DNA of 45,097 nucleotides from NCBI GenBank assembly GCA_016235545.1, contig JACRKB010000256.1, positions 1 to 45,097 of the forward strand, in the 5' to 3' direction. Shown here one piece after another: positions 1 through 45,097 of the stretch. Within the stretch, counting starts at the first letter, position 1. Each line of letters begins with the position of its first letter. Below the pieces are notes generated by a model. That model searched no databases. It worked only from the letters and a program-made list of their open reading frames with translations, and was not told the origin of the DNA. This DNA is from Verrucomicrobiota bacterium (GTDB lineage Bacteria > Verrucomicrobiota > Verrucomicrobiia > Limisphaerales > SXTU01). Position numbers and translations under genes: made by a program.

Positions 1-2553
1 CGGCCCCGGCTGATATGGCAGCACACTGCGGCCTTCCACCGCACGGTTGCGGTCCAACAACCCGCTCGCCGCCAACGCCGTGTCGCGAATGAACTCCGCA
101 GGCAGGCGGAAACGTGGGCCGCGGGCGAGGAAGCGATTTTCGGGATCGGCGGTTGAAGGGTTGAAGGGTTGAAGGGTTGAAGAGATGAAGAGACTTACGA
201 CCTGTCCCCCTTCAACGTTCTCACTCTTCAACGCTTTAACCGCCGTGAACGCGGACGCCTGCCGATAGGTCGCACTCGTCACGATGAGCCGCAGCATCCC
301 CTTCACATCCCATCCACTGTCCATGAACCGCACCGCAAGCCAGTCCAGCAGCTCCGGGTGCGTGGGAGGCTCGCCTTGCGCTCCGAAGTCCTCCGCAGTC
401 TTCACGATGCCGGTGCCGAATATCATCTGCCAGAAACGGTTCACCGTGACACGCGCGGGCAGCGGATTTTCCCGCGCCACCAGCCAACGGGCGAGCGCCA
501 GCCGGTTCGGCGCCACTTCCGGCGGCAGGCTCCCCAACACAGCCGGCACAGCCGCCGCGACCCGCTCGCCCCGTCGCCGGAAATCCCCGCGCATCAGGAT
601 GTGCGTCGGCACGCGGTTCGTCCCCTCTGCCATGATGCGCAGGCGCGACGTGCCTTCAGCCGCCACTTTCAATCGCGCCTGCGCCTCCTCCGAGGCCAGC
701 AGCGCCACGTCCAGCTCGGGAAAATGCAGGTCACGAAACGTCCGCCGCACTGCGGACAGGTCGTTGGTCGCACGGCGATCCGCCGGGATGGTGAACACCT
801 CCTGCTTGAACTTCTCCAGCCGGCTGCGATGCGCCGAGGACTCGCTGGCTTCGAAGACAACTTCCACCGCGCCGCCGGTCGGCGTCACGCGGACCAGCAA
901 ACGGTGCCGGCCCGGAGGCACGCGCACATTGAACAGCCGCACGGGCCCGGCGGATTCAGGCTCCCGCCCGCTGACATGAACGAGCCGCTCGTCGAGCCAC
1001 ACCCGGGCCGTCGCGTTCGTGCTCAGCCGGCAGCGCAACAGGGAGCTGACCGTCGTCGCCACGTCACGCTGCAAGCTAATCGGGCCGCTGCCCGCCGGCA
1101 GTTGGACCGCATTCGCCCCCGTGCCGGGCAGGCTCTCCCACTTGAACAACTTGGACGCAGCACGATCTCCGAGCACCTGCGCGCACTCAGGCGGCAGCAG
1201 CTCCTCCGCTCCCCGCACATCCGCCGGGAATGGCCCGGCCCGATGCCAGTCGCCGAAGCGGGGCGGCTCGATCTTGGTGTCGCGCACGCGCTGTTCCCAG
1301 GCCGCCTGCACGCGATCCCAGTCGGCTCGCGGCTCGTAATACAACTTCAGCAACAACTCCCTGCAGCGCGTCTGCTCCAGCTCGGCGGCCTTCAGAGTCG
1401 CTTCCCTGCTGGGCGGCACGATGCGCAGAATCGGCTCGGCGGCAGCGCCGTTCGCCAGCGGGTTGCCCGGCAGCTGGTCGAAGAACGCAAACATCCGGTA
1501 ATAGTCGCGCGCGGTGATCGGATCGTATTTGTGATCGTGGCATTCGGCGCACGCCAGGGACAGGCCCAGCCAGACAGTCGCCGTCGTGCCCACCCGCTCG
1601 GCGGCGTAGCGCACGCGATACTCCTCCGCGTCCGCGCCGTTCTCCGAGGTCGTCGGGCCGTTGCGGTGAAATGCCGTGGCAACGATCTGCTCGCGCGTGG
1701 CCTGCGGCAACAAGTCGCCCGCGAGCTGCTCGATGGTGAACTGGTCAAAGGAGAGGTTGCGGTTGAACGCCGCAATCACGTAGTCACGGTAGCCGTGCAT
1801 CTCGCGGAGGAAGTCATCATGAAACCCGTCCGAGTCCGCGTAGCGCGCCAGGTCAAGCCAGTGCTGCGCCATCCGCTCTCCGAAATGCTTCGACGCCAGC
1901 AGCCGCTCCACCACCCGCTCGTAAGCCTGCGGCGAAACATCAGCGAGAAACGCATCCACCTCCTGCGGAGTCGGCGGCAGTCCGATGAGATCGTAACTCA
2001 GCCGGCGAATCAGCGTGACCCGGTCCGCCTCCGGCGCAGGCCGCCAGCCGCGTTGCTCCAAGGCGGCGAGGATGAAGCGGTCCAGATCGCTCCGCGGCCA
2101 CGCGGCCAGCTTCACGGCGGGAACCGGGGACAACTGCGGCGGCGTGAACGCCCAGCCCGGCGACCAGTTCGCGCCCTGCTCGATCCAGCGGCGGAGCAAC
2201 GCTACCTGCGGGGCGGCGAGATGCTTGCCGGTCTTGGGTGGCGGCATGAGTTCACCTTTGTCCGCAGCGGTGATGCGCTTGAGCAACTCACTCGCGTCCG
2301 GTTGGCCGGGGACGACCGCGGCTGCGCCGGACTTGCCGGAACCAAACAGCCCCTCGCGCGTGTCGAGGCGCAAGCCAGCCTTGCGCTTTCCACCATCCGG
2401 ACCGTGGCAGGCAAAGCAGTGTTCGGAAAGAATGGGCCGGATGTCGCGGTCGAAATGGATGGTTCCCCCGTCCCGCTGCGCCGCCCTCGCGCTGCCGCCA
2501 AGCGACAATGCCGCGCAGAAAAAAAGGCAGAGATGACCAGTGGAGCGATTCAC
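1..2553 (-). CDS. PSCyt1-DUF1549-DUF1553 c-type cytochrome-like protein, 3' part outside window
   Basis: An open frame of 851 codons runs from a GTG at 2553 off the left edge, so the C-terminus is missing. After a signal-peptide-like start (hydrophobic LCLFFCAALSLGGSARA) comes the planctomycete cytochrome C domain with HFDRDIRPILSEHCFACHG, where CFACH is a CXXCH haem site, followed by the usual RLDTREGLFGSG and LMPPPKTGKHL stretches. The DUF1549 part carries the second haem-like motif ACAECHDHKYDPIT (near 1510-1550). The DUF1553 part ends in the window with MLRLIVTSATYRQASA, then RFRLPAEFIRDTALAASG and LLDRNRAVEGRSVLPYQPGP. Family members are exported, large, and usually paired with DUF1501 genes, but no DUF1501 partner is visible here. 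Their biochemical role is not established; electron transfer linked to polymer breakdown is often suggested. A 30-codon palindromic insert sits at 151-240. The GTG start is inferred from the signal peptide. Confidence 0.88.
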   Translation of the reverse strand, partial: MNRSTGHLCLFFCAALSLGGSARAAQRDGGTIHFDRDIRPILSEHCFACHGPDGGKRKAGLRLDTREGLFGSGKSGAAAVVPGQPDASELLKRITAADKGELMPPPKTGKHLAAPQVALLRRWIEQGANWSPGWAFTPPQLSPVPAVKLAAWPRSDLDRFILAALEQRGWRPAPEADRVTLIRRLSYDLIGLPPTPQEVDAFLADVSPQAYERVVERLLASKHFGERMAQHWLDLARYADSDGFHDDFLREMHGYRDYVIAAFNRNLSFDQFTIEQLAGDLLPQATREQIVATAFHRNGPTTSENGADAEEYRVRYAAERVGTTATVWLGLSLACAECHDHKYDPITARDYYRMFAFFDQLPGNPLANGAAAEPILRIVPPSREATLKAAELEQTRCRELLLKLYYEPRADWDRVQAAWEQRVRDTKIEPPRFGDWHRAGPFPADVRGAEELLPPECAQVLGDRAASKLFKWESLPGTGANAVQLPAGSGPISLQRDVATTVSSLLRCRLSTNATARVWLDERLVHVSGREPESAGPVRLFNVRVPPGRHRLLVRVTPTGGAVEVVFEASESSAHRSRLEKFKQEVFTIPADRRATNDLSAVRRTFRDLHFPELDVALLASEEAQARLKVAAEGTSRLRIMAEGTNRVPTHILMRGDFRRRGERVAAAVPAVLGSLPPEVAPNRLALARWLVARENPLPARVTVNRFWQMIFGTGIVKTAEDFGAQGEPPTHPELLDWLAVRFMDSGWDVKGMLRLIVTSATYRQASAFTAVKALKSENVEGGQVVSLFISSTLQPFNPSTADPENRFLARGPRFRLPAEFIRDTALAASGLLDRNRAVEGRSVLPYQPGP
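151..240. repeat. Palindromic low-complexity insert inside the DUF1553 gene
   Basis: The left arm is a tandem GGTTGAAG-type repeat (about 151-195), and the right arm carries the complementary CTTCAAC units (about 206-240). The segment is 90 bases, exactly 30 codons, and keeps the minus-strand frame open. It lies between the conserved TYRQASAFTA and DPENRFLARGPRFR blocks of the DUF1553 domain, where family members normally have only a few residues. Confidence 0.75.
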
Positions 2554-2733
2554 GGTTCTGACAGGCAACAGCCTGCTCTGACGCTAGCGGGCGGCATACC
2601 CTGCCGCAAGCGAGGTGGTTCAGTTGTTGCCCGCAAATCACGCGGATGACGCGGATGCCAAAATCATTTTTTCTCCTGGCCCTTCGCAGGCGTGGCCAGG
2701 GCCGGGGTGGGCACGGGGCTCAGACAGGTTCAC

Positions 2734-2922
2734 GCTTCAACCCAGATTCCGCAGTTGAACCTCACGCAAAAGGCGCAAAAAACGCAAAGGAAAGGACTTT
2801 TGAAACTGCGGCCTCTCACCCGTTGGATGAAAACTGCCGGCACCTGCATTTGGAGAAATTGCCCTTCGGCGTTGCGTCCTTCGCGTCCTTTGAGTGAACC
2901 AATTGCGGCTTTTAGGTTCAAC
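2734..2922. repeat. Long imperfect inverted repeat in the 2554-3070 gap
   Basis: The gap 2554-3070 holds no gene I can support. Its central part is an imperfect palindrome: the left arm (about 2736-2795, TTCAACCCAGATTCCGCAG followed by CACGCAAAAGGCGCAAA) pairs with the right arm (about 2866-2922, TTGCGTCCTTCGCGTCC followed by AATTGCGGCTTTTAGG), roughly 70 percent by eye, around a loop of about 70 bases. The rest of the gap (2923-3070) shows nothing recognisable. Confidence 0.7.
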
Positions 2923-3070
2923 GGGTATCGGCCTTGAGGCGGTGGGGTTTGGCCGGGCGGCCTTGCGCGTGAGGAGGCCAGATCATTTCTGGCTGAACTG
3001 CCAATTCCACGCGGCTGGCGAAATTGTCACCGACCAGTTCGCGCCCGGCTTCGGAGTTCGGGCTGTGAAT

Positions 3071-4111
3071 TCACTGCGCCACGACGACTTTCAATGAGTC
3101 GGGCTGCGGTTTGGCTGCGAGGGCGACGGCGGCAGCGGTCTCGGCCAGCGGGAAGGTGTGCGTGACGAGGGGGCGCACATCGAATTGGCGGGAAAAGACA
3201 AGACGTGCCACCGCGGGCTGGAGGGTAAGGTCGGCGGAGTAGCTGCCGAGCAGGTCTTTCTCGTCCACACAGACGCATGAGAGATCAACGGGGGCAATGG
3301 AGCCCCGTTTGGTGTGTGCGAAGAGGAGCACCTGGCCAGCGCCTCGCACGAGGGCGAGTGCCTGCTCCACGGCGGCGTCCACGGGGACAGCGATGATGGC
3401 GGCATCGAGGCTGCGTCCACGCGTGCGGCGGCGGAGCTGCTCGGGCAGGTCCGGCGCGTCCGCGCGCAGGGAGTGAGCGGCTCCGAAGTGGCGGGCCAAT
3501 TTGAGGCGCGCATCAAGGAGGTCGGTGGCGATCACTTTCAGGCCGCGCAGCGCGAGGAGCTTGGTGAACATCAGGCCAATCGGCCCCTGCCCTGCCACGA
3601 GCACGGAGTCTCCGGGCAGCACGGCGAGGCGGTTGACGCCTTTGAGGACGGTGTTGACTGGCTCCAGCAGCGCGCCCTCGACGAAGGAATTCTTCGCCGG
3701 AATCTTCACAACTCCGGGGAGGCAGAATGACATGACGCGCACATACTCCGCGTAGCCGCCGCCCGACGGCTCGAAACCGGCGGTGATGCCGGTGCGCTTG
3801 TATTGCGGGCATTGGGCGAAGGCGCGGTGGCGGCAGGCATGGCAATCCATGCAGGGCACATGATGGTGGAGGGCCACGCGGTCGCCGAGGCGGAAGGCGC
3901 GCACGCGTGCGCCGAGCTTGACGATGGTGCCGGCGGTCTCGTGGCCGAAGATGCGCGGCGGGGCGAGGGTGTCGTGCTGAATTTTTTTGATGTCGGTGGG
4001 GCAGACACCGCACACGGCCACACGCACCAGCATTTCGTTCGCACCGATGTGCGGCACGGGGACGGTCTCGACGCGAAGGTCGTTGGCGCCGCGATAGACG
4101 ACGGCGCGCAT
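3071..4111 (-). CDS. Zinc-dependent medium-chain alcohol/polyol dehydrogenase-like protein
   Basis: This is a 346-residue protein of the GroES-like zinc dehydrogenase family, which oxidises alcohols or polyols with NAD(P). Visible signs are the catalytic-zinc region CGVCPTDIKK and GHETAG, the structural-zinc cysteine cluster CMDCHACRHRAFAQC, an ALLEPVNTVLKG stretch, and a Rossmann glycine motif GQGPIG followed by an acidic residue in ATDLLDAR, which suggests NAD preference. The length is normal. I chose ATG 4111 (MRAVVYRG), where the family domain starts; a GTG at 4135 would add eight residues. The substrate cannot be told: sorbitol- and threonine-dehydrogenase-like members look alike at this level. 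It stands alone, flanked by palindromic spacers. Confidence 0.88.
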   Translation of the reverse strand: MRAVVYRGANDLRVETVPVPHIGANEMLVRVAVCGVCPTDIKKIQHDTLAPPRIFGHETAGTIVKLGARVRAFRLGDRVALHHHVPCMDCHACRHRAFAQCPQYKRTGITAGFEPSGGGYAEYVRVMSFCLPGVVKIPAKNSFVEGALLEPVNTVLKGVNRLAVLPGDSVLVAGQGPIGLMFTKLLALRGLKVIATDLLDARLKLARHFGAAHSLRADAPDLPEQLRRRTRGRSLDAAIIAVPVDAAVEQALALVRGAGQVLLFAHTKRGSIAPVDLSCVCVDEKDLLGSYSADLTLQPAVARLVFSRQFDVRPLVTHTFPLAETAAAVALAAKPQPDSLKVVVAQ

Positions 4112-4222
4112 GGTTTTTGGAATCGTCGTCAACACGGCGGAAGTTGTAGGGAAAAACCCACTTGGCGCAAAGGCGCAAAGACGCGGAGGGGCAAGGGAGA
4201 AAGGAGAGGGACTCCACTCAAC

Positions 4223-4444
4223 GGGCGCAAATCAGCTTTTGACCACAATGCAAAATCTCGTTTGGTGCCCGGATTCAGCCGAGTGAAGGCGGGTAGTGCA
4301 AGGACAAGCCGTGACAACGGATTGCCCGAGGGTGGCTATGCGGTTTGCAAAGGCCCTTGAAACGGGTGGGCAATGTGCTCCTTGCCCGGACGCCCGGCTG
4401 AAGCCGGATGCGAATGAGAGGAGTTCAAATCCTGATTTGCGCCC
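4223..4444. repeat. MITE-like element, copy 1 (13-base terminal inverted repeats)
   Basis: The element begins GGGCGCAAATCAG (4223-4235) and ends CTGATTTGCGCCC (4432-4444), a perfect 13-base terminal inverted repeat. Inside are shorter palindromes around CGGCTGAAGCCGG. The whole 222-base segment aligns with the reverse complement of 39608-39830. No coding capacity is visible. The rest of the gap 4112-4549 contains one arm-like purine-rich stretch near 4158-4210 (GCGCAAAGGCGCAAAG) and nothing else recognisable. A target-site duplication is not clear here. Confidence 0.8.
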
Positions 4445-4549
4445 CACGCAAGGCCCTGTGCCACTCCGTCAATGCGCGGGACTCAGTGGAGAGCCATCGC
4501 TTGATCCTTGCGACCCTGCGTCATTGCCCTTGGCGCTGAATCGGCCTGC

Positions 4550-5302
4550 TCAGAGAAAGCGTTCCGCCCAGTCGGGCGTGCAGGGTTTGCCTGCGATGAA
4601 GTCGGCGAACCACGGCTCCGGGTCGGCCAGAAAGGCCCAGTCGCGTCCGCGCCAGGAGAAGCGCAGCGCCGTGGCGTGCAATGCCTGACAGGGCAGGATG
4701 AGGCGGGCTCGCTGGGCTGCGGTCAGTTGGCGAAGGACGAAATCGAGGTAGAGATGCTCGTCGCCGCCGTAGAGTTTGTCGCCGACGAGCGGATGGCCGA
4801 GGTGCTGAAGGTGGATGCGGATTTGGTGTTTGCGCCCGGTGTGAGGACGGACTTGCAGGAGAGTGAAGTCTCCTTCCTGGCGGGTGAAGCGCTGTTGCAC
4901 GTTGAACTCCGTCAGCGCCGAAGCCCCGTCGGGACGCACACAGTCCTTGATGGAGATGATGGCCTGCTCGTCCTTGCCGAGTGCGGCTTCGCAGACGGCG
5001 GTGTCGGAAGCAAAGTGGCCGTGCGCGATGGCGAGGTATTCCTTTTCCACCTGGCGCTGGGCGAAAAGTTTCTTGAGCGCGGCGTCGGCCTCCGGGCTTT
5101 TGGCAATGAGGATGACACCGCTGGTCTCGCGGTCGAGGCGGTTGACGAGATGGGAAGAGACGGCGTCGCCGACGTGAAGGCGCACGCGGCTGATGAGGCT
5201 GGAATAAACGTCGCCCTTGGTGGGATGGCAGACCAGGCCGGCGGGCTTGTTGATGGCCAGCAGGTCGGCGTCTTCGTGGAGGATGTCAAACAGTTCGGCC
5301 AC
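4550..5302 (-). CDS. RluA-family RNA pseudouridine synthase
   Basis: The protein isomerises uridine to pseudouridine in rRNA or tRNA. The family signature is clear: LLAINKPAGLVCHP near the N-terminus, NRLDRETSGVILIAKS with the catalytic Asp, EKEYLAIAHG, then RPHTGRKHQIRIHLQHLGHPL and GDKLYGG. The target position (RluA, RluC, RluD or TruC type) cannot be assigned. There is no N-terminal S4 domain. The frame is open upstream to 5575, but those extra residues are a translation of the palindromic repeat at 5345-5510, so I place the start at GTG 5302 (VAELFDILHEDADLL); TTG 5308 is an equal alternative. A 10-base direct duplication, CTGACCAGCA twice, lies at 5321-5340 just upstream. Confidence 0.87.
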   Translation of the reverse strand: MAELFDILHEDADLLAINKPAGLVCHPTKGDVYSSLISRVRLHVGDAVSSHLVNRLDRETSGVILIAKSPEADAALKKLFAQRQVEKEYLAIAHGHFASDTAVCEAALGKDEQAIISIKDCVRPDGASALTEFNVQQRFTRQEGDFTLLQVRPHTGRKHQIRIHLQHLGHPLVGDKLYGGDEHLYLDFVLRQLTAAQRARLILPCQALHATALRFSWRGRDWAFLADPEPWFADFIAGKPCTPDWAERFL

Positions 5303-5344
5303 CGCCAAAGTCTTGAACCACTGACCAGCACTGACCAGCACAAA

Positions 5345-5510
5345 TCCCGAACTCCGAAGTTCAGCCGCGAAAGGTCGCAAAGAGCACAAAGGAGCCGAGT
5401 CTGGGATGACTGGAGCTGGGACTGTTTCTAACCGCCCCGTTCTCCTGCCAGAAACTTGCTTTGCGCTCTTTGCGCCCTTTCGCGGCCATTCCATTTCGGA
5501 GTTCGGGCTA
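5345..5510. repeat. Palindromic element, CCGAACTCCGAA family, copy 1
   Basis: The left arm CCCGAACTCCGAAGTTCAGC continuing into CGCGAAAGGTCGCAAAG (about 5346-5393) pairs with the right arm about 5459-5510 (TTTGCGCCCTTTCGCGGCC then TTTCGGAGTTCGGGC). The loop includes CGTTCTCCTGCCAGAAAC. A copy with the same loop lies at 14527-14695, and an inverted copy with a diverged loop at 34970-35130. It sits between the divergent pseudouridine synthase and DUF6580 genes. Confidence 0.78.
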
Positions 5511-5583
5511 ATCCGAGGCACGGCATGACACGGGGCGCACTTTGCACTTTGAACCCAAGCCCGCCGCCGTATCATGCGCCGCT

Positions 5584-6180
5584 GTGAAAAGAACCATTCT
5601 CCTTCCCGCGCTGCTGCTGGGGACGTTCGCTCTGACCCGATGGCCGGGGGTGATGCCTTTGAACTTCAGCCTCGGATATGGACTGGTGTTTTGCGCGGGG
5701 GCGTTTCCGCTACGGCTGCCCTGGTGGGCGGTGTTTGGCACGCTGGTCGGGACGGACATCGGGTTGAACGTGCTCTACTACAATGAGCCGCCCCTGGCTG
5801 ACTACCACCTGGTGAACTACCTTGGGTTCGGCGTGCTCTATCTGCTGGGACGCCTCTTCTCCCGGCGCGCTTCCGTGCTCAAACACATCGCCGGCAGCCT
5901 GCTTGGCGCGATTCTCTTCTACCTCATCACGAACACCGGCGCATGGCTGGAAAACCCGGCTTACTCCAAGTCGATCGCCGAATGGTTCCGCGCTCTGACC
6001 ACCGGCACCAACGGCTGGCCGGAGACGTGGACTTTCTTCCGCAACACGCTGCTGAGCAGCGGGCTTTTCGCCGGCCTCATCAGCGCCGCGCTGCAGGCGA
6101 GCGAATCAAAAGAGCCGGAAACTGAGGAGGAAACAGAACCGGATCCCGCCCCGGAAACCGCGCCCGAGGAAGCCAAGTAG
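5584..6180 (+). CDS. DUF6580-like small integral membrane protein
   Basis: A 198-residue protein with about five hydrophobic segments: LLPALLLGTFALTRWPGV at the start, YGLVFCAGAFPLRLPWWAVF, the VNYLGFGVLYLLG segment, ILFYLITNTGAWL and LLSSGLFAGLISAAL. The pattern of an N-terminal RWPG-MPLNFS motif, a mid-protein TDIGLNVLYY segment and TNTGAWL matches the DUF6580 (putative transporter) family as I recall it, whose function is unknown. The C-terminus is a strongly acidic Glu/Pro tail (EPETEEETEPDPAPE), probably cytoplasmic and disordered. The GTG at 5584 gives the expected family N-terminus; a TTG at 5542 is possible but adds unlikely residues. The acetyltransferase gene starts 25 bases after its stop, so the two are probably cotranscribed. 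Confidence 0.75.
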   Translation: MKRTILLPALLLGTFALTRWPGVMPLNFSLGYGLVFCAGAFPLRLPWWAVFGTLVGTDIGLNVLYYNEPPLADYHLVNYLGFGVLYLLGRLFSRRASVLKHIAGSLLGAILFYLITNTGAWLENPAYSKSIAEWFRALTTGTNGWPETWTFFRNTLLSSGLFAGLISAALQASESKEPETEEETEPDPAPETAPEEAK

Positions 6181-6205
6181 CCGCGCTGCCAAGCGCGCCG
6201 CCGCC

Positions 6206-6706
6206 ATGATCATCCGCCCCGCCATCCGCACGGACTGCCCGGGCATCCTCGCCATCTACAACGACGCAGTGCTGACCACGACGGCCACCTACGACTACGA
6301 GCCGCGCACGCTGGCTCAACGGCAGGCATGGTTCGATGAGCACGCACGCGACGGCTACGCGATTTTCGTCGCAGAATGTGATGAGGGGCGAATCGTTGGC
6401 TGGAGCGCGCTAAATCCCTATCACGCCCGGCCCGGCTACCGCTTCACTTCGGAGAACTCGATCTACATCGCGGCAGAAGCACGCGGGAAAGGCATTGGAA
6501 AACTGCTGCTCGCGCCGTTGGTGGAAGCCGCGCGGACAAGGGGCCTGCACGCCATCATCGCGGCGATAGACGCTGCGAACGAAGCAAGCCTCCGGCTGCA
6601 CGCGGGGTTGGGCTTCGTTCAGGTGGGCCACTTCAAGCAAGTGGGCTACAAGTTCGACCGCTGGCTGGACGTGGTCTATATGGAGCGGCTGCTGGATCAG
6701 CCCTGA
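6206..6706 (+). CDS. GNAT N-acetyltransferase, phosphinothricin acetyltransferase-like
   Basis: A 166-residue single-domain GNAT protein that transfers acetyl from acetyl-CoA to an amine. It starts with IRPAIRTDCPGILAIYNDAV and has the pyrophosphate-binding loop IAAEARGKGIGKLLL. The C-terminal SLRLHAGLGF and HFKQVGYKFDRWLDVVYME stretches are characteristic of the phosphinothricin/methionine sulfoximine acetyltransferase (PAT/Bar, YncA) branch. The length is typical. Housekeeping members of this branch acetylate methionine sulfoximine or sulfone; real herbicide resistance cannot be inferred. The gene probably shares a transcript with the upstream membrane protein and converges on the barrel gene ending at 6803; the short gap between them holds no clear terminator. 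Confidence 0.9.
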   Translation: MIIRPAIRTDCPGILAIYNDAVLTTTATYDYEPRTLAQRQAWFDEHARDGYAIFVAECDEGRIVGWSALNPYHARPGYRFTSENSIYIAAEARGKGIGKLLLAPLVEAARTRGLHAIIAAIDAANEASLRLHAGLGFVQVGHFKQVGYKFDRWLDVVYMERLLDQP

Positions 6707-6802
6707 ACCTAATCCGGAGCGATGGACTGGAAGCGGGATGTGTCGCTCAATGACCGCGACCTCTCACGATTTCAACTGTTGGGGAAGACTTTCTGCCGGC
6801 GT

Positions 6803-7909
6803 TCAGAAAGCGTAGTTCAAGCCGGTGTTGACGCTCAGAATGCCGTCGAGCTGAAGGTTCGAGGTCTTGCCTTGCACGGAGGAGCGGGAGTTGCCGGCGT
6901 ATTGGTAGGCCAGGCCCAGCTCCCAGCTCCATGCCTCGCTCAGGGCCACATAGAGGTTGGCCTTCGCGGTCGCGCTGAAAAGCCAGTCATCGGCGGAGAC
7001 GCGACCGGAGCGCGTCGCAGTCAAGCCCGCCGGGGCGAGCGGATTGGGGGCCACCACAATCGTGTCGCTGAAGCTGTAAGTGGTGCTGGCATAGACGACG
7101 CCCAGCCCGCCGCCAAGCGTGAGAGAAACTCGGTCGTGCAGGGGGAACTCGATGAAGGGGCCGATGTTGAAACCGTAAAGGGAGCCATCGAGCTTGTTGA
7201 CGACGGAACCGGTGGCGGCGACCGGGGTGAGTGCCGAGCGTTCGGCCGGGACATCTGGGAGCAGTGGGCCTGCCGTGGCGAAGCTGCCCGAGTAAGGCGC
7301 AAGCGGGGGGAGGACGCCGCCGGGAAGGTATTTGTCTGTCGTGAGGCCCACCAGGCCAGCGAGTGTGCCGGAGTCGTTTTGCCCGAGTCTCATGTAGCCG
7401 AAGGAGACGAGGATGCCGATGTTCGCGCGGCGCTTCTCCGTGATGTGGAAGCGGCCGAGCACCTCCTCGTAGGCCAGCTCAAGTCCGGGAATCATCCGGT
7501 CCCGGCTGCCGCGAGTCGCGCCGTCTGCGAGGGAGCCGACAGTGTGGAAAGCGAGCGAGGGTGCGCCGGTGTTCGGCGCGGCGAGGGAGGCGTCGCTGGC
7601 GGTGAACTGGCTGTTGTTGTTGTAGCCCCAGTTCCAGGTAGTGCCGCCCGCATTGCCGCTGATGTCGCGGAAGACGAAGCCGTCCGCGTAGGTGCGGTTC
7701 ACGCCGGGGACGAGAGCGCCGGAGTTGTTCGCGGTGACGCTGGTGAAGTCGGTCTTGATGTTAAAATTGAAGGTCGCCTTAAGGGAAAAGCGGTTGCGCC
7801 TTCTGAGCATGGAGTCGTCCGTGGCCTCCACTGGAAAGTGTTGTTGCGCGACAGCGGTGCCGCCAACACAAGCCAAACTCATCGCCCCAAGCCAAAATTG
7901 GTTTTTCAT
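6803..7909 (-). CDS. Outer-membrane beta-barrel protein
   Basis: A 368-residue protein with a signal peptide (KNQFWLGAMSLACVGGTAVA, cleavage likely before QQHFP). The rest is rich in alternating hydrophobic/polar strands, such as RFSLKATFNFNIKTDF, RRANIGILVSFGYMRLG, VSLTLGGGLGVVYASTTYSF, FSATAKANLYVAL and WELGLAYQYAG, and it ends in aromatic Phe (NTGLNYAF), as expected for a Bam-inserted outer-membrane barrel. I do not recognise a specific family or substrate. Its ATG follows the stop of the giant delta-60/Ig gene by 12 bases, so the two are almost certainly one transcription unit. The barrel could be an anchor, a porin, or a partner in exporting or displaying the large protein; that link is inferred from position only. 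Confidence 0.8.
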   Translation of the reverse strand: MKNQFWLGAMSLACVGGTAVAQQHFPVEATDDSMLRRRNRFSLKATFNFNIKTDFTSVTANNSGALVPGVNRTYADGFVFRDISGNAGGTTWNWGYNNNSQFTASDASLAAPNTGAPSLAFHTVGSLADGATRGSRDRMIPGLELAYEEVLGRFHITEKRRANIGILVSFGYMRLGQNDSGTLAGLVGLTTDKYLPGGVLPPLAPYSGSFATAGPLLPDVPAERSALTPVAATGSVVNKLDGSLYGFNIGPFIEFPLHDRVSLTLGGGLGVVYASTTYSFSDTIVVAPNPLAPAGLTATRSGRVSADDWLFSATAKANLYVALSEAWSWELGLAYQYAGNSRSSVQGKTSNLQLDGILSVNTGLNYAF

Positions 7910-7921
7910 GTCTGTGAAAGT

Positions 7922-10900
7922 TTAGGGCACCTGGAGGAGCCGGTAGAAGCGTGTGCCAGTGGCCGTGGGCAGGCTCGATGTGCGGGGCGGCCCCGTGTCC
8001 ACCCACTGAAGGCGTCCGCCGGTGCCGGTGACGCCGGGGAACGACGTCTCATAGGGCCCGGCCGCGCTTGAGCTGTATTGGATGTAGTAGGTCTTCCCTG
8101 CGGTGCTCGTGAAATCAATCTTGAACCGGCCCAGATGAAACTCCGTGCGGTCGGGCGTCAGCAGTGTTCCCGCCGGCGCGGCCGGGTAGCCGCCGGTCAC
8201 GATCTCCACGACGAGGCGTGGCTTGGGTGTGGTCACCCGGTCGGAGACGTAATACTCGACGTTGAGCGGAAACGTGCCCGCCGGTGCGAGGGTGGTGGGA
8301 AGGAGGATAAAGGGCACGCCGTTGTTTGTCCCGGTGGCGTTGATGAGGACGATGGCGTTGCCGAGCGAGTCCGCGCCGAGGTCGAAGAAGGATATGCGCA
8401 CGAAGGTGAGCGCGCCCACGCTGCCTGACGGGTTGAGGATGGGCAGTGATTCCTCGGTCGCGCCGGTCTGCGACCGAAGCGCGTAGGCAGTGAGCGATTT
8501 GAAGATGACCGCGCCGCTGAGGAAGCTGCATGCCAGGGGAGCGCCTGATGCGTTGAGCACCTGGTTCGTCACCGGCACTCCCTGCAACATCAGACTGGCG
8601 ACGCTCTGCGTCACTCCTGCCGCGACCGTGAAGTTGAGGAACACGACCACATTGCTGCCAGCGGTGAAGGTCTGCGCTGAGGGGAGGGTGACATCAAAGC
8701 CCAACTGGCCGGCTCCAATCACGTTGGTGCTGGCGAGCGTGCCGGCGACCGGCGTGGTCACGCTGACGAAGACAAGTTTGTTCGCGTCATAGGCCACGCT
8801 GCCCAGAACGCGGTTCTCGCCGCCCTCGGCCAGAAGCGCCACCGGCACGGTAATCGCCGTTCCCGCCGTGAGGTTGGTTGTCTGCGTGGAGACGACTTGC
8901 AGTGCGCGCAGAGAAATCGTCAGGGCCGCGTTGACGCTGGTCACTGAGCCGTCGGAGTTCGTCACCTTCACACAGTAGTTCGCCACGTCGTTGGTGGAGA
9001 TGCTCGTGAACGTCAGGGTGGCATTCGTCGCGCCGGCGATGTCCACGCCGTTCTTGCACCACTGGTAGCGCAGCGTCGGCCGCCCGATGGCGACCACGGT
9101 AAAGGTGGCGGTGTCGCCTGCCAGCACGCTCACAGACACTGGCTGGACGATGATGACCGGCGGGTCGAGGACGGTGAGAGTGGCGTTCGAGCTGGTCGCG
9201 GAGCCGAAGGGGCTGGTGATGACCACCGAGTAAAGGCCGGCCTGGTTGGTCTGGACGTTGGTGAGTGAGAGGGGGTTGTTTGTGGCGCCCGCGAGATTCA
9301 CCCCGGCAAACCGCCATTGGTAGGTGAACGGGCCATCGCCTCCCGCTGTGACGGAGAAGGCGGCGTTGGTGCCCTTGAGCACTGTCAACGACTGCGGATG
9401 CGAGGCGACAAACGGCGCGGTCTTCACCGTGAGCGTGGCGTTCGCGCTCGTCGCGGTGCCGTAAGGGTTGGTGACGACCACCGAATAATCCCCGGCTTGC
9501 GTGGCCTGCACACCGGGCAGGGTCAGCGTGGTGCCGGTCGCACCTGTGATGGCCGCGCCGTTGAACCGCCATTGGTAGGTGAGCGCCGGATCGCCGCCGG
9601 CAACCACGGTGAAGGTGACGGTGATGCCCGCCACGACCGATTGGGAAAGCGGCTGCGTGATGATGAATGGCGGGACACGGACGGTGAGCAGCGCATTGGA
9701 GCTGGTGACGGAGCCGTAGGGACTTGTGATGACGACGGAGTAATTGCCGGCGTTGTTCGTCAGCGCGCTCGCAAGTCCGAAGCTTGCGGCCGTCGCACCG
9801 ACGATGTTTGTTCCGCCAAACCGCCACTGATATGTGAACGGCCCATCGCCACCCGCCGTGACGGAGAATGCGGCGAGGCTGCCCTGAATCACCGTCAGCG
9901 ACTGCGGCTGCGTGGCAACAAATGGCGCGGACTTCACGTCCAGTGTCGCGATGGCGCTGGTGACGGTGCCGTAGGGATTGGAAACAACCACCGTGTAGTT
10001 GCCGAGCTGGCTGACCTGCACGGCGTTGAGCGTGAGCGTCGCAGCAGTCGCGCCCGTCACGGGCACACCGTTCAAGAGCCATTGATAGGTCAGCGTCGGA
10101 TCGCCGCCCGCGACCACCGTGATGCTGGCGTTGTTGCCCGCGACGACGGTCTGCGTAGCCGGGGCTGGCTGCGTGATGATGAAAGGCGGGACGCGGACAG
10201 TGAGCAGCGCGTTGGAGCTGGTGACGGAGCCGAAGGGGTTGCTCACGACGACCGAGTAGTTGCCCGCCTGGTTGGTCTGAACCCCGGTCAACACCAGCGG
10301 GTTGGCCGTCGCTCCGACGATGTTCACGCCGCCAAAGCGCCATTGATACGAAAGCGGCGCGTCTCCGGTCGCGGTCACGCTGAAGGTGGCGGTGTTGCCC
10401 TGGATGACGGTCTGGGGCTGCGGCTGGCCATTGTCAGCGATGGCGGGCGGTGACTGAATAGTGACGACTGCGACCGCGCTGGTGACAGTGCCATAGGGAT
10501 TGCTGACGACGACGGTGTAGTTGCCCTCCAGGCTCTTCTGGACGTTCAGAAGAGTGAGCGTCGCCGCGGTCGCCCCGGGGATGGTTGTCCCGTTTAACCG
10601 CCAGAGGTATGTCAGTGTCGGCGAGCCGGTGGCCGTGACGGAGAGGTTCAAGGTGGCACCCGCAGTGAGCGTTTGCGAAACGGGCTGGACGATGATGGTC
10701 GGCGGGAGCAGCACGGTGAGGGTGGCGTTGGCGCTGGTGGTCGAGCCGCCGGAGTTGCTGATGACGACCGAGTAAAGCCCCGCCTGGGAGGCGAGCACGT
10801 TGGTGAGGGTGACGGTGGTGTTCGTGGCACCCGATATGTTGACGCCGGCGAAGCGCCACTGGTAGGCGAGCGGCGCGGTGCCGGTGGCATTGACGCTGAA

Positions 10901-13228
10901 GGTGGCGTTCTGGCCCTGAACCACTGTGAGGGATTGTGGCTGGCCGTCGGGGCCACCTCCGTTCGGACCCGGCGTGATGAGCGGCGGGACCAACACGGTG
11001 AGCGTGGCGTTGGCGCTGGTCGTGGTGCCGCCGGGGTTGCTGATGACGACCGAGTAGAGGCCTGCTTGGGACAGGACTACGTTGGCAAGCGTGACCGAGG
11101 AACCAGTCGCGCCCGGGATGTTGACGCCGGCGAAGCGCCACTGATAGGTGAGCGGTGCGGTGCCGATGGCGTTGGCGCTGAACGTGGCGTTCTGCCCCTG
11201 GATCACTGTGAGAGATTGTGGCTGGCCATCAGGACCGCCTCCGTTCGGACCCGGCGTGATGACAGGCGGGACCAGCACGGTGAGCGTGGCGTTGGCGCTG
11301 GTAGTGGTGCCGAAGGGGTTGCTGACGACCACCGAGTAAAGCCCTGCCTGTGAGAGAAGGACATTTGTGAGAGTGATCGAAGTGTTGGTCGCGCCCGATA
11401 TGTTGACGCCAGCGAAACGCCACTGGTAGGTGAGCGGCGCGCTGCCGACGGCGTTGGCGCTGAAGGTGGCGTTCTGCCCCTGAATCACTGTGAGGGATTG
11501 CGGCTGGCCGTCAGGGCCGCCTCCGTTCGGACCGGCGGTGATGGCCGGTGGCGCGGCGACGGTGAGCGTGGCGCTGTTTGTCACCGCGCCGAAGAGGTTC
11601 GAGACGATGATGGTGTAAGGCCCGCCGTTGGCGATTTGGATGTTGGAAAGATTAAGGGTCGGGCCGGTCTGTCCGGGAAGCGCCGCCCCGTTGAACACCC
11701 ACTGGTAAAACAGCGGCTCGGTCCCGCCCGCCGTCACGGAAAAGGCCACGTTGGCGCCAACGACGTTGGTGATGGACTGGGGCGGCGTGACGAAGAACGG
11801 AAAGGTGCCCAGCGTGAGGCTCGCGTTTGAGCTGGTGGCGGTGCCGGCGGAGTTCGCCACGACTATCGAGTAGAGGCCGACGTTTGCGTTCTGCGCGTTG
11901 GTGATGGTGATGGAAATGTTGGTCGCGCCGGTGAGGTTGACCCCGCCGAAGCGCCACTGGTATGTGAGCGGGTCGGTGCCGCTGGCCGTGATGGAGAACG
12001 TGGCGTTCGATCCGGTCGGGATGAACACATTCGCGGGATGCGTGATAATCAGCGGCGGCGTCGGGTCCGCCGTGTTGACGCGGGTGAGGAAGTTGTAGGG
12101 GATGTTGTTGAACTGTGTGAATGCGCCGGAGATCAGCAGCTTGCCATCCGTATCCAGCTCGCTGGCGGTGACGCCCGCGCTGGAGCCGCTGTTGAGGAAC
12201 CCAGCCCCGGTGCCCGGATTGAACTGGGTGTCGTGTGCGCCGTTGAGGTCGAGCCGCGCGACACCCCGGCGGGAGGAGCCGCTGACGGTGTCGAACACGC
12301 CGACGATGAGCGCCTTGCCGCTGGGCATCAACTCGGCGCCATGCACGTCCGAGCTGATGTTGACGGTCGCCGCATAGGTCAGGTCCCGGCTGCCCGATGC
12401 GTTGATCCGGAAAATCCTGGAACAGACAACATTGTTGAACGAAAGCACACTGCCGAACACGATGATCTTGCCGTCAGGTTGAATCGTCATCCCAAAGATG
12501 CCCGTGCCACCCGTGCCGATGTTGAACGAAGTGTCCACCGAGCCATTGGGCAGCAGACGCACCATGCCGAGCCGGGGCAGGCCGTTGAATGTCGAGAATG
12601 AGCCGCACACAAGGATGTTGCCGTCAGCCTGGACCTTGATGGAACGCACCAGTTGATCGGGGCCCAGGCCGGGGAGGAAGGTTGTGTCCAGGGAACCGTC
12701 CGCGTTGAGCCGGGCTATGCGCACGCGCGGCACTCCGTTGAAGTTGAAAAAATCCCCGCCGATCAAAATCTTGCCATCACTCTGCAACGCCATCGCCTCC
12801 ACCCCCCCGTCCGCACCGGTGCCAAGGTTTGTGGTGAACGCGGTGTCGAGCGCCCCGTCGTCACCCAGCCGCGCCAGACGCGGGGAGCTGGTGTTCCCGA
12901 CGAAGCCGAAGTAACCGCCGATGACGCACTTGAGGTCGGGTTGGGTCACGATCACCCGCACGGTGGAATCCACGCCGGGTGTGACGAATGAAGTGTCGAG
13001 CGCGCCGGTCCTGGACAGCCGGGCGATGCGGTTGACACGGGTGCCGTTGAAAAAATCAAAGGTGCCGCCGAGGTAAATCTTGCTGTCGTTGGTCCTCACC
13101 TTGATGGCGGACACGATCCCGTTCGGCCCCGTGCCGCTGTTGAAAGTCGTGTCCACGTCACCCGGATCAGCGAGCGCGGCCGGGGGCAGCAGGCAGGCGG
13201 CGGCCACGGCACCGAGCAGCGCCTTCAT
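7922..13228 (-). CDS. Giant secreted delta-60 propeller / 12x Ig-like / cohesin-like protein
   Basis: A 1768-residue exported protein. The signal peptide is KALLGAVAAACLLPPAALA, then DPGDVDTTF. Residues about 20-380 hold seven delta-60 repeats (blades such as DGKILIGGDFFNFNG and DGSLDTTF), probably a seven-bladed propeller. Residues about 387-1440 hold twelve Ig-like domains of about 85-95 residues with recurrent LTYQWRF-G and AGLYSVVVSNP motifs. Next comes a cohesin-like/Big-type domain (about 1440-1600, with ITVPVALLAEGGENRVLGS and LVFVSVTTP), then a C-terminal beta-rich domain (FTSTAGKTYYIQYSS). ATG 13228 is chosen because it starts the signal peptide; the frame stays open further upstream across the antisense of hemC. 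There is no catalytic domain, so an adhesion, matrix or carbohydrate-contact role is inferred. It starts 191 bases after hemC; the barrel gene follows. Confidence 0.88.
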   Translation of the reverse strand: MKALLGAVAAACLLPPAALADPGDVDTTFNSGTGPNGIVSAIKVRTNDSKIYLGGTFDFFNGTRVNRIARLSRTGALDTSFVTPGVDSTVRVIVTQPDLKCVIGGYFGFVGNTSSPRLARLGDDGALDTAFTTNLGTGADGGVEAMALQSDGKILIGGDFFNFNGVPRVRIARLNADGSLDTTFLPGLGPDQLVRSIKVQADGNILVCGSFSTFNGLPRLGMVRLLPNGSVDTSFNIGTGGTGIFGMTIQPDGKIIVFGSVLSFNNVVCSRIFRINASGSRDLTYAATVNISSDVHGAELMPSGKALIVGVFDTVSGSSRRGVARLDLNGAHDTQFNPGTGAGFLNSGSSAGVTASELDTDGKLLISGAFTQFNNIPYNFLTRVNTADPTPPLIITHPANVFIPTGSNATFSITASGTDPLTYQWRFGGVNLTGATNISITITNAQNANVGLYSIVVANSAGTATSSNASLTLGTFPFFVTPPQSITNVVGANVAFSVTAGGTEPLFYQWVFNGAALPGQTGPTLNLSNIQIANGGPYTIIVSNLFGAVTNSATLTVAAPPAITAGPNGGGPDGQPQSLTVIQGQNATFSANAVGSAPLTYQWRFAGVNISGATNTSITLTNVLLSQAGLYSVVVSNPFGTTTSANATLTVLVPPVITPGPNGGGPDGQPQSLTVIQGQNATFSANAIGTAPLTYQWRFAGVNIPGATGSSVTLANVVLSQAGLYSVVISNPGGTTTSANATLTVLVPPLITPGPNGGGPDGQPQSLTVVQGQNATFSVNATGTAPLAYQWRFAGVNISGATNTTVTLTNVLASQAGLYSVVISNSGGSTTSANATLTVLLPPTIIVQPVSQTLTAGATLNLSVTATGSPTLTYLWRLNGTTIPGATAATLTLLNVQKSLEGNYTVVVSNPYGTVTSAVAVVTIQSPPAIADNGQPQPQTVIQGNTATFSVTATGDAPLSYQWRFGGVNIVGATANPLVLTGVQTNQAGNYSVVVSNPFGSVTSSNALLTVRVPPFIITQPAPATQTVVAGNNASITVVAGGDPTLTYQWLLNGVPVTGATAATLTLNAVQVSQLGNYTVVVSNPYGTVTSAIATLDVKSAPFVATQPQSLTVIQGSLAAFSVTAGGDGPFTYQWRFGGTNIVGATAASFGLASALTNNAGNYSVVITSPYGSVTSSNALLTVRVPPFIITQPLSQSVVAGITVTFTVVAGGDPALTYQWRFNGAAITGATGTTLTLPGVQATQAGDYSVVVTNPYGTATSANATLTVKTAPFVASHPQSLTVLKGTNAAFSVTAGGDGPFTYQWRFAGVNLAGATNNPLSLTNVQTNQAGLYSVVITSPFGSATSSNATLTVLDPPVIIVQPVSVSVLAGDTATFTVVAIGRPTLRYQWCKNGVDIAGATNATLTFTSISTNDVANYCVKVTNSDGSVTSVNAALTISLRALQVVSTQTTNLTAGTAITVPVALLAEGGENRVLGSVAYDANKLVFVSVTTPVAGTLASTNVIGAGQLGFDVTLPSAQTFTAGSNVVVFLNFTVAAGVTQSVASLMLQGVPVTNQVLNASGAPLACSFLSGAVIFKSLTAYALRSQTGATEESLPILNPSGSVGALTFVRISFFDLGADSLGNAIVLINATGTNNGVPFILLPTTLAPAGTFPLNVEYYVSDRVTTPKPRLVVEIVTGGYPAAPAGTLLTPDRTEFHLGRFKIDFTSTAGKTYYIQYSSSAAGPYETSFPGVTGTGGRLQWVDTGPPRTSSLPTATGTRFYRLLQVP
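10700..11555 (-). repeat. Three tandem near-identical Ig-encoding units of about 285 bases
   Basis: Ig domains 3, 4 and 5 of the giant protein share the block GPNGGGPDGQPQSLTVIQGQ almost unchanged (encoded near 10955, 11240 and 11530), and their surrounding DNA is much more alike than that of the other nine domains. The even spacing of about 285 bases indicates recent in-frame tandem duplication, possibly still able to expand or contract. Confidence 0.75.
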
Positions 13229-13419
13229 CCGCCGCAGGAAGGCCTCTGGCCGCCATGCTCGCGAGCGGAGCGCGGAGAGGCTAAACGTTTTCAATTGGGG
13301 AGGCGGCTGGCAGAAAGCCAGGCCGTTTTGATGACAAATCATAAGAACAGAACGGGACGTTACCCATTGATGGAAAGTAATGAAGCCTTTTCTAATGATT
13401 CCGGTGGAGGCGGACGTGG

Positions 13420-14457
13420 CTACGCGCCCGAGCGCGGCTTCAGCTCCGCCGCGAGCTGTTCGCCGAGCTGCTCGGGCTCCTGCGACTTGCGCTTTGCCTC
13501 GGCGCGCTTCGCCGAGCCGTCGAGGAAGGACACCACGCGCATCCTGATCTGGTGGCCATGTATTTCCGCGTAGGCTGCCACGGGGCTGGAGCACCCACCG
13601 CCCATCGCACGGAGGAAGGCGCGCTCGGCGCGGACGCACAAGTGCGTGTTGGGGTGGTTCAGCTTCTCGCAGATGTGCCCGGTGCGGTCGTTGCCCGCGT
13701 GGACCTCGATGCCCACTGCCGCCTGCCCCACAGCGGGGAGCATCTCCTCCGGTTCGAGCCGCACGGCAAGCAGGCCCGGCGGCACGCCCTCGCCGGTGAG
13801 CGTCCCGTTGGGCCTGATTTGAAACTTGAGCCGCTCCAAGCCGGCGGCAGCCAGGAGCATGGCGTCGAAGTCGCTGCGCTCGGCGAGCTTCAAGAGCCGT
13901 GTCGGCACGTTGCCGCGCAGTTCGACGACCGTTGTTTCCGGCCGCGCCGCGAGCAGGATCGCACGGCGGCGCGTGCTGCTGGTGGCAACGATGGTGCCCG
14001 CCGGCAAGTTCCCCAGCTTGAGTTTCGGCGCGAAGCCCCGCCGCACGTGCTGGCCGGGAGTCCACTCCACGCTTTCCTGCTGCGCAGCCTCGGCGCGGAC
14101 GAACTGGGCATCGCGGTAGATGAGCACGTCGCGCACGTCCGCGCGCCTGCCCACTGCCCGAAGCACGAGGCCGGCGGGCAGTTCCGTGGGCAAGTCTTTC
14201 AGGCTGTGCACCGCGAGGTCGGCCTCGCCGTTGAGCAGGGCGATTTCGAGCTCCTTCGTGAAGAGGCCTTTTGGCAGCGAGGCGGCCGGGTTCGCGAGCG
14301 AGGCGGACTGAAGCTTGTCACCGGTGGTTTTGATGATGCTCAACTCGAATGTGAGCCTGGGAAACGCCGTGCGGCACTGGGCGAGAACGGCGTTTGCCTG
14401 CGCGAGCGCGAGCGCGCTGCCACGGGTGGCGATGATGATGGGGCGGGGGGCGGGCAT
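13420..14457 (-). CDS. hemC: Porphobilinogen deaminase (hydroxymethylbilane synthase)
   Basis: The enzyme polymerises four porphobilinogens into hydroxymethylbilane in tetrapyrrole synthesis. Family motifs are IIIATRGSALALAQAN at the N-terminus, KGLFTKELEIALLNGEADLA, HSLKDLPTELPAGL, VATSSTRRRAILLAARP, ELRGNVPTRLLKL, and the dipyrromethane-cofactor Cys in RAMGGGCSSPVAA. ATG 14457 (MPAPRPIIIATRGS) fits the family start; a longer frame upstream is repeat sequence. Compared with the E. coli enzyme there are about 25 extra residues at roughly 117-145, between RDVLIYRD and LGNLPAG, probably a surface loop. It lies downstream of hemX-like and hemA genes on the same strand, but a 312-base nested palindrome separates it from hemA. 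Confidence 0.95.
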   Translation of the reverse strand: MPAPRPIIIATRGSALALAQANAVLAQCRTAFPRLTFELSIIKTTGDKLQSASLANPAASLPKGLFTKELEIALLNGEADLAVHSLKDLPTELPAGLVLRAVGRRADVRDVLIYRDAQFVRAEAAQQESVEWTPGQHVRRGFAPKLKLGNLPAGTIVATSSTRRRAILLAARPETTVVELRGNVPTRLLKLAERSDFDAMLLAAAGLERLKFQIRPNGTLTGEGVPPGLLAVRLEPEEMLPAVGQAAVGIEVHAGNDRTGHICEKLNHPNTHLCVRAERAFLRAMGGGCSSPVAAYAEIHGHQIRMRVVSFLDGSAKRAEAKRKSQEPEQLGEQLAAELKPRSGA

Positions 14458-14464
14458 GGGATTT

Positions 14465-14763
14465 TTAGCCACGGATTGAACACGGAACAAACACGGATGA
14501 GGAGGAAGAGGGGAGGCGGGGTGAACCCGAATTCCGAGGTGCAGCCGAGACAGGTCGCAAAGAAGACAAAGGAGCCGACACGGAGATGAATGGGGTGGGG
14601 ACTATTTCTGCCCGCGCCCTTCTCCTGCCAGAAAGCTGGCTTTGCGCTCGTTGCGCCCTTTCGCGGCCAAACCATTTCGGAGCTCGGGGTGAATGGGTGG
14701 CCAAGGTCAGGAGCTGGTCTTTCATCCGTGTTTCAAAACCGTGTTCAATCCGTGGCTGGAACG
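14465..14763. repeat. Nested palindromes between hemA and hemC
   Basis: The outer arms are GCCACGGATTGAACACGG (near 14469) and CCGTGTTCAATCCGTGGC (near 14740). Within them sits a second palindrome of the CCGAACTCCGAA family: left arm from about 14527 (CCCGAATTCCGAGGTGCAGC) and right arm to about 14695 (TTTCGCGGCC then CATTTCGGAGCTCGGGG), with the loop TCTCCTGCCAGAAAGC as in the copy at 5345-5510. The 312-base gap is essentially filled by these two elements. Confidence 0.78.
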
Positions 14764-14769
14764 AAGTCC

Positions 14770-15828
14770 TCATTTGTGGCCAAAGGCGAACTGTGAGCCG
14801 GGCGAGCCGGGCGGCCCGGGCGGAGCAGCCAGCAACGCGCTCGCCTTTGCGCGGATGATTGACTCGCACACGGACAGCTCCTCGCGGCGCAGCTTGAGAT
14901 AATCGTCGGCGATGGTTTGGAGGTCGTCCACGTTGTAGAGATAAACGTCATCGAGGAAGTTGACCTCCGGCTCGATGTCGCGCGGGACGGCAATGTCGAT
15001 AAGCAGCAGCGGCCGCGCGTGGCGCAGGGTGTTCAGCGGGGCGAGCTTGGCGCGCGTCAGGACGTAGTGCGGCGCGCTCGTGCTGCTGATGATGATGTCA
15101 ATCTGTGCGAACTCCGTGTGCCACTCATCAAAATGCACCGCCCGTCCGCCCAGCTCCGCGGCCAGCGTGATGGCGCGGTCGTGTGATCGATTCGAGACGA
15201 TGATGCTCTGCGCGCCGCGACTGAGCAGCGCTCGCGCCGTCTTCTCGCTGGTGTCGCCCGCGCCGATGACCATCACGGTGCGCCCGGCCAGCGTGTCAAA
15301 AATCTTCTCCGCCAGCTCCACCGCGACCGATGCGACGGAGACGCTGCCGCGCTGGATGTTCGTCTCGGTGCGGATTTTCTTGGCGACGTTGAAGGCGGAT
15401 TGGAACGCCTTGTTCAGCCGGCGGCCCGTGTGATGGTGCTTCAGCGCGAGATCGTAAGCCTGCTTGAGCTGGCCGAGAATCTCCGTCTCCCCCAGCACCA
15501 TCGAGTCGAGCCCGCTGGCGACGTTGAAGAGATGCTCGACGCTGTGCGGCTCGCCGAGCTCGTAGAGTTCCGCGCCGAGAGGCCCGGTGTGGTCATGGTG
15601 CGCGAGCAGGAAGCGGCGCAGCTCGGCCAGCGCGGCTCCCGGCTCGGCGCTGGTGGCGGCGTAAATCTCCACGCGGTTGCACGTGGAGAGGATGACCGCC
15701 TCATCAATGAGGCCGCTCCCGCGCACACGGGCCGGGGCCTCGGCCACCGTGGCCTCGGCGAAGGCGAACCGCGCCCGCACCGTGACGGGCGCGGTGCGGT
15801 GGCTGAGGCCGAGGACGACGATGGACAT
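14770..15828 (-). CDS. hemA: Glutamyl-tRNA reductase, short C-terminus
   Basis: The enzyme reduces glutamyl-tRNA(Glu) to glutamate-1-semialdehyde, the first committed tetrapyrrole step in the C5 pathway. Landmarks are VVLGLSHRTAPVTVR at the N-terminus, the catalytic Cys in ILSTCNRVEIYA, HLFNVASGLDSMVLGETEI, the NADPH-binding MVIGAGDTSEKTARALLSRG, and IDIAVPRDIEPEVN. At 352 residues it is about 65 shorter than the E. coli enzyme: after CESIIRAKASALLA only a Pro/Gly-rich tail follows (PPGPPGSPGSQFAFGHK), so most of the dimerisation domain is absent. The stop lies right at the edge of the nested palindrome at 14465-14763. Short versions occur in some other bacteria, so this may still be functional. 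A hemX-like gene lies 101 bases upstream. Confidence 0.94.
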   Translation of the reverse strand: MSIVVLGLSHRTAPVTVRARFAFAEATVAEAPARVRGSGLIDEAVILSTCNRVEIYAATSAEPGAALAELRRFLLAHHDHTGPLGAELYELGEPHSVEHLFNVASGLDSMVLGETEILGQLKQAYDLALKHHHTGRRLNKAFQSAFNVAKKIRTETNIQRGSVSVASVAVELAEKIFDTLAGRTVMVIGAGDTSEKTARALLSRGAQSIIVSNRSHDRAITLAAELGGRAVHFDEWHTEFAQIDIIISSTSAPHYVLTRAKLAPLNTLRHARPLLLIDIAVPRDIEPEVNFLDDVYLYNVDDLQTIADDYLKLRREELSVCESIIRAKASALLAAPPGPPGSPGSQFAFGHK

Positions 15829-15840
15829 CGGGGGGAATTA

Positions 15841-15926
15841 TGAAGGATGAAGGATGAAGGATGAATCCGGAGCGTGCTCGACGACGGAGTCCCCATTCAT
15901 CATCCGCAATTCATCATTCGGCATCT
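15841..15926. repeat. Short palindromic spacer between hemX-like gene and hemA
   Basis: The purine-rich tandem ATGAAGGATGAAGGATGA on the left (about 15840-15864) faces the pyrimidine-rich CCATTCATCATCC and ATTCATCATTCGGCATC on the right (about 15892-15926). It fills the 101-base gap between the two genes. Confidence 0.65.
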
Positions 15927-15929
15927 CAC

Positions 15930-16745
15930 TCACGGGTTGTGGATTCCCGACAGCAGGTTGAAGCCCCAGAAGGTCAGCAGCACGAAGGCAAAGCTCCCCA
16001 CCGCACCCCACGCGAATTTCCGTCCCCCCGGCGAGAACCGCCAGTGCACGCCGAGCAGGCCGACATACAGCAGCAACACGAACCCGGACCACAGAACCTT
16101 CGGGTCCCCCAGCGGGTTGACCGCCTGCGCCTGCTTCAGCAGCACCGGCGAGAGTGCCAGCCCGGCGGCCAGCAGCACGACACCGGAGACGAGGAACCGC
16201 CCGATGACCAGCTCCAGCCCCTGTATGGACGGCAGCGCGGAGACGAGGGCGCGCAGCTTGTGAAATTTCAGGTCGTGCTCCTGCGTGAGATACATCACGC
16301 CCGCCGCCGACCCGAGGCCGAACGCGCCGTAGGCCAGCAGAATCAGCGCGACGTGCAGGCTCACCAGCCCGCCGGAGAAGTCCGGGCGCGGCCCCTTCAC
16401 GTCCAGCGCGGGCATCAGCGCGAAGACTCCCATCGCGAAAAGTCCCGGCGACACGAACGCGCCGAGGAAGCGCAGCCTCTGCCACGCCCCGATGACGAGA
16501 TAGGCGGCGACGATGGTCCACGCGCTGAAGATCGTGGCCTCGTATAGATTATTGACCGGGCAGCGCTCCAGGCTGAAGCCGCGCTTCATCATCGCGACCG
16601 TGTGCAGCAGCCCCGCGCCAGCGAGCAGGATGTATTGCCACCGCGAGTCCTGCCGGAAGCCGCGACGCCAGATGAAGAAGGACAGCGTCGAGCTTGCTCC
16701 GTAGAGCAGCACGGCCAGTCCGAAGAACTCACGGTCGGTCAGCAT
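15930..16745 (-). CDS. HemX/CcsA-like cytochrome c assembly membrane protein
   Basis: A 271-residue polytopic membrane protein with about eight hydrophobic segments (LAVLLYGASSTLSFFIW, YILLAGAGLLHTVAMM, FSAWTIVAAYLVIGAW, SLHVALILLAYGAFGLGSAAG, FLVSGVVLLAAGLAL, WSGFVLLLYVGLLG, VGSFAFVLLTFWGF). It has conserved features of the cytochrome c assembly/HemX family: NNLYEATIFSAW after the second segment, SLHVALILLAYGAF, and the GDPKVLWS motif. The tryptophan-rich WWD haem loop of true CcsA is not seen, so HemX is the better label. In Bacillus, hemX adjoins hemA and tunes its amount; here it precedes hemA, which supports the same type of role. A role in haem delivery for cytochrome c cannot be excluded. 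Confidence 0.85.
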   Translation of the reverse strand: MLTDREFFGLAVLLYGASSTLSFFIWRRGFRQDSRWQYILLAGAGLLHTVAMMKRGFSLERCPVNNLYEATIFSAWTIVAAYLVIGAWQRLRFLGAFVSPGLFAMGVFALMPALDVKGPRPDFSGGLVSLHVALILLAYGAFGLGSAAGVMYLTQEHDLKFHKLRALVSALPSIQGLELVIGRFLVSGVVLLAAGLALSPVLLKQAQAVNPLGDPKVLWSGFVLLLYVGLLGVHWRFSPGGRKFAWGAVGSFAFVLLTFWGFNLLSGIHNP

Positions 16746-16796
16746 CGCAGGGCGAACTTATGGCGGAAGGATGGAATGGCAACAAGCTCCAAGCTC

Positions 16797-16916
16797 GGAG
16801 CGGGGGAGAAGAGAAGATAGAAGGTAGAGGAGAGAGGATAGAAAGTAGCCTGTGAGCTCGACTCTATCCTCTACCTTCTATCTTCCATCTTCTCTTCTCT
16901 CCCCTCCCCTGCCCTT
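16797..16916. repeat. Near-perfect purine/pyrimidine palindrome between divergent genes
   Basis: The left arm GGGGGAGAAGAGAAGATAGA continuing with AGGTAGAGGAGAGAGG (16801-16845) pairs with the right arm CTATCCTCTACCTTCTATC then TTCCATCTTCTCTTCTCTCC (16863-16910). It occupies the 181-base interval between the hemX-like gene (minus) and the GHL10 hydrolase (plus), where both promoters would be expected. Confidence 0.75.
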
Positions 16917-16926
16917 GCTAGCCTCC

Positions 16927-18447
16927 ATGCACATGAACCGCCGCGCGCCGCTCACCCTGCTGCTCCTGGCTGCGGCGTTGTCAGTGCGGGCGGCCAGCGT
17001 CAGCTACGTCGCGTCGAAGGATATTCCGCCAGCCCTGCCGCGCGAGTTCCGGGGCGCGTGGGTCGCGTCGGTCGGTAACATTGACTGGCCCTCCAAGGCT
17101 GGCCTCAGCACGCAGCAGCAGCAAACGGAACTCCTCGCCTTGCTCGACAAGGCCGTCGCGCTGCGGCTCAACGCCATCGTCCTGCAAGTCCGCCCCGGCT
17201 GCGACGCGCTCTACTCCTCCAAGGTGGAGCCGTGGTCCGAATACCTCACCGGCACGATGGGCCGCGCGCCCGAGCCGTATTACGACCCGCTCGCCTTCGC
17301 CATCAGCGAGGCGCACCGGCGCGGGCTGGAGCTGCACGCGTGGTTCAATCCCTTCCGCGCACGGCATGCGGCTGCCAAAAGCCCCGTCGCCTCGAACCAC
17401 ATCAGCAAGACCCGCCCCGAACTCGTCCGCAAATATGGCGCACTCCTCTGGCTCGACCCCGGCGAACCCCTCGTCCACGAACATTCGCTGCGCGTCATCC
17501 TTGACGTCGTGCGCCGCTACGATGTGGATGGCATCCACCTCGACGACTATTTCTATCCGTATCCAGAGAAGACCGCTGCCAAGCAAGTCGTCCCTTTCCC
17601 CGACGACCCGAGCTGGCGCAAATACCAGAAGTCCGGGGGCAAGCTCCTGCGCGACGACTGGCGGCGCGACAACGTCAGCCGCTTCGTCCATCGCCTCCAC
17701 ACCAGCGTGAAGACCGAGAAGCCCTGGGTGAAGGTCGGCATCAGCCCCTTCGGCATTTGGAAGCCCGGCCAGCCGCCCGGCATCCGGGGCATGGACGCCA
17801 CGCAGGAAATCTTCGCCGACTCGCTCCAGTGGTTTCGCGCTGGGTGGGTGGACTACCTCGCACCGCAGCTCTACTGGGCGATTGACGCGCCGGAGCAGAG
17901 CTTCCCCGTGCTGCTCAAGTGGTGGGCCGGACAGAACTCCGCCGCGCGCCACCTCTGGCCGGGCATTTCCGCAGCAGCCATCGGCCCCGGACGCAAGGCC
18001 GAGGAAATCATCGAGCAGATCAAGCTCACCCGCGCCCAGCCCGGCGCGGGCGGCAGCCTGCAATGGAGCATCAAGGCCCTGCACCAGAACCGCGACGGCC
18101 TGGCCGACAAGCTCGTGCGGCAAGTCTTCCAAACCCCCGCCCTCATCCCCGCATCTCCGTGGCTGGACAAGGCCGTGCCGGAGCGCCCCCAAGTCGCCTT
18201 CGGCCAGGACGCCGCGCAGACCGTCTCCGTCTTTCAATGGGCAACCCCCAGCGGCGCCGCGCCTGGCTGGTGGCTCGTGCAGATGCGCGTCAACGGCGCG
18301 TGGCAAGCCGAACTCCTCCCCGGCAGCCAGTTGAACCGCACCCTGCGCGCCCCCGCCAGCGCGCTGCCGGAAGTCATCGCCGTCACTGCGGTGAGCCGCT
18401 ACGGACAAGCGGGCCAGCCCTTCGTCGCGCAGCGGATGGGGAAGTGA
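16927..18447 (+). CDS. GHL10-family glycoside hydrolase (exported)
   Basis: A 506-residue exported protein of the PF02638 (GHL10/DUF187) family. The signal peptide is RRAPLTLLLLAAALSVRA. Family blocks are LPREFRGAWVASVGNIDWPS, ALRLNAIVLQVRPGCDALY, the WFNPFRARH stretch, HSLRVILDVVRRYDVDGIH followed by LDDYFYPYP with the acidic pair expected at the active site, WVKVGISPFGIWKPG and WVDYLAPQLYW. The C-terminal 110 residues look like a small Ig/fibronectin-type module. Characterised relatives (E. coli DigH) cut peptidoglycan glycan strands stripped of peptides, so a wall-remodelling role is plausible. I start at ATG 16927; ATG 16933 is equivalent. Residues upstream of these would be translated palindrome. 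It converges with the lipoprotein gene at 18564. Confidence 0.9.
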   Translation: MHMNRRAPLTLLLLAAALSVRAASVSYVASKDIPPALPREFRGAWVASVGNIDWPSKAGLSTQQQQTELLALLDKAVALRLNAIVLQVRPGCDALYSSKVEPWSEYLTGTMGRAPEPYYDPLAFAISEAHRRGLELHAWFNPFRARHAAAKSPVASNHISKTRPELVRKYGALLWLDPGEPLVHEHSLRVILDVVRRYDVDGIHLDDYFYPYPEKTAAKQVVPFPDDPSWRKYQKSGGKLLRDDWRRDNVSRFVHRLHTSVKTEKPWVKVGISPFGIWKPGQPPGIRGMDATQEIFADSLQWFRAGWVDYLAPQLYWAIDAPEQSFPVLLKWWAGQNSAARHLWPGISAAAIGPGRKAEEIIEQIKLTRAQPGAGGSLQWSIKALHQNRDGLADKLVRQVFQTPALIPASPWLDKAVPERPQVAFGQDAAQTVSVFQWATPSGAAPGWWLVQMRVNGAWQAELLPGSQLNRTLRAPASALPEVIAVTAVSRYGQAGQPFVAQRMGK

Positions 18448-18449
18448 GG

Positions 18450-18563
18450 GAGGGTGAGAGGGAAGGTGTGCTGGTGAGAAAGTGGGAAAGCGGGCAGGTG
18501 GGCAGGAGGAAAAGTGTGGTAGAGGACCGCGCTCACCCCCTTCTCTCACACTCTCACACCTGC
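18450..18563. repeat. Imperfect palindrome between convergent genes
   Basis: The left side GTGAGAGGGAAGGTGTGCTG (about 18455-18474) and its purine-rich continuation face CCCCCTTCTCTCACACTC and CACACCTGCTCAC on the right (18537-18566). It lies between the stops of the GHL10 hydrolase and the small lipoprotein gene, so it may act as a two-way terminator, though no T-run is present. Confidence 0.5.
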
Positions 18564-18893
18564 TCACTGGGGGACGAGCACCACGCGACCCGCCTTCGGG
18601 TCCACCACATACTTCTTCCCCGGTGGCGCAGTCGGCACGGCGCGCAGGAACTTCTGCGTGACCATCTCCTGCATATTCGTAGGCATACGGCCATTGGCCA
18701 TCAGGAAAGTCCCGAACGCCATGTTGGGGTCATCCTTGATGTCCGTGGCCGCACCGGGTGCTTGACCGGGCACGGGCGCGCTGGTGAGTTTGGGATCAGG
18801 CGCAGCGGTGTCAGGCGTCGGCGCAGCAGATTTTCTCCGACAACCCATCAAGGTAACGGCGGCAATGGCCAGCAAGACTGCGAAGCTTTTCAT
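18564..18893 (-). CDS. Small lipoprotein downstream of a pseudopilin
   Basis: A 109-residue predicted lipoprotein. The signal peptide KSFAVLLAIAAVTL ends in a lipobox LMGC, giving a lipidated Cys followed by RRKSAAP and a Pro/Ala-rich linker. The C-terminal half (NGRMPTNMQEMVTQKFLRA then PPGKKYVVDPKAGRVVLVP) resembles short Verrucomicrobial proteins with a PPGKKYVVDP tail that I associate with pseudopilin genes; I cannot give a function. I use ATG 18893, because the frame upstream of it overlaps the pilin gene. It starts 44 bases after the pseudopilin stop on the same strand, so a shared transcript is likely. Confidence 0.75.
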   Translation of the reverse strand: MKSFAVLLAIAAVTLMGCRRKSAAPTPDTAAPDPKLTSAPVPGQAPGAATDIKDDPNMAFGTFLMANGRMPTNMQEMVTQKFLRAVPTAPPGKKYVVDPKAGRVVLVPQ

Positions 18894-18937
18894 GAGGTTG
18901 GAGTGATGGACCGAGAATGTGTCGCGGTCGGCATGAT

Positions 18938-19681
18938 TCAGTAATCCCAGCCGTCCTGGCTGTGAAACGCCCACCAGTCGGTCTCAGCAGGCACGCCCTT
19001 GTAGTGCGCGGCGTGCCCGTCGGCGTAGGTGAGGTTGATGCCGAGGCGATGCGGCATGTCTTGCAAGGTTGATTGAGAATCATTCCAGTAGGGAAGCTCC
19101 CAGAGCACCACGGCGATGGAGGGTTTGAGGATTTTGCCGGTTAGCCGACCTGTGATGGCCGTTTCTGGGATGGACATTACTGCAGGAAGTCCAAGCGGGT
19201 TTCCAGGTCCTGGTATGTAAACGTGGTTCCAAACATACGTGTTGGTCCGGTTGCCAGCGTAGTAGCCCACGAGCCTCGTTTTCTTTGAGTTTTGCATTAT
19301 CTTGAGCCCCTCCCGGCAGTTGAAGACCTTCGGCACCAGGTTCGTGTCCCCGCCCGCGTGTCCGCCCACATACGGAGCGATGATTTGGGGCAGCCAGATT
19401 GGCTCGGGCCGCATCGCAGAGGACATGCCCCAGTTCGGTCCCCAGTTGCGCACCAACGGGAGCTTGTCGGCGTAATCAGTCGAGTAGAGGTTCACGGCGA
19501 AACCGATTTGCCGCATATTGTTCAGACAGTCGGACTCTTGACTGCGGGCCTTGGCTTTGGACAGCACGGGCAAGAGCATCCCTGCCAGAATCGCAATGAT
19601 GGCGATGACGACGAGCAGTTCGATGAGGGTAAAACCTGCGTTCCGCAACGGGCGGGAATCTTTCAGGGTGCTTGCTTTCAT
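18938..19681 (-). CDS. Type II secretion-like pseudopilin with H-X9-DG tail
   Basis: A 247-residue exported protein with a class III (prepilin) signal: a basic leader of 16 residues ending in Gly, followed by [20 protein letters not shown] with Glu at +5, the site processed by prepilin peptidase. [19 protein letters not shown] follows, as in type II secretion pseudopilin G-like proteins. Near the C-terminus is [19 protein letters not shown], matching the H-X9-DG motif common in Planctomycetes and Verrucomicrobia, where large numbers of such paralogues occur. Its exact role is unknown; it may be a minor pilin or an exported structural subunit. A small lipoprotein gene follows. The 189-base gap upstream contains the hairpin at 19763-19820. 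Confidence 0.9.
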
Positions 19682-19762
19682 GGCGTTGATGAGTCGGCGT
19701 GACGCTTTTCCGACGGTTGCTGTGCCGAAGAGTTATCCCGTCACCGGGATGCTTGCAACATT

Positions 19763-19820
19763 GATTAGGGTTACGAGCAGGAGGCACGAAGCTGCTCCCC
19801 TTCTGCTCGTAATCCTGATC
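19763..19820. repeat. Hairpin, GATTACGAGCAGGAG family, copy 1
   Basis: The left arm GATTAGGGTTACGAGCAGGA (19763-19782) pairs with the right arm CTTCTGCTCGTAATCCTGAT (19800-19819), about 18 of 21 positions. The same core, GGATTACGAGCAGGAG, forms the arms of the hairpin at 39485-39571. It lies between the pseudopilin start and the FGE-like gene stop. Confidence 0.75.
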
Positions 19821-19870
19821 CAAATCCTGCTCCGTCCACTTGATCCCCGGCGGGTCGCCGGGAATGCACG

Positions 19871-22033
19871 TCACGCCGGTGCAACCGGCACGGGCGCGCT
19901 CGGTGTGGCGGGAGTTGCAGCCTGCTGCTTCTCCCGCACGGCGAACACGGGGCTGGGCCGGCGGGCTTCGAGCACGCAGCGGAAGCCGACGATGTCCACG
20001 CGGTGGCCCGGGGAATTGAAGAGGCGTGCCGAGGAGAGGAGGGTGTGTGGCTTGGAGCTGTGCCATGAGGCACCGCGCAGCACACGGTAGTTCTGCTGGC
20101 CGTCGTAAGAATCGTTGCACCACTCCCACACGTTGCCGCCGAGGTCGTGCAGGCCGTGGCGGTTCGCGGGGAAGCTGCCCACGGGCGAAGTGTAGTCGAA
20201 GCTGTCCTTGCGCAGCTCGCCGTCGTAGTTGCCCACGTTCTTGGGTGGCGGCCAGTCCTTGCCCCATGGATACATGTCTGGGATTTTCCCATCACGCTCC
20301 GCAGGCGTCGCGCCGGCTTCCTTGCCGAGGTCCACGGCGGCGCTCCATTCGAGGTCGGTGGGCAGGCGGTATTCGTCGCGCTCGCCGAGGTGGCCCGCGC
20401 GGCGCTCCTTGTCGGTGAGCCAGAGGCAGAATCTCCGCGCGTCGTCCCAGCTTATGCTCACGGCGGGGTGGGTTGGGTCCTGTTTGAACTTCGGGCGCGG
20501 CCACTTCTGCGTGGCTTCCTGCGCAAACGGCTCGTAGTCCTGCACGCGCACGGGCCAGACGCTGAAGAGCGCCGCCGCGCCCGGCACGGGCAGGAATCTC
20601 ATGCCCAGCGAATTGGTGTGCGCCTCGTGGTTGAGCCGCACGGGGATGACGCCGAGGTTGTTGCGCCTGCCAAAGACGACCGTGACCGTCCGTGTGAGCG
20701 GCTCGTAAAGGCTGGTGTCGAGCGTGAGCTGGTAGCTGCCCGGGGCGATGCGGTCGCCGGAGCGCACTGGGTCGCCGTTGAGGCGGATGGATGCGTGACC
20801 GGCGTCATCCAGGACGCGACCGTCGGCCTCGATGCGGAAGACGACGGATGTGCGCGCGCCGAGGCGGCGGTGCGCCGCGCGGACGCTCTTCGTCGCGGCG
20901 AACACCGCCGCGACGGGGAGCAGCACGGGGAGAAGTTTTCCACCGAAGTTCGCAATCAGCACGCAGGCAGCGATGGTCGCGGCGAGCTGCGCCAGCGCGC
21001 GGGTGCGTGCTTGGCCGCAGCGCACGGCCAGACCGCCCCGCAGCGTGTCCGCCTGCGCCATGAGCTTCTTGAAGAGGGAATGTCCGTCGCGGGCGAAGTC
21101 GGAGTTCTTCCAGCTCTCCAGCCCGCCGTGAAACTTCGTGAGGTGGTCGTGGAACTGCTGGAGCTTCTCCTCCATCTCCGTCTGCCGCGCCGGGACCTTC
21201 CACGGCTGCGCGAAGGGCGCGCGCCACGGCGACTCCACCTGCTCGCGGAGCCGCGTGAACTTCGCCTCCACCTCGTCGAGGCTCTTGCGCCAGCCGTCAA
21301 TGACCTCCGTGACATGATGGTAGGGCAGGTCGGTGAAGACGGGGTTCAGCCGCTCGATGAGCGCCGCAGCCCGCGTGAAGTCGGCAGTCTCCGCGAGCGC
21401 GTGGGCCTGCTGGAGCGTCTCGGCCTGCTCGGCGTGCAGCTCCAGCAGCGTCGCGCACGCGGCGCGCACCGCCACGAGATGCTCGACCACCTCGGCGTGC
21501 AGCGGCCCCTCGCCATTGGCGAACTGGCATCGCGCGGCGCGCTCCGGCTGCAACAGGGGGGACTTCGCGCGCGCCAGCTTGCAGAAGGCAACCAGGTCGG
21601 GCGCGAGGTCCACACCGCCCTCCTCCACGGACAAATCCTTGTTCAGAAATCCAGCCGCCAGCCGATGCTCGTGCTCGACCAGCGAACCGTAGGCCGAGTC
21701 CGCCGCCGCCTGGCACTCGATGACTTGCGGCAGGGCGAGGGATTGCTTCTTCGCGGCGAGGATTTCCCGCCCCAAGGCGAGCTGCTCCTGCACAAACGCG
21801 GCGACAGGCCCCAGCACTTTCTCAAGCCGGTCCACCTCTCCATGCACAAACGCCTCCGGCTCCTGAGGGATGTCCCCGGTGGCGCGATGCGTGCCGAGGT
21901 ATTCCGCCAGCTCCATCTGGAACTGCCGGTAAGCGAACATGTCCGCCGTGTCGGTGAACGAGCGGCTCGTCTCGCGTAGGTTTGCGGCGGTGGCCTGAAG
22001 CAGGGCCAGCTTGCGGGTAAGATCGAGATTCAT
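19871..22033 (-). CDS. Coiled-coil membrane protein with degenerate FGE/SUMF1 domain
   Basis: A 720-residue protein. Residues 1-345 are mostly helical and charged, probably coiled coil. A hydrophobic stretch at about 347-380 (ALAQLAATIAACVLIANFGG, LLPVLLPVAAVFAA) is a membrane hairpin or helix. Residues about 390-465 are beta-rich with APGSYQLTLDTSLYEPLTRT, resembling a PEGA domain. Residues about 470-692 form an FGE-sulfatase domain (NSLGMRFLPVPG, HPAVSISWDDARRFCLWLT, YRLPTDLEWSAAVDLG, GLHDLGGNVWEWCND, YRVLRGASWHSS, FRCVLEARR). The paired Cys residues that formylglycine-generating enzymes use at the C-terminal side (in the RGGS...C region) are absent, so it is unlikely to activate sulfatases. 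It may be a binding or signalling module. It overlaps by 4 bases (ATGA) with the small gene upstream, implying translational coupling. Confidence 0.82.
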   Translation of the reverse strand: MNLDLTRKLALLQATAANLRETSRSFTDTADMFAYRQFQMELAEYLGTHRATGDIPQEPEAFVHGEVDRLEKVLGPVAAFVQEQLALGREILAAKKQSLALPQVIECQAAADSAYGSLVEHEHRLAAGFLNKDLSVEEGGVDLAPDLVAFCKLARAKSPLLQPERAARCQFANGEGPLHAEVVEHLVAVRAACATLLELHAEQAETLQQAHALAETADFTRAAALIERLNPVFTDLPYHHVTEVIDGWRKSLDEVEAKFTRLREQVESPWRAPFAQPWKVPARQTEMEEKLQQFHDHLTKFHGGLESWKNSDFARDGHSLFKKLMAQADTLRGGLAVRCGQARTRALAQLAATIAACVLIANFGGKLLPVLLPVAAVFAATKSVRAAHRRLGARTSVVFRIEADGRVLDDAGHASIRLNGDPVRSGDRIAPGSYQLTLDTSLYEPLTRTVTVVFGRRNNLGVIPVRLNHEAHTNSLGMRFLPVPGAAALFSVWPVRVQDYEPFAQEATQKWPRPKFKQDPTHPAVSISWDDARRFCLWLTDKERRAGHLGERDEYRLPTDLEWSAAVDLGKEAGATPAERDGKIPDMYPWGKDWPPPKNVGNYDGELRKDSFDYTSPVGSFPANRHGLHDLGGNVWEWCNDSYDGQQNYRVLRGASWHSSKPHTLLSSARLFNSPGHRVDIVGFRCVLEARRPSPVFAVREKQQAATPATPSAPVPVAPA

Positions 22034-22338
22034 CCGAACTGGCGTTTGAGTTGATGCAACAAAGCAGTGGCCTCCGCCACATCCTCGCGCGACTTGTGGA
22101 CCTGTTGCTCCCGTTCAAGGCGGTCCACCAGTTGAGCCTCCTCGACGGCCATCCGCGCGTGCTCCAGCGCCTGCCGCTGCCGCTCGCCCGCCTGCCGCTC
22201 CTCCTCCCAGCTGTGCAACGCCCGCAACTGCTGCAACTGGACGGCAATCAGCCAGCCGAGCATGGCCAGCACGAGAATCCCGAGCACGAGGGCATACGCG
22301 CCGGTGTTCTGGTTCAAGTGATCAAGCTGCGCGAGCAT
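22030..22338 (-). CDS. Small membrane-anchored coiled-coil protein
   Basis: A 102-residue protein with one N-terminal transmembrane helix (YALVLGILVLAMLGWLIAVQ) followed by a long charged helix, QLRALHSWEEERQAGERQRQ and onward to the end, that reads as a coiled coil. I do not recognise a family. Its stop overlaps the ATG of the FGE-like gene by 4 bases (ATGA), so the two proteins are probably made together and may interact through their coiled coils. The gap upstream (22339-22615) carries a palindrome. Confidence 0.75.
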   Translation of the reverse strand: MLAQLDHLNQNTGAYALVLGILVLAMLGWLIAVQLQQLRALHSWEEERQAGERQRQALEHARMAVEEAQLVDRLEREQQVHKSREDVAEATALLHQLKRQFG

Positions 22339-22454
22339 GGGTTAAGCGGCGCAACCAATACGCGGACACACACGCCGGGACAATCCCCAATTCAGGCGGC
22401 AGGAAGAGGCGGGCGCAACTTGGCACGCACACCATGCCTCAGTCGGGTGCGACT

Positions 22455-22575
22455 CCCTCTCCTCCATCGGATGGAGGAGAGGGCTGGGGAGAGGAGGGGC
22501 GTTCCCCTCGCAATCACGGCTCCCCTCTCCCCAACCCTCTCCCCGCTCGTGCCTCGCAGGGCGAGGGAGTTCAGT
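22455..22575. repeat. Perfect 14-base stem plus larger palindrome
   Basis: CCCTCTCCTCCATC (22455-22468) and GATGGAGGAGAGGG (22470-22483) form a perfect 14-base stem with a one-base centre. Beyond it, GGGGAGAGGAGGGG (about 22486-22499) pairs with CCCCTCTCCCCAACCCTCTC (about 22533-22552). This type of GC-rich palindrome is widespread in intergenic DNA of many bacteria. Confidence 0.75.
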
Positions 22576-22615
22576 GTCGTGGTGCGGGTGTCAAGATGCG
22601 CCCGGAGGGGCTTGT

Positions 22616-25072
22616 TCAGTGGCTGAACAGGAATTCCTTGCTGCTCAGGAGACCCCAGTAAAGGTCCTCGATGGCAGCGCGGCGGTCGGACTCACCTGCG
22701 TCGGCGAGGAGTTTTAGGGAACGCGTCTTCTCCGTCGCGGTGGGCGGGCGGGAGAGCGTGCTGAGAAAGGCCTCGTCGAGAATCTCCTCGTTCGACTTCT
22801 TCGTGGCGAGGAGCGCCGCGATGCGGTTGTCCTTCGTGCCGAGCTTCGCATTGATGGTGTCGCCGTTCGCGATGTGCAGCGCTTGCGCCAAGCTCGGCTC
22901 CTCGGTGCGCTCGCATTCGCAGGTCTGAAGCCGGTCGGCGCGACCGAAAGTTTTCAGGAAGTAGCTCGCGATGTTTGAGTCGGGGAGCTGGAAGGCGCGG
23001 AGGGAAACGGGGTAGCGGTCGCCGATGCCGCGGTTGGCGTTGCGCAGGTCGCGGCGGAACTCGGTGGGGACGCCGGTGACTTGCGAGAAGGCGTCCAGCA
23101 TTGCCTCGGCCATCAGCCGGCGCGTGTAGTAACGCGAGTAGTAGCGGGAGTCAGTCGCGTTGCCGGGGAGCGACTCGCTGCCGCGCTGGTAAGCCTCGGA
23201 CTGGAGGATGGCTCGCATGAGCGACTTCAAATCGTAGCGCTGGTCGGCGAGAAACTTCGCGAGCGCGGAGAGGAGTTTCTCGTTGCTGGACGGGTTGGTG
23301 ACGCGCAAGTCGTCCACGGCTTCCACGAGGCCGACGCCCATGAAGTTCGCCCAGACGCGGTTCGCGATGGAGCGGGTGAAGTAGGGATTTTCCCGCGCGG
23401 TCAGCCACGCCGCGAGCGCGTCGCGTCGGTCGCCGGGCGCGTCAATCGCGATGGCCTTGCCGTCGAGCGGGCGTGGCGGGAGCGGCTTGCCGGAGAGCAG
23501 CGCGGGCACGTCGCCGGCGGTGGCGGCGAAGATGATTTTATCGCCGTCGCCACCGGGGCCGTTCTTGGTGCGGACACGCGCGAAGAGGTTCGCGAACTCG
23601 TAATACTGGTCGTTGGTCCACTTCTCGAGCGGGTGGTTGTGGCACTTGGCGCAGTTGATGGCCAAGCCCATGAACGCGACAGTCGTCGTCTCGGCCATGA
23701 GCGTCGGGTCGTCGTGCAGGACGAAGTAGTTCGCCGCGCCGTTGTCGAGCGTGCTGCCCTTGGCAGTGACGAGCTGGCGCACGAACTCGTCCCACGGCGT
23801 GTTCGCCTCCACCTGGCCGCGAATCCACTGGTAGTAGCTCCACATCGCGGGCTGCGGGAGCTTCGCGCCGTTGACCAGCAGCAGGTCGCTCCACTTGTAG
23901 CTCCAGTAGTCCACGAACTCAGGCCGCGCGAGCAGGCGCTCGATGAGCGCGTCACGCTTCTTCACCGAAGTGTCGGCCAGAAACTCACGCACTTCCGCAG
24001 CCGTGGGCAGTGTGCCGAGCGTGTCGAGGAACGCGCGGCGGATGAACTCCGAGTCCGAACAGCGCGGCGACGGCGGGACGTTGAGCGCCTTCAACTTCTC
24101 GTTCACGAGCTCGTCAATGAAGTTGCGCTTCGGAGCCTTGGTGAAGGTCGCGGAAGCCAGCTTGTTGTCGAAGGGCACCGTGACCGTCGCGAGCGCGAGG
24201 CGGCTGAGGAACCACGCGGAGATCGCGCCTTCGCCCCGGCCCATCACCGTGACGAGGCCGTCGTCGCTGACCACGCAGACGGCGTTGTTCGCGCTGGTGA
24301 ACTTCGCGTAGCGCGTCACGTCGCGGGACTCGCCGTTGGAGAACGTGGCGCGCACGAGGAGCTGCTGCGGGACGCCGGGCTTGAGCGTCACTTGCTCGGG
24401 CAGCACTTCAATCTTCGTGATGCGCGCGTCGCCGGGCTGCGGGGCGGGCGTGCCGTTCGCAATCCACTCGGACAGGATGCGGTAGTCGAGCGAGTCCGTG
24501 TTGAAGCGCTCGCCGCCCTTGTGCGGGACAGCGGTGGTGGGCTTGATGAGCAGGAGGCTGTGCGCCGGTTCCGCGACCGTGACGCGCCGGCCCAGCGCCG
24601 AGCGCGTGATGGCGCGGTGGTCGCCGTCCACATCGTAGCCGCGCAGCGAGAGCTTGAAGCCGCCCTGGCCCGCCGCCGCGCCGTGGCACGCGCCGGAGTT
24701 GCAGCCGGTCTTGGTGAGCACCGGTTGGAGGTGATTGCGAAAACTCCACTCGAACGGTTTCTCCATGTTCACCACGCGCACCTCGGCCTTCGCGGAACTG
24801 CGCCCGGATTTGCCCGTGACCGTGGCGGTGCCGTTGCCCACAGCGACAGCGAGGCCGTCCTCGATGCGGACGACCTTGGGATTGCTGGAGGTGAAGGTGA
24901 CGCTGTTCGTGACCTGGCCGAGCAAGGTCTTGCCATCGGCGAGTTCCAACACGAGACGCTGCTCGGCGGCGGGGCCGTCGAGGGTGAACTTGGCGGGGAG
25001 CAGGGTGAGGGACTCGGCCGAGAGCAGGAGCGGCATTAACGAGCAAAGCACCGAGAGAAGGCGCGACTTCAT
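22616..25072 (-). CDS. Big-2 / PSCyt / DUF1549-DUF1553 protein
   Basis: A complete 818-residue exported protein, signal peptide KSRLLSVLCSLMPLLLSAES. An N-terminal bacterial Ig-like domain (TFTSSNPKVVRIEDGLAVAV, GNGTATVTGKSG) is followed by TKTGCNSGACHGAAAGQGGF, a CX4CH site typical of this subfamily. A second Ig-like domain (LPEQVTLKPGVPQQLLVRAT to VSDDGLVTVMGRGEG) precedes DUF1549 (SEFIRRAFLDTLGTLPTAAE, and the CXXCH haem site INCAKCHNHPLEKWTNDQYY). DUF1553 follows (FTRSIANRVWANFMGVGLVE, NPSSNEKLLSALAKFLADQR, RRLMAEAMLDAFSQVTGVP, CECERTEEPSLAQALHIANG). It lies 19 bases after the DUF1501 gene and is almost certainly cotranscribed. Function is not established; the pair is expected at the outer face of the cell. 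Confidence 0.92.
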   Translation of the reverse strand: MKSRLLSVLCSLMPLLLSAESLTLLPAKFTLDGPAAEQRLVLELADGKTLLGQVTNSVTFTSSNPKVVRIEDGLAVAVGNGTATVTGKSGRSSAKAEVRVVNMEKPFEWSFRNHLQPVLTKTGCNSGACHGAAAGQGGFKLSLRGYDVDGDHRAITRSALGRRVTVAEPAHSLLLIKPTTAVPHKGGERFNTDSLDYRILSEWIANGTPAPQPGDARITKIEVLPEQVTLKPGVPQQLLVRATFSNGESRDVTRYAKFTSANNAVCVVSDDGLVTVMGRGEGAISAWFLSRLALATVTVPFDNKLASATFTKAPKRNFIDELVNEKLKALNVPPSPRCSDSEFIRRAFLDTLGTLPTAAEVREFLADTSVKKRDALIERLLARPEFVDYWSYKWSDLLLVNGAKLPQPAMWSYYQWIRGQVEANTPWDEFVRQLVTAKGSTLDNGAANYFVLHDDPTLMAETTTVAFMGLAINCAKCHNHPLEKWTNDQYYEFANLFARVRTKNGPGGDGDKIIFAATAGDVPALLSGKPLPPRPLDGKAIAIDAPGDRRDALAAWLTARENPYFTRSIANRVWANFMGVGLVEAVDDLRVTNPSSNEKLLSALAKFLADQRYDLKSLMRAILQSEAYQRGSESLPGNATDSRYYSRYYTRRLMAEAMLDAFSQVTGVPTEFRRDLRNANRGIGDRYPVSLRAFQLPDSNIASYFLKTFGRADRLQTCECERTEEPSLAQALHIANGDTINAKLGTKDNRIAALLATKKSNEEILDEAFLSTLSRPPTATEKTRSLKLLADAGESDRRAAIEDLYWGLLSSKEFLFSH

Positions 25073-25091
25073 AACGTGAAAGCGAAACGAG

Positions 25092-26465
25092 CTAGAACAA
25101 CTCCTTCACCTCGCGCACCCCGAAATCTACCAGCGCGAAGGGCCGGCCTTGCGGTCCCGGCAGGTGCGTGTCGAGGTCGAGGCCGAGGCTCTTGTAGATG
25201 GTGGCGACGACTTCGCCGGGGTTCACCGGGCGCTCGGCGGGATACGCGCCGATGTCGTCGCTGCGACCCACGACGCGGCCACCCTTTACGCCGCCGCCGG
25301 CGAAATAGACCGTCCAGCAGTTCGGCCAGTGGTCGCGGCCACCAGCGGGGTTGATGCGCGGGGTGCGGCCGAATTCGGCGAGGTTGCAGACCATCGTGTT
25401 GCCCAGCAGCCCGCGCTGGTCGAGGTCTTCGATGAGCGCGCTGTAGCCTTGGTCATACATCGGCGCGACGACGTCTCTCATGCCGGCGATGCTGGTGAAG
25501 GGCTTCGAGCCGTGGATGTCCCAGGTGATTTCGCCGAAGACGGTGAGGAAGGTGTTGACCGTCACGAAGCGCACGCCGCGCTCGACGAGCCGTCGCGCCA
25601 GCAGGCAGCACTGGCCGAAGCGCGTCATGCCGTAGCGTTCGCGGACTTTCAGCGGCTCCTTGGTCAGGTCGAAGGCGTCGCGCGCCTGTTCGCTGGTCAT
25701 CAGGCGGTAGGCGGCGGCGAAGTTCGCGTCCATCAGCTTCGCGGCCTCGCTCGCCTCGAACTTCTTCACCGTGTCGTCCACGACCTGCCGCAACTCACGG
25801 CGACGAGCGAGCCTCGCCTCGCCGATTTCCTTGGGCGGCAGGAGGTCGGGCACCTTGAACTCCTTCTGCGACGGGTCAGCGTTCAGCACGAACGGGTCGT
25901 ATGTTTTGCCGAGGAAGCCCGCATCCTGACCGTGCGGCATGTTCCCACCGGTCGGGCCCATCGGCTCGGGGAGGATGACGTGCGCGGGCAGGTCGCTGCG
26001 CCGGCCTTTGAGAAACTCCAGCGCGCAGCCCGCGTGCGGCGAGATGATGCCGCCTGTGAAGAGCCGGCCCGTCTGCATCATCTGGTGGCCGGAGTCGTGG
26101 ACCGCCGCCGCCGTATGGTAGCAAGAGCGCACGAGCGAGAACTTGTCGGCGATCTTCGCGTGGCCGGGGAGAATCTCGGAAAGTTGAAAATCGCCCTTGG
26201 TGGAAATCGCCTTGAACGGCCCGCGAATCTCGCTGGGCGCGTCGGGCTTCATGTCGAAGAGGTCGAGCTGGCTGGGCGCGCCGAGGTTGAAAATCATGAT
26301 GACCGACTTCTCGTTGCTGCCGCCCGCGACCTTGCCGGCGGCCTGAGCGGCGGAGTAATCCGCCATCGTGAGGCCGAGCGCGCCGAGCGTGCCGACCTGG
26401 AGGAAGTCACGGCGCGTGATGCCGTCGCAAGTGGTGATGGAGCCGGGTCCGGTGACATTGAGCAT
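25092..26465 (-). CDS. DUF1501 protein with Tat signal
   Basis: A 457-residue protein of the DUF1501 family (PF07394), distantly alkaline-phosphatase/sulfatase-like in fold. The twin-arginine signal is ITRRDFLQVGTLGALGLTMA near the N-terminus. Family blocks are SVIMIFNLGAPSQLDLFDMK, HAKIADKFSLVRSCYHTAAA, GHQMMQTGRLFTGG, HVILPEPMGPTGGNMPHGQD, ARRLVERGVRFVTVNTFLT, TMVCNLAEFGRTPRINPAGG followed by RDHWPNCWTVYFAGGGVKGG, and a C-terminal LGLDLDTHLPGPQGRP. The ATG at 26465 gives a normal-length family member. The DUF1549/1553 gene follows after 19 bases. The enzymatic activity of the family is unknown. The HlyD-type gene ends... upstream on the same strand, with 112 bases between them. Confidence 0.93.
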   Translation of the reverse strand: MLNVTGPGSITTCDGITRRDFLQVGTLGALGLTMADYSAAQAAGKVAGGSNEKSVIMIFNLGAPSQLDLFDMKPDAPSEIRGPFKAISTKGDFQLSEILPGHAKIADKFSLVRSCYHTAAAVHDSGHQMMQTGRLFTGGIISPHAGCALEFLKGRRSDLPAHVILPEPMGPTGGNMPHGQDAGFLGKTYDPFVLNADPSQKEFKVPDLLPPKEIGEARLARRRELRQVVDDTVKKFEASEAAKLMDANFAAAYRLMTSEQARDAFDLTKEPLKVRERYGMTRFGQCCLLARRLVERGVRFVTVNTFLTVFGEITWDIHGSKPFTSIAGMRDVVAPMYDQGYSALIEDLDQRGLLGNTMVCNLAEFGRTPRINPAGGRDHWPNCWTVYFAGGGVKGGRVVGRSDDIGAYPAERPVNPGEVVATIYKSLGLDLDTHLPGPQGRPFALVDFGVREVKELF

Positions 26466-26577
26466 AGGTCAGAAAGTTTGTGCCAACAGCTTTGGCGGTG
26501 TCGGCTGGAAACTAATTCACGCGGCTTCGAGCTGCCATGAAAAACTCCCGCCGATGCGGACGCCTCTGAGCGGTTCG

Positions 26578-27756
26578 TCAACGTTTGGCTGCGACGGGTT
26601 CAGCCGCGAGGAAATCCACTTTCGCGCTCAACTCCGGCGTGAGGTAGCGGTCGGGCTTCTGCACCTGCACCTTGATTTGTAGCGTGCCCTTCTGCCGCGA
26701 GGCCTCCGGGGCGATCTCCGCGACGAAGCCTTCATAGTGCCGGTCGGGATACGCCTCCGGGCTGACGCGGCATTTCTGGTTCAGGGAAATCTTCGCGAGG
26801 TGCGACTCGTTCAGGTCAATCTCCACCTGCAAGTCCTTCAAGTCCGCCAGCGCGATTAGCGCGGTGCTCGGGCCACGCGCGCCGCCAAAGCTCTGCGGCA
26901 CGACTAGTTCGTCGGGGTCCACCAGCTTTTCCAACACCACGCCGTCAATGGGCGAACGGATGACAGTCCAGTCGAGATAAAGCTGTGCCACGGAGCGGGC
27001 GGCCTCGCCCTCACGCACGCTGGCCTCGGCGGAGGCGAGGCGCGCGCGTGCGGCGGCGGGAGCGAGGCGGGCGGCGTTGAGCGCGGCCTCGGCCTCGCGG
27101 ACGCCGGCGCGCAGGGCGTCGAGCCGGAGTCTGGCGTCGTCGAGTATGCGGCGAGGTTCGGCATTGCTGCGCACGAGCTGGTCGGCGCGCTGAAGGTCGA
27201 GGTCGCCCTGCGCGGCGCTGGCGCGGGCATTCTCAAGATGAGCTTCCGCCTGCGCCTGACGTGCCTCGGTCTCCGGCACCGCAAGTTTCGCGGTGGCGAC
27301 GGCGGACTGCGCGCTGGCGATGCGGGACTCAGCCTCGGCGAGGCGTGCCTTGTTCTCCGCGTCATCAAGCCGCACAACCACTTGGCCCTTCTGCACGGCA
27401 TCGCCCTTCTTAACGCCGATCCACTTCACCACGCCCATGAAACGCGGGCTGAGTTCGATGCGCTCACGAGCGATGATGTAGCCGCTGACGGTGAGCACGG
27501 AGCCCGTGGGGCTGGCTGAAGAAGCAGACTTCGAGGCGGGTCGGTCGGTCTTTTTCGCGTCGGATGATGCGGCGGTGAGCTTGCCGTCCTTGGAGCCGCT
27601 GGCGACGCGTTGGTTGTCGCCTTCTCGGGGCCACGCGAAGAAGACCGCCGTCCCGCTGCACAGGAAAACAAGGAGGAAGATGGCCCAAGTGCTCGTGTTG
27701 GAACGACGCTTCGCCTCGGGCTGGATTTGCAACTGCTTGAGTTTCTCGGAGTCCAT
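26578..27756 (-). CDS. HlyD-type periplasmic adaptor (membrane fusion protein)
   Basis: A 392-residue adaptor of the kind that links an inner-membrane exporter to an outer-membrane channel. One transmembrane helix lies at residues about 23-42 (TWAIFLLVFLCSGTAVFFAW), then a Lys/Ser-rich linker, then the biotinyl-lipoyl half-motif VKWIGVKKGDAVQKGQVVVR with LDDAENKARLAEAE. A long coiled-coil hairpin (about 130-270, ETEARQAQAEAHLENARASA) is followed by the second lipoyl half, WTVIRSPIDGVVLEKLVDPD, and a beta-barrel region (LQVEIDLNESHLAKISLNQK). ATG 27756 (MDSEKLKQLQ) is chosen because the upstream frame has no family similarity. No pump gene is adjacent; the FtsX-type permease and ATPase at 35337-37548 are candidates. 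It is divergent from the propeller/ArsS operon. Confidence 0.88.
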   Translation of the reverse strand: MDSEKLKQLQIQPEAKRRSNTSTWAIFLLVFLCSGTAVFFAWPREGDNQRVASGSKDGKLTAASSDAKKTDRPASKSASSASPTGSVLTVSGYIIARERIELSPRFMGVVKWIGVKKGDAVQKGQVVVRLDDAENKARLAEAESRIASAQSAVATAKLAVPETEARQAQAEAHLENARASAAQGDLDLQRADQLVRSNAEPRRILDDARLRLDALRAGVREAEAALNAARLAPAAARARLASAEASVREGEAARSVAQLYLDWTVIRSPIDGVVLEKLVDPDELVVPQSFGGARGPSTALIALADLKDLQVEIDLNESHLAKISLNQKCRVSPEAYPDRHYEGFVAEIAPEASRQKGTLQIKVQVQKPDRYLTPELSAKVDFLAAEPVAAKR

Positions 27757-28090
27757 CGCGACGGCGGGAAGATGCGGGCAAAGCACCGGAAGGCAAAGCA
27801 GAAAGGCGGAAGCTTTCTTGCGCTCGGGGAATAGACCGCGTGCCTGCCGTTCCCATCGCCGCATAAAACTTCTTCTCAATCCGCGAATCCTCACCGCGCT
27901 GACCGCAGCAATGCTGCTGGCGGGGTTCACCACTTCCGCTTCCGAATCCAAGGCCATGGTCAAGCGCCGCCCCGCCACCGTGAAGTTGCGAAAGTTGGGA
28001 AAGTTGCGGATTGCCTTCGCTGACATCGTAACCGAGCCTGTCCCACGTCGTCCCATGTGTTGCCCCAGTGAACCCCCCAAGCCAGAGCCT
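27757..28090. other. Divergent intergenic region, adaptor / propeller operon
   Basis: These 334 bases must contain the promoters for both the minus-strand adaptor and the plus-strand four-gene operon. A direct repeat GAAGTTGCGAAAGTTGGGAA followed by AGTTGCGG is visible near 27980-28012. A frame is open across it on the plus strand (with a stretch ILTALTAAMLLAGFTTSA near 27890-27945), but it has no recognisable start or family, so I do not call a gene. I cannot assign promoter boxes with confidence. Confidence 0.4.
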
Positions 28091-29023
28091 ATGAATGCCC
28101 ATGCCAGCCTCCCTCGTCGCGCCTTCCTCACCAGCAGCGCACGCGCCACCGCCGCCCTGTCCCTGGGCGCCGCGTCGGCGTTTGCGGTGGAGGAGAAACC
28201 GCCGCGCTCCTTCACGGTCGAGGCCACGCAGGTCCGAGGCATCGCTGTCAGCACGCGCGGTGAACTGGCCGTGGCAGCCGACCATGCCATCCAGTTCTAC
28301 GGCCTCGACGGACGGAGGCTGCGCACGGTGTCGGCCGCCCAGCCGGTGAGGTGCGTGGCCTTTGATGCGCAAGGACGCTTGTTCGCCGGCCTCAAGAACC
28401 AGGCGGCGCGACTGGGAGCGACGGGAGTTTTGGAACCGCTCGGTGAGCCGCTGGGCGGACGCGACTCCGCGCTGACCTGCCTCGCGCTTGCGGACGACGG
28501 GCAAATCTTCGCCGCCGACAGCGGTGAGCGGCTCATCTGGCGGCTGGCGGCGGACGGCCATGTGCTCGGGCAAATCAAGCCGGCCGCGCACGGCTTCACC
28601 GTGCCGCGCGCGTTCTTCCCCATCGCCTGGCGCAACGGCCAGCTCATCGTGGCTGACCCGGGCCGTCACCAAATCCAAACCTACGCGCCGGACGGCCGGC
28701 TGCTGGCCAAGTGGGGAGAGCGCTCGCGAGACGCCAGCGGCTTCGCCGGCTGCTGCAATCCCGTGAGCTTCGCGGCGCTGCCGGACGGGACGTTGGTGAC
28801 TGCGGAGCGCGGACAGCCGCGCGTGAAGTTGTTCAACGCAGACGGCACGTTGCGTCGCGAGCTGGCGGGGCCGGAGCAGTTCGCGGCCAGCTTGCAAGCC
28901 GCGCGCGCCGAGGCGGACGAACTGCTCGGCTGCCAGGCGGGCTTGCTCGACCTCGCGGTGTCGCCGCGCGGAGCCGTCGTGGTGCTGGACCGAACCACAC
29001 GCGAGGTCCGCGTGCTGGCGTGA
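28091..29023 (+). CDS. Tat-exported NHL-type propeller protein with CCNP motif
   Basis: A 310-residue protein with a twin-arginine-like signal (LPRRAFLTSSARATAALSLG). The mature part is a beta-propeller of NHL-type repeats: IAVSTRGELAVAADHAIQFY, VAFDAQGRLFAGL, LALADDGQIFAADSGERLIW, RNGQLIVADPGRHQIQTY and ALPDGTLVTAERGQPRVKLF. The block WGERSRDASGFAGCCNPVSF holds vicinal cysteines at 221-222, and a further GC lies in ELLGCQAGLLDLA. The same block is conserved in the next gene. I do not know the family's function; the conserved Cys-Cys suggests metal or metalloid binding, or a disulfide. It is the first gene of a four-gene operon; the next starts 32 bases on. Confidence 0.8.
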   Translation: MNAHASLPRRAFLTSSARATAALSLGAASAFAVEEKPPRSFTVEATQVRGIAVSTRGELAVAADHAIQFYGLDGRRLRTVSAAQPVRCVAFDAQGRLFAGLKNQAARLGATGVLEPLGEPLGGRDSALTCLALADDGQIFAADSGERLIWRLAADGHVLGQIKPAAHGFTVPRAFFPIAWRNGQLIVADPGRHQIQTYAPDGRLLAKWGERSRDASGFAGCCNPVSFAALPDGTLVTAERGQPRVKLFNADGTLRRELAGPEQFAASLQAARAEADELLGCQAGLLDLAVSPRGAVVVLDRTTREVRVLA

Positions 29024-29055
29024 CGGAGCGTGGGAAATTCCCAACTTCTCCAATC

Positions 29056-30144
29056 ATGAAGTCCACCCTTCTCCACTGGGCAGTCACGACTGCGATTTGC
29101 CTGGGCGCTCCAGCGCTGACGCCCGCCGCCTCGCTCGACACTCCGACGCACAAGGAAGTCGAACCCATCCGAATTCCCATCGGGCCGGAAGGATTGGTCA
29201 AGACCATAGCGATGGACGTGAAAGGCAACCTGCTCGTGGGCGTCTCGTGGGCGGCGGACGAAGCAAAGCCTGCTCCCGCCGCAGTGCCACCGCCCGGCGG
29301 ACCCGGTCGCCGGGGGGACGTGCGTCAGAACGACCCCAACGCACGCGGCGGCATCAACCCCGCGCTGGCGATTGACCGCGAGGGCCACACCTACGCGCTC
29401 AAGGTCGTCAGCCCCGACGGCAAGGTGCTCGCCACCTGGCCGATGACCGGCGGCTTGCAGCCGAAGATGATTTTCGGCAGCGAGGAAGGCGCGGTGTATG
29501 TCGCCGGCGGCGGTCGTCTCGCGCAGTTCACCGCCGATGGAAAACTGGTGCAGATGCTCGACACCGACCAGCTCTACGGCCAGAAGGGGCAGGCCGCCGG
29601 CTTGTGCGCCGATGCCTCGCACGTCTATCTCGCGCTGGGCATGGGCAACAGCCTGCGTGCGACCGAGGACTTCATCCGGTTCAAGCGCGACCTCTCCGAG
29701 CCAAAGACAATCGTCGAGCGCCAATACGGCTGCTGCAACCACATTGACCTGCGCGTCGCGAAGGGCGAACTGCTCATCGCCGAGAACTCGCGCCACCGCG
29801 TGAACCGCTTCGACCTCGATGGCAAGCCGCTCGGAACCTGGGGCCGGCGCGACCGCGAGAGCCTGTCCGGCTTCGTCGCCTGCTGCAATCCGTGCAACTT
29901 CGACTTCGGCCCCGGCGGCGTGCTTTACACCGCCGAGTCGGGTGTGGGCCGCGTGAAAAAATACGCGCAGGATGGCACGTTTCTCGGCCTCGTCGGCTAC
30001 GTGGACACGACCAAGTTCGACCAGGGCAGCCAGCTCGCCGCGCAGTCCTGCTACATCCCCATCGAGGTCAACCACGACGCCAGCCGCATCTACGTCATGG
30101 ACGTTCGCGCGGCCATCATCCGCGTGCTGGCCAAGCTGAACTGA
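29056..30144 (+). CDS. Exported NHL-type propeller protein with two Cys-Cys-Asn motifs
   Basis: A 362-residue protein with an ordinary Sec signal peptide (KSTLLHWAVTTAICLGAPAL). It is a paralogue of the preceding gene: propeller blades such as ALAIDREGHTYALKVVSPDG, VYVAGGGRLAQFTADGKLVQ, VAKGELLIAENSRHRVNRFD and FGPGGVLYTAESGVGRVKKY. There are two vicinal-cysteine blocks, RQYGCCNHIDL (226-227) and SGFVACCNPCNFDF (276-277), the second aligning with the CCNP block of the first propeller and carrying an additional Cys. A Pro/Gly-rich loop (PAPAAVPPPGGPGRRGD, about 72-88) interrupts the first part. The function is unknown. The next gene follows after only 6 bases, which supports translational linkage. 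Confidence 0.8.
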   Translation: MKSTLLHWAVTTAICLGAPALTPAASLDTPTHKEVEPIRIPIGPEGLVKTIAMDVKGNLLVGVSWAADEAKPAPAAVPPPGGPGRRGDVRQNDPNARGGINPALAIDREGHTYALKVVSPDGKVLATWPMTGGLQPKMIFGSEEGAVYVAGGGRLAQFTADGKLVQMLDTDQLYGQKGQAAGLCADASHVYLALGMGNSLRATEDFIRFKRDLSEPKTIVERQYGCCNHIDLRVAKGELLIAENSRHRVNRFDLDGKPLGTWGRRDRESLSGFVACCNPCNFDFGPGGVLYTAESGVGRVKKYAQDGTFLGLVGYVDTTKFDQGSQLAAQSCYIPIEVNHDASRIYVMDVRAAIIRVLAKLN

Positions 30145-30150
30145 GCTGCC

Positions 30151-32154
30151 GTGACTCCAGAGCTTCTCTCCCGCCGGGCTTGGGGAACACGGCTGCTCGC
30201 GGGAGCCGTGCTGCCACTGGCGCGGCCGGCCTTCGCCGCGACGAAGGAGCCGCTGCGCCTCATCGTGATGGACCCGCTGGCGCTGCAACTCTCCTGCACC
30301 TGCGTGCCCGGCACGGGCCAGCGCCGCTACGACTTGCTCGCGAAACATCTGGAGTCGTTCGTGGGCCGCCCGGTGAGCGTGACCTTCGAGGAGAGTCTCG
30401 CGCTCGCCCTCGGGCGCACGGGCGGCACGGCGCACCTCATCATCGGCAAGGACTCCGTCGTGCGCTTCGATGCCGGGCGACACAAGCAGGCGGTTCGCCC
30501 GCTCGCCGCGTTGACCGACCGCGCTGGCACGACGGATTTTCACGGAGTCTTCCTGGTCCGCAAAAGCAGTCCCGAAAAATCGCTCGCCGACCTCGCCGGC
30601 AAAGTGGTCAGCCTCGGCCCGGTGGAGGACGAGGAATCCCACGCCGCCGCGCGCCGCGCGCTCTCGGCTGCGAAGGTTGAGGCGAAGCTCAAAATCGCCG
30701 GCAGCCTGGACGCGGCCGCGCTCGCGCTTCACGACGGCGAGGTGGATGCGGCGGTGGTCTCGGACTTTCTGCCGCCGCTGCTCGAAGGCTGCGGCAAGCT
30801 CGACCGGGGTTCCGTGCGCGTGCTCGGCTTGACCGAGCCGGTGCCGTTCATCCGTGCCTTCGCCACCAGCGCGGTGGACGCGGCGTTGGAAGAGAAGATT
30901 GCGCGCGGGCTGGCGGCGGTTTCGACCTCGCCCAAACTCCTCGCGGCGCTGGAGAGCAAGGCTGGCTTCGTGAGCCTGCGGGAGCAGGGCATCACCGCGT
31001 GGACCGACTGGCGCGGGCCGGGCCGCAAAGGATTTGTCCCCCAACTTCCCCGCCAGCTCCCGGCCAATCCGAAACGCCTCTGGTCGGCGGCATTGACCGG
31101 CCCCGCGATGGCCGGCCCGGCGGCGACCTCGCAGTTCGTCATCGTGCCGGACAAGACCGCCGACGCCACGCGCGACCTCTTCCGCTGCCTCAGCGCGGCG
31201 GACGGCAAGGAACTTTGGCGGCTCGAATACGCCGCGCCCGACGAGCTGGATTACTCGAACGCCCCGCGCGCGACGCCGGTGATTCACGACGGGCTGGTCT
31301 ATCTGCAAGGCGCGCTCGGCCACCTGCATTGCGTCGCGCTTGCGACCGGCAAGGTGGTCTGGAAGGCGCACCTCTTCGATGACTTCCGCGTGCCGCGCCT
31401 GACGTGGGGCGCGGCGGTTCCGCCGCTGGTGCTCGACGACAAGCTCATCATCGCGCCCGGCGCGAAGGCCGCCTCCGTCGTCGCGCTCGACCGCAAGACG
31501 GGCAAGCCGCTGTGGCAGACGCCCGGCCACGCGGCGGCGTATTCCGCGTTTGTCCACGGCACGTTCGATGGCGTGCGGCAAGTCATCGGCTACGACGTGG
31601 CAAGCCTCGGCGGCTGGGACCCGCAGACGGGCCGGCGGCTCTGGGAACTCGTGCCGCCCGATGGCGCGGACTTCAATGTCACCACGCCCGTGGTGCTGGG
31701 CAGCCAGTTGCTGCTCGCCGCCGAGAACAACGCCACGCGCCTCCATCGCTTCGATGGCGGCGGCAAACTTGTCCCCGCGCCGGTGCAGAGGAACAAGGAC
31801 GCGGCCCCGGACACCTGCACGCCGGTCGTGGTGAACGGCAAGGTGTTCGCCACGGCCTATGGCGAGTTGTTCTGCCTCGACTTGAACGCCGGGCTGAAAA
31901 CGCTCTGGCGCGTGGCGAACGACATGTTTCACGACCACGTCACCCTCGTCGCAGGTCCCGGCCGCGTGCTGGTCTGGACGATTGGTGGCGACCTGCTGCT
32001 GCTCGACACCACCGTGGACCGCTACCAGGTCGTCTCGCATCTGCGGCCCTTCCCCGGCAAGACCGTGGACTCGATGGCGCACCCTGCGTTCGCTGGCGAC
32101 CGCATCTACCTGCGCTCGCCGAAGGAGCTTCTTTGCCTGCGGCTCGTGGAATAA
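30151..32154 (+). CDS. PhnD-like substrate-binding domain fused to PQQ-type propeller
   Basis: A 667-residue exported protein starting at GTG 30151, six bases after the previous stop. The N-terminus is a Tat-like signal (LSRRAWGTRLLAGAVLPLAR). Residues about 33-285 resemble the periplasmic oxyanion-binding (PhnD/SsuA-type) fold: LRLIVMDPLALQLSCTCVPG followed by TGQRRYDLLAKHLESFVGRP, GTTDFHGVFLVRKSSPEKSL, then LAGKVVSLGPVEDEESHAAA. A CXC pair (Cys49, Cys51) sits where the domain begins. Residues about 300-667 are a PQQ-type propeller (SAADGKELWRLEYAAPDELD, LDRKTGKPLWQTPGHAAAYS, LATGKVVWKAHLF). The PQQ-binding Cys-Cys of quinoprotein dehydrogenases is not evident. The fusion is unusual, and the ligand is unknown. 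ArsS follows 28 bases downstream. Confidence 0.75.
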   Translation: MTPELLSRRAWGTRLLAGAVLPLARPAFAATKEPLRLIVMDPLALQLSCTCVPGTGQRRYDLLAKHLESFVGRPVSVTFEESLALALGRTGGTAHLIIGKDSVVRFDAGRHKQAVRPLAALTDRAGTTDFHGVFLVRKSSPEKSLADLAGKVVSLGPVEDEESHAAARRALSAAKVEAKLKIAGSLDAAALALHDGEVDAAVVSDFLPPLLEGCGKLDRGSVRVLGLTEPVPFIRAFATSAVDAALEEKIARGLAAVSTSPKLLAALESKAGFVSLREQGITAWTDWRGPGRKGFVPQLPRQLPANPKRLWSAALTGPAMAGPAATSQFVIVPDKTADATRDLFRCLSAADGKELWRLEYAAPDELDYSNAPRATPVIHDGLVYLQGALGHLHCVALATGKVVWKAHLFDDFRVPRLTWGAAVPPLVLDDKLIIAPGAKAASVVALDRKTGKPLWQTPGHAAAYSAFVHGTFDGVRQVIGYDVASLGGWDPQTGRRLWELVPPDGADFNVTTPVVLGSQLLLAAENNATRLHRFDGGGKLVPAPVQRNKDAAPDTCTPVVVNGKVFATAYGELFCLDLNAGLKTLWRVANDMFHDHVTLVAGPGRVLVWTIGGDLLLLDTTVDRYQVVSHLRPFPGKTVDSMAHPAFAGDRIYLRSPKELLCLRLVE

Positions 32155-32182
32155 CCAGCCCCACGGCGCTTCCCATCGAGCA

Positions 32183-33130
32183 ATGACGAACATGTTCGAG
32201 CACCGACTGCAAGCCCACGGCCTCACGCTGCGGCGCGGCCTGCTGCACACGCTGCAAATCAACGTCGGGCGCAAATGCAACCAGACCTGCCGCCACTGCC
32301 ATGTGGACGCCGCGCCGTGGCGCACGGAGATGATGAGCGCCGAGGTGGCGGAACGCGTCGGTGACTGGATTCACGCGCATCGGCCGGCGGTGGTGGACAT
32401 CACCGGCGGCGCGCCGGAGTTGAGCGAGCACTTCCGCCCCTTCGTCGAGCTGGCCCGGTCGTGCGGCTGCCACGTCATTGACCGCAACAACCTCACCATC
32501 ATCGAGACGGAGGCGTTCGGCTGGCTGCCGGAGTTCCTCGCGGCGCACGAAGTGGAGGTCATCGCGTCGTTGCCGTGCTACCTCGAAGAAAACGTGGATG
32601 CTCAGCGCGGCGACGGCGTGTTCGCGAAGAGCATTCGCGCACTCAAGAAGCTCAACGCCGTCGGCTACGGGACGCGGCTGCCGCTGAACCTGGTGTTCAA
32701 TCCGCAGGGGCTGAAGCTCCCGCCACCGCAGCGCGAGTTGGAGGCCGATTACAAGGCCGAGCTGCGCGCGCGCTTCGGCATCGAGTTCACGCGCCTCTTC
32801 ACCATCACGAACCAGCCCATCGCCCGCTTCGCGGAGGACCTGCGCGCCGCGGGCCAATGGGACGCGTATCTGGAACTGCTCGCCAACGCCTTCAACCCGG
32901 CAACGGTCGCGGGCCTGATGTGCCGCAGCACAATCAGCATCGGCTGGCGGGGCGAAGTGTTCGACTGCGACTTCAACCAGATGCTCGGAATGCAGATGCG
33001 CAACGGCAAGCCGCTTCACCTCTGGGACGTGACGCCCGAAAAGCTCGCCAGCTGGGACATACAGACGGGGCTTCACTGCCTCGCCTGCACCGCCGGCTGC
33101 GGCAGCAGTTGCACCGGGGCGGTGGCCTGA
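32183..33130 (+). CDS. arsS: Radical SAM protein of the arsenosugar-biosynthesis ArsS family
   Basis: A 315-residue radical SAM enzyme. The AdoMet cluster motif CNQTCRHCH (Cys32, 36, 39) follows LLHTLQINVGRKC, and family blocks are VVDITGGAPELSEHFRPFVE, DRNNLTIIETEAFGWLPEFL, VEVIASLPCYLEENVDAQRG, YGTRLPLNLVFNPQGLKLPP, LFTITNQPIARFAEDL, and GLMCRSTISIGWRGEVFDCD followed by FNQMLGM. The C-terminus ends in a Cys-rich tail, LHCLACTAGCGSSCTGAVA, which matches the radical SAM/Cys-rich family now called ArsS. Characterised members join the 5'-deoxyadenosyl group of AdoMet to dimethylated arsenic. No ArsM methyltransferase is seen in the window. ATG 32183 is chosen because family similarity starts there. 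It is the last gene of the propeller operon. Confidence 0.86.
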   Translation: MTNMFEHRLQAHGLTLRRGLLHTLQINVGRKCNQTCRHCHVDAAPWRTEMMSAEVAERVGDWIHAHRPAVVDITGGAPELSEHFRPFVELARSCGCHVIDRNNLTIIETEAFGWLPEFLAAHEVEVIASLPCYLEENVDAQRGDGVFAKSIRALKKLNAVGYGTRLPLNLVFNPQGLKLPPPQRELEADYKAELRARFGIEFTRLFTITNQPIARFAEDLRAAGQWDAYLELLANAFNPATVAGLMCRSTISIGWRGEVFDCDFNQMLGMQMRNGKPLHLWDVTPEKLASWDIQTGLHCLACTAGCGSSCTGAVA

Positions 33131-33578
33131 CGCCTTTGTCTCGCTAGCACCTGATTCGGACCTGAGCCGTGCGGCATGGCATTATGCCGTTGGTTCACCC
33201 CTGTTTTCGGTGGAGTGGCAGCTTGGCTGGCGGGATTCCGGCCCCAGAAGGACCAACGAGGGCAGCCGGTGGGAAGCCTCGACAGAAGGGAAAGACGCAC
33301 CCACCGGTCGGCCAATAAACGTGACCGCGCCCCGCCGGGGCTCCGGTCACTTGGGGACAACCCCGGTGGAGCGCTCCCCAGACGGAGCTTCCCACCGGCT
33401 ACCATCATGTGCGCCTTCAGCGCGGACTTCTCCGCCGACTTCCATTCCACTGGAGACAGCGGAGAACCTCATTCAAAACGTTATTCACAGGGGGATTGGA
33501 GTGCTGCGGGGGCGGAAGGAGACAGTAGTCAGCGGTCAGCGAAAGGCTTGCAAGCGGGTAGCCGCCTCGTCGGGCGCA
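33131..33578. repeat. 448-base gap with several palindromes
   Basis: No gene is supported here. The gap separates convergent arsS and the Nudix gene. It contains CGGCATGGCATTATGCCG (33170-33187), the hairpin GTGACCGCGCC...GGTCAC (about 33319-33350), and arms CAGCCGGTGGGAAGC (near 33262) and GCTTCCCACCGGCTA (near 33389) that pair over about 110 bases. One of these may act as a two-way terminator, but none is followed by a T-run. Confidence 0.6.
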
Positions 33579-34100
33579 TCATCTCACCAGCCCGGACAAG
33601 AACCTGCGGAGCATCACGCGCACAGAATCGAAGGCAATTTCCTCCAGCACGATCCCATTCCTCGGCAGCCAGCAGATCTCCGTGACCTCACCGGGGTCGG
33701 CCTGCACGGACTTCGAGTCCACGCGCCCGATGAAGAAAAAGTCGAGCACCTGATACGTCACGCCCCGGTAGTGATAGACATTGGGCAGCGAGCAAAAGTA
33801 ATCCAGCCGCTCCACCGTCACGCCGACCTCCTCACGGATTTCCCGGCGCAGCGCATCCTCCGCCACCTCGCCCGCGTCCACGAATCCTCCCGGCACCGAG
33901 AGCTTCCCCATGTGCGGGTCCTTCGCACGGCGAATCAGCAGCACGCTCTCATCCGGCGCGAGCAGCACCGCGCCGACTGCGATGGCGGGATTGAAGTAGA
34001 ATAGGAAACCGCACGCCTCGCACTGGAACGGTGCGCGCCCGGTCACGAGCAACGCCACGCCGCACTTCGGGCAATGGCGGAACACGTCGGCGGGCTTCAT
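33579..34100 (-). CDS. Nudix hydrolase with zinc ribbon
   Basis: A 173-residue protein. The N-terminus carries a zinc ribbon, CPKCG...CEACG (FRHCPKCGVALLV, FQCEACGFLFYFNP), and the Nudix box GGFVDAGEVAEDALRREIRE followed by EVGV is complete, with both metal-binding glutamates. This arrangement is typical of NUDIX proteins of the NadM/NudC-like or ADP-ribose type, which cleave nucleoside diphosphates linked to another moiety; the substrate cannot be assigned. ATG 34100 starts the ribbon. It lies 19 bases after the deoC stop on the same strand, so the two are probably cotranscribed. Confidence 0.88.
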   Translation of the reverse strand: MKPADVFRHCPKCGVALLVTGRAPFQCEACGFLFYFNPAIAVGAVLLAPDESVLLIRRAKDPHMGKLSVPGGFVDAGEVAEDALRREIREEVGVTVERLDYFCSLPNVYHYRGVTYQVLDFFFIGRVDSKSVQADPGEVTEICWLPRNGIVLEEIAFDSVRVMLRRFLSGLVR

Positions 34101-34119
34101 GCGCTTCGCGCTTCGCGGC

Positions 34120-34914
34120 TCAATACCCGCCCGCGCCGATGGCCCCGCCGCCGCCTTGCGCCCCCTGCCCGGCCAGCTCAGCCGCAGCGCGACGACGATG
34201 CTCCTCCCGCATCGCCGCCGTGGCCGTCGCGCCGCAGCGCGAGCCGCCGAGGTCGCGCACCTTGATGAGTCCATCGAGGTCGCGCACTCCGCCCGCGGCC
34301 TTGACTTGCACCTTCGCCGACACGCTGGCGCGCATGAGGGCGAGATCGTGCTCAGTCGCGCCCTTGTAGTTGTAGCTGCCATCCGGCTGCTTCACGAAGC
34401 CGTAGCCGGAGGAGGTCTTCACCCAGTCCGCGCCCGCGCGCTCGCAGAGTTTGCAGAGCCTGACCTTGAACTCATCGCTGCCCAAACCCGCGCCGCCCTT
34501 GGTCAGGTAATCGTTTTCGAAAATCACCTTCACCTTCGCGCCGTGCCGGTGTGCCTCATCGCAAACCGCCTTCACGTCGCGCTCCACGTATTCCCAGTCG
34601 CCGGAGAGCGCCTTGCCGAGGTTGACGACCATGTCGATCTCCACCGCGCCGTCGCGGCAGGCGAGTTCCGTCTCGTAGCGCTTGGATTCGGTCGCGGAAT
34701 TGCCGTGCGGGAAGCCGATGACCGCGCCGACGAAGACGCCGCTGCCTCGGAGCAGCTCCGCCGCGCGCTTCACTGCGTAGGGTTTGATGCAGACGGAGGC
34801 GACCTGATATTTCGCAGCCAGCCGGCAGCCGTCCTCCAAGTCCTGGTCCGTCATAGTCGGATGCAGGAGTGAGTGGTCAATCATCTTTGCCAGTTCTTCG
34901 TAGGTGTGTCTCAT
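34120..34914 (-). CDS. deoC: Deoxyribose-phosphate aldolase
   Basis: The enzyme cleaves 2-deoxyribose-5-phosphate to acetaldehyde and glyceraldehyde-3-phosphate in deoxynucleoside breakdown. Family blocks are IDHSLLHPTMTDQDLEDGCR, VASVCIKPYAVKRAAELL, VGAVIGFPHGNSATESKRYE, GAVEIDMVVNLGKALSGDWE, KVKVIFENDYL, and the Schiff-base lysine in WVKTSSGYGF, followed by VQVKAAGGVRDLDGLIKVRD and LGGSRCGATATAAM. At 264 residues it is slightly long, because the C-terminus has a Gly/Ala-rich tail (QGAQGGGGAIGAGGY). ATG 34914 is chosen from family start similarity. A Nudix gene follows. A palindrome lies upstream. Confidence 0.93.
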   Translation of the reverse strand: MRHTYEELAKMIDHSLLHPTMTDQDLEDGCRLAAKYQVASVCIKPYAVKRAAELLRGSGVFVGAVIGFPHGNSATESKRYETELACRDGAVEIDMVVNLGKALSGDWEYVERDVKAVCDEAHRHGAKVKVIFENDYLTKGGAGLGSDEFKVRLCKLCERAGADWVKTSSGYGFVKQPDGSYNYKGATEHDLALMRASVSAKVQVKAAGGVRDLDGLIKVRDLGGSRCGATATAAMREEHRRRAAAELAGQGAQGGGGAIGAGGY

Positions 34915-34969
34915 GTTCGGTAAGCGGCCGCAGACTGTCTTAATGCGCGTTGAAATGCCAATCCTCTCT

Positions 34970-35130
34970 TCAACCCGAACTCCGAAATGGAATGGCCGCG
35001 AAAGGGCGCGAAGAGCGCAAAGGAATGGAGTCAGAAGCCAGAAGCCAGGAGACCGAGCTTGCGCTTCCACCCATTCTGACTTCTTTCCGTTGCGCCCTTT
35101 CACGGCTGAACTTCGGATTTTGAGTTTAAT
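34970..35130. repeat. Palindromic element, CCGAACTCCGAA family, inverted copy
   Basis: The left arm CAACCCGAACTCCGAAATGG followed by CCGCGAAAGGGCGCGAAGAG (34971-35018) pairs with the right arm CGTTGCGCCCTTTCACGGCT followed by GAACTTCGGATTTTGAG (35088-35125). The arm types are swapped relative to the copy at 5345-5510, so this copy is in the opposite orientation; its loop has diverged. It fills much of the 422-base gap 34915-35336. The remainder (35131-35336) shows nothing recognisable. Confidence 0.72.
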
Positions 35131-35336
35131 CCGGCTCTCTCTTGGGCGCATCTCAGTGTGCTAATCCGGAGAGATTCCTTTGAAACCAAAAAGGCGAGGC
35201 AAGGAAATCTGAAGTATGTCGAAGGCGGTGATGGCGCACCAAACGGTGCGGCTGGATGCGTTGAACTGCCGCGCTTCTGCCGCTGGCCTTCGTGCTCTTC
35301 GTGCCTTTGTGGTTCAAGTCACCTGCATGGTTCCGG

Positions 35337-36485
35337 CTAATCCAGCGTCTTCAGCCCATCCACGACGCTCATCCGCGCCGCCGCCAGCGCGGGGCCAAAG
35401 CTCGAAACCACTCCCAGCCCGGCGGCGACCAGCGAGCTGATGCCCAGGATTCGCGGCGTGACCTCGAAGGTCACGAAGATGCCGCCGGTGATCTTGGAGA
35501 TGTTGACGCCGTGATTGAAAAGCCACCAAGCCCCGCCGACGCCCAGCACGGCACCGATGAACGCCAGCCCAAAACTCTCCGCCAGGATGAACCCGAACAA
35601 TTCCCAGCGCTGAAACCCCAGGGCCTTGAGCACCGCCAGCTCGCGGAAGCGCTCGCGGATGGCCATGCTCATGGTGCTGGCAGAGACGAGCACGAGCGTG
35701 AAGACCACGACCGTGGAGATGGAGCCGATGAGGATTTTGATGTTGCCCCACATGGACACCATGCTCATTTGAAACGCCCGCTCCGTCTCGGCCCGGACCT
35801 CGGCGGATGTGTTCTCGAACGCCTTGTTGATCTCCTCCACCACCGTGGGCATCTCCTCGATGCTGCGCACCTTCACCCACCATGTCCCCACCTGCCCGAG
35901 GCTGCCGGACGCCTCGTCCAGATACTTGTGATGGAAGAAAACATTCCGATCATCAATCGTGCCCTCGTAAAAGCCCATCACCGTCAGTTCCAGATCGCAC
36001 GGCCAGATTGTCCCGGTGAAGGGAAGGCGATCCCCCATCTTCATCCCGTATTTCTCGGCGGTGATCTTGCCCACGATGCACCCGCGGACATTCTTCACCC
36101 ACGCCTCATGCTGGTCGCGGGGCGTCTTCATCTCGGCGACCAGCGCGGGCATCGTCACCGGGTCCAGCGCGAACTGCGCAAAGGTCATGAACTTCTCGTC
36201 GCGAAACTGCCCGCCGAAAAACGTGAAGGGCGTGGCAGCCTCGACGCCGGGGATTTTCTCCAACACCTGCCGCTGCCGTGCGGGCAGCAGGTTCGCCAGC
36301 GAGATTTTGTTCCGCACGATCACCCGCAGTGCCGCGCCGATGTCCTCCGGGGGCACCGTCATCTCGCGCACAGCCACTTGCAGCATCACCAGCAGGAAGA
36401 GGCTCACCGCCACGCTCAACACACACAGCGCCGCGCGCCGCTTGTTGCGCAGCGCGTTCTTCGCGATGAAGCCAGGAATGGTCAT
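35337..36485 (-). CDS. FtsX/MacB-type ABC transporter permease
   Basis: A 382-residue inner-membrane permease. An N-terminal helix (AALCVLSVAVSLFLLVMLQV) is followed by a periplasmic domain (about 45-250, with FTFFGGQFRDEKFMTFAQFA and GDRLPFTGTIWPCDLELTVM) and three C-terminal transmembrane helices (IKILIGSISTVVVFTLVLVS, FGFILAESFGLAFIGAVLGV, RILGISSLVAAGLGVVSSFG). The signature MSMAIRERFRELAVLKALGF precedes the FtsX domain and the end reads RMSVVDGLKTLD. The ATPase gene is upstream on the same strand, so this is a two-component exporter core of the MacB/LolCDE/DevC type. The partner adaptor may be the HlyD gene at 26578-27756. A 385-base nested palindrome separates permease and ATPase. Confidence 0.9.
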   Translation of the reverse strand: MTIPGFIAKNALRNKRRAALCVLSVAVSLFLLVMLQVAVREMTVPPEDIGAALRVIVRNKISLANLLPARQRQVLEKIPGVEAATPFTFFGGQFRDEKFMTFAQFALDPVTMPALVAEMKTPRDQHEAWVKNVRGCIVGKITAEKYGMKMGDRLPFTGTIWPCDLELTVMGFYEGTIDDRNVFFHHKYLDEASGSLGQVGTWWVKVRSIEEMPTVVEEINKAFENTSAEVRAETERAFQMSMVSMWGNIKILIGSISTVVVFTLVLVSASTMSMAIRERFRELAVLKALGFQRWELFGFILAESFGLAFIGAVLGVGGAWWLFNHGVNISKITGGIFVTFEVTPRILGISSLVAAGLGVVSSFGPALAAARMSVVDGLKTLD

Positions 36486-36496
36486 GCGACGAGGAG

Positions 36497-36868
36497 GGAA
36501 GACGGGGTTTTATTAGGAGAGCAGGAGGGCAGGAAGCGGGTGGGAATGTCCATCCCACCTGCGGGAGCATCTGGACTGAGCCGGAGCGATGCAGTTGGTG
36601 TCTGGGTGGAACGGGCCACCGGCCCGTTGCGGCGGGCGACCCGCCCGCCGCTCGCGGGGCGACCAGCGCACACAAATTGGTTCGAGCGTGGGCTATGCCG
36701 ACTCTCGGCGGCAAGTTGCCGTCGAGCACGGCCGAACTGGCCGTTCCACCCTGAGCAATCTGCATCGCTCCAGCGGCTACTCGCCCCAGCCAGTGTCGTG
36801 GCTTGCCGGAAATCGCGATGTATCCACTCCCCTCCTGCCCTCCTGCCCTCCTTATAAAATCCCCTCCC
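36497..36868. repeat. Nested palindromes between ABC ATPase and permease
   Basis: The outermost arms are GGGGTTTTATTAGGAGAGC then AGGAGGGCAGGAAG (from about 36497) and CTCCTGCCCTCCTGCCCTCC then TTATAAAATCCCCTCC (to 36868). A middle pair is GAGCCGGAGCGATGCAG (near 36580) with CTGCATCGCTCCAGCGGC (near 36760). The innermost are short stems ACGGGCCACCGGCCCGT (36611-36627) and GGCGGGCGACCCGCCCGCC (36631-36649). Together they fill the whole gap inside what should be one operon. Confidence 0.75.
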
Positions 36869-36870
36869 CC

Positions 36871-37548
36871 TCATGGCAGCAGCTCTCCTTTTTCCAGATG
36901 CACGGAGCGCGACCCGAACGCCGCCGCCTTCGGGTCGTGCGTCACCATGATGACCGTCTTGCCCGCCGTGCGGCTCAGCGCCTGCAAAATCCCCAGCACC
37001 TCCTGCGCGGAGTGCGCATCGAGGTTGCCGGTCGGCTCATCCGCCACGATCAGCCTCGGGTCCGTCACCAGCGCGCGGGCGATGGCCACCCGCTGCTCCT
37101 GCCCGCCGGAAAGTTGTCGCGGCAGATGATGCGAGCGGTCGCCCAGCCCCACCAATTCGAGCGCCGTCGTCGCCAGCCGCTTGCGCTCGCGCCCTCCGAG
37201 CTGCGTCAGCAACAACGGGAGCTCCACGTTCTCGAACGCGGTCAGCACCGGGATGAGATTGAACGATTGAAAGACAAACCCCACGTTCTGGTTCCGCCAA
37301 TCCGCAAGCGCGGACTCATCGAGCTGCCCCACGTCCACGCCCTGCACCAGACACTGGCCGTCCGTGGGCCGGTCCACGCCCGCGATGATGTGCAACAGTG
37401 TGGACTTCCCCGACCCCGACGGCCCCATCAGCGCGAGGAACTCCCCGGCCCCGATGTCCAGCGACACGCCATTGAGCGCCGTCACCTGGATGTCGCCCTG
37501 CTGATACACCTTCGAGAGGTTGCGGATGCTGACCACGGGTTCCGTCAT
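36871..37548 (-). CDS. ABC transporter ATP-binding protein (LolD/MacB type)
   Basis: A 225-residue ATPase. Walker A is GPSGSGKST in [20 protein letters not shown], the Q-loop lies in [20 protein letters not shown], the signature is [16 protein letters not shown], and Walker B is [13 protein letters not shown] followed by the H-loop [14 protein letters not shown]. The length and motifs are those of the LolD/MacB/DevA exporter branch, which drives lipoprotein sorting, macrolide or metabolite export. Start ATG 37548. The FtsX-type permease follows downstream across a palindromic spacer. The upstream region (37549-37861) contains a further palindrome shared with the divergent ABC-F gene. Confidence 0.93.
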
Positions 37549-37589
37549 GCGCGCGGAGAATTACGGCAACGCCCGATCGAAAGCAAACC

Positions 37590-37724
37590 TCGGAGACAGG
37601 GGTCAGGAGGCAGGAGTCAGAAGACAGAAATCAGTCCGCCGCCGCGGGGCGCATCCAGTTACCTTCGGCATTCTGCCTCCTGACATCCGACTCCTGACTT
37701 CTGACTCCTACCTCTCCGACTTCC
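37590..37724. repeat. Palindrome between divergent ABC ATPase and ABC-F genes
   Basis: Left arm CTCGGAGACAGGGGTCAGGA then GGCAGGAGTCAGAAGACAG (37590-37628) pairs with right arm CTGCCTCCTGACATCCGACT then CCTGACTTCTGACTCCTACC (37674-37711) and CTCTCCGAC. The rest of the 313-base gap (37725-37861) has no recognisable motif other than being GC-rich; promoters for both genes must be here. Confidence 0.72.
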
Positions 37725-37861
37725 CCATTGACGCCGGACGCTCCGGGCCTAGCCTCTGCCGCTCGTCGCCGAAGACAAATCCAACGCTCCGGCTCCAGCG
37801 GAGTGCAGGTCGGTTTTTCCTCCCCGCAGCGGCGGTCATCCGTCGGCGACCCTTTTGTTTC

Positions 37862-39472
37862 ATGCTCAACATTCGAGATCTGAAGATGACACTGGGCGGG
37901 CGCGTGCTGTTTGAAGCCGCGTCGCTTGGGGTGAATTACGGCGACCGCGTCGCGCTGGTCGGGCCCAACGGCGCGGGCAAGACCACGTTGTTCTCCATCG
38001 TCCTCAAGCAGAAAGAGCCGGACTCCGGCACCGTCGAGCGAGACGAGTGGACGATGGTGGGCCATCTGCCGCAGGAGGCCGAGGCGCACGGCGAGGAGAC
38101 GATTCTGGATGTGGCCACCGGGCGCGTGGACGAGCTGCCGCGCCTGGAGAAACGGCTTCATGAGCTGGAGGCAGCGGGCCGGGTGTCCGCCCCCGAATAT
38201 CTGGAAGCGCACGCGAAGCACGACGCGCTGAACGATCCGCAGGTGGAGACGAAGGCCAAGAAGATGCTGCGCGGGCTGGGCTTTCGCGAGACGGACCTCG
38301 ACCGCAAGGCCCGGGAGATGAGCGGCGGCTGGATCATGCGCGCGCGTCTGGCGCGGCTGCTCGTCATGGAGCCGGACCTCCTGCTGCTGGATGAGCCGAC
38401 GAACCATCTCGACCTCCTCTCGCTGCTCTGGCTGCAAAATTACCTGAAGAACTACTCGGGCGCGCTGCTGCTCATCTCGCACGACCGCCAGTTCATGGAC
38501 GAGGTGGTGACGCAGGTGCATGAAATCTCCGAGAAGAAGCTCATCGCCTACACTGGCAACTACACGGACTTCCTGCGCCAGCGCGAGGAACGCTACGAGC
38601 AGCAGTCTTCCGCCTACAAGAACCAGCAGAAGGAAATCGCCGCGCTCCAGGAATTCGCGGACCGCTTCCGCGCCGTCCCTTCGAAGGCGTCGCAGGCGAT
38701 GAGCAAGCTCAAGCAGATCGAGCGGATGGAGCTAATCGAAAAGCCCCTCGCGCCGCGCAGGCCCTTCCGCTTTCAAATCCCCCCGCCACCGCGCGGCGGC
38801 CAGCGCGCCGTCTCCCTCGAAGGCATCCACATGGCCTACGGGGCCACGCAGGTCTATCGCGGACTCGACCTGACCATCGAGCGCGGTGAGCGCACGGTGC
38901 TTGTCGGCCCGAACGGCGCGGGCAAATCAACTCTGCTCAAAATTCTGGCGGGCGTCGTGGAACATCAGAAGGGCGCGCGCGACCTTGGGCACAACGCCAA
39001 GATTGGTTACTTCAGCCAGCACCGCGCCGACACGCTCGACCCGGAGAAGACTGTCCTCGACGAGGTGCTGGCCAGCGCGCCCGCCATGCGCGAGGACGAG
39101 GCGCGCGGCGTGCTCGGCTCCTTCATGTTCCGCAAGGACGACATCTTCAAGAAGACGGCGATCCTCAGCGGCGGCGAAAAGAGCCGGCTCAACCTGGTGA
39201 AATTCCTCGTGGATCCGCCGAACCTCCTGCTCATGGACGAGCCAACCACGCACCTCGACATCCAGACTGTCGAGTCCCTCACTCTGGCGCTCGAGCGCTA
39301 CGAGGGCACTCTGGTGTTCATCTCGCACGACGTGCATTTCATCCGCCACCTCGCGACCAAGGTGCTGCACGTCAACGCCGGCCATGTGACGCCTTATGTG
39401 GGCGGCTACCAGTATTTCATGGAGAAGTCCGGGGCGGGTGAGGACGCCCGCGCAGCGCTCACGGCGGGGTGA
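37862..39472 (+). CDS. ABC-F family ATPase (ribosome-associated type)
   Basis: A 536-residue soluble protein with two ABC domains and no transmembrane region. The first Walker A is GPNGAGKTT near residue 34, with MSGGWIMRARLARLLVMEPD as signature and LLLLDEPTNHLDLLSL as Walker B. The inter-domain linker reads YEQQSSAYKNQQKEIAALQE then FADRFRAVPSKASQAMSKLK, the P-site tRNA interaction motif region. The second half has GPNGAGKSTLLKILAGVVEH, ILSGGEKSRLNLVKFLVDPP and LLLMDEPTTHLDIQTVE. Such proteins act on the ribosome in translation control or antibiotic protection; the subtype cannot be told. ATG 37862 (MLNIRDLKMTLGG) fits the family start. It is divergent from the ABC ATPase gene. Confidence 0.93.
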   Translation: MLNIRDLKMTLGGRVLFEAASLGVNYGDRVALVGPNGAGKTTLFSIVLKQKEPDSGTVERDEWTMVGHLPQEAEAHGEETILDVATGRVDELPRLEKRLHELEAAGRVSAPEYLEAHAKHDALNDPQVETKAKKMLRGLGFRETDLDRKAREMSGGWIMRARLARLLVMEPDLLLLDEPTNHLDLLSLLWLQNYLKNYSGALLLISHDRQFMDEVVTQVHEISEKKLIAYTGNYTDFLRQREERYEQQSSAYKNQQKEIAALQEFADRFRAVPSKASQAMSKLKQIERMELIEKPLAPRRPFRFQIPPPPRGGQRAVSLEGIHMAYGATQVYRGLDLTIERGERTVLVGPNGAGKSTLLKILAGVVEHQKGARDLGHNAKIGYFSQHRADTLDPEKTVLDEVLASAPAMREDEARGVLGSFMFRKDDIFKKTAILSGGEKSRLNLVKFLVDPPNLLLMDEPTTHLDIQTVESLTLALERYEGTLVFISHDVHFIRHLATKVLHVNAGHVTPYVGGYQYFMEKSGAGEDARAALTAG

Positions 39473-39484
39473 GGGCAGCGACTC

Positions 39485-39571
39485 CTCCTGCTCGTAATCT
39501 TGATTCTAATCCTGCCCTGCTTCTGAGAACGGGAAGAGGAGCAAGATCAGGATTAGGATTACGAGCAGGAG
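39485..39571. repeat. Hairpin, GATTACGAGCAGGAG family, copy 2
   Basis: Left arm CTCCTGCTCGTAATC (39485-39499) is exactly complementary to GATTACGAGCAGGAG (39557-39571); the inner parts pair less well. The same core occurs in the hairpin at 19763-19820. It begins 13 bases after the ABC-F stop and could help end that transcript. Confidence 0.78.
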
Positions 39572-39607
39572 CGGAAAAACGATCGGGTGCAAAAAGGTGA
39601 GATGTGG

Positions 39608-39830
39608 GGGCGCAAGTCAGGATTTGAGAGTCTCTCATTAGCACCCGGCTTCAGCCAGGTGTTGGGGCAGGAACACGATGGCCAGCCGTTTCAACGGCTT
39701 TTGCAAATCGCATTGCCAGCCATCTGGGGCAAACCGTTGAAACGGTTTGCCCTCGCACCACCCGCTTTCACCCGGCTGAAGCCGGGTGCTAATGAGATTG
39801 TGCATTGCGGTCAAAAGCTGATTTGCGCCC
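39608..39830. repeat. MITE-like element, copy 2 (opposite orientation to copy 1)
   Basis: This 223-base segment begins GGGCGCAAGTCAG (39608-39620) and ends CTGATTTGCGCCC (39818-39830), a 13-base terminal inverted repeat with one mismatch. Its reverse complement aligns end to end with 4223-4444. It contains clean internal palindromes such as CCGTTTCAACGG, AACCGTTGAAACGGTT and ACCCGGCTGAAGCCGGGT. The 7-mer TGAGATG flanks it on both sides (39598-39604 and 39831-39837), a possible target-site duplication if three extra bases on the left are allowed. It sits just upstream of the small Lys-rich gene. Confidence 0.82.
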
Positions 39831-39913
39831 TGAGATGCGACCAACGAGCGTCTTCTATTGTAAAGCTGGTCAAAACAGACAGACTCGCGCCCAACCTTAA
39901 ACAGGAACTCATT

Positions 39914-40009
39914 ATGGCCAAAGGAAACAACAGTCAGAAAAAAGAAACCAAGAAGCCGAAGAAGGAAAAGCCAAAGGCTGCGCCCGCAGCTTCCCGGCGA
40001 GCCCCCTGA
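39914..40009 (+). CDS. Small Lys-rich protein (31 residues)
   Basis: An ATG at 39914 preceded by a good ribosome-binding site (AGGAA at 39903-39907, six bases before the ATG), unlike most genes here. The peptide starts MAKGNNSQKKETKKPKKEKP and ends AAPAASRRAP; it is very basic and probably disordered. I recall short proteins with a similar MAKGxxSxKK start in other bacteria, with no known function, but that is not proof. Nucleic-acid or ribosome binding is a guess from the charge. It lies between the MITE-like element and the PfkB kinase gene. Confidence 0.6.
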   Translation: MAKGNNSQKKETKKPKKEKPKAAPAASRRAP

Positions 40010-40222
40010 GAGGCCGCTCTGATCGCGGAGAGGGTGAAGAACCATTGGGCGCACTCGCGGTCTCCAACTCCGGGTTCATCACTGTGGCCCTGCCAACACT
40101 TTCTCACTCCGAAAGTGGAAGCATGTGGAGGAAGGGGTTCATTGGAACTCGCCCGATACTCGCCACGACCTGTCTGAATTCTTGTCTAAATTCTTGCAGA
40201 CACGCCACCCCCCTTTCCCTAC

Positions 40223-40262
40223 GCTTCCGCTCACCCTGAGCCACTTAAGGCGCAGCGGAAGC
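40223..40262 (+). promoter_or_regulatory. Possible leader hairpin upstream of PfkB kinase gene
   Basis: GCTTCCGCT (40223-40231) and AGCGGAAGC (40254-40262) are exactly complementary, forming a 9-base stem with a 22-base loop that ends 14 bases before the ATG at 40277. A second small stem, CACTTTC (40097-40103) with GAAAGTG (40111-40117), lies further upstream. No T-run follows and no known riboswitch is recognised. The rest of the 267-base gap is unremarkable. Confidence 0.35.
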
Positions 40263-40276
40263 ACCAGCTTTTGACC

Positions 40277-41326
40277 ATGAAAATGAAATCCGGCTCCAAC
40301 CGCAGCGGCCTCCTGGGCGGCGGCAATTGGATAGTTGACCAGGTCAAGATGATTGATGTGTATCCGCAGCGCGAGCGGCTCGCCAACATCAGCCGCCAGT
40401 CCGAAGGCACCGGCGGAGCGCCCTACAACGTGCTCGTGGACCTAGCCCGGCTCGGCGCACCCTTCCCGCTCATCGGCGCGGGCCTCGTGGGCAAGGACCT
40501 CCTCGGCAACCAGATTCTAGAGGACTGCAAGCGCCACAAAATCGATCCGAAGTTCCTCCGCACCACCGCTGACGCGCCCACCTCCTACACCGACGTGATG
40601 ACCGAGGTGGCCGGCGGCGTGCGCACGTTCTTCCACTGCCGGGGCGCCAACGCGCTCTGGGACGGCAAGGACCTCGACTTCACCAAGACCAAGGCAAAGA
40701 TCTTCCACCTCGGCTATCTGCTGCTGCTCGACGCGATGGACAAGGATGACAAGAAGTTCGGCACCAAGGCCGCTGCGCTCCTCGCCGCAGCCCAGGCCGC
40801 CGGCCTCAAGACCAGCGTGGACACAGTCAGCGAGGACAGCGACCGCTTCGCCAAAATCGTGACGCCCGCGCTCAAGTTCGTGGACTACTGCATCCTCAAC
40901 GAAATCGAGGCGGGCAAGACTGCTGGCTTCAAAATCCGCAAGCCGGACGGCTCCCTGGACACCGTCTCCCTCCGCCACGCCGCTGGCGCGCTGCTGCAAT
41001 GTGGCGTGAAGGAACTCGTCGTCATCCACTTCCCCGAAGGCGGTTTCGCCCGCACGCGGGACGGCAAGGACTCATGGCAGTCCTCGCTTAACCTCCCGCA
41101 AAAATACATCGCGGGAAGCGCGGGCGCGGGTGACGGCTTCTGTGCCGGCGTGCTCTACGGCCTGCATGAGGGCTGGGATTTGCAACGATGCCTGCTCACG
41201 GGTGTCTGCGTAGCGGCTGCAAGCCTGAGCCACCCGACCTGCACCCAAGGCGTCGGCAAGCTCGACGCCGCTCTGGCGCTGGCCAAGAAATTCAGGCCCC
41301 GCCCCCCGCTGGAGCCGGAGTTTTAG
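40277..41326 (+). CDS. PfkB-family carbohydrate kinase
   Basis: A 349-residue sugar or nucleoside kinase of the ribokinase/PfkB family. Features are the N-terminal LLGGGNWIVDQVKMIDVYPQ, the substrate-binding GTGGAPYNVLVDLARLGAPF, GAGLVGKDLLGNQIL, and the C-terminal ATP and catalytic site IAGSAGAGDGFCAGVLYGLH with the catalytic Asp. The ribokinase-like middle includes KTSVDTVSEDSDRFAKIV and FVDYCILNEIEAGKTAG. The substrate cannot be told. I use ATG 40277; a TTG six bases earlier is possible. It is preceded by a possible leader hairpin and converges with the epimerase gene. Confidence 0.9.
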   Translation: MKMKSGSNRSGLLGGGNWIVDQVKMIDVYPQRERLANISRQSEGTGGAPYNVLVDLARLGAPFPLIGAGLVGKDLLGNQILEDCKRHKIDPKFLRTTADAPTSYTDVMTEVAGGVRTFFHCRGANALWDGKDLDFTKTKAKIFHLGYLLLLDAMDKDDKKFGTKAAALLAAAQAAGLKTSVDTVSEDSDRFAKIVTPALKFVDYCILNEIEAGKTAGFKIRKPDGSLDTVSLRHAAGALLQCGVKELVVIHFPEGGFARTRDGKDSWQSSLNLPQKYIAGSAGAGDGFCAGVLYGLHEGWDLQRCLLTGVCVAAASLSHPTCTQGVGKLDAALALAKKFRPRPPLEPEF

Positions 41327-41334
41327 CCGACTCC

Positions 41335-41515
41335 ATTCAATTGGAGACGCGGTCGCTTTAACGCGGAGACGCTGAGGACGCGGAGGAACGCAGCGTTGAT
41401 GCAGGCAGTTTGTGTTCACCATTGGGTATCCCTCGCCGGTGGCTTCTCCGAGCATCTTTGCGTCCTCTGCGTTGAAGCGAAACCATCGGATTTCAACCGC
41501 ATGGATTCGGGTTAG
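41335..41515. repeat. Palindrome between convergent PfkB and epimerase genes
   Basis: Left arm CTTTAACGCGGAGACGCTGA then GGACGCGGAGGAACGC (about 41355-41390) pairs with the right arm TTTGCGTCCTCTGCGTTGAA (41457-41476) and GCGAAACCATCGG. The outer segments CCGACTCCAT (41328-41337) and ATGGATTCGG (41501-41510) also match. It lies in the 222-base gap between the two convergent stops. Confidence 0.68.
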
Positions 41516-41548
41516 GCGGGCAGACAGGGGTGGCCACGGGCGACCAAC

Positions 41549-42577
41549 TCATTTGAAGTCCGCCAGCAGTTCCACTCCGTTGCCATTCTCCGACGGGAAT
41601 TGCGCGCGGCCCTTCTCCACCCTCACGCCGGTGGCGATGTCCCTCGCGATGAGCACCGCGCCATCCATGTCCACGTAATCCAGCAGCGGCAGGAGCTGCG
41701 CAATGGCGGAGATGCCGACGCTTGACTCGCACATGCAGCCCACCATCGTCTGCAAACCCAGCTCGCGCGCGCGGCGCAGCATCCGGCGTCCCGGCGTCAA
41801 CCCCCCGGCCTTGGTGAGCTTCACATTGATGCCGTGGAAGAAGCCGGCGCAACGCTCCACGTCCTCCAGCACGAGGCAGCTCTCGTCGGCGATGATGGGC
41901 AGGGCGGACTCGGCGAAGAGGCGCTTCTGCCCAGCCCAATCGCCGGCGGGCAACGGCTGCTCGATGAACTCAACCCCAAGCCGCTTCAGCTCGGGCGCGA
42001 AGGCCAGCGTCTGCCCGACGGACCACGCGCAGTTCGCATCCACGCGGAACGTGGCACACGTGTGCTTCCTCAACTCGCGGATGATCGCGAGGTCGTCGGG
42101 CGTGCCGAGCTTGATCTTGTAAATCGGCCAGCCCTCGAACTCGCGCATCTTCATCACCATCGTCTCGATGGCATCAATGCCGATGGTGTAGTTGCTCAAC
42201 GGCCCGCCGCCCTGTTTCAGGCCCCAGAGTCTCCAAACCGGCTGCCCGCGCTGTTTGCCCCACAGGTCGTGCGCCGCCTCGTCCAGCGCGCACATCGCGA
42301 AGCGGTTGTGCCCAATCACCGGCAGCAGACGGTCCCACAACGCCGCGGGATCATCGAGATGCTCGGCTTCGATGCAGGCGCGGGCGGCCTCAAGATCGGC
42401 CCGCATGACAGGCGCGGTGAACGCCTTGTAAGCGTGCGAGGAAGCGCCTTCGCCAAAGCCGGTGAAGCCTCCGTCGCGCAGCTCGATGAGCAGGTTTTTC
42501 TGAACCGTGGTGGTGCCTTGCGAGATGGTGAAGGCGTGCCGGAGCGGCAGGTCAATTTCGCGGAGGGTCAGTTGCAT
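41549..42577 (-). CDS. Dipeptide epimerase (enolase superfamily)
   Basis: A 342-residue enolase-superfamily enzyme. The N-terminal domain starts LREIDLPLRHAFTISQGTTT. The barrel carries the KxK motif YKIKLGTPDDLAI (Lys154, Lys156), the metal ligands FRVDANCAW (Asp180), VEFIEQPL (Glu206) and IIADESCL (Asp231), and the second acid/base lysine in VKLTKAGGLTPG, all as in Ala-D/L-Glu epimerases. Such enzymes convert L-Ala-D-Glu from peptidoglycan turnover to L-Ala-L-Glu; other dipeptides are possible. The start ATG 42577 lies 3 bases after the DUF1501 stop, so it is the last gene of the DUF1553-DUF1501-epimerase operon and probably expressed with it. Confidence 0.92.
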   Translation of the reverse strand: MQLTLREIDLPLRHAFTISQGTTTVQKNLLIELRDGGFTGFGEGASSHAYKAFTAPVMRADLEAARACIEAEHLDDPAALWDRLLPVIGHNRFAMCALDEAAHDLWGKQRGQPVWRLWGLKQGGGPLSNYTIGIDAIETMVMKMREFEGWPIYKIKLGTPDDLAIIRELRKHTCATFRVDANCAWSVGQTLAFAPELKRLGVEFIEQPLPAGDWAGQKRLFAESALPIIADESCLVLEDVERCAGFFHGINVKLTKAGGLTPGRRMLRRARELGLQTMVGCMCESSVGISAIAQLLPLLDYVDMDGAVLIARDIATGVRVEKGRAQFPSENGNGVELLADFK

Positions 42578-42580
42578 GGT

Positions 42581-44167
42581 TTAGGTAATCAGTTCGTGGA
42601 CGACACGCGCGCCGGTGACATCGGCGTCGGTGAGTGTCTCGTTGCGGCCGTGGTGTGGAAAGGAAACCCGCTTGTGATCGAGACCGAGCTGTTGGAGCAG
42701 CGTCGCGTGCAGGTCGGGCACGCTCACGCGGCCCTGCACGGCTCGGTAGCCAAAATCATCAGTCGCACCGTGGGTGTGGCCACGCTTGAAACCGCCGCCC
42801 GCAAGCAGGAGCGAGAAGGCGTGGCGGTTGTGGTCGCGGCCCATGCCATTCTGCGAGACGGGCTGGCGGCCAAACTCGCCAGCCCAGAGGACGATGGTGC
42901 TGTCCAGCAGCCCGCGCGCCTTCAAGTCCCGGATAAGTGCGGCGGAAGGGCCGTCGGTCATCGCGGCGATGTCGGCGATTTCCGTGTCCACGTTGCGGTG
43001 AGTGTCCCACGGCTGGATAAAGGGCTTGATGGGCGTGAAGACCTGCACGAAGCGCACCCCCGCCTCGACAAGCCGCCGCGCTGTGAGGCAGCGCTGCCCG
43101 TAGCTCCGCGAGACGGGGCTGTCCAATCCGTAAAGCCGGCGGGTCGCGGGACTCTCCTCGTCGAGATTGAAAGCTGTGGTCGCGGCGAGTTGCATGTGGG
43201 CGGCCAGCTCGTGGTTTTGGATGCGTGCATCGAGTTCAGACTCGCCGGGAAAAGCCTGTTGATGCCGGCGGTTCAGCTTCGCGAGCAAGCCGAGCCGGTC
43301 ACGGCGGGACTCCAAGGGGACGGGCTGGGAGGGATGCAGGTTCAACACCGGCGCGCCGCGCGTGCTGAACTCGGTGCCCCGATGCACGGCTGGCAGCCAG
43401 CCGTTCTGCCAGAGCAACTGTCCGTGCGTGCTGTAGCCCTCCGGGTCGCGGAGCACGATGTAGGCGGGGAGGTTTTGGCACTCCGTGCCCAGCGCGTAAC
43501 TCACCCACGAGCCCAGCGACGGACGGCCCATGAAGATTTTCCCTGTGCTCAACAGGATGAGCGCCTCGCCGTGGTTGTTGTGCTCGCTGTGCATCGAGCG
43601 CACGAGCGTCATCTCGTCGGCGAGCGCGGCGAGGTGCGGGAGCGCGTCGCTGATTTCCATTCCGCACTGGCCGCGCGGCTGGAAACGCCACGGACTGCCG
43701 AGGATTCGATTTGCTTCGCTGCCTTTCTGAAACATCTCGACTCGCTCGCTGTGCGGCTGGCCGTCGAATTTGCCCAGCGCCGGCTTGGGATCGAAGAGGT
43801 CCATCTGGCTGGGACCGCCGACCTGGGTGAGGAAGATGATGGCCTTCGCCGGCGGAGCGAACGCAGCGGGCTTGGCTGCGAAGGGCGAAGCGGCGGCCCT
43901 CAGCTCGCGGGTGAGCAGTGAGTCCAGCGCCAGCGCCCCGAAACCGAGGACACCCGCGTGAAGCACAGCGCGTCGGGAGAACTCCGCTGAACCGGCTGGG
44001 TGAGACTCTGCTGAACCCCACTTCGAGCGCAGCGAGTCGGGCGAAGCGAGAATCTCGGGCGACACCACAGGCAGCTGAGATTCTCGCTGCGCTCGCGCCT
44101 CCTTCGTCGGCAGGTGGGGCTCGCCGGAGTCTCGCCCTACCGGGGATGGGTGGTGGTCGCGGTTCAC
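42581..44167 (-). CDS. DUF1501 protein with unusual N-terminal extension
   Basis: A 528-residue DUF1501 family protein. Family blocks are IIFLTQVGGPSQMDLFDPKP, ALADEMTLVRSMHSEHNNHG, RPSLGSWVSYALGTECQNLP, ARRLVEAGVRFVQVFTPIKP, TIVLWAGEFGRQPVSQNGMG followed by RDHNRHAFSLLLAGGGFKRG, and LGLDHKRVSFPHHGRNETLT. Its GTG start at 44167 overlaps the upstream stop (GTGA, 4 bases), so this start is well supported. The Tat signal (SRRAVLHAGVLGFGALALDS, Arg-Arg at 65-66) begins only after about 60 residues; family members normally begin close to their signal. Residues about 11-57 are encoded by the palindromic element at 43998-44137. The epimerase gene follows immediately. Confidence 0.9.
   Translation of the reverse strand: MNRDHHPSPVGRDSGEPHLPTKEARAQRESQLPVVSPEILASPDSLRSKWGSAESHPAGSAEFSRRAVLHAGVLGFGALALDSLLTRELRAAASPFAAKPAAFAPPAKAIIFLTQVGGPSQMDLFDPKPALGKFDGQPHSERVEMFQKGSEANRILGSPWRFQPRGQCGMEISDALPHLAALADEMTLVRSMHSEHNNHGEALILLSTGKIFMGRPSLGSWVSYALGTECQNLPAYIVLRDPEGYSTHGQLLWQNGWLPAVHRGTEFSTRGAPVLNLHPSQPVPLESRRDRLGLLAKLNRRHQQAFPGESELDARIQNHELAAHMQLAATTAFNLDEESPATRRLYGLDSPVSRSYGQRCLTARRLVEAGVRFVQVFTPIKPFIQPWDTHRNVDTEIADIAAMTDGPSAALIRDLKARGLLDSTIVLWAGEFGRQPVSQNGMGRDHNRHAFSLLLAGGGFKRGHTHGATDDFGYRAVQGRVSVPDLHATLLQQLGLDHKRVSFPHHGRNETLTDADVTGARVVHELIT
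43998..44137. repeat. Palindromic element inside the DUF1501 reading frame
   Basis: The left arm GGGTGAGACTCTGCTGAACC then CCACTTCGAGCGCAGCGAG (43998-44036) continues into GCGAAGCGAGAATCTCG. The right arm CTGAGATTCTCGCTGCGCTC then GCGCCTCCTTCGTCGGCAGG and TGGGGCTCGCCGGAGTCTCG (44075-44134) is complementary to it. The arms match closely at both ends and less in the middle. The element encodes the extra N-terminal segment of the DUF1501 protein and keeps the frame open. Confidence 0.75.
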
Positions 44168-45097
44168 GGAATAGAGAGAAACTCACTCGTGTTAATGAGC
44201 GTGTGGCAGACGACCGTGATCGCGCCTTCACGGGATGATTGCAGACTCCTTCCACTCGTGAGCAGCCGCACCCCCTCGCGCTCGGCGAGGGAGTGGCACC
44301 AGCGGGCCTCATCGGCGCCAGGGGCTCGTCCGAGAGCGAGGGTGAAGGCGAGAGCGATGCGCCCCGCTGTCTCGGATTGCGCAGCACAAACCCGTGCCGC
44401 AAGGGCTTCTGCGCACTGGATGACAAAGGGGTCGTTCAGCAGAGAGAGCGACTGAGCGACGCTCGCGGAAGCGGAGCGGCGAAGGCAGTTGGCGTTGAGC
44501 AATGGCTGGTCGAAGGCGGTCAGCAGTGAGGTGTGATAGGTGCGGCGTTGCAGCAGGTAAAGGCTGCGGCGGCTGGCGTCTTGCGGGCGCTCAAGTTTCG
44601 TCATGGCGATGCCTACGGTGCCATCGGGGCGAACCTCGGTGAGGACGGGCGGGCCACCGGCGCGGAAGTTGATATGGCCGCTGACGGCAAGAAGGGAGTC
44701 GCGGACCATCTCGGATTCGAGTCGGCGCAGGCGATGGTGCCAGAGGAGGTTGTCCGCGGGGTCTGCGCGCTCCGCCAGCTTGGCGAGCACCGGGTCGGCA
44801 GCGGCGGAACTGGTTTGCTGATACGTGGACGAACTGAGAATGAGGCGAATCATCGGCTTGATCCTCCAGCCGCTGCGAATGAACTCGCCGGCCAGCCAGT
44901 CGAGCAGCTCGGGGTGCGTCGGACGCGCGCCGGAGACGCCGAGGTTCGCGCTGGTCTCGACGAGGCCACGCCCAAAGAGCTGCTGCCAGACGCGATTCAT
45001 GAGCACACGGGCGACGAGTGCGGCGGCGGGGCTGTCGGGGGCGGTGAGCTGTTTCGCCAGGCCGAGGCGGCGGCCGCTTGTTGCGCCGGCAGGGTGA
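44164..45097 (-). CDS. DUF1549/DUF1553 protein, 5' part outside window
   Basis: The 3' part of a PSCyt-type gene, at least 310 codons, open from the right edge to the TGA at 44164. The visible C-terminal DUF1553 region reads RLGLAKQLTAPDSPAAALVA, RVLMNRVWQQLFGRGLVETS, HPELLDWLAGEFIRSGWRIK, MIRLILSSSTYQQTS, LLWHHRLRRLESEMVRDSLL, YHTSLLTAFDQPLLNANCLR, and a final GRAPGADEARWCHSLAEREG stretch. It is more compact than usual near the end. The stop overlaps the GTG of the following DUF1501 gene by 4 bases, so the two are translationally coupled. The haem sites would lie in the missing N-terminal part. Confidence 0.9.
   Translation of the reverse strand, partial: HPAGATSGRRLGLAKQLTAPDSPAAALVARVLMNRVWQQLFGRGLVETSANLGVSGARPTHPELLDWLAGEFIRSGWRIKPMIRLILSSSTYQQTSSAAADPVLAKLAERADPADNLLWHHRLRRLESEMVRDSLLAVSGHINFRAGGPPVLTEVRPDGTVGIAMTKLERPQDASRRSLYLLQRRTYHTSLLTAFDQPLLNANCLRRSASASVAQSLSLLNDPFVIQCAEALAARVCAAQSETAGRIALAFTLALGRAPGADEARWCHSLAEREGVRLLTSGRSLQSSREGAITVVCHTLINTSEFLSIP

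Follow-up and report, generated by a model that had tools for sequence, protein, structure and literature searches.

A cysteine-rich cassette of propellers and a PhnD-like fusion protein beside an arsS gene that is most likely a relocated copy in a Verrucomicrobiota bacterium

Four closely spaced genes in the window, i.e. the whole 45,097-nucleotide stretch analysed here, raise the question of whether an ArsS-family radical SAM enzyme forms one system with the exported, cysteine-bearing proteins encoded directly upstream, and what those proteins could handle. The relevant features, all on the plus strand, are as follows.

27828..27937, +, TlpA/ResA-like remnant, matching the 5' part of a gene on contig C120 of the same genome
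28091..29023, +, propeller 1 of NHL type, 310 aa, with a CCNP motif at 221-224 and a twin-Arg N-terminus
29056..30144, +, propeller 2 of 362 aa, conserved cysteines 226-227, 276-277 and 332
30151..32154, +, fusion protein, CXC-type PhnD-like domain (about 34-276) and BamB-like PQQ_2 propeller (about 300-667)
30295..30303, +, CXC pair of the fusion, Cys49-Thr-Cys51
32183..33130, +, arsS, intact, 315 aa, judged a passenger outside the cassette

The coordinates bear out the layout given in the preliminary description, four plus-strand genes at 28091-33130 with gaps of 32, 6 and 28 bases. A scan of the window with Rfam (gathering score) and for tRNA yielded no match.

Cysteine sites and distribution of the cassette

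Against PF12974 Phosphonate-bd the fusion protein scored 80.5 bits (cut-off 27), and against PF13360 PQQ_2 it reached 114.8 bits (cut-off 27.6); it carries cysteines at 49 and 51, as expected from its initial reading as a binding domain with a CXC pair joined to a propeller. The top Foldseek matches of its predicted model (mean pLDDT 87.9, pTM 0.62) were BamB. Among 36 fusion loci, five were read without an in-frame PhnD start (L139, L145, L147, L151 and L153); CXC was present in 30 of the 31 others, the exception being L137. Selection of these 30 loci relied on a motif of C49, C51, R58 and Y60, so the invariance of those four residues in the 31 core PhnD domains (window plus 30 loci) is by construction for the 30. 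D41, G99, E162 and C214, which are not part of the motif, were identical in 31/31. Nine further Planctomycetota cassettes found by profile provided a check independent of motif choice, and all eight residues, CXC included, were retained in 9/9. Six distant homologues all kept C49, C51, R58, Y60 and E162, and thus CXC, while the C214 column held Cys in only one of the six, though another Cys lies close by. L122 is absent from alignments A2 and A3, and A2 also excludes loci whose frames are unfused or cut.

The best-matching solved relative of the PhnD-like domain was structure 5jvb, which we take to be Te_PtxB (profile E 3.7e-14, chain residues 34-237); the CXC loop falls outside the aligned part. 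The phosphite ligands of Te_PtxB are Y55, Y100, S130, T131, S132 and H160 (PMC5700983). The S132 position was occupied by Glu in all core (31/31), further (9/9) and distant (6/6) domains, so the STS run of the STS-H pocket motif is absent. The H160 position was Cys in 21/31 core, 9/9 further and 6/6 distant domains, and the S130 position was Cys in 9/31 core and 3/9 further domains; the window itself has Leu and Asp, respectively, at these two positions. C214 aligns with R188, a non-pocket residue. The combination of CXC, a further Cys, and a Glu substituted for a phosphite-binding serine makes an ordinary oxyanion binder unlikely. With the phosphite-pocket residues replaced, the earlier label of "oxyanion-type binder" is not supported, and a role of the fusion in binding phosphite, phosphonate or arsenate was rejected.

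Propeller 2 scored 18.6 against the NHL profile, slightly below the gathering score of 20, and the top Foldseek matches of its AlphaFold2 model (mean pLDDT 84.1, pTM 0.82) were NHL-domain propellers, including TRIM2, at probability 1.00. Two vicinal Cys pairs and one further Cys are conserved, the fifth Cys being kept in 29/29 aligned propellers. These 29 were gathered through their CC blocks; tblastn homology served as the independent check, and the 26 fusion loci with a match to propeller 2 were exactly those with two CC blocks. In the model, the last Cys of each group lies four residues ahead of a strand start on three successive blades. No plasmid relatives of propeller 2 were found. Propeller 1 scored 41.1 bits against NHL (cut-off 20) and matched, at 34% over 261 aa, a CCNP propeller encoded in a ferredoxin/NuoEF-type cluster. 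An RR-x-F N-terminus was present in the window protein and in 5/5 relatives, and these twin-Arg starts suggest that a folded protein is exported. Both propellers contain the previously noted WGxRxRxxxGFxxCCNP block (WGERSRDASGFAGCCNP; WGRRDRESLSGFVACCNP), and the additional CCN block of propeller 2 was found as YGCCNHID. The homologues support the view of an exported system that combines a PhnD-type domain with conserved vicinal thiols.

The cassette is scattered, not common, in Verrucomicrobiota and Planctomycetota, with strong CXC-PhnD matches in 4/288 and 10/246 genomes, respectively, in surveys that capped the candidates scored in each genome for CXC-PhnD and ArsS and may include misses. 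Propeller 2 adjoins the fusion in 26/30 CXC loci and is adjacent at 10/11 strong Planctomycetota loci (10/246 genomes). Neighbouring genes were listed with a crude composition-score gene caller, which clipped starts and missed propeller 1 of the window, so these lists are approximate; inspected by eye, they revealed no constant metal-resistance or metal-transport neighbour. In one genome, G139, a TlpA/ResA-like gene (judged by eye) abuts the cassette. No earlier description of the cassette was found in open-licence full-text literature.

Proposed thiolate chemistry or electron relay

The reading we favour, tentatively and at somewhat less than an even chance, is that genes one to three specify a cysteine-thiolate module which is exported and handles a soft metal or metalloid, with ArsS separate. 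It starts from gene order, conservation, adjacency and the loss of pocket residues observed in the alignment; the ligand, its transfer and the geometry of the module we infer from sequence. The PhnD-like domain would have lost its oxyanion pocket and gained a CXC pair in the loop that joins its first strand to its first helix, a loop that may correspond to the region latching over the pocket in PtxB-type proteins. With an invariant Glu replacing the last pocket serine and another invariant Cys added, the domain could have a soft metal ion or a metalloid as its ligand, e.g. Cu(I) or As(III), the latter being a possible thiol ligand of the module. In propeller 2, the same ion or a small cluster would be bound at the channel mouth by the two vicinal Cys pairs together with the single Cys, and the PQQ-type propeller may act as scaffold or partner. 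A common binding-protein fold has seemingly been converted from an oxyanion grip to a thiolate site, usually accompanied by a five-Cys propeller, which provides a defined, testable protein pair in phyla with poorly known envelope chemistry.

A distant branch of the family bears on this assignment. Downstream of a distant CXC-PhnD and CCNP-propeller pair, 5/5 Verrucomicrobiota loci encode a NapH/MauN-like polyferredoxin as well as a 4Fe-4S ferredoxin, two of the polyferredoxins scoring 68.5 and 58.1 bits against TIGR02163 NapH/MauN, below the cut-off of 213. Two of the distant loci add ArsR-type, DsrE-like, TusA and HdrA/FAD-type genes (Pfam was run on L235 alone). The partner genes of the distant pair resemble NapG/NapH-, MauM/MauN- and NosR-type ferredoxin electron-input modules, whereas no such genes were seen in the window cassette.

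A thiol/sulfur electron relay, in which the vicinal and CXC pairs either switch between the dithiol and the disulfide state or act as carriers of sulfane sulfur, with ferredoxin-type feed in the wider family, is a close rival that we consider somewhat less likely. The ferredoxin genes next to the distant branch fit a redox role at least as well; the sulfur-related and ArsR-type genes at two distant loci, the TlpA/ResA-like gene in G139, and the ferredoxin adjoining the CCNP-propeller family of propeller 1 in 16/18 loci examined all point the same way. However, no constant ferredoxin, polyferredoxin or thioredoxin neighbour was seen by eye on the crude gene lists of core cassettes, and the G139 TlpA-like protein had no match in the 36 fusion loci. 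Furthermore, the arrangement of CC, CC and C across three adjacent blades would resemble a binding site no less than a redox pair. Metal or metalloid handling and electron input may also be combined: the five-cysteine propeller and the cysteine-rewired PhnD-type protein could form an undescribed periplasmic module that passes on a soft ion or builds an inorganic cluster, its sister branch being electron-fed by ferredoxin and a NapH-like membrane protein, e.g. for keeping copper reduced or for cofactor assembly. We regard this more specific proposal as less likely than not.

The arsS gene and its probable arsM-like partner

The fourth gene was assigned to the ArsS family from the outset, and its product scored 424.8 bits against TIGR04167 (cut-off 300) and 176.2 bits against PF12345 DUF3641, its C-terminal domain (cut-off 24.9), with CNQTCRHC as its radical-SAM CxxxCxxC motif. 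The arsenic methyltransferase had been reported as missing; no arsM-like gene is present in the window, but one lies on contig C120 of the same genome, beside a decayed, truncated arsS fragment. This fragment shares 94% DNA identity with the window arsS over 212 bases. Farther upstream in the window, a second DNA match to C120 (86% over 111 columns) corresponds to the TlpA/ResA-like remnant, of which nothing but the signal-peptide end is left. Given the arsM-like gene beside a 94%-identical decayed arsS, the window ArsS most likely arrived by relocation, as the displaced partner of the C120 arsM-like gene. It would be a separate arsenic-metabolism enzyme, brought here by duplication or recombination, and any activity it has would involve the C120-encoded ArsM-like protein.

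The window ArsS resembles those of ArsM-ArsS loci elsewhere in exceeding the TIGR04167 cut-off and in sharing 80% identity with its G099 counterpart, whose locus also has an ArsM-like gene; here, however, the arsM-like copy and the truncated arsS next to it are on a different contig. An ArsM-like gene was present in 9/14 other Verrucomicrobiota ArsS loci with long flanks, fetched out of 17 other ArsS places in the phylum, and none of these 14 contained cassette genes. Among 58 short ArsS loci (about 3.8 kb each, including the window, with L162 and L163 being halves from one genome), cassette genes were detected at the window's own locus only. Conversely, tblastn found no ArsS in any of the 36 fusion loci, which span 4.4-18 kb apiece, nor was a match obtained in 12 Planctomycetota regions, nine of which are cassettes. 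ArsS was rejected as a cassette member since it is absent beside homologues of the cassette, and the functional tie proposed at first finds no support in the 36 fusion loci or the nine further cassettes. Homologues occur mostly without ArsS, an outcome that the preliminary description had named as speaking against its proposal, although their Cys pairs are conserved.

At the genome level, ArsS was detected in 7/10 Planctomycetota genomes with strong CXC-PhnD vs 75/236 without (one-sided p 0.018, uncorrected for kinship), and in 2/4 vs 16/284 Verrucomicrobiota genomes (p 0.021, likewise uncorrected), the 2/4 including the window's genome and falling to 1/3 without it. Five distant CXC-PhnD genomes had none. 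In a separate set of 32 fusion genomes, represented by the 33 loci that remain after omission of L135, L143 and L153, ArsS was found in nine: 6/21 Planctomycetota (background 82/246), 2/10 Verrucomicrobiota (background 18/288) and one armatimonadete. L135 and L143 are apparently the same contigs as G114:C81 and G209:C85, with equal length and protein. The enrichment is weak, at most suggestive, and inseparable from kinship; as it was uncorrected for kinship and had no clear repeat in the 32-genome set, it was not used as support.

As(III) favours three thiolates. Together with the shared strand, the 28-base gap and the two enrichment values, this preference would fit one periplasmic arsenic or selenium system that includes ArsS. 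Such a system is nevertheless improbable, as ArsS is absent from the flanks of every other cassette examined, lies 0.87, 2.78 and 4.86 Mb from the cassette by contig coordinate on three near-whole-genome contigs, and in the window has a different, clear partner on C120, while the enrichment is subject to the limits given above. A close, operon-like neighbour can thus mislead.

Scaffolding, oxyanion uptake and known systems

An envelope assembly scaffold of BamB-like propellers with structural cysteines was considered since the PQQ_2 part is BamB-like in fold and in sequence (60 bits, below the cut-off of 285). BamB-type similarity leaves the CXC pair, Glu162, the CC sites and the recurrent pairing unexplained, and we judge this role to be about as improbable as the ArsS-inclusive system. 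Uptake of phosphite, phosphonate or arsenate by an oxyanion-binding protein, suggested by the PF12974 domain and by nearest solved relatives that bind phosphite and phosphonate, is highly improbable given the replaced pocket residues, the fusion of the domain to a propeller, and the failure to see, by eye on the crude gene lists, a constant ABC transporter subunit neighbour.

The thiolate module favoured here can be set against known systems. PtxB/PhnD-type periplasmic binding proteins (5jvb, PMC5700983) share the PF12974 fold; the cassette domain differs in lacking the STS-H pocket, in having CXC, Glu162 and Cys214, and in often being fused to or preceding a PQQ_2 propeller. The arsenic-oxyanion sensors AioX, ArxX and ArrX also have a PhnD-like periplasmic domain (PMC5908839), and ArrX was a weak profile match to the fusion (E 0.5). 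AioX has a pocket of Ser161, Ser163 and His192 with a specific Cys106, and functions with a histidine kinase and response regulator (PMC5908839). In the cassette, the corresponding PtxB serines, compared through PtxB positions alone, are replaced, and no constant histidine kinase/response regulator pair was seen. With respect to PQQ-dependent dehydrogenases, the similarity of the fusion is of the PQQ_2/BamB-like kind only.

The exported cassette and its recurrent gene pair

At 28091-33130 of the window, four plus-strand genes separated by gaps of 32, 6 and 28 bases encode two NHL-type propellers with WG.R.R and GF..CCNP in common, a fusion protein joining a PhnD-like domain to a PQQ_2 propeller, and ArsS. 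The preliminary description of this set was accurate, and its strand, gaps, paired CCNP propellers, fusion and ArsS were all recovered. The first three genes form an exported cassette that is real and conserved and, as far as the searches go, undescribed. A DUF1549/DUF1553 and DUF1501 pair (Pfam matches), common in these phyla, is located at 22616-26465 on the minus strand.

The fusion was matched at E 1e-20 in 57 of 288 genomes of the window's phylum. Both domains were covered in only four of them (G000, the window's own, G114, G209 and G139), the other matches being essentially confined to the propeller part. When species genomes were searched with an alignment of the four fusions, 36 fusion loci emerged, whose titles name Verrucomicrobiota and related groups, Planctomycetota, a single armatimonadete and, in one case, just a 'bacterium'. 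The PhnD start was in frame at 31 of the 36 loci and a CXC motif was present at 30 of these 31, the sole exception being L137 (fusion at 103-2199). A propeller with two vicinal cysteine pairs (CC blocks) and a tblastn match to propeller 2 adjoins the fusion at 26 of the 30 CXC loci and is absent beside L127, L128, L132 and L135; a single-CC relative of propeller 1 was found at 5/30. Judged by eye, flanks of the 36 loci were variable outside the cassette genes.

A profile of the PhnD domain matched 15 of 246 Planctomycetota genomes, with strong matches (>300 bits) in 10 genomes and 11 loci. A CC propeller adjoins ten of the strong loci (nine newly fetched, and L125), the exception being L127. 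The PhnD domain occupies a separate short frame of 292 to 406 codons at four of these 11 loci; wherever the following gene could be read, at three of the four (all but L215), it encodes a PQQ-type propeller. Since PhnD is sometimes separate with a PQQ-type propeller next to it, it is the CC propeller and CXC-PhnD that make up the recurrent pair, accompanied by the PQQ propeller either in a fusion or as a neighbouring gene. At L129 (1-2781) and L146 (862-3615), two CC-propeller domains with four CC blocks are encoded in a single open frame (926 and 917 codons, respectively) ahead of the CXC-PhnD gene.

Cysteines of propeller 2 and the PhnD-like pocket

The propeller 2 model (mean pLDDT 84.1) resembles NHL domains. 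It carries two Cys pairs, C226-C227 and C276-C277, and further on a lone Cys, C332, whose counterpart occurs in all 29 aligned propellers. The last Cys of each group stands four residues ahead of a strand start in the model (231, 281 and 336). Given ordinary propeller topology, the groups would occupy loops leading into the innermost strands of three consecutive blades, and the five cysteines would thus ring one opening.

The best solved match to the PhnD-like domain was 5jvb, whose chain we read as Te_PtxB from the fit of the numbering. The Te_PtxB phosphite ligands are Y55, Y100, S130, T131, S132 and H160, with Y208 as cap, and in a relative a loop Asp (D16) latches over the pocket (PMC5700983). 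In the cassette family the S132 position is Glu in all 31 core domains (the window's and those of the 30 CXC loci), the S130 position is Cys in nine (Asp in the window), and the H160 position is Cys in 21 (Leu in the window). Nine independent Planctomycetota domains gave Glu in 9/9, Cys in 3/9 and Cys in 9/9 at these positions, respectively, and all nine keep D41, C49, C51, R58, Y60, G99, E162 and C214. The CXC pair (C49/C51) sits between strand 35-40 and helix 60-71, the first of each in the predicted fusion model, which would place it in the latch-loop region, a stretch that the PtxB alignment does not span. The pocket replacements and the CXC position argue against an ordinary oxyanion site and favour one of the thiolate/carboxylate type. 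C214, aligned with R188 of Te_PtxB, may lie outside the pocket.

Ferredoxin neighbours and possible function

In the window's phylum the PhnD-domain profile matched 12 of 288 genomes, of which four are core, five distant (101-139 bits) and three generic (near 50 bits). At all five distant loci the CXC-PhnD gene adjoins a CCNP propeller, followed by a 4Fe-4S ferredoxin and a polyferredoxin (assigned from reading frames for two loci, plus family matches), and the propellers carry two CC blocks and the later Cys (5/5). These five distant PhnD proteins and a sixth from a planctomycete (L219, paired with a single-CC propeller) all keep C49, C51, R58, Y60 and E162 and have Cys at the H160 position; C214 is aligned in 1/6. 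The CCNP propeller of PQQ propeller/ferredoxin/polyferredoxin clusters is a close relative of propeller 1; across 18 CCNP-propeller loci, one of them the source of the queries, ferredoxin occurred at 16, polyferredoxin at 15 and a NuoEF-like protein at eight. This cluster recurs in the window's phylum at L092 (7642-18475), L088, L090, L091, L093-L095, L107, L108, L110, L111 and L116.

For the exported cassette, thiolate handling of a soft ion is tentatively proposed. A thiol or sulfur electron relay is a close rival, only slightly less likely; its main support is the ferredoxin and polyferredoxin beside the distant CXC-PhnD/CCNP pairs and in the propeller 1-like clusters. Two CXC-PhnD/CCNP-propeller/ferredoxin/polyferredoxin loci, L235 (521-10536) and L236 (2840-14000), lie near ArsR-type, DsrE-like, TusA and HdrA-like genes, a hint of sulfur chemistry.

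ArsS and its probable ArsM-like partner

ArsS had been proposed as part of the exported system, and none of the 36 fusion loci holds an ArsS match; the window ArsS is most likely a passenger. Its inclusion is favoured a little by genome-level co-occurrence, uncorrected for kinship: ArsS was found in 7/10 strong-match Planctomycetota genomes against 75/236 others (p 0.018, kinship uncorrected), and in 2/4 Verrucomicrobiota against 16/284 (p 0.021, window's genome included, kinship uncorrected), or 1/3 strong-match genomes minus the window's own. ArsS was detected in none of the five distant CXC-PhnD genomes. A separate set of 32 fusion genomes, which shares G295 and G297 with the first, held ArsS in nine (as titled, 6/21 Planctomycetota, 2/10 Verrucomicrobiota and the armatimonadete). 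In three genomes the CXC-PhnD match and ArsS lie far apart on one contig.

Contig coordinates of the two genes
G556: 4,991,056 and 2,209,916
G499: 4,927,519 and 4,054,939
G470: 443,451 and 5,301,850

Fourteen further Verrucomicrobiota ArsS loci were compared with long flanks included: nine have an ArsM-like match, and the cassette is absent from all 14. Among 58 short ArsS loci, 30 had an ArsM-like match and cassette parts occurred only at the window's own. The window's intact ArsS shares 80% identity with its G099 counterpart, and the G099 locus includes an ArsM-like gene. A second contig of the window's genome, C120, carries a related pair.

ArsM-like methyltransferase and truncated arsS at L037 (contig C120; minus strand, 636-2689)

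The ArsM-like proteins of C120 and G099 are 79% identical; for the C120 protein, with its start clipped, the top NCBIfam score is 320.8 bits versus a cut-off of 500. The adjacent arsS fragment matches over ~96 residues, with one radical-SAM motif cysteine gone, and is 94% identical to the window copy over 212 bases; a stretch of TlpA-like gene upstream is also common to both copies (111 columns, 86%). The simplest account is that arsS parted from arsM through duplication or recombination; the assembly is in 311 contigs, so a misbinned contig is possible. Sigma-factor, anti-sigma-like and TlpA-like genes lie upstream of the C120 pair.
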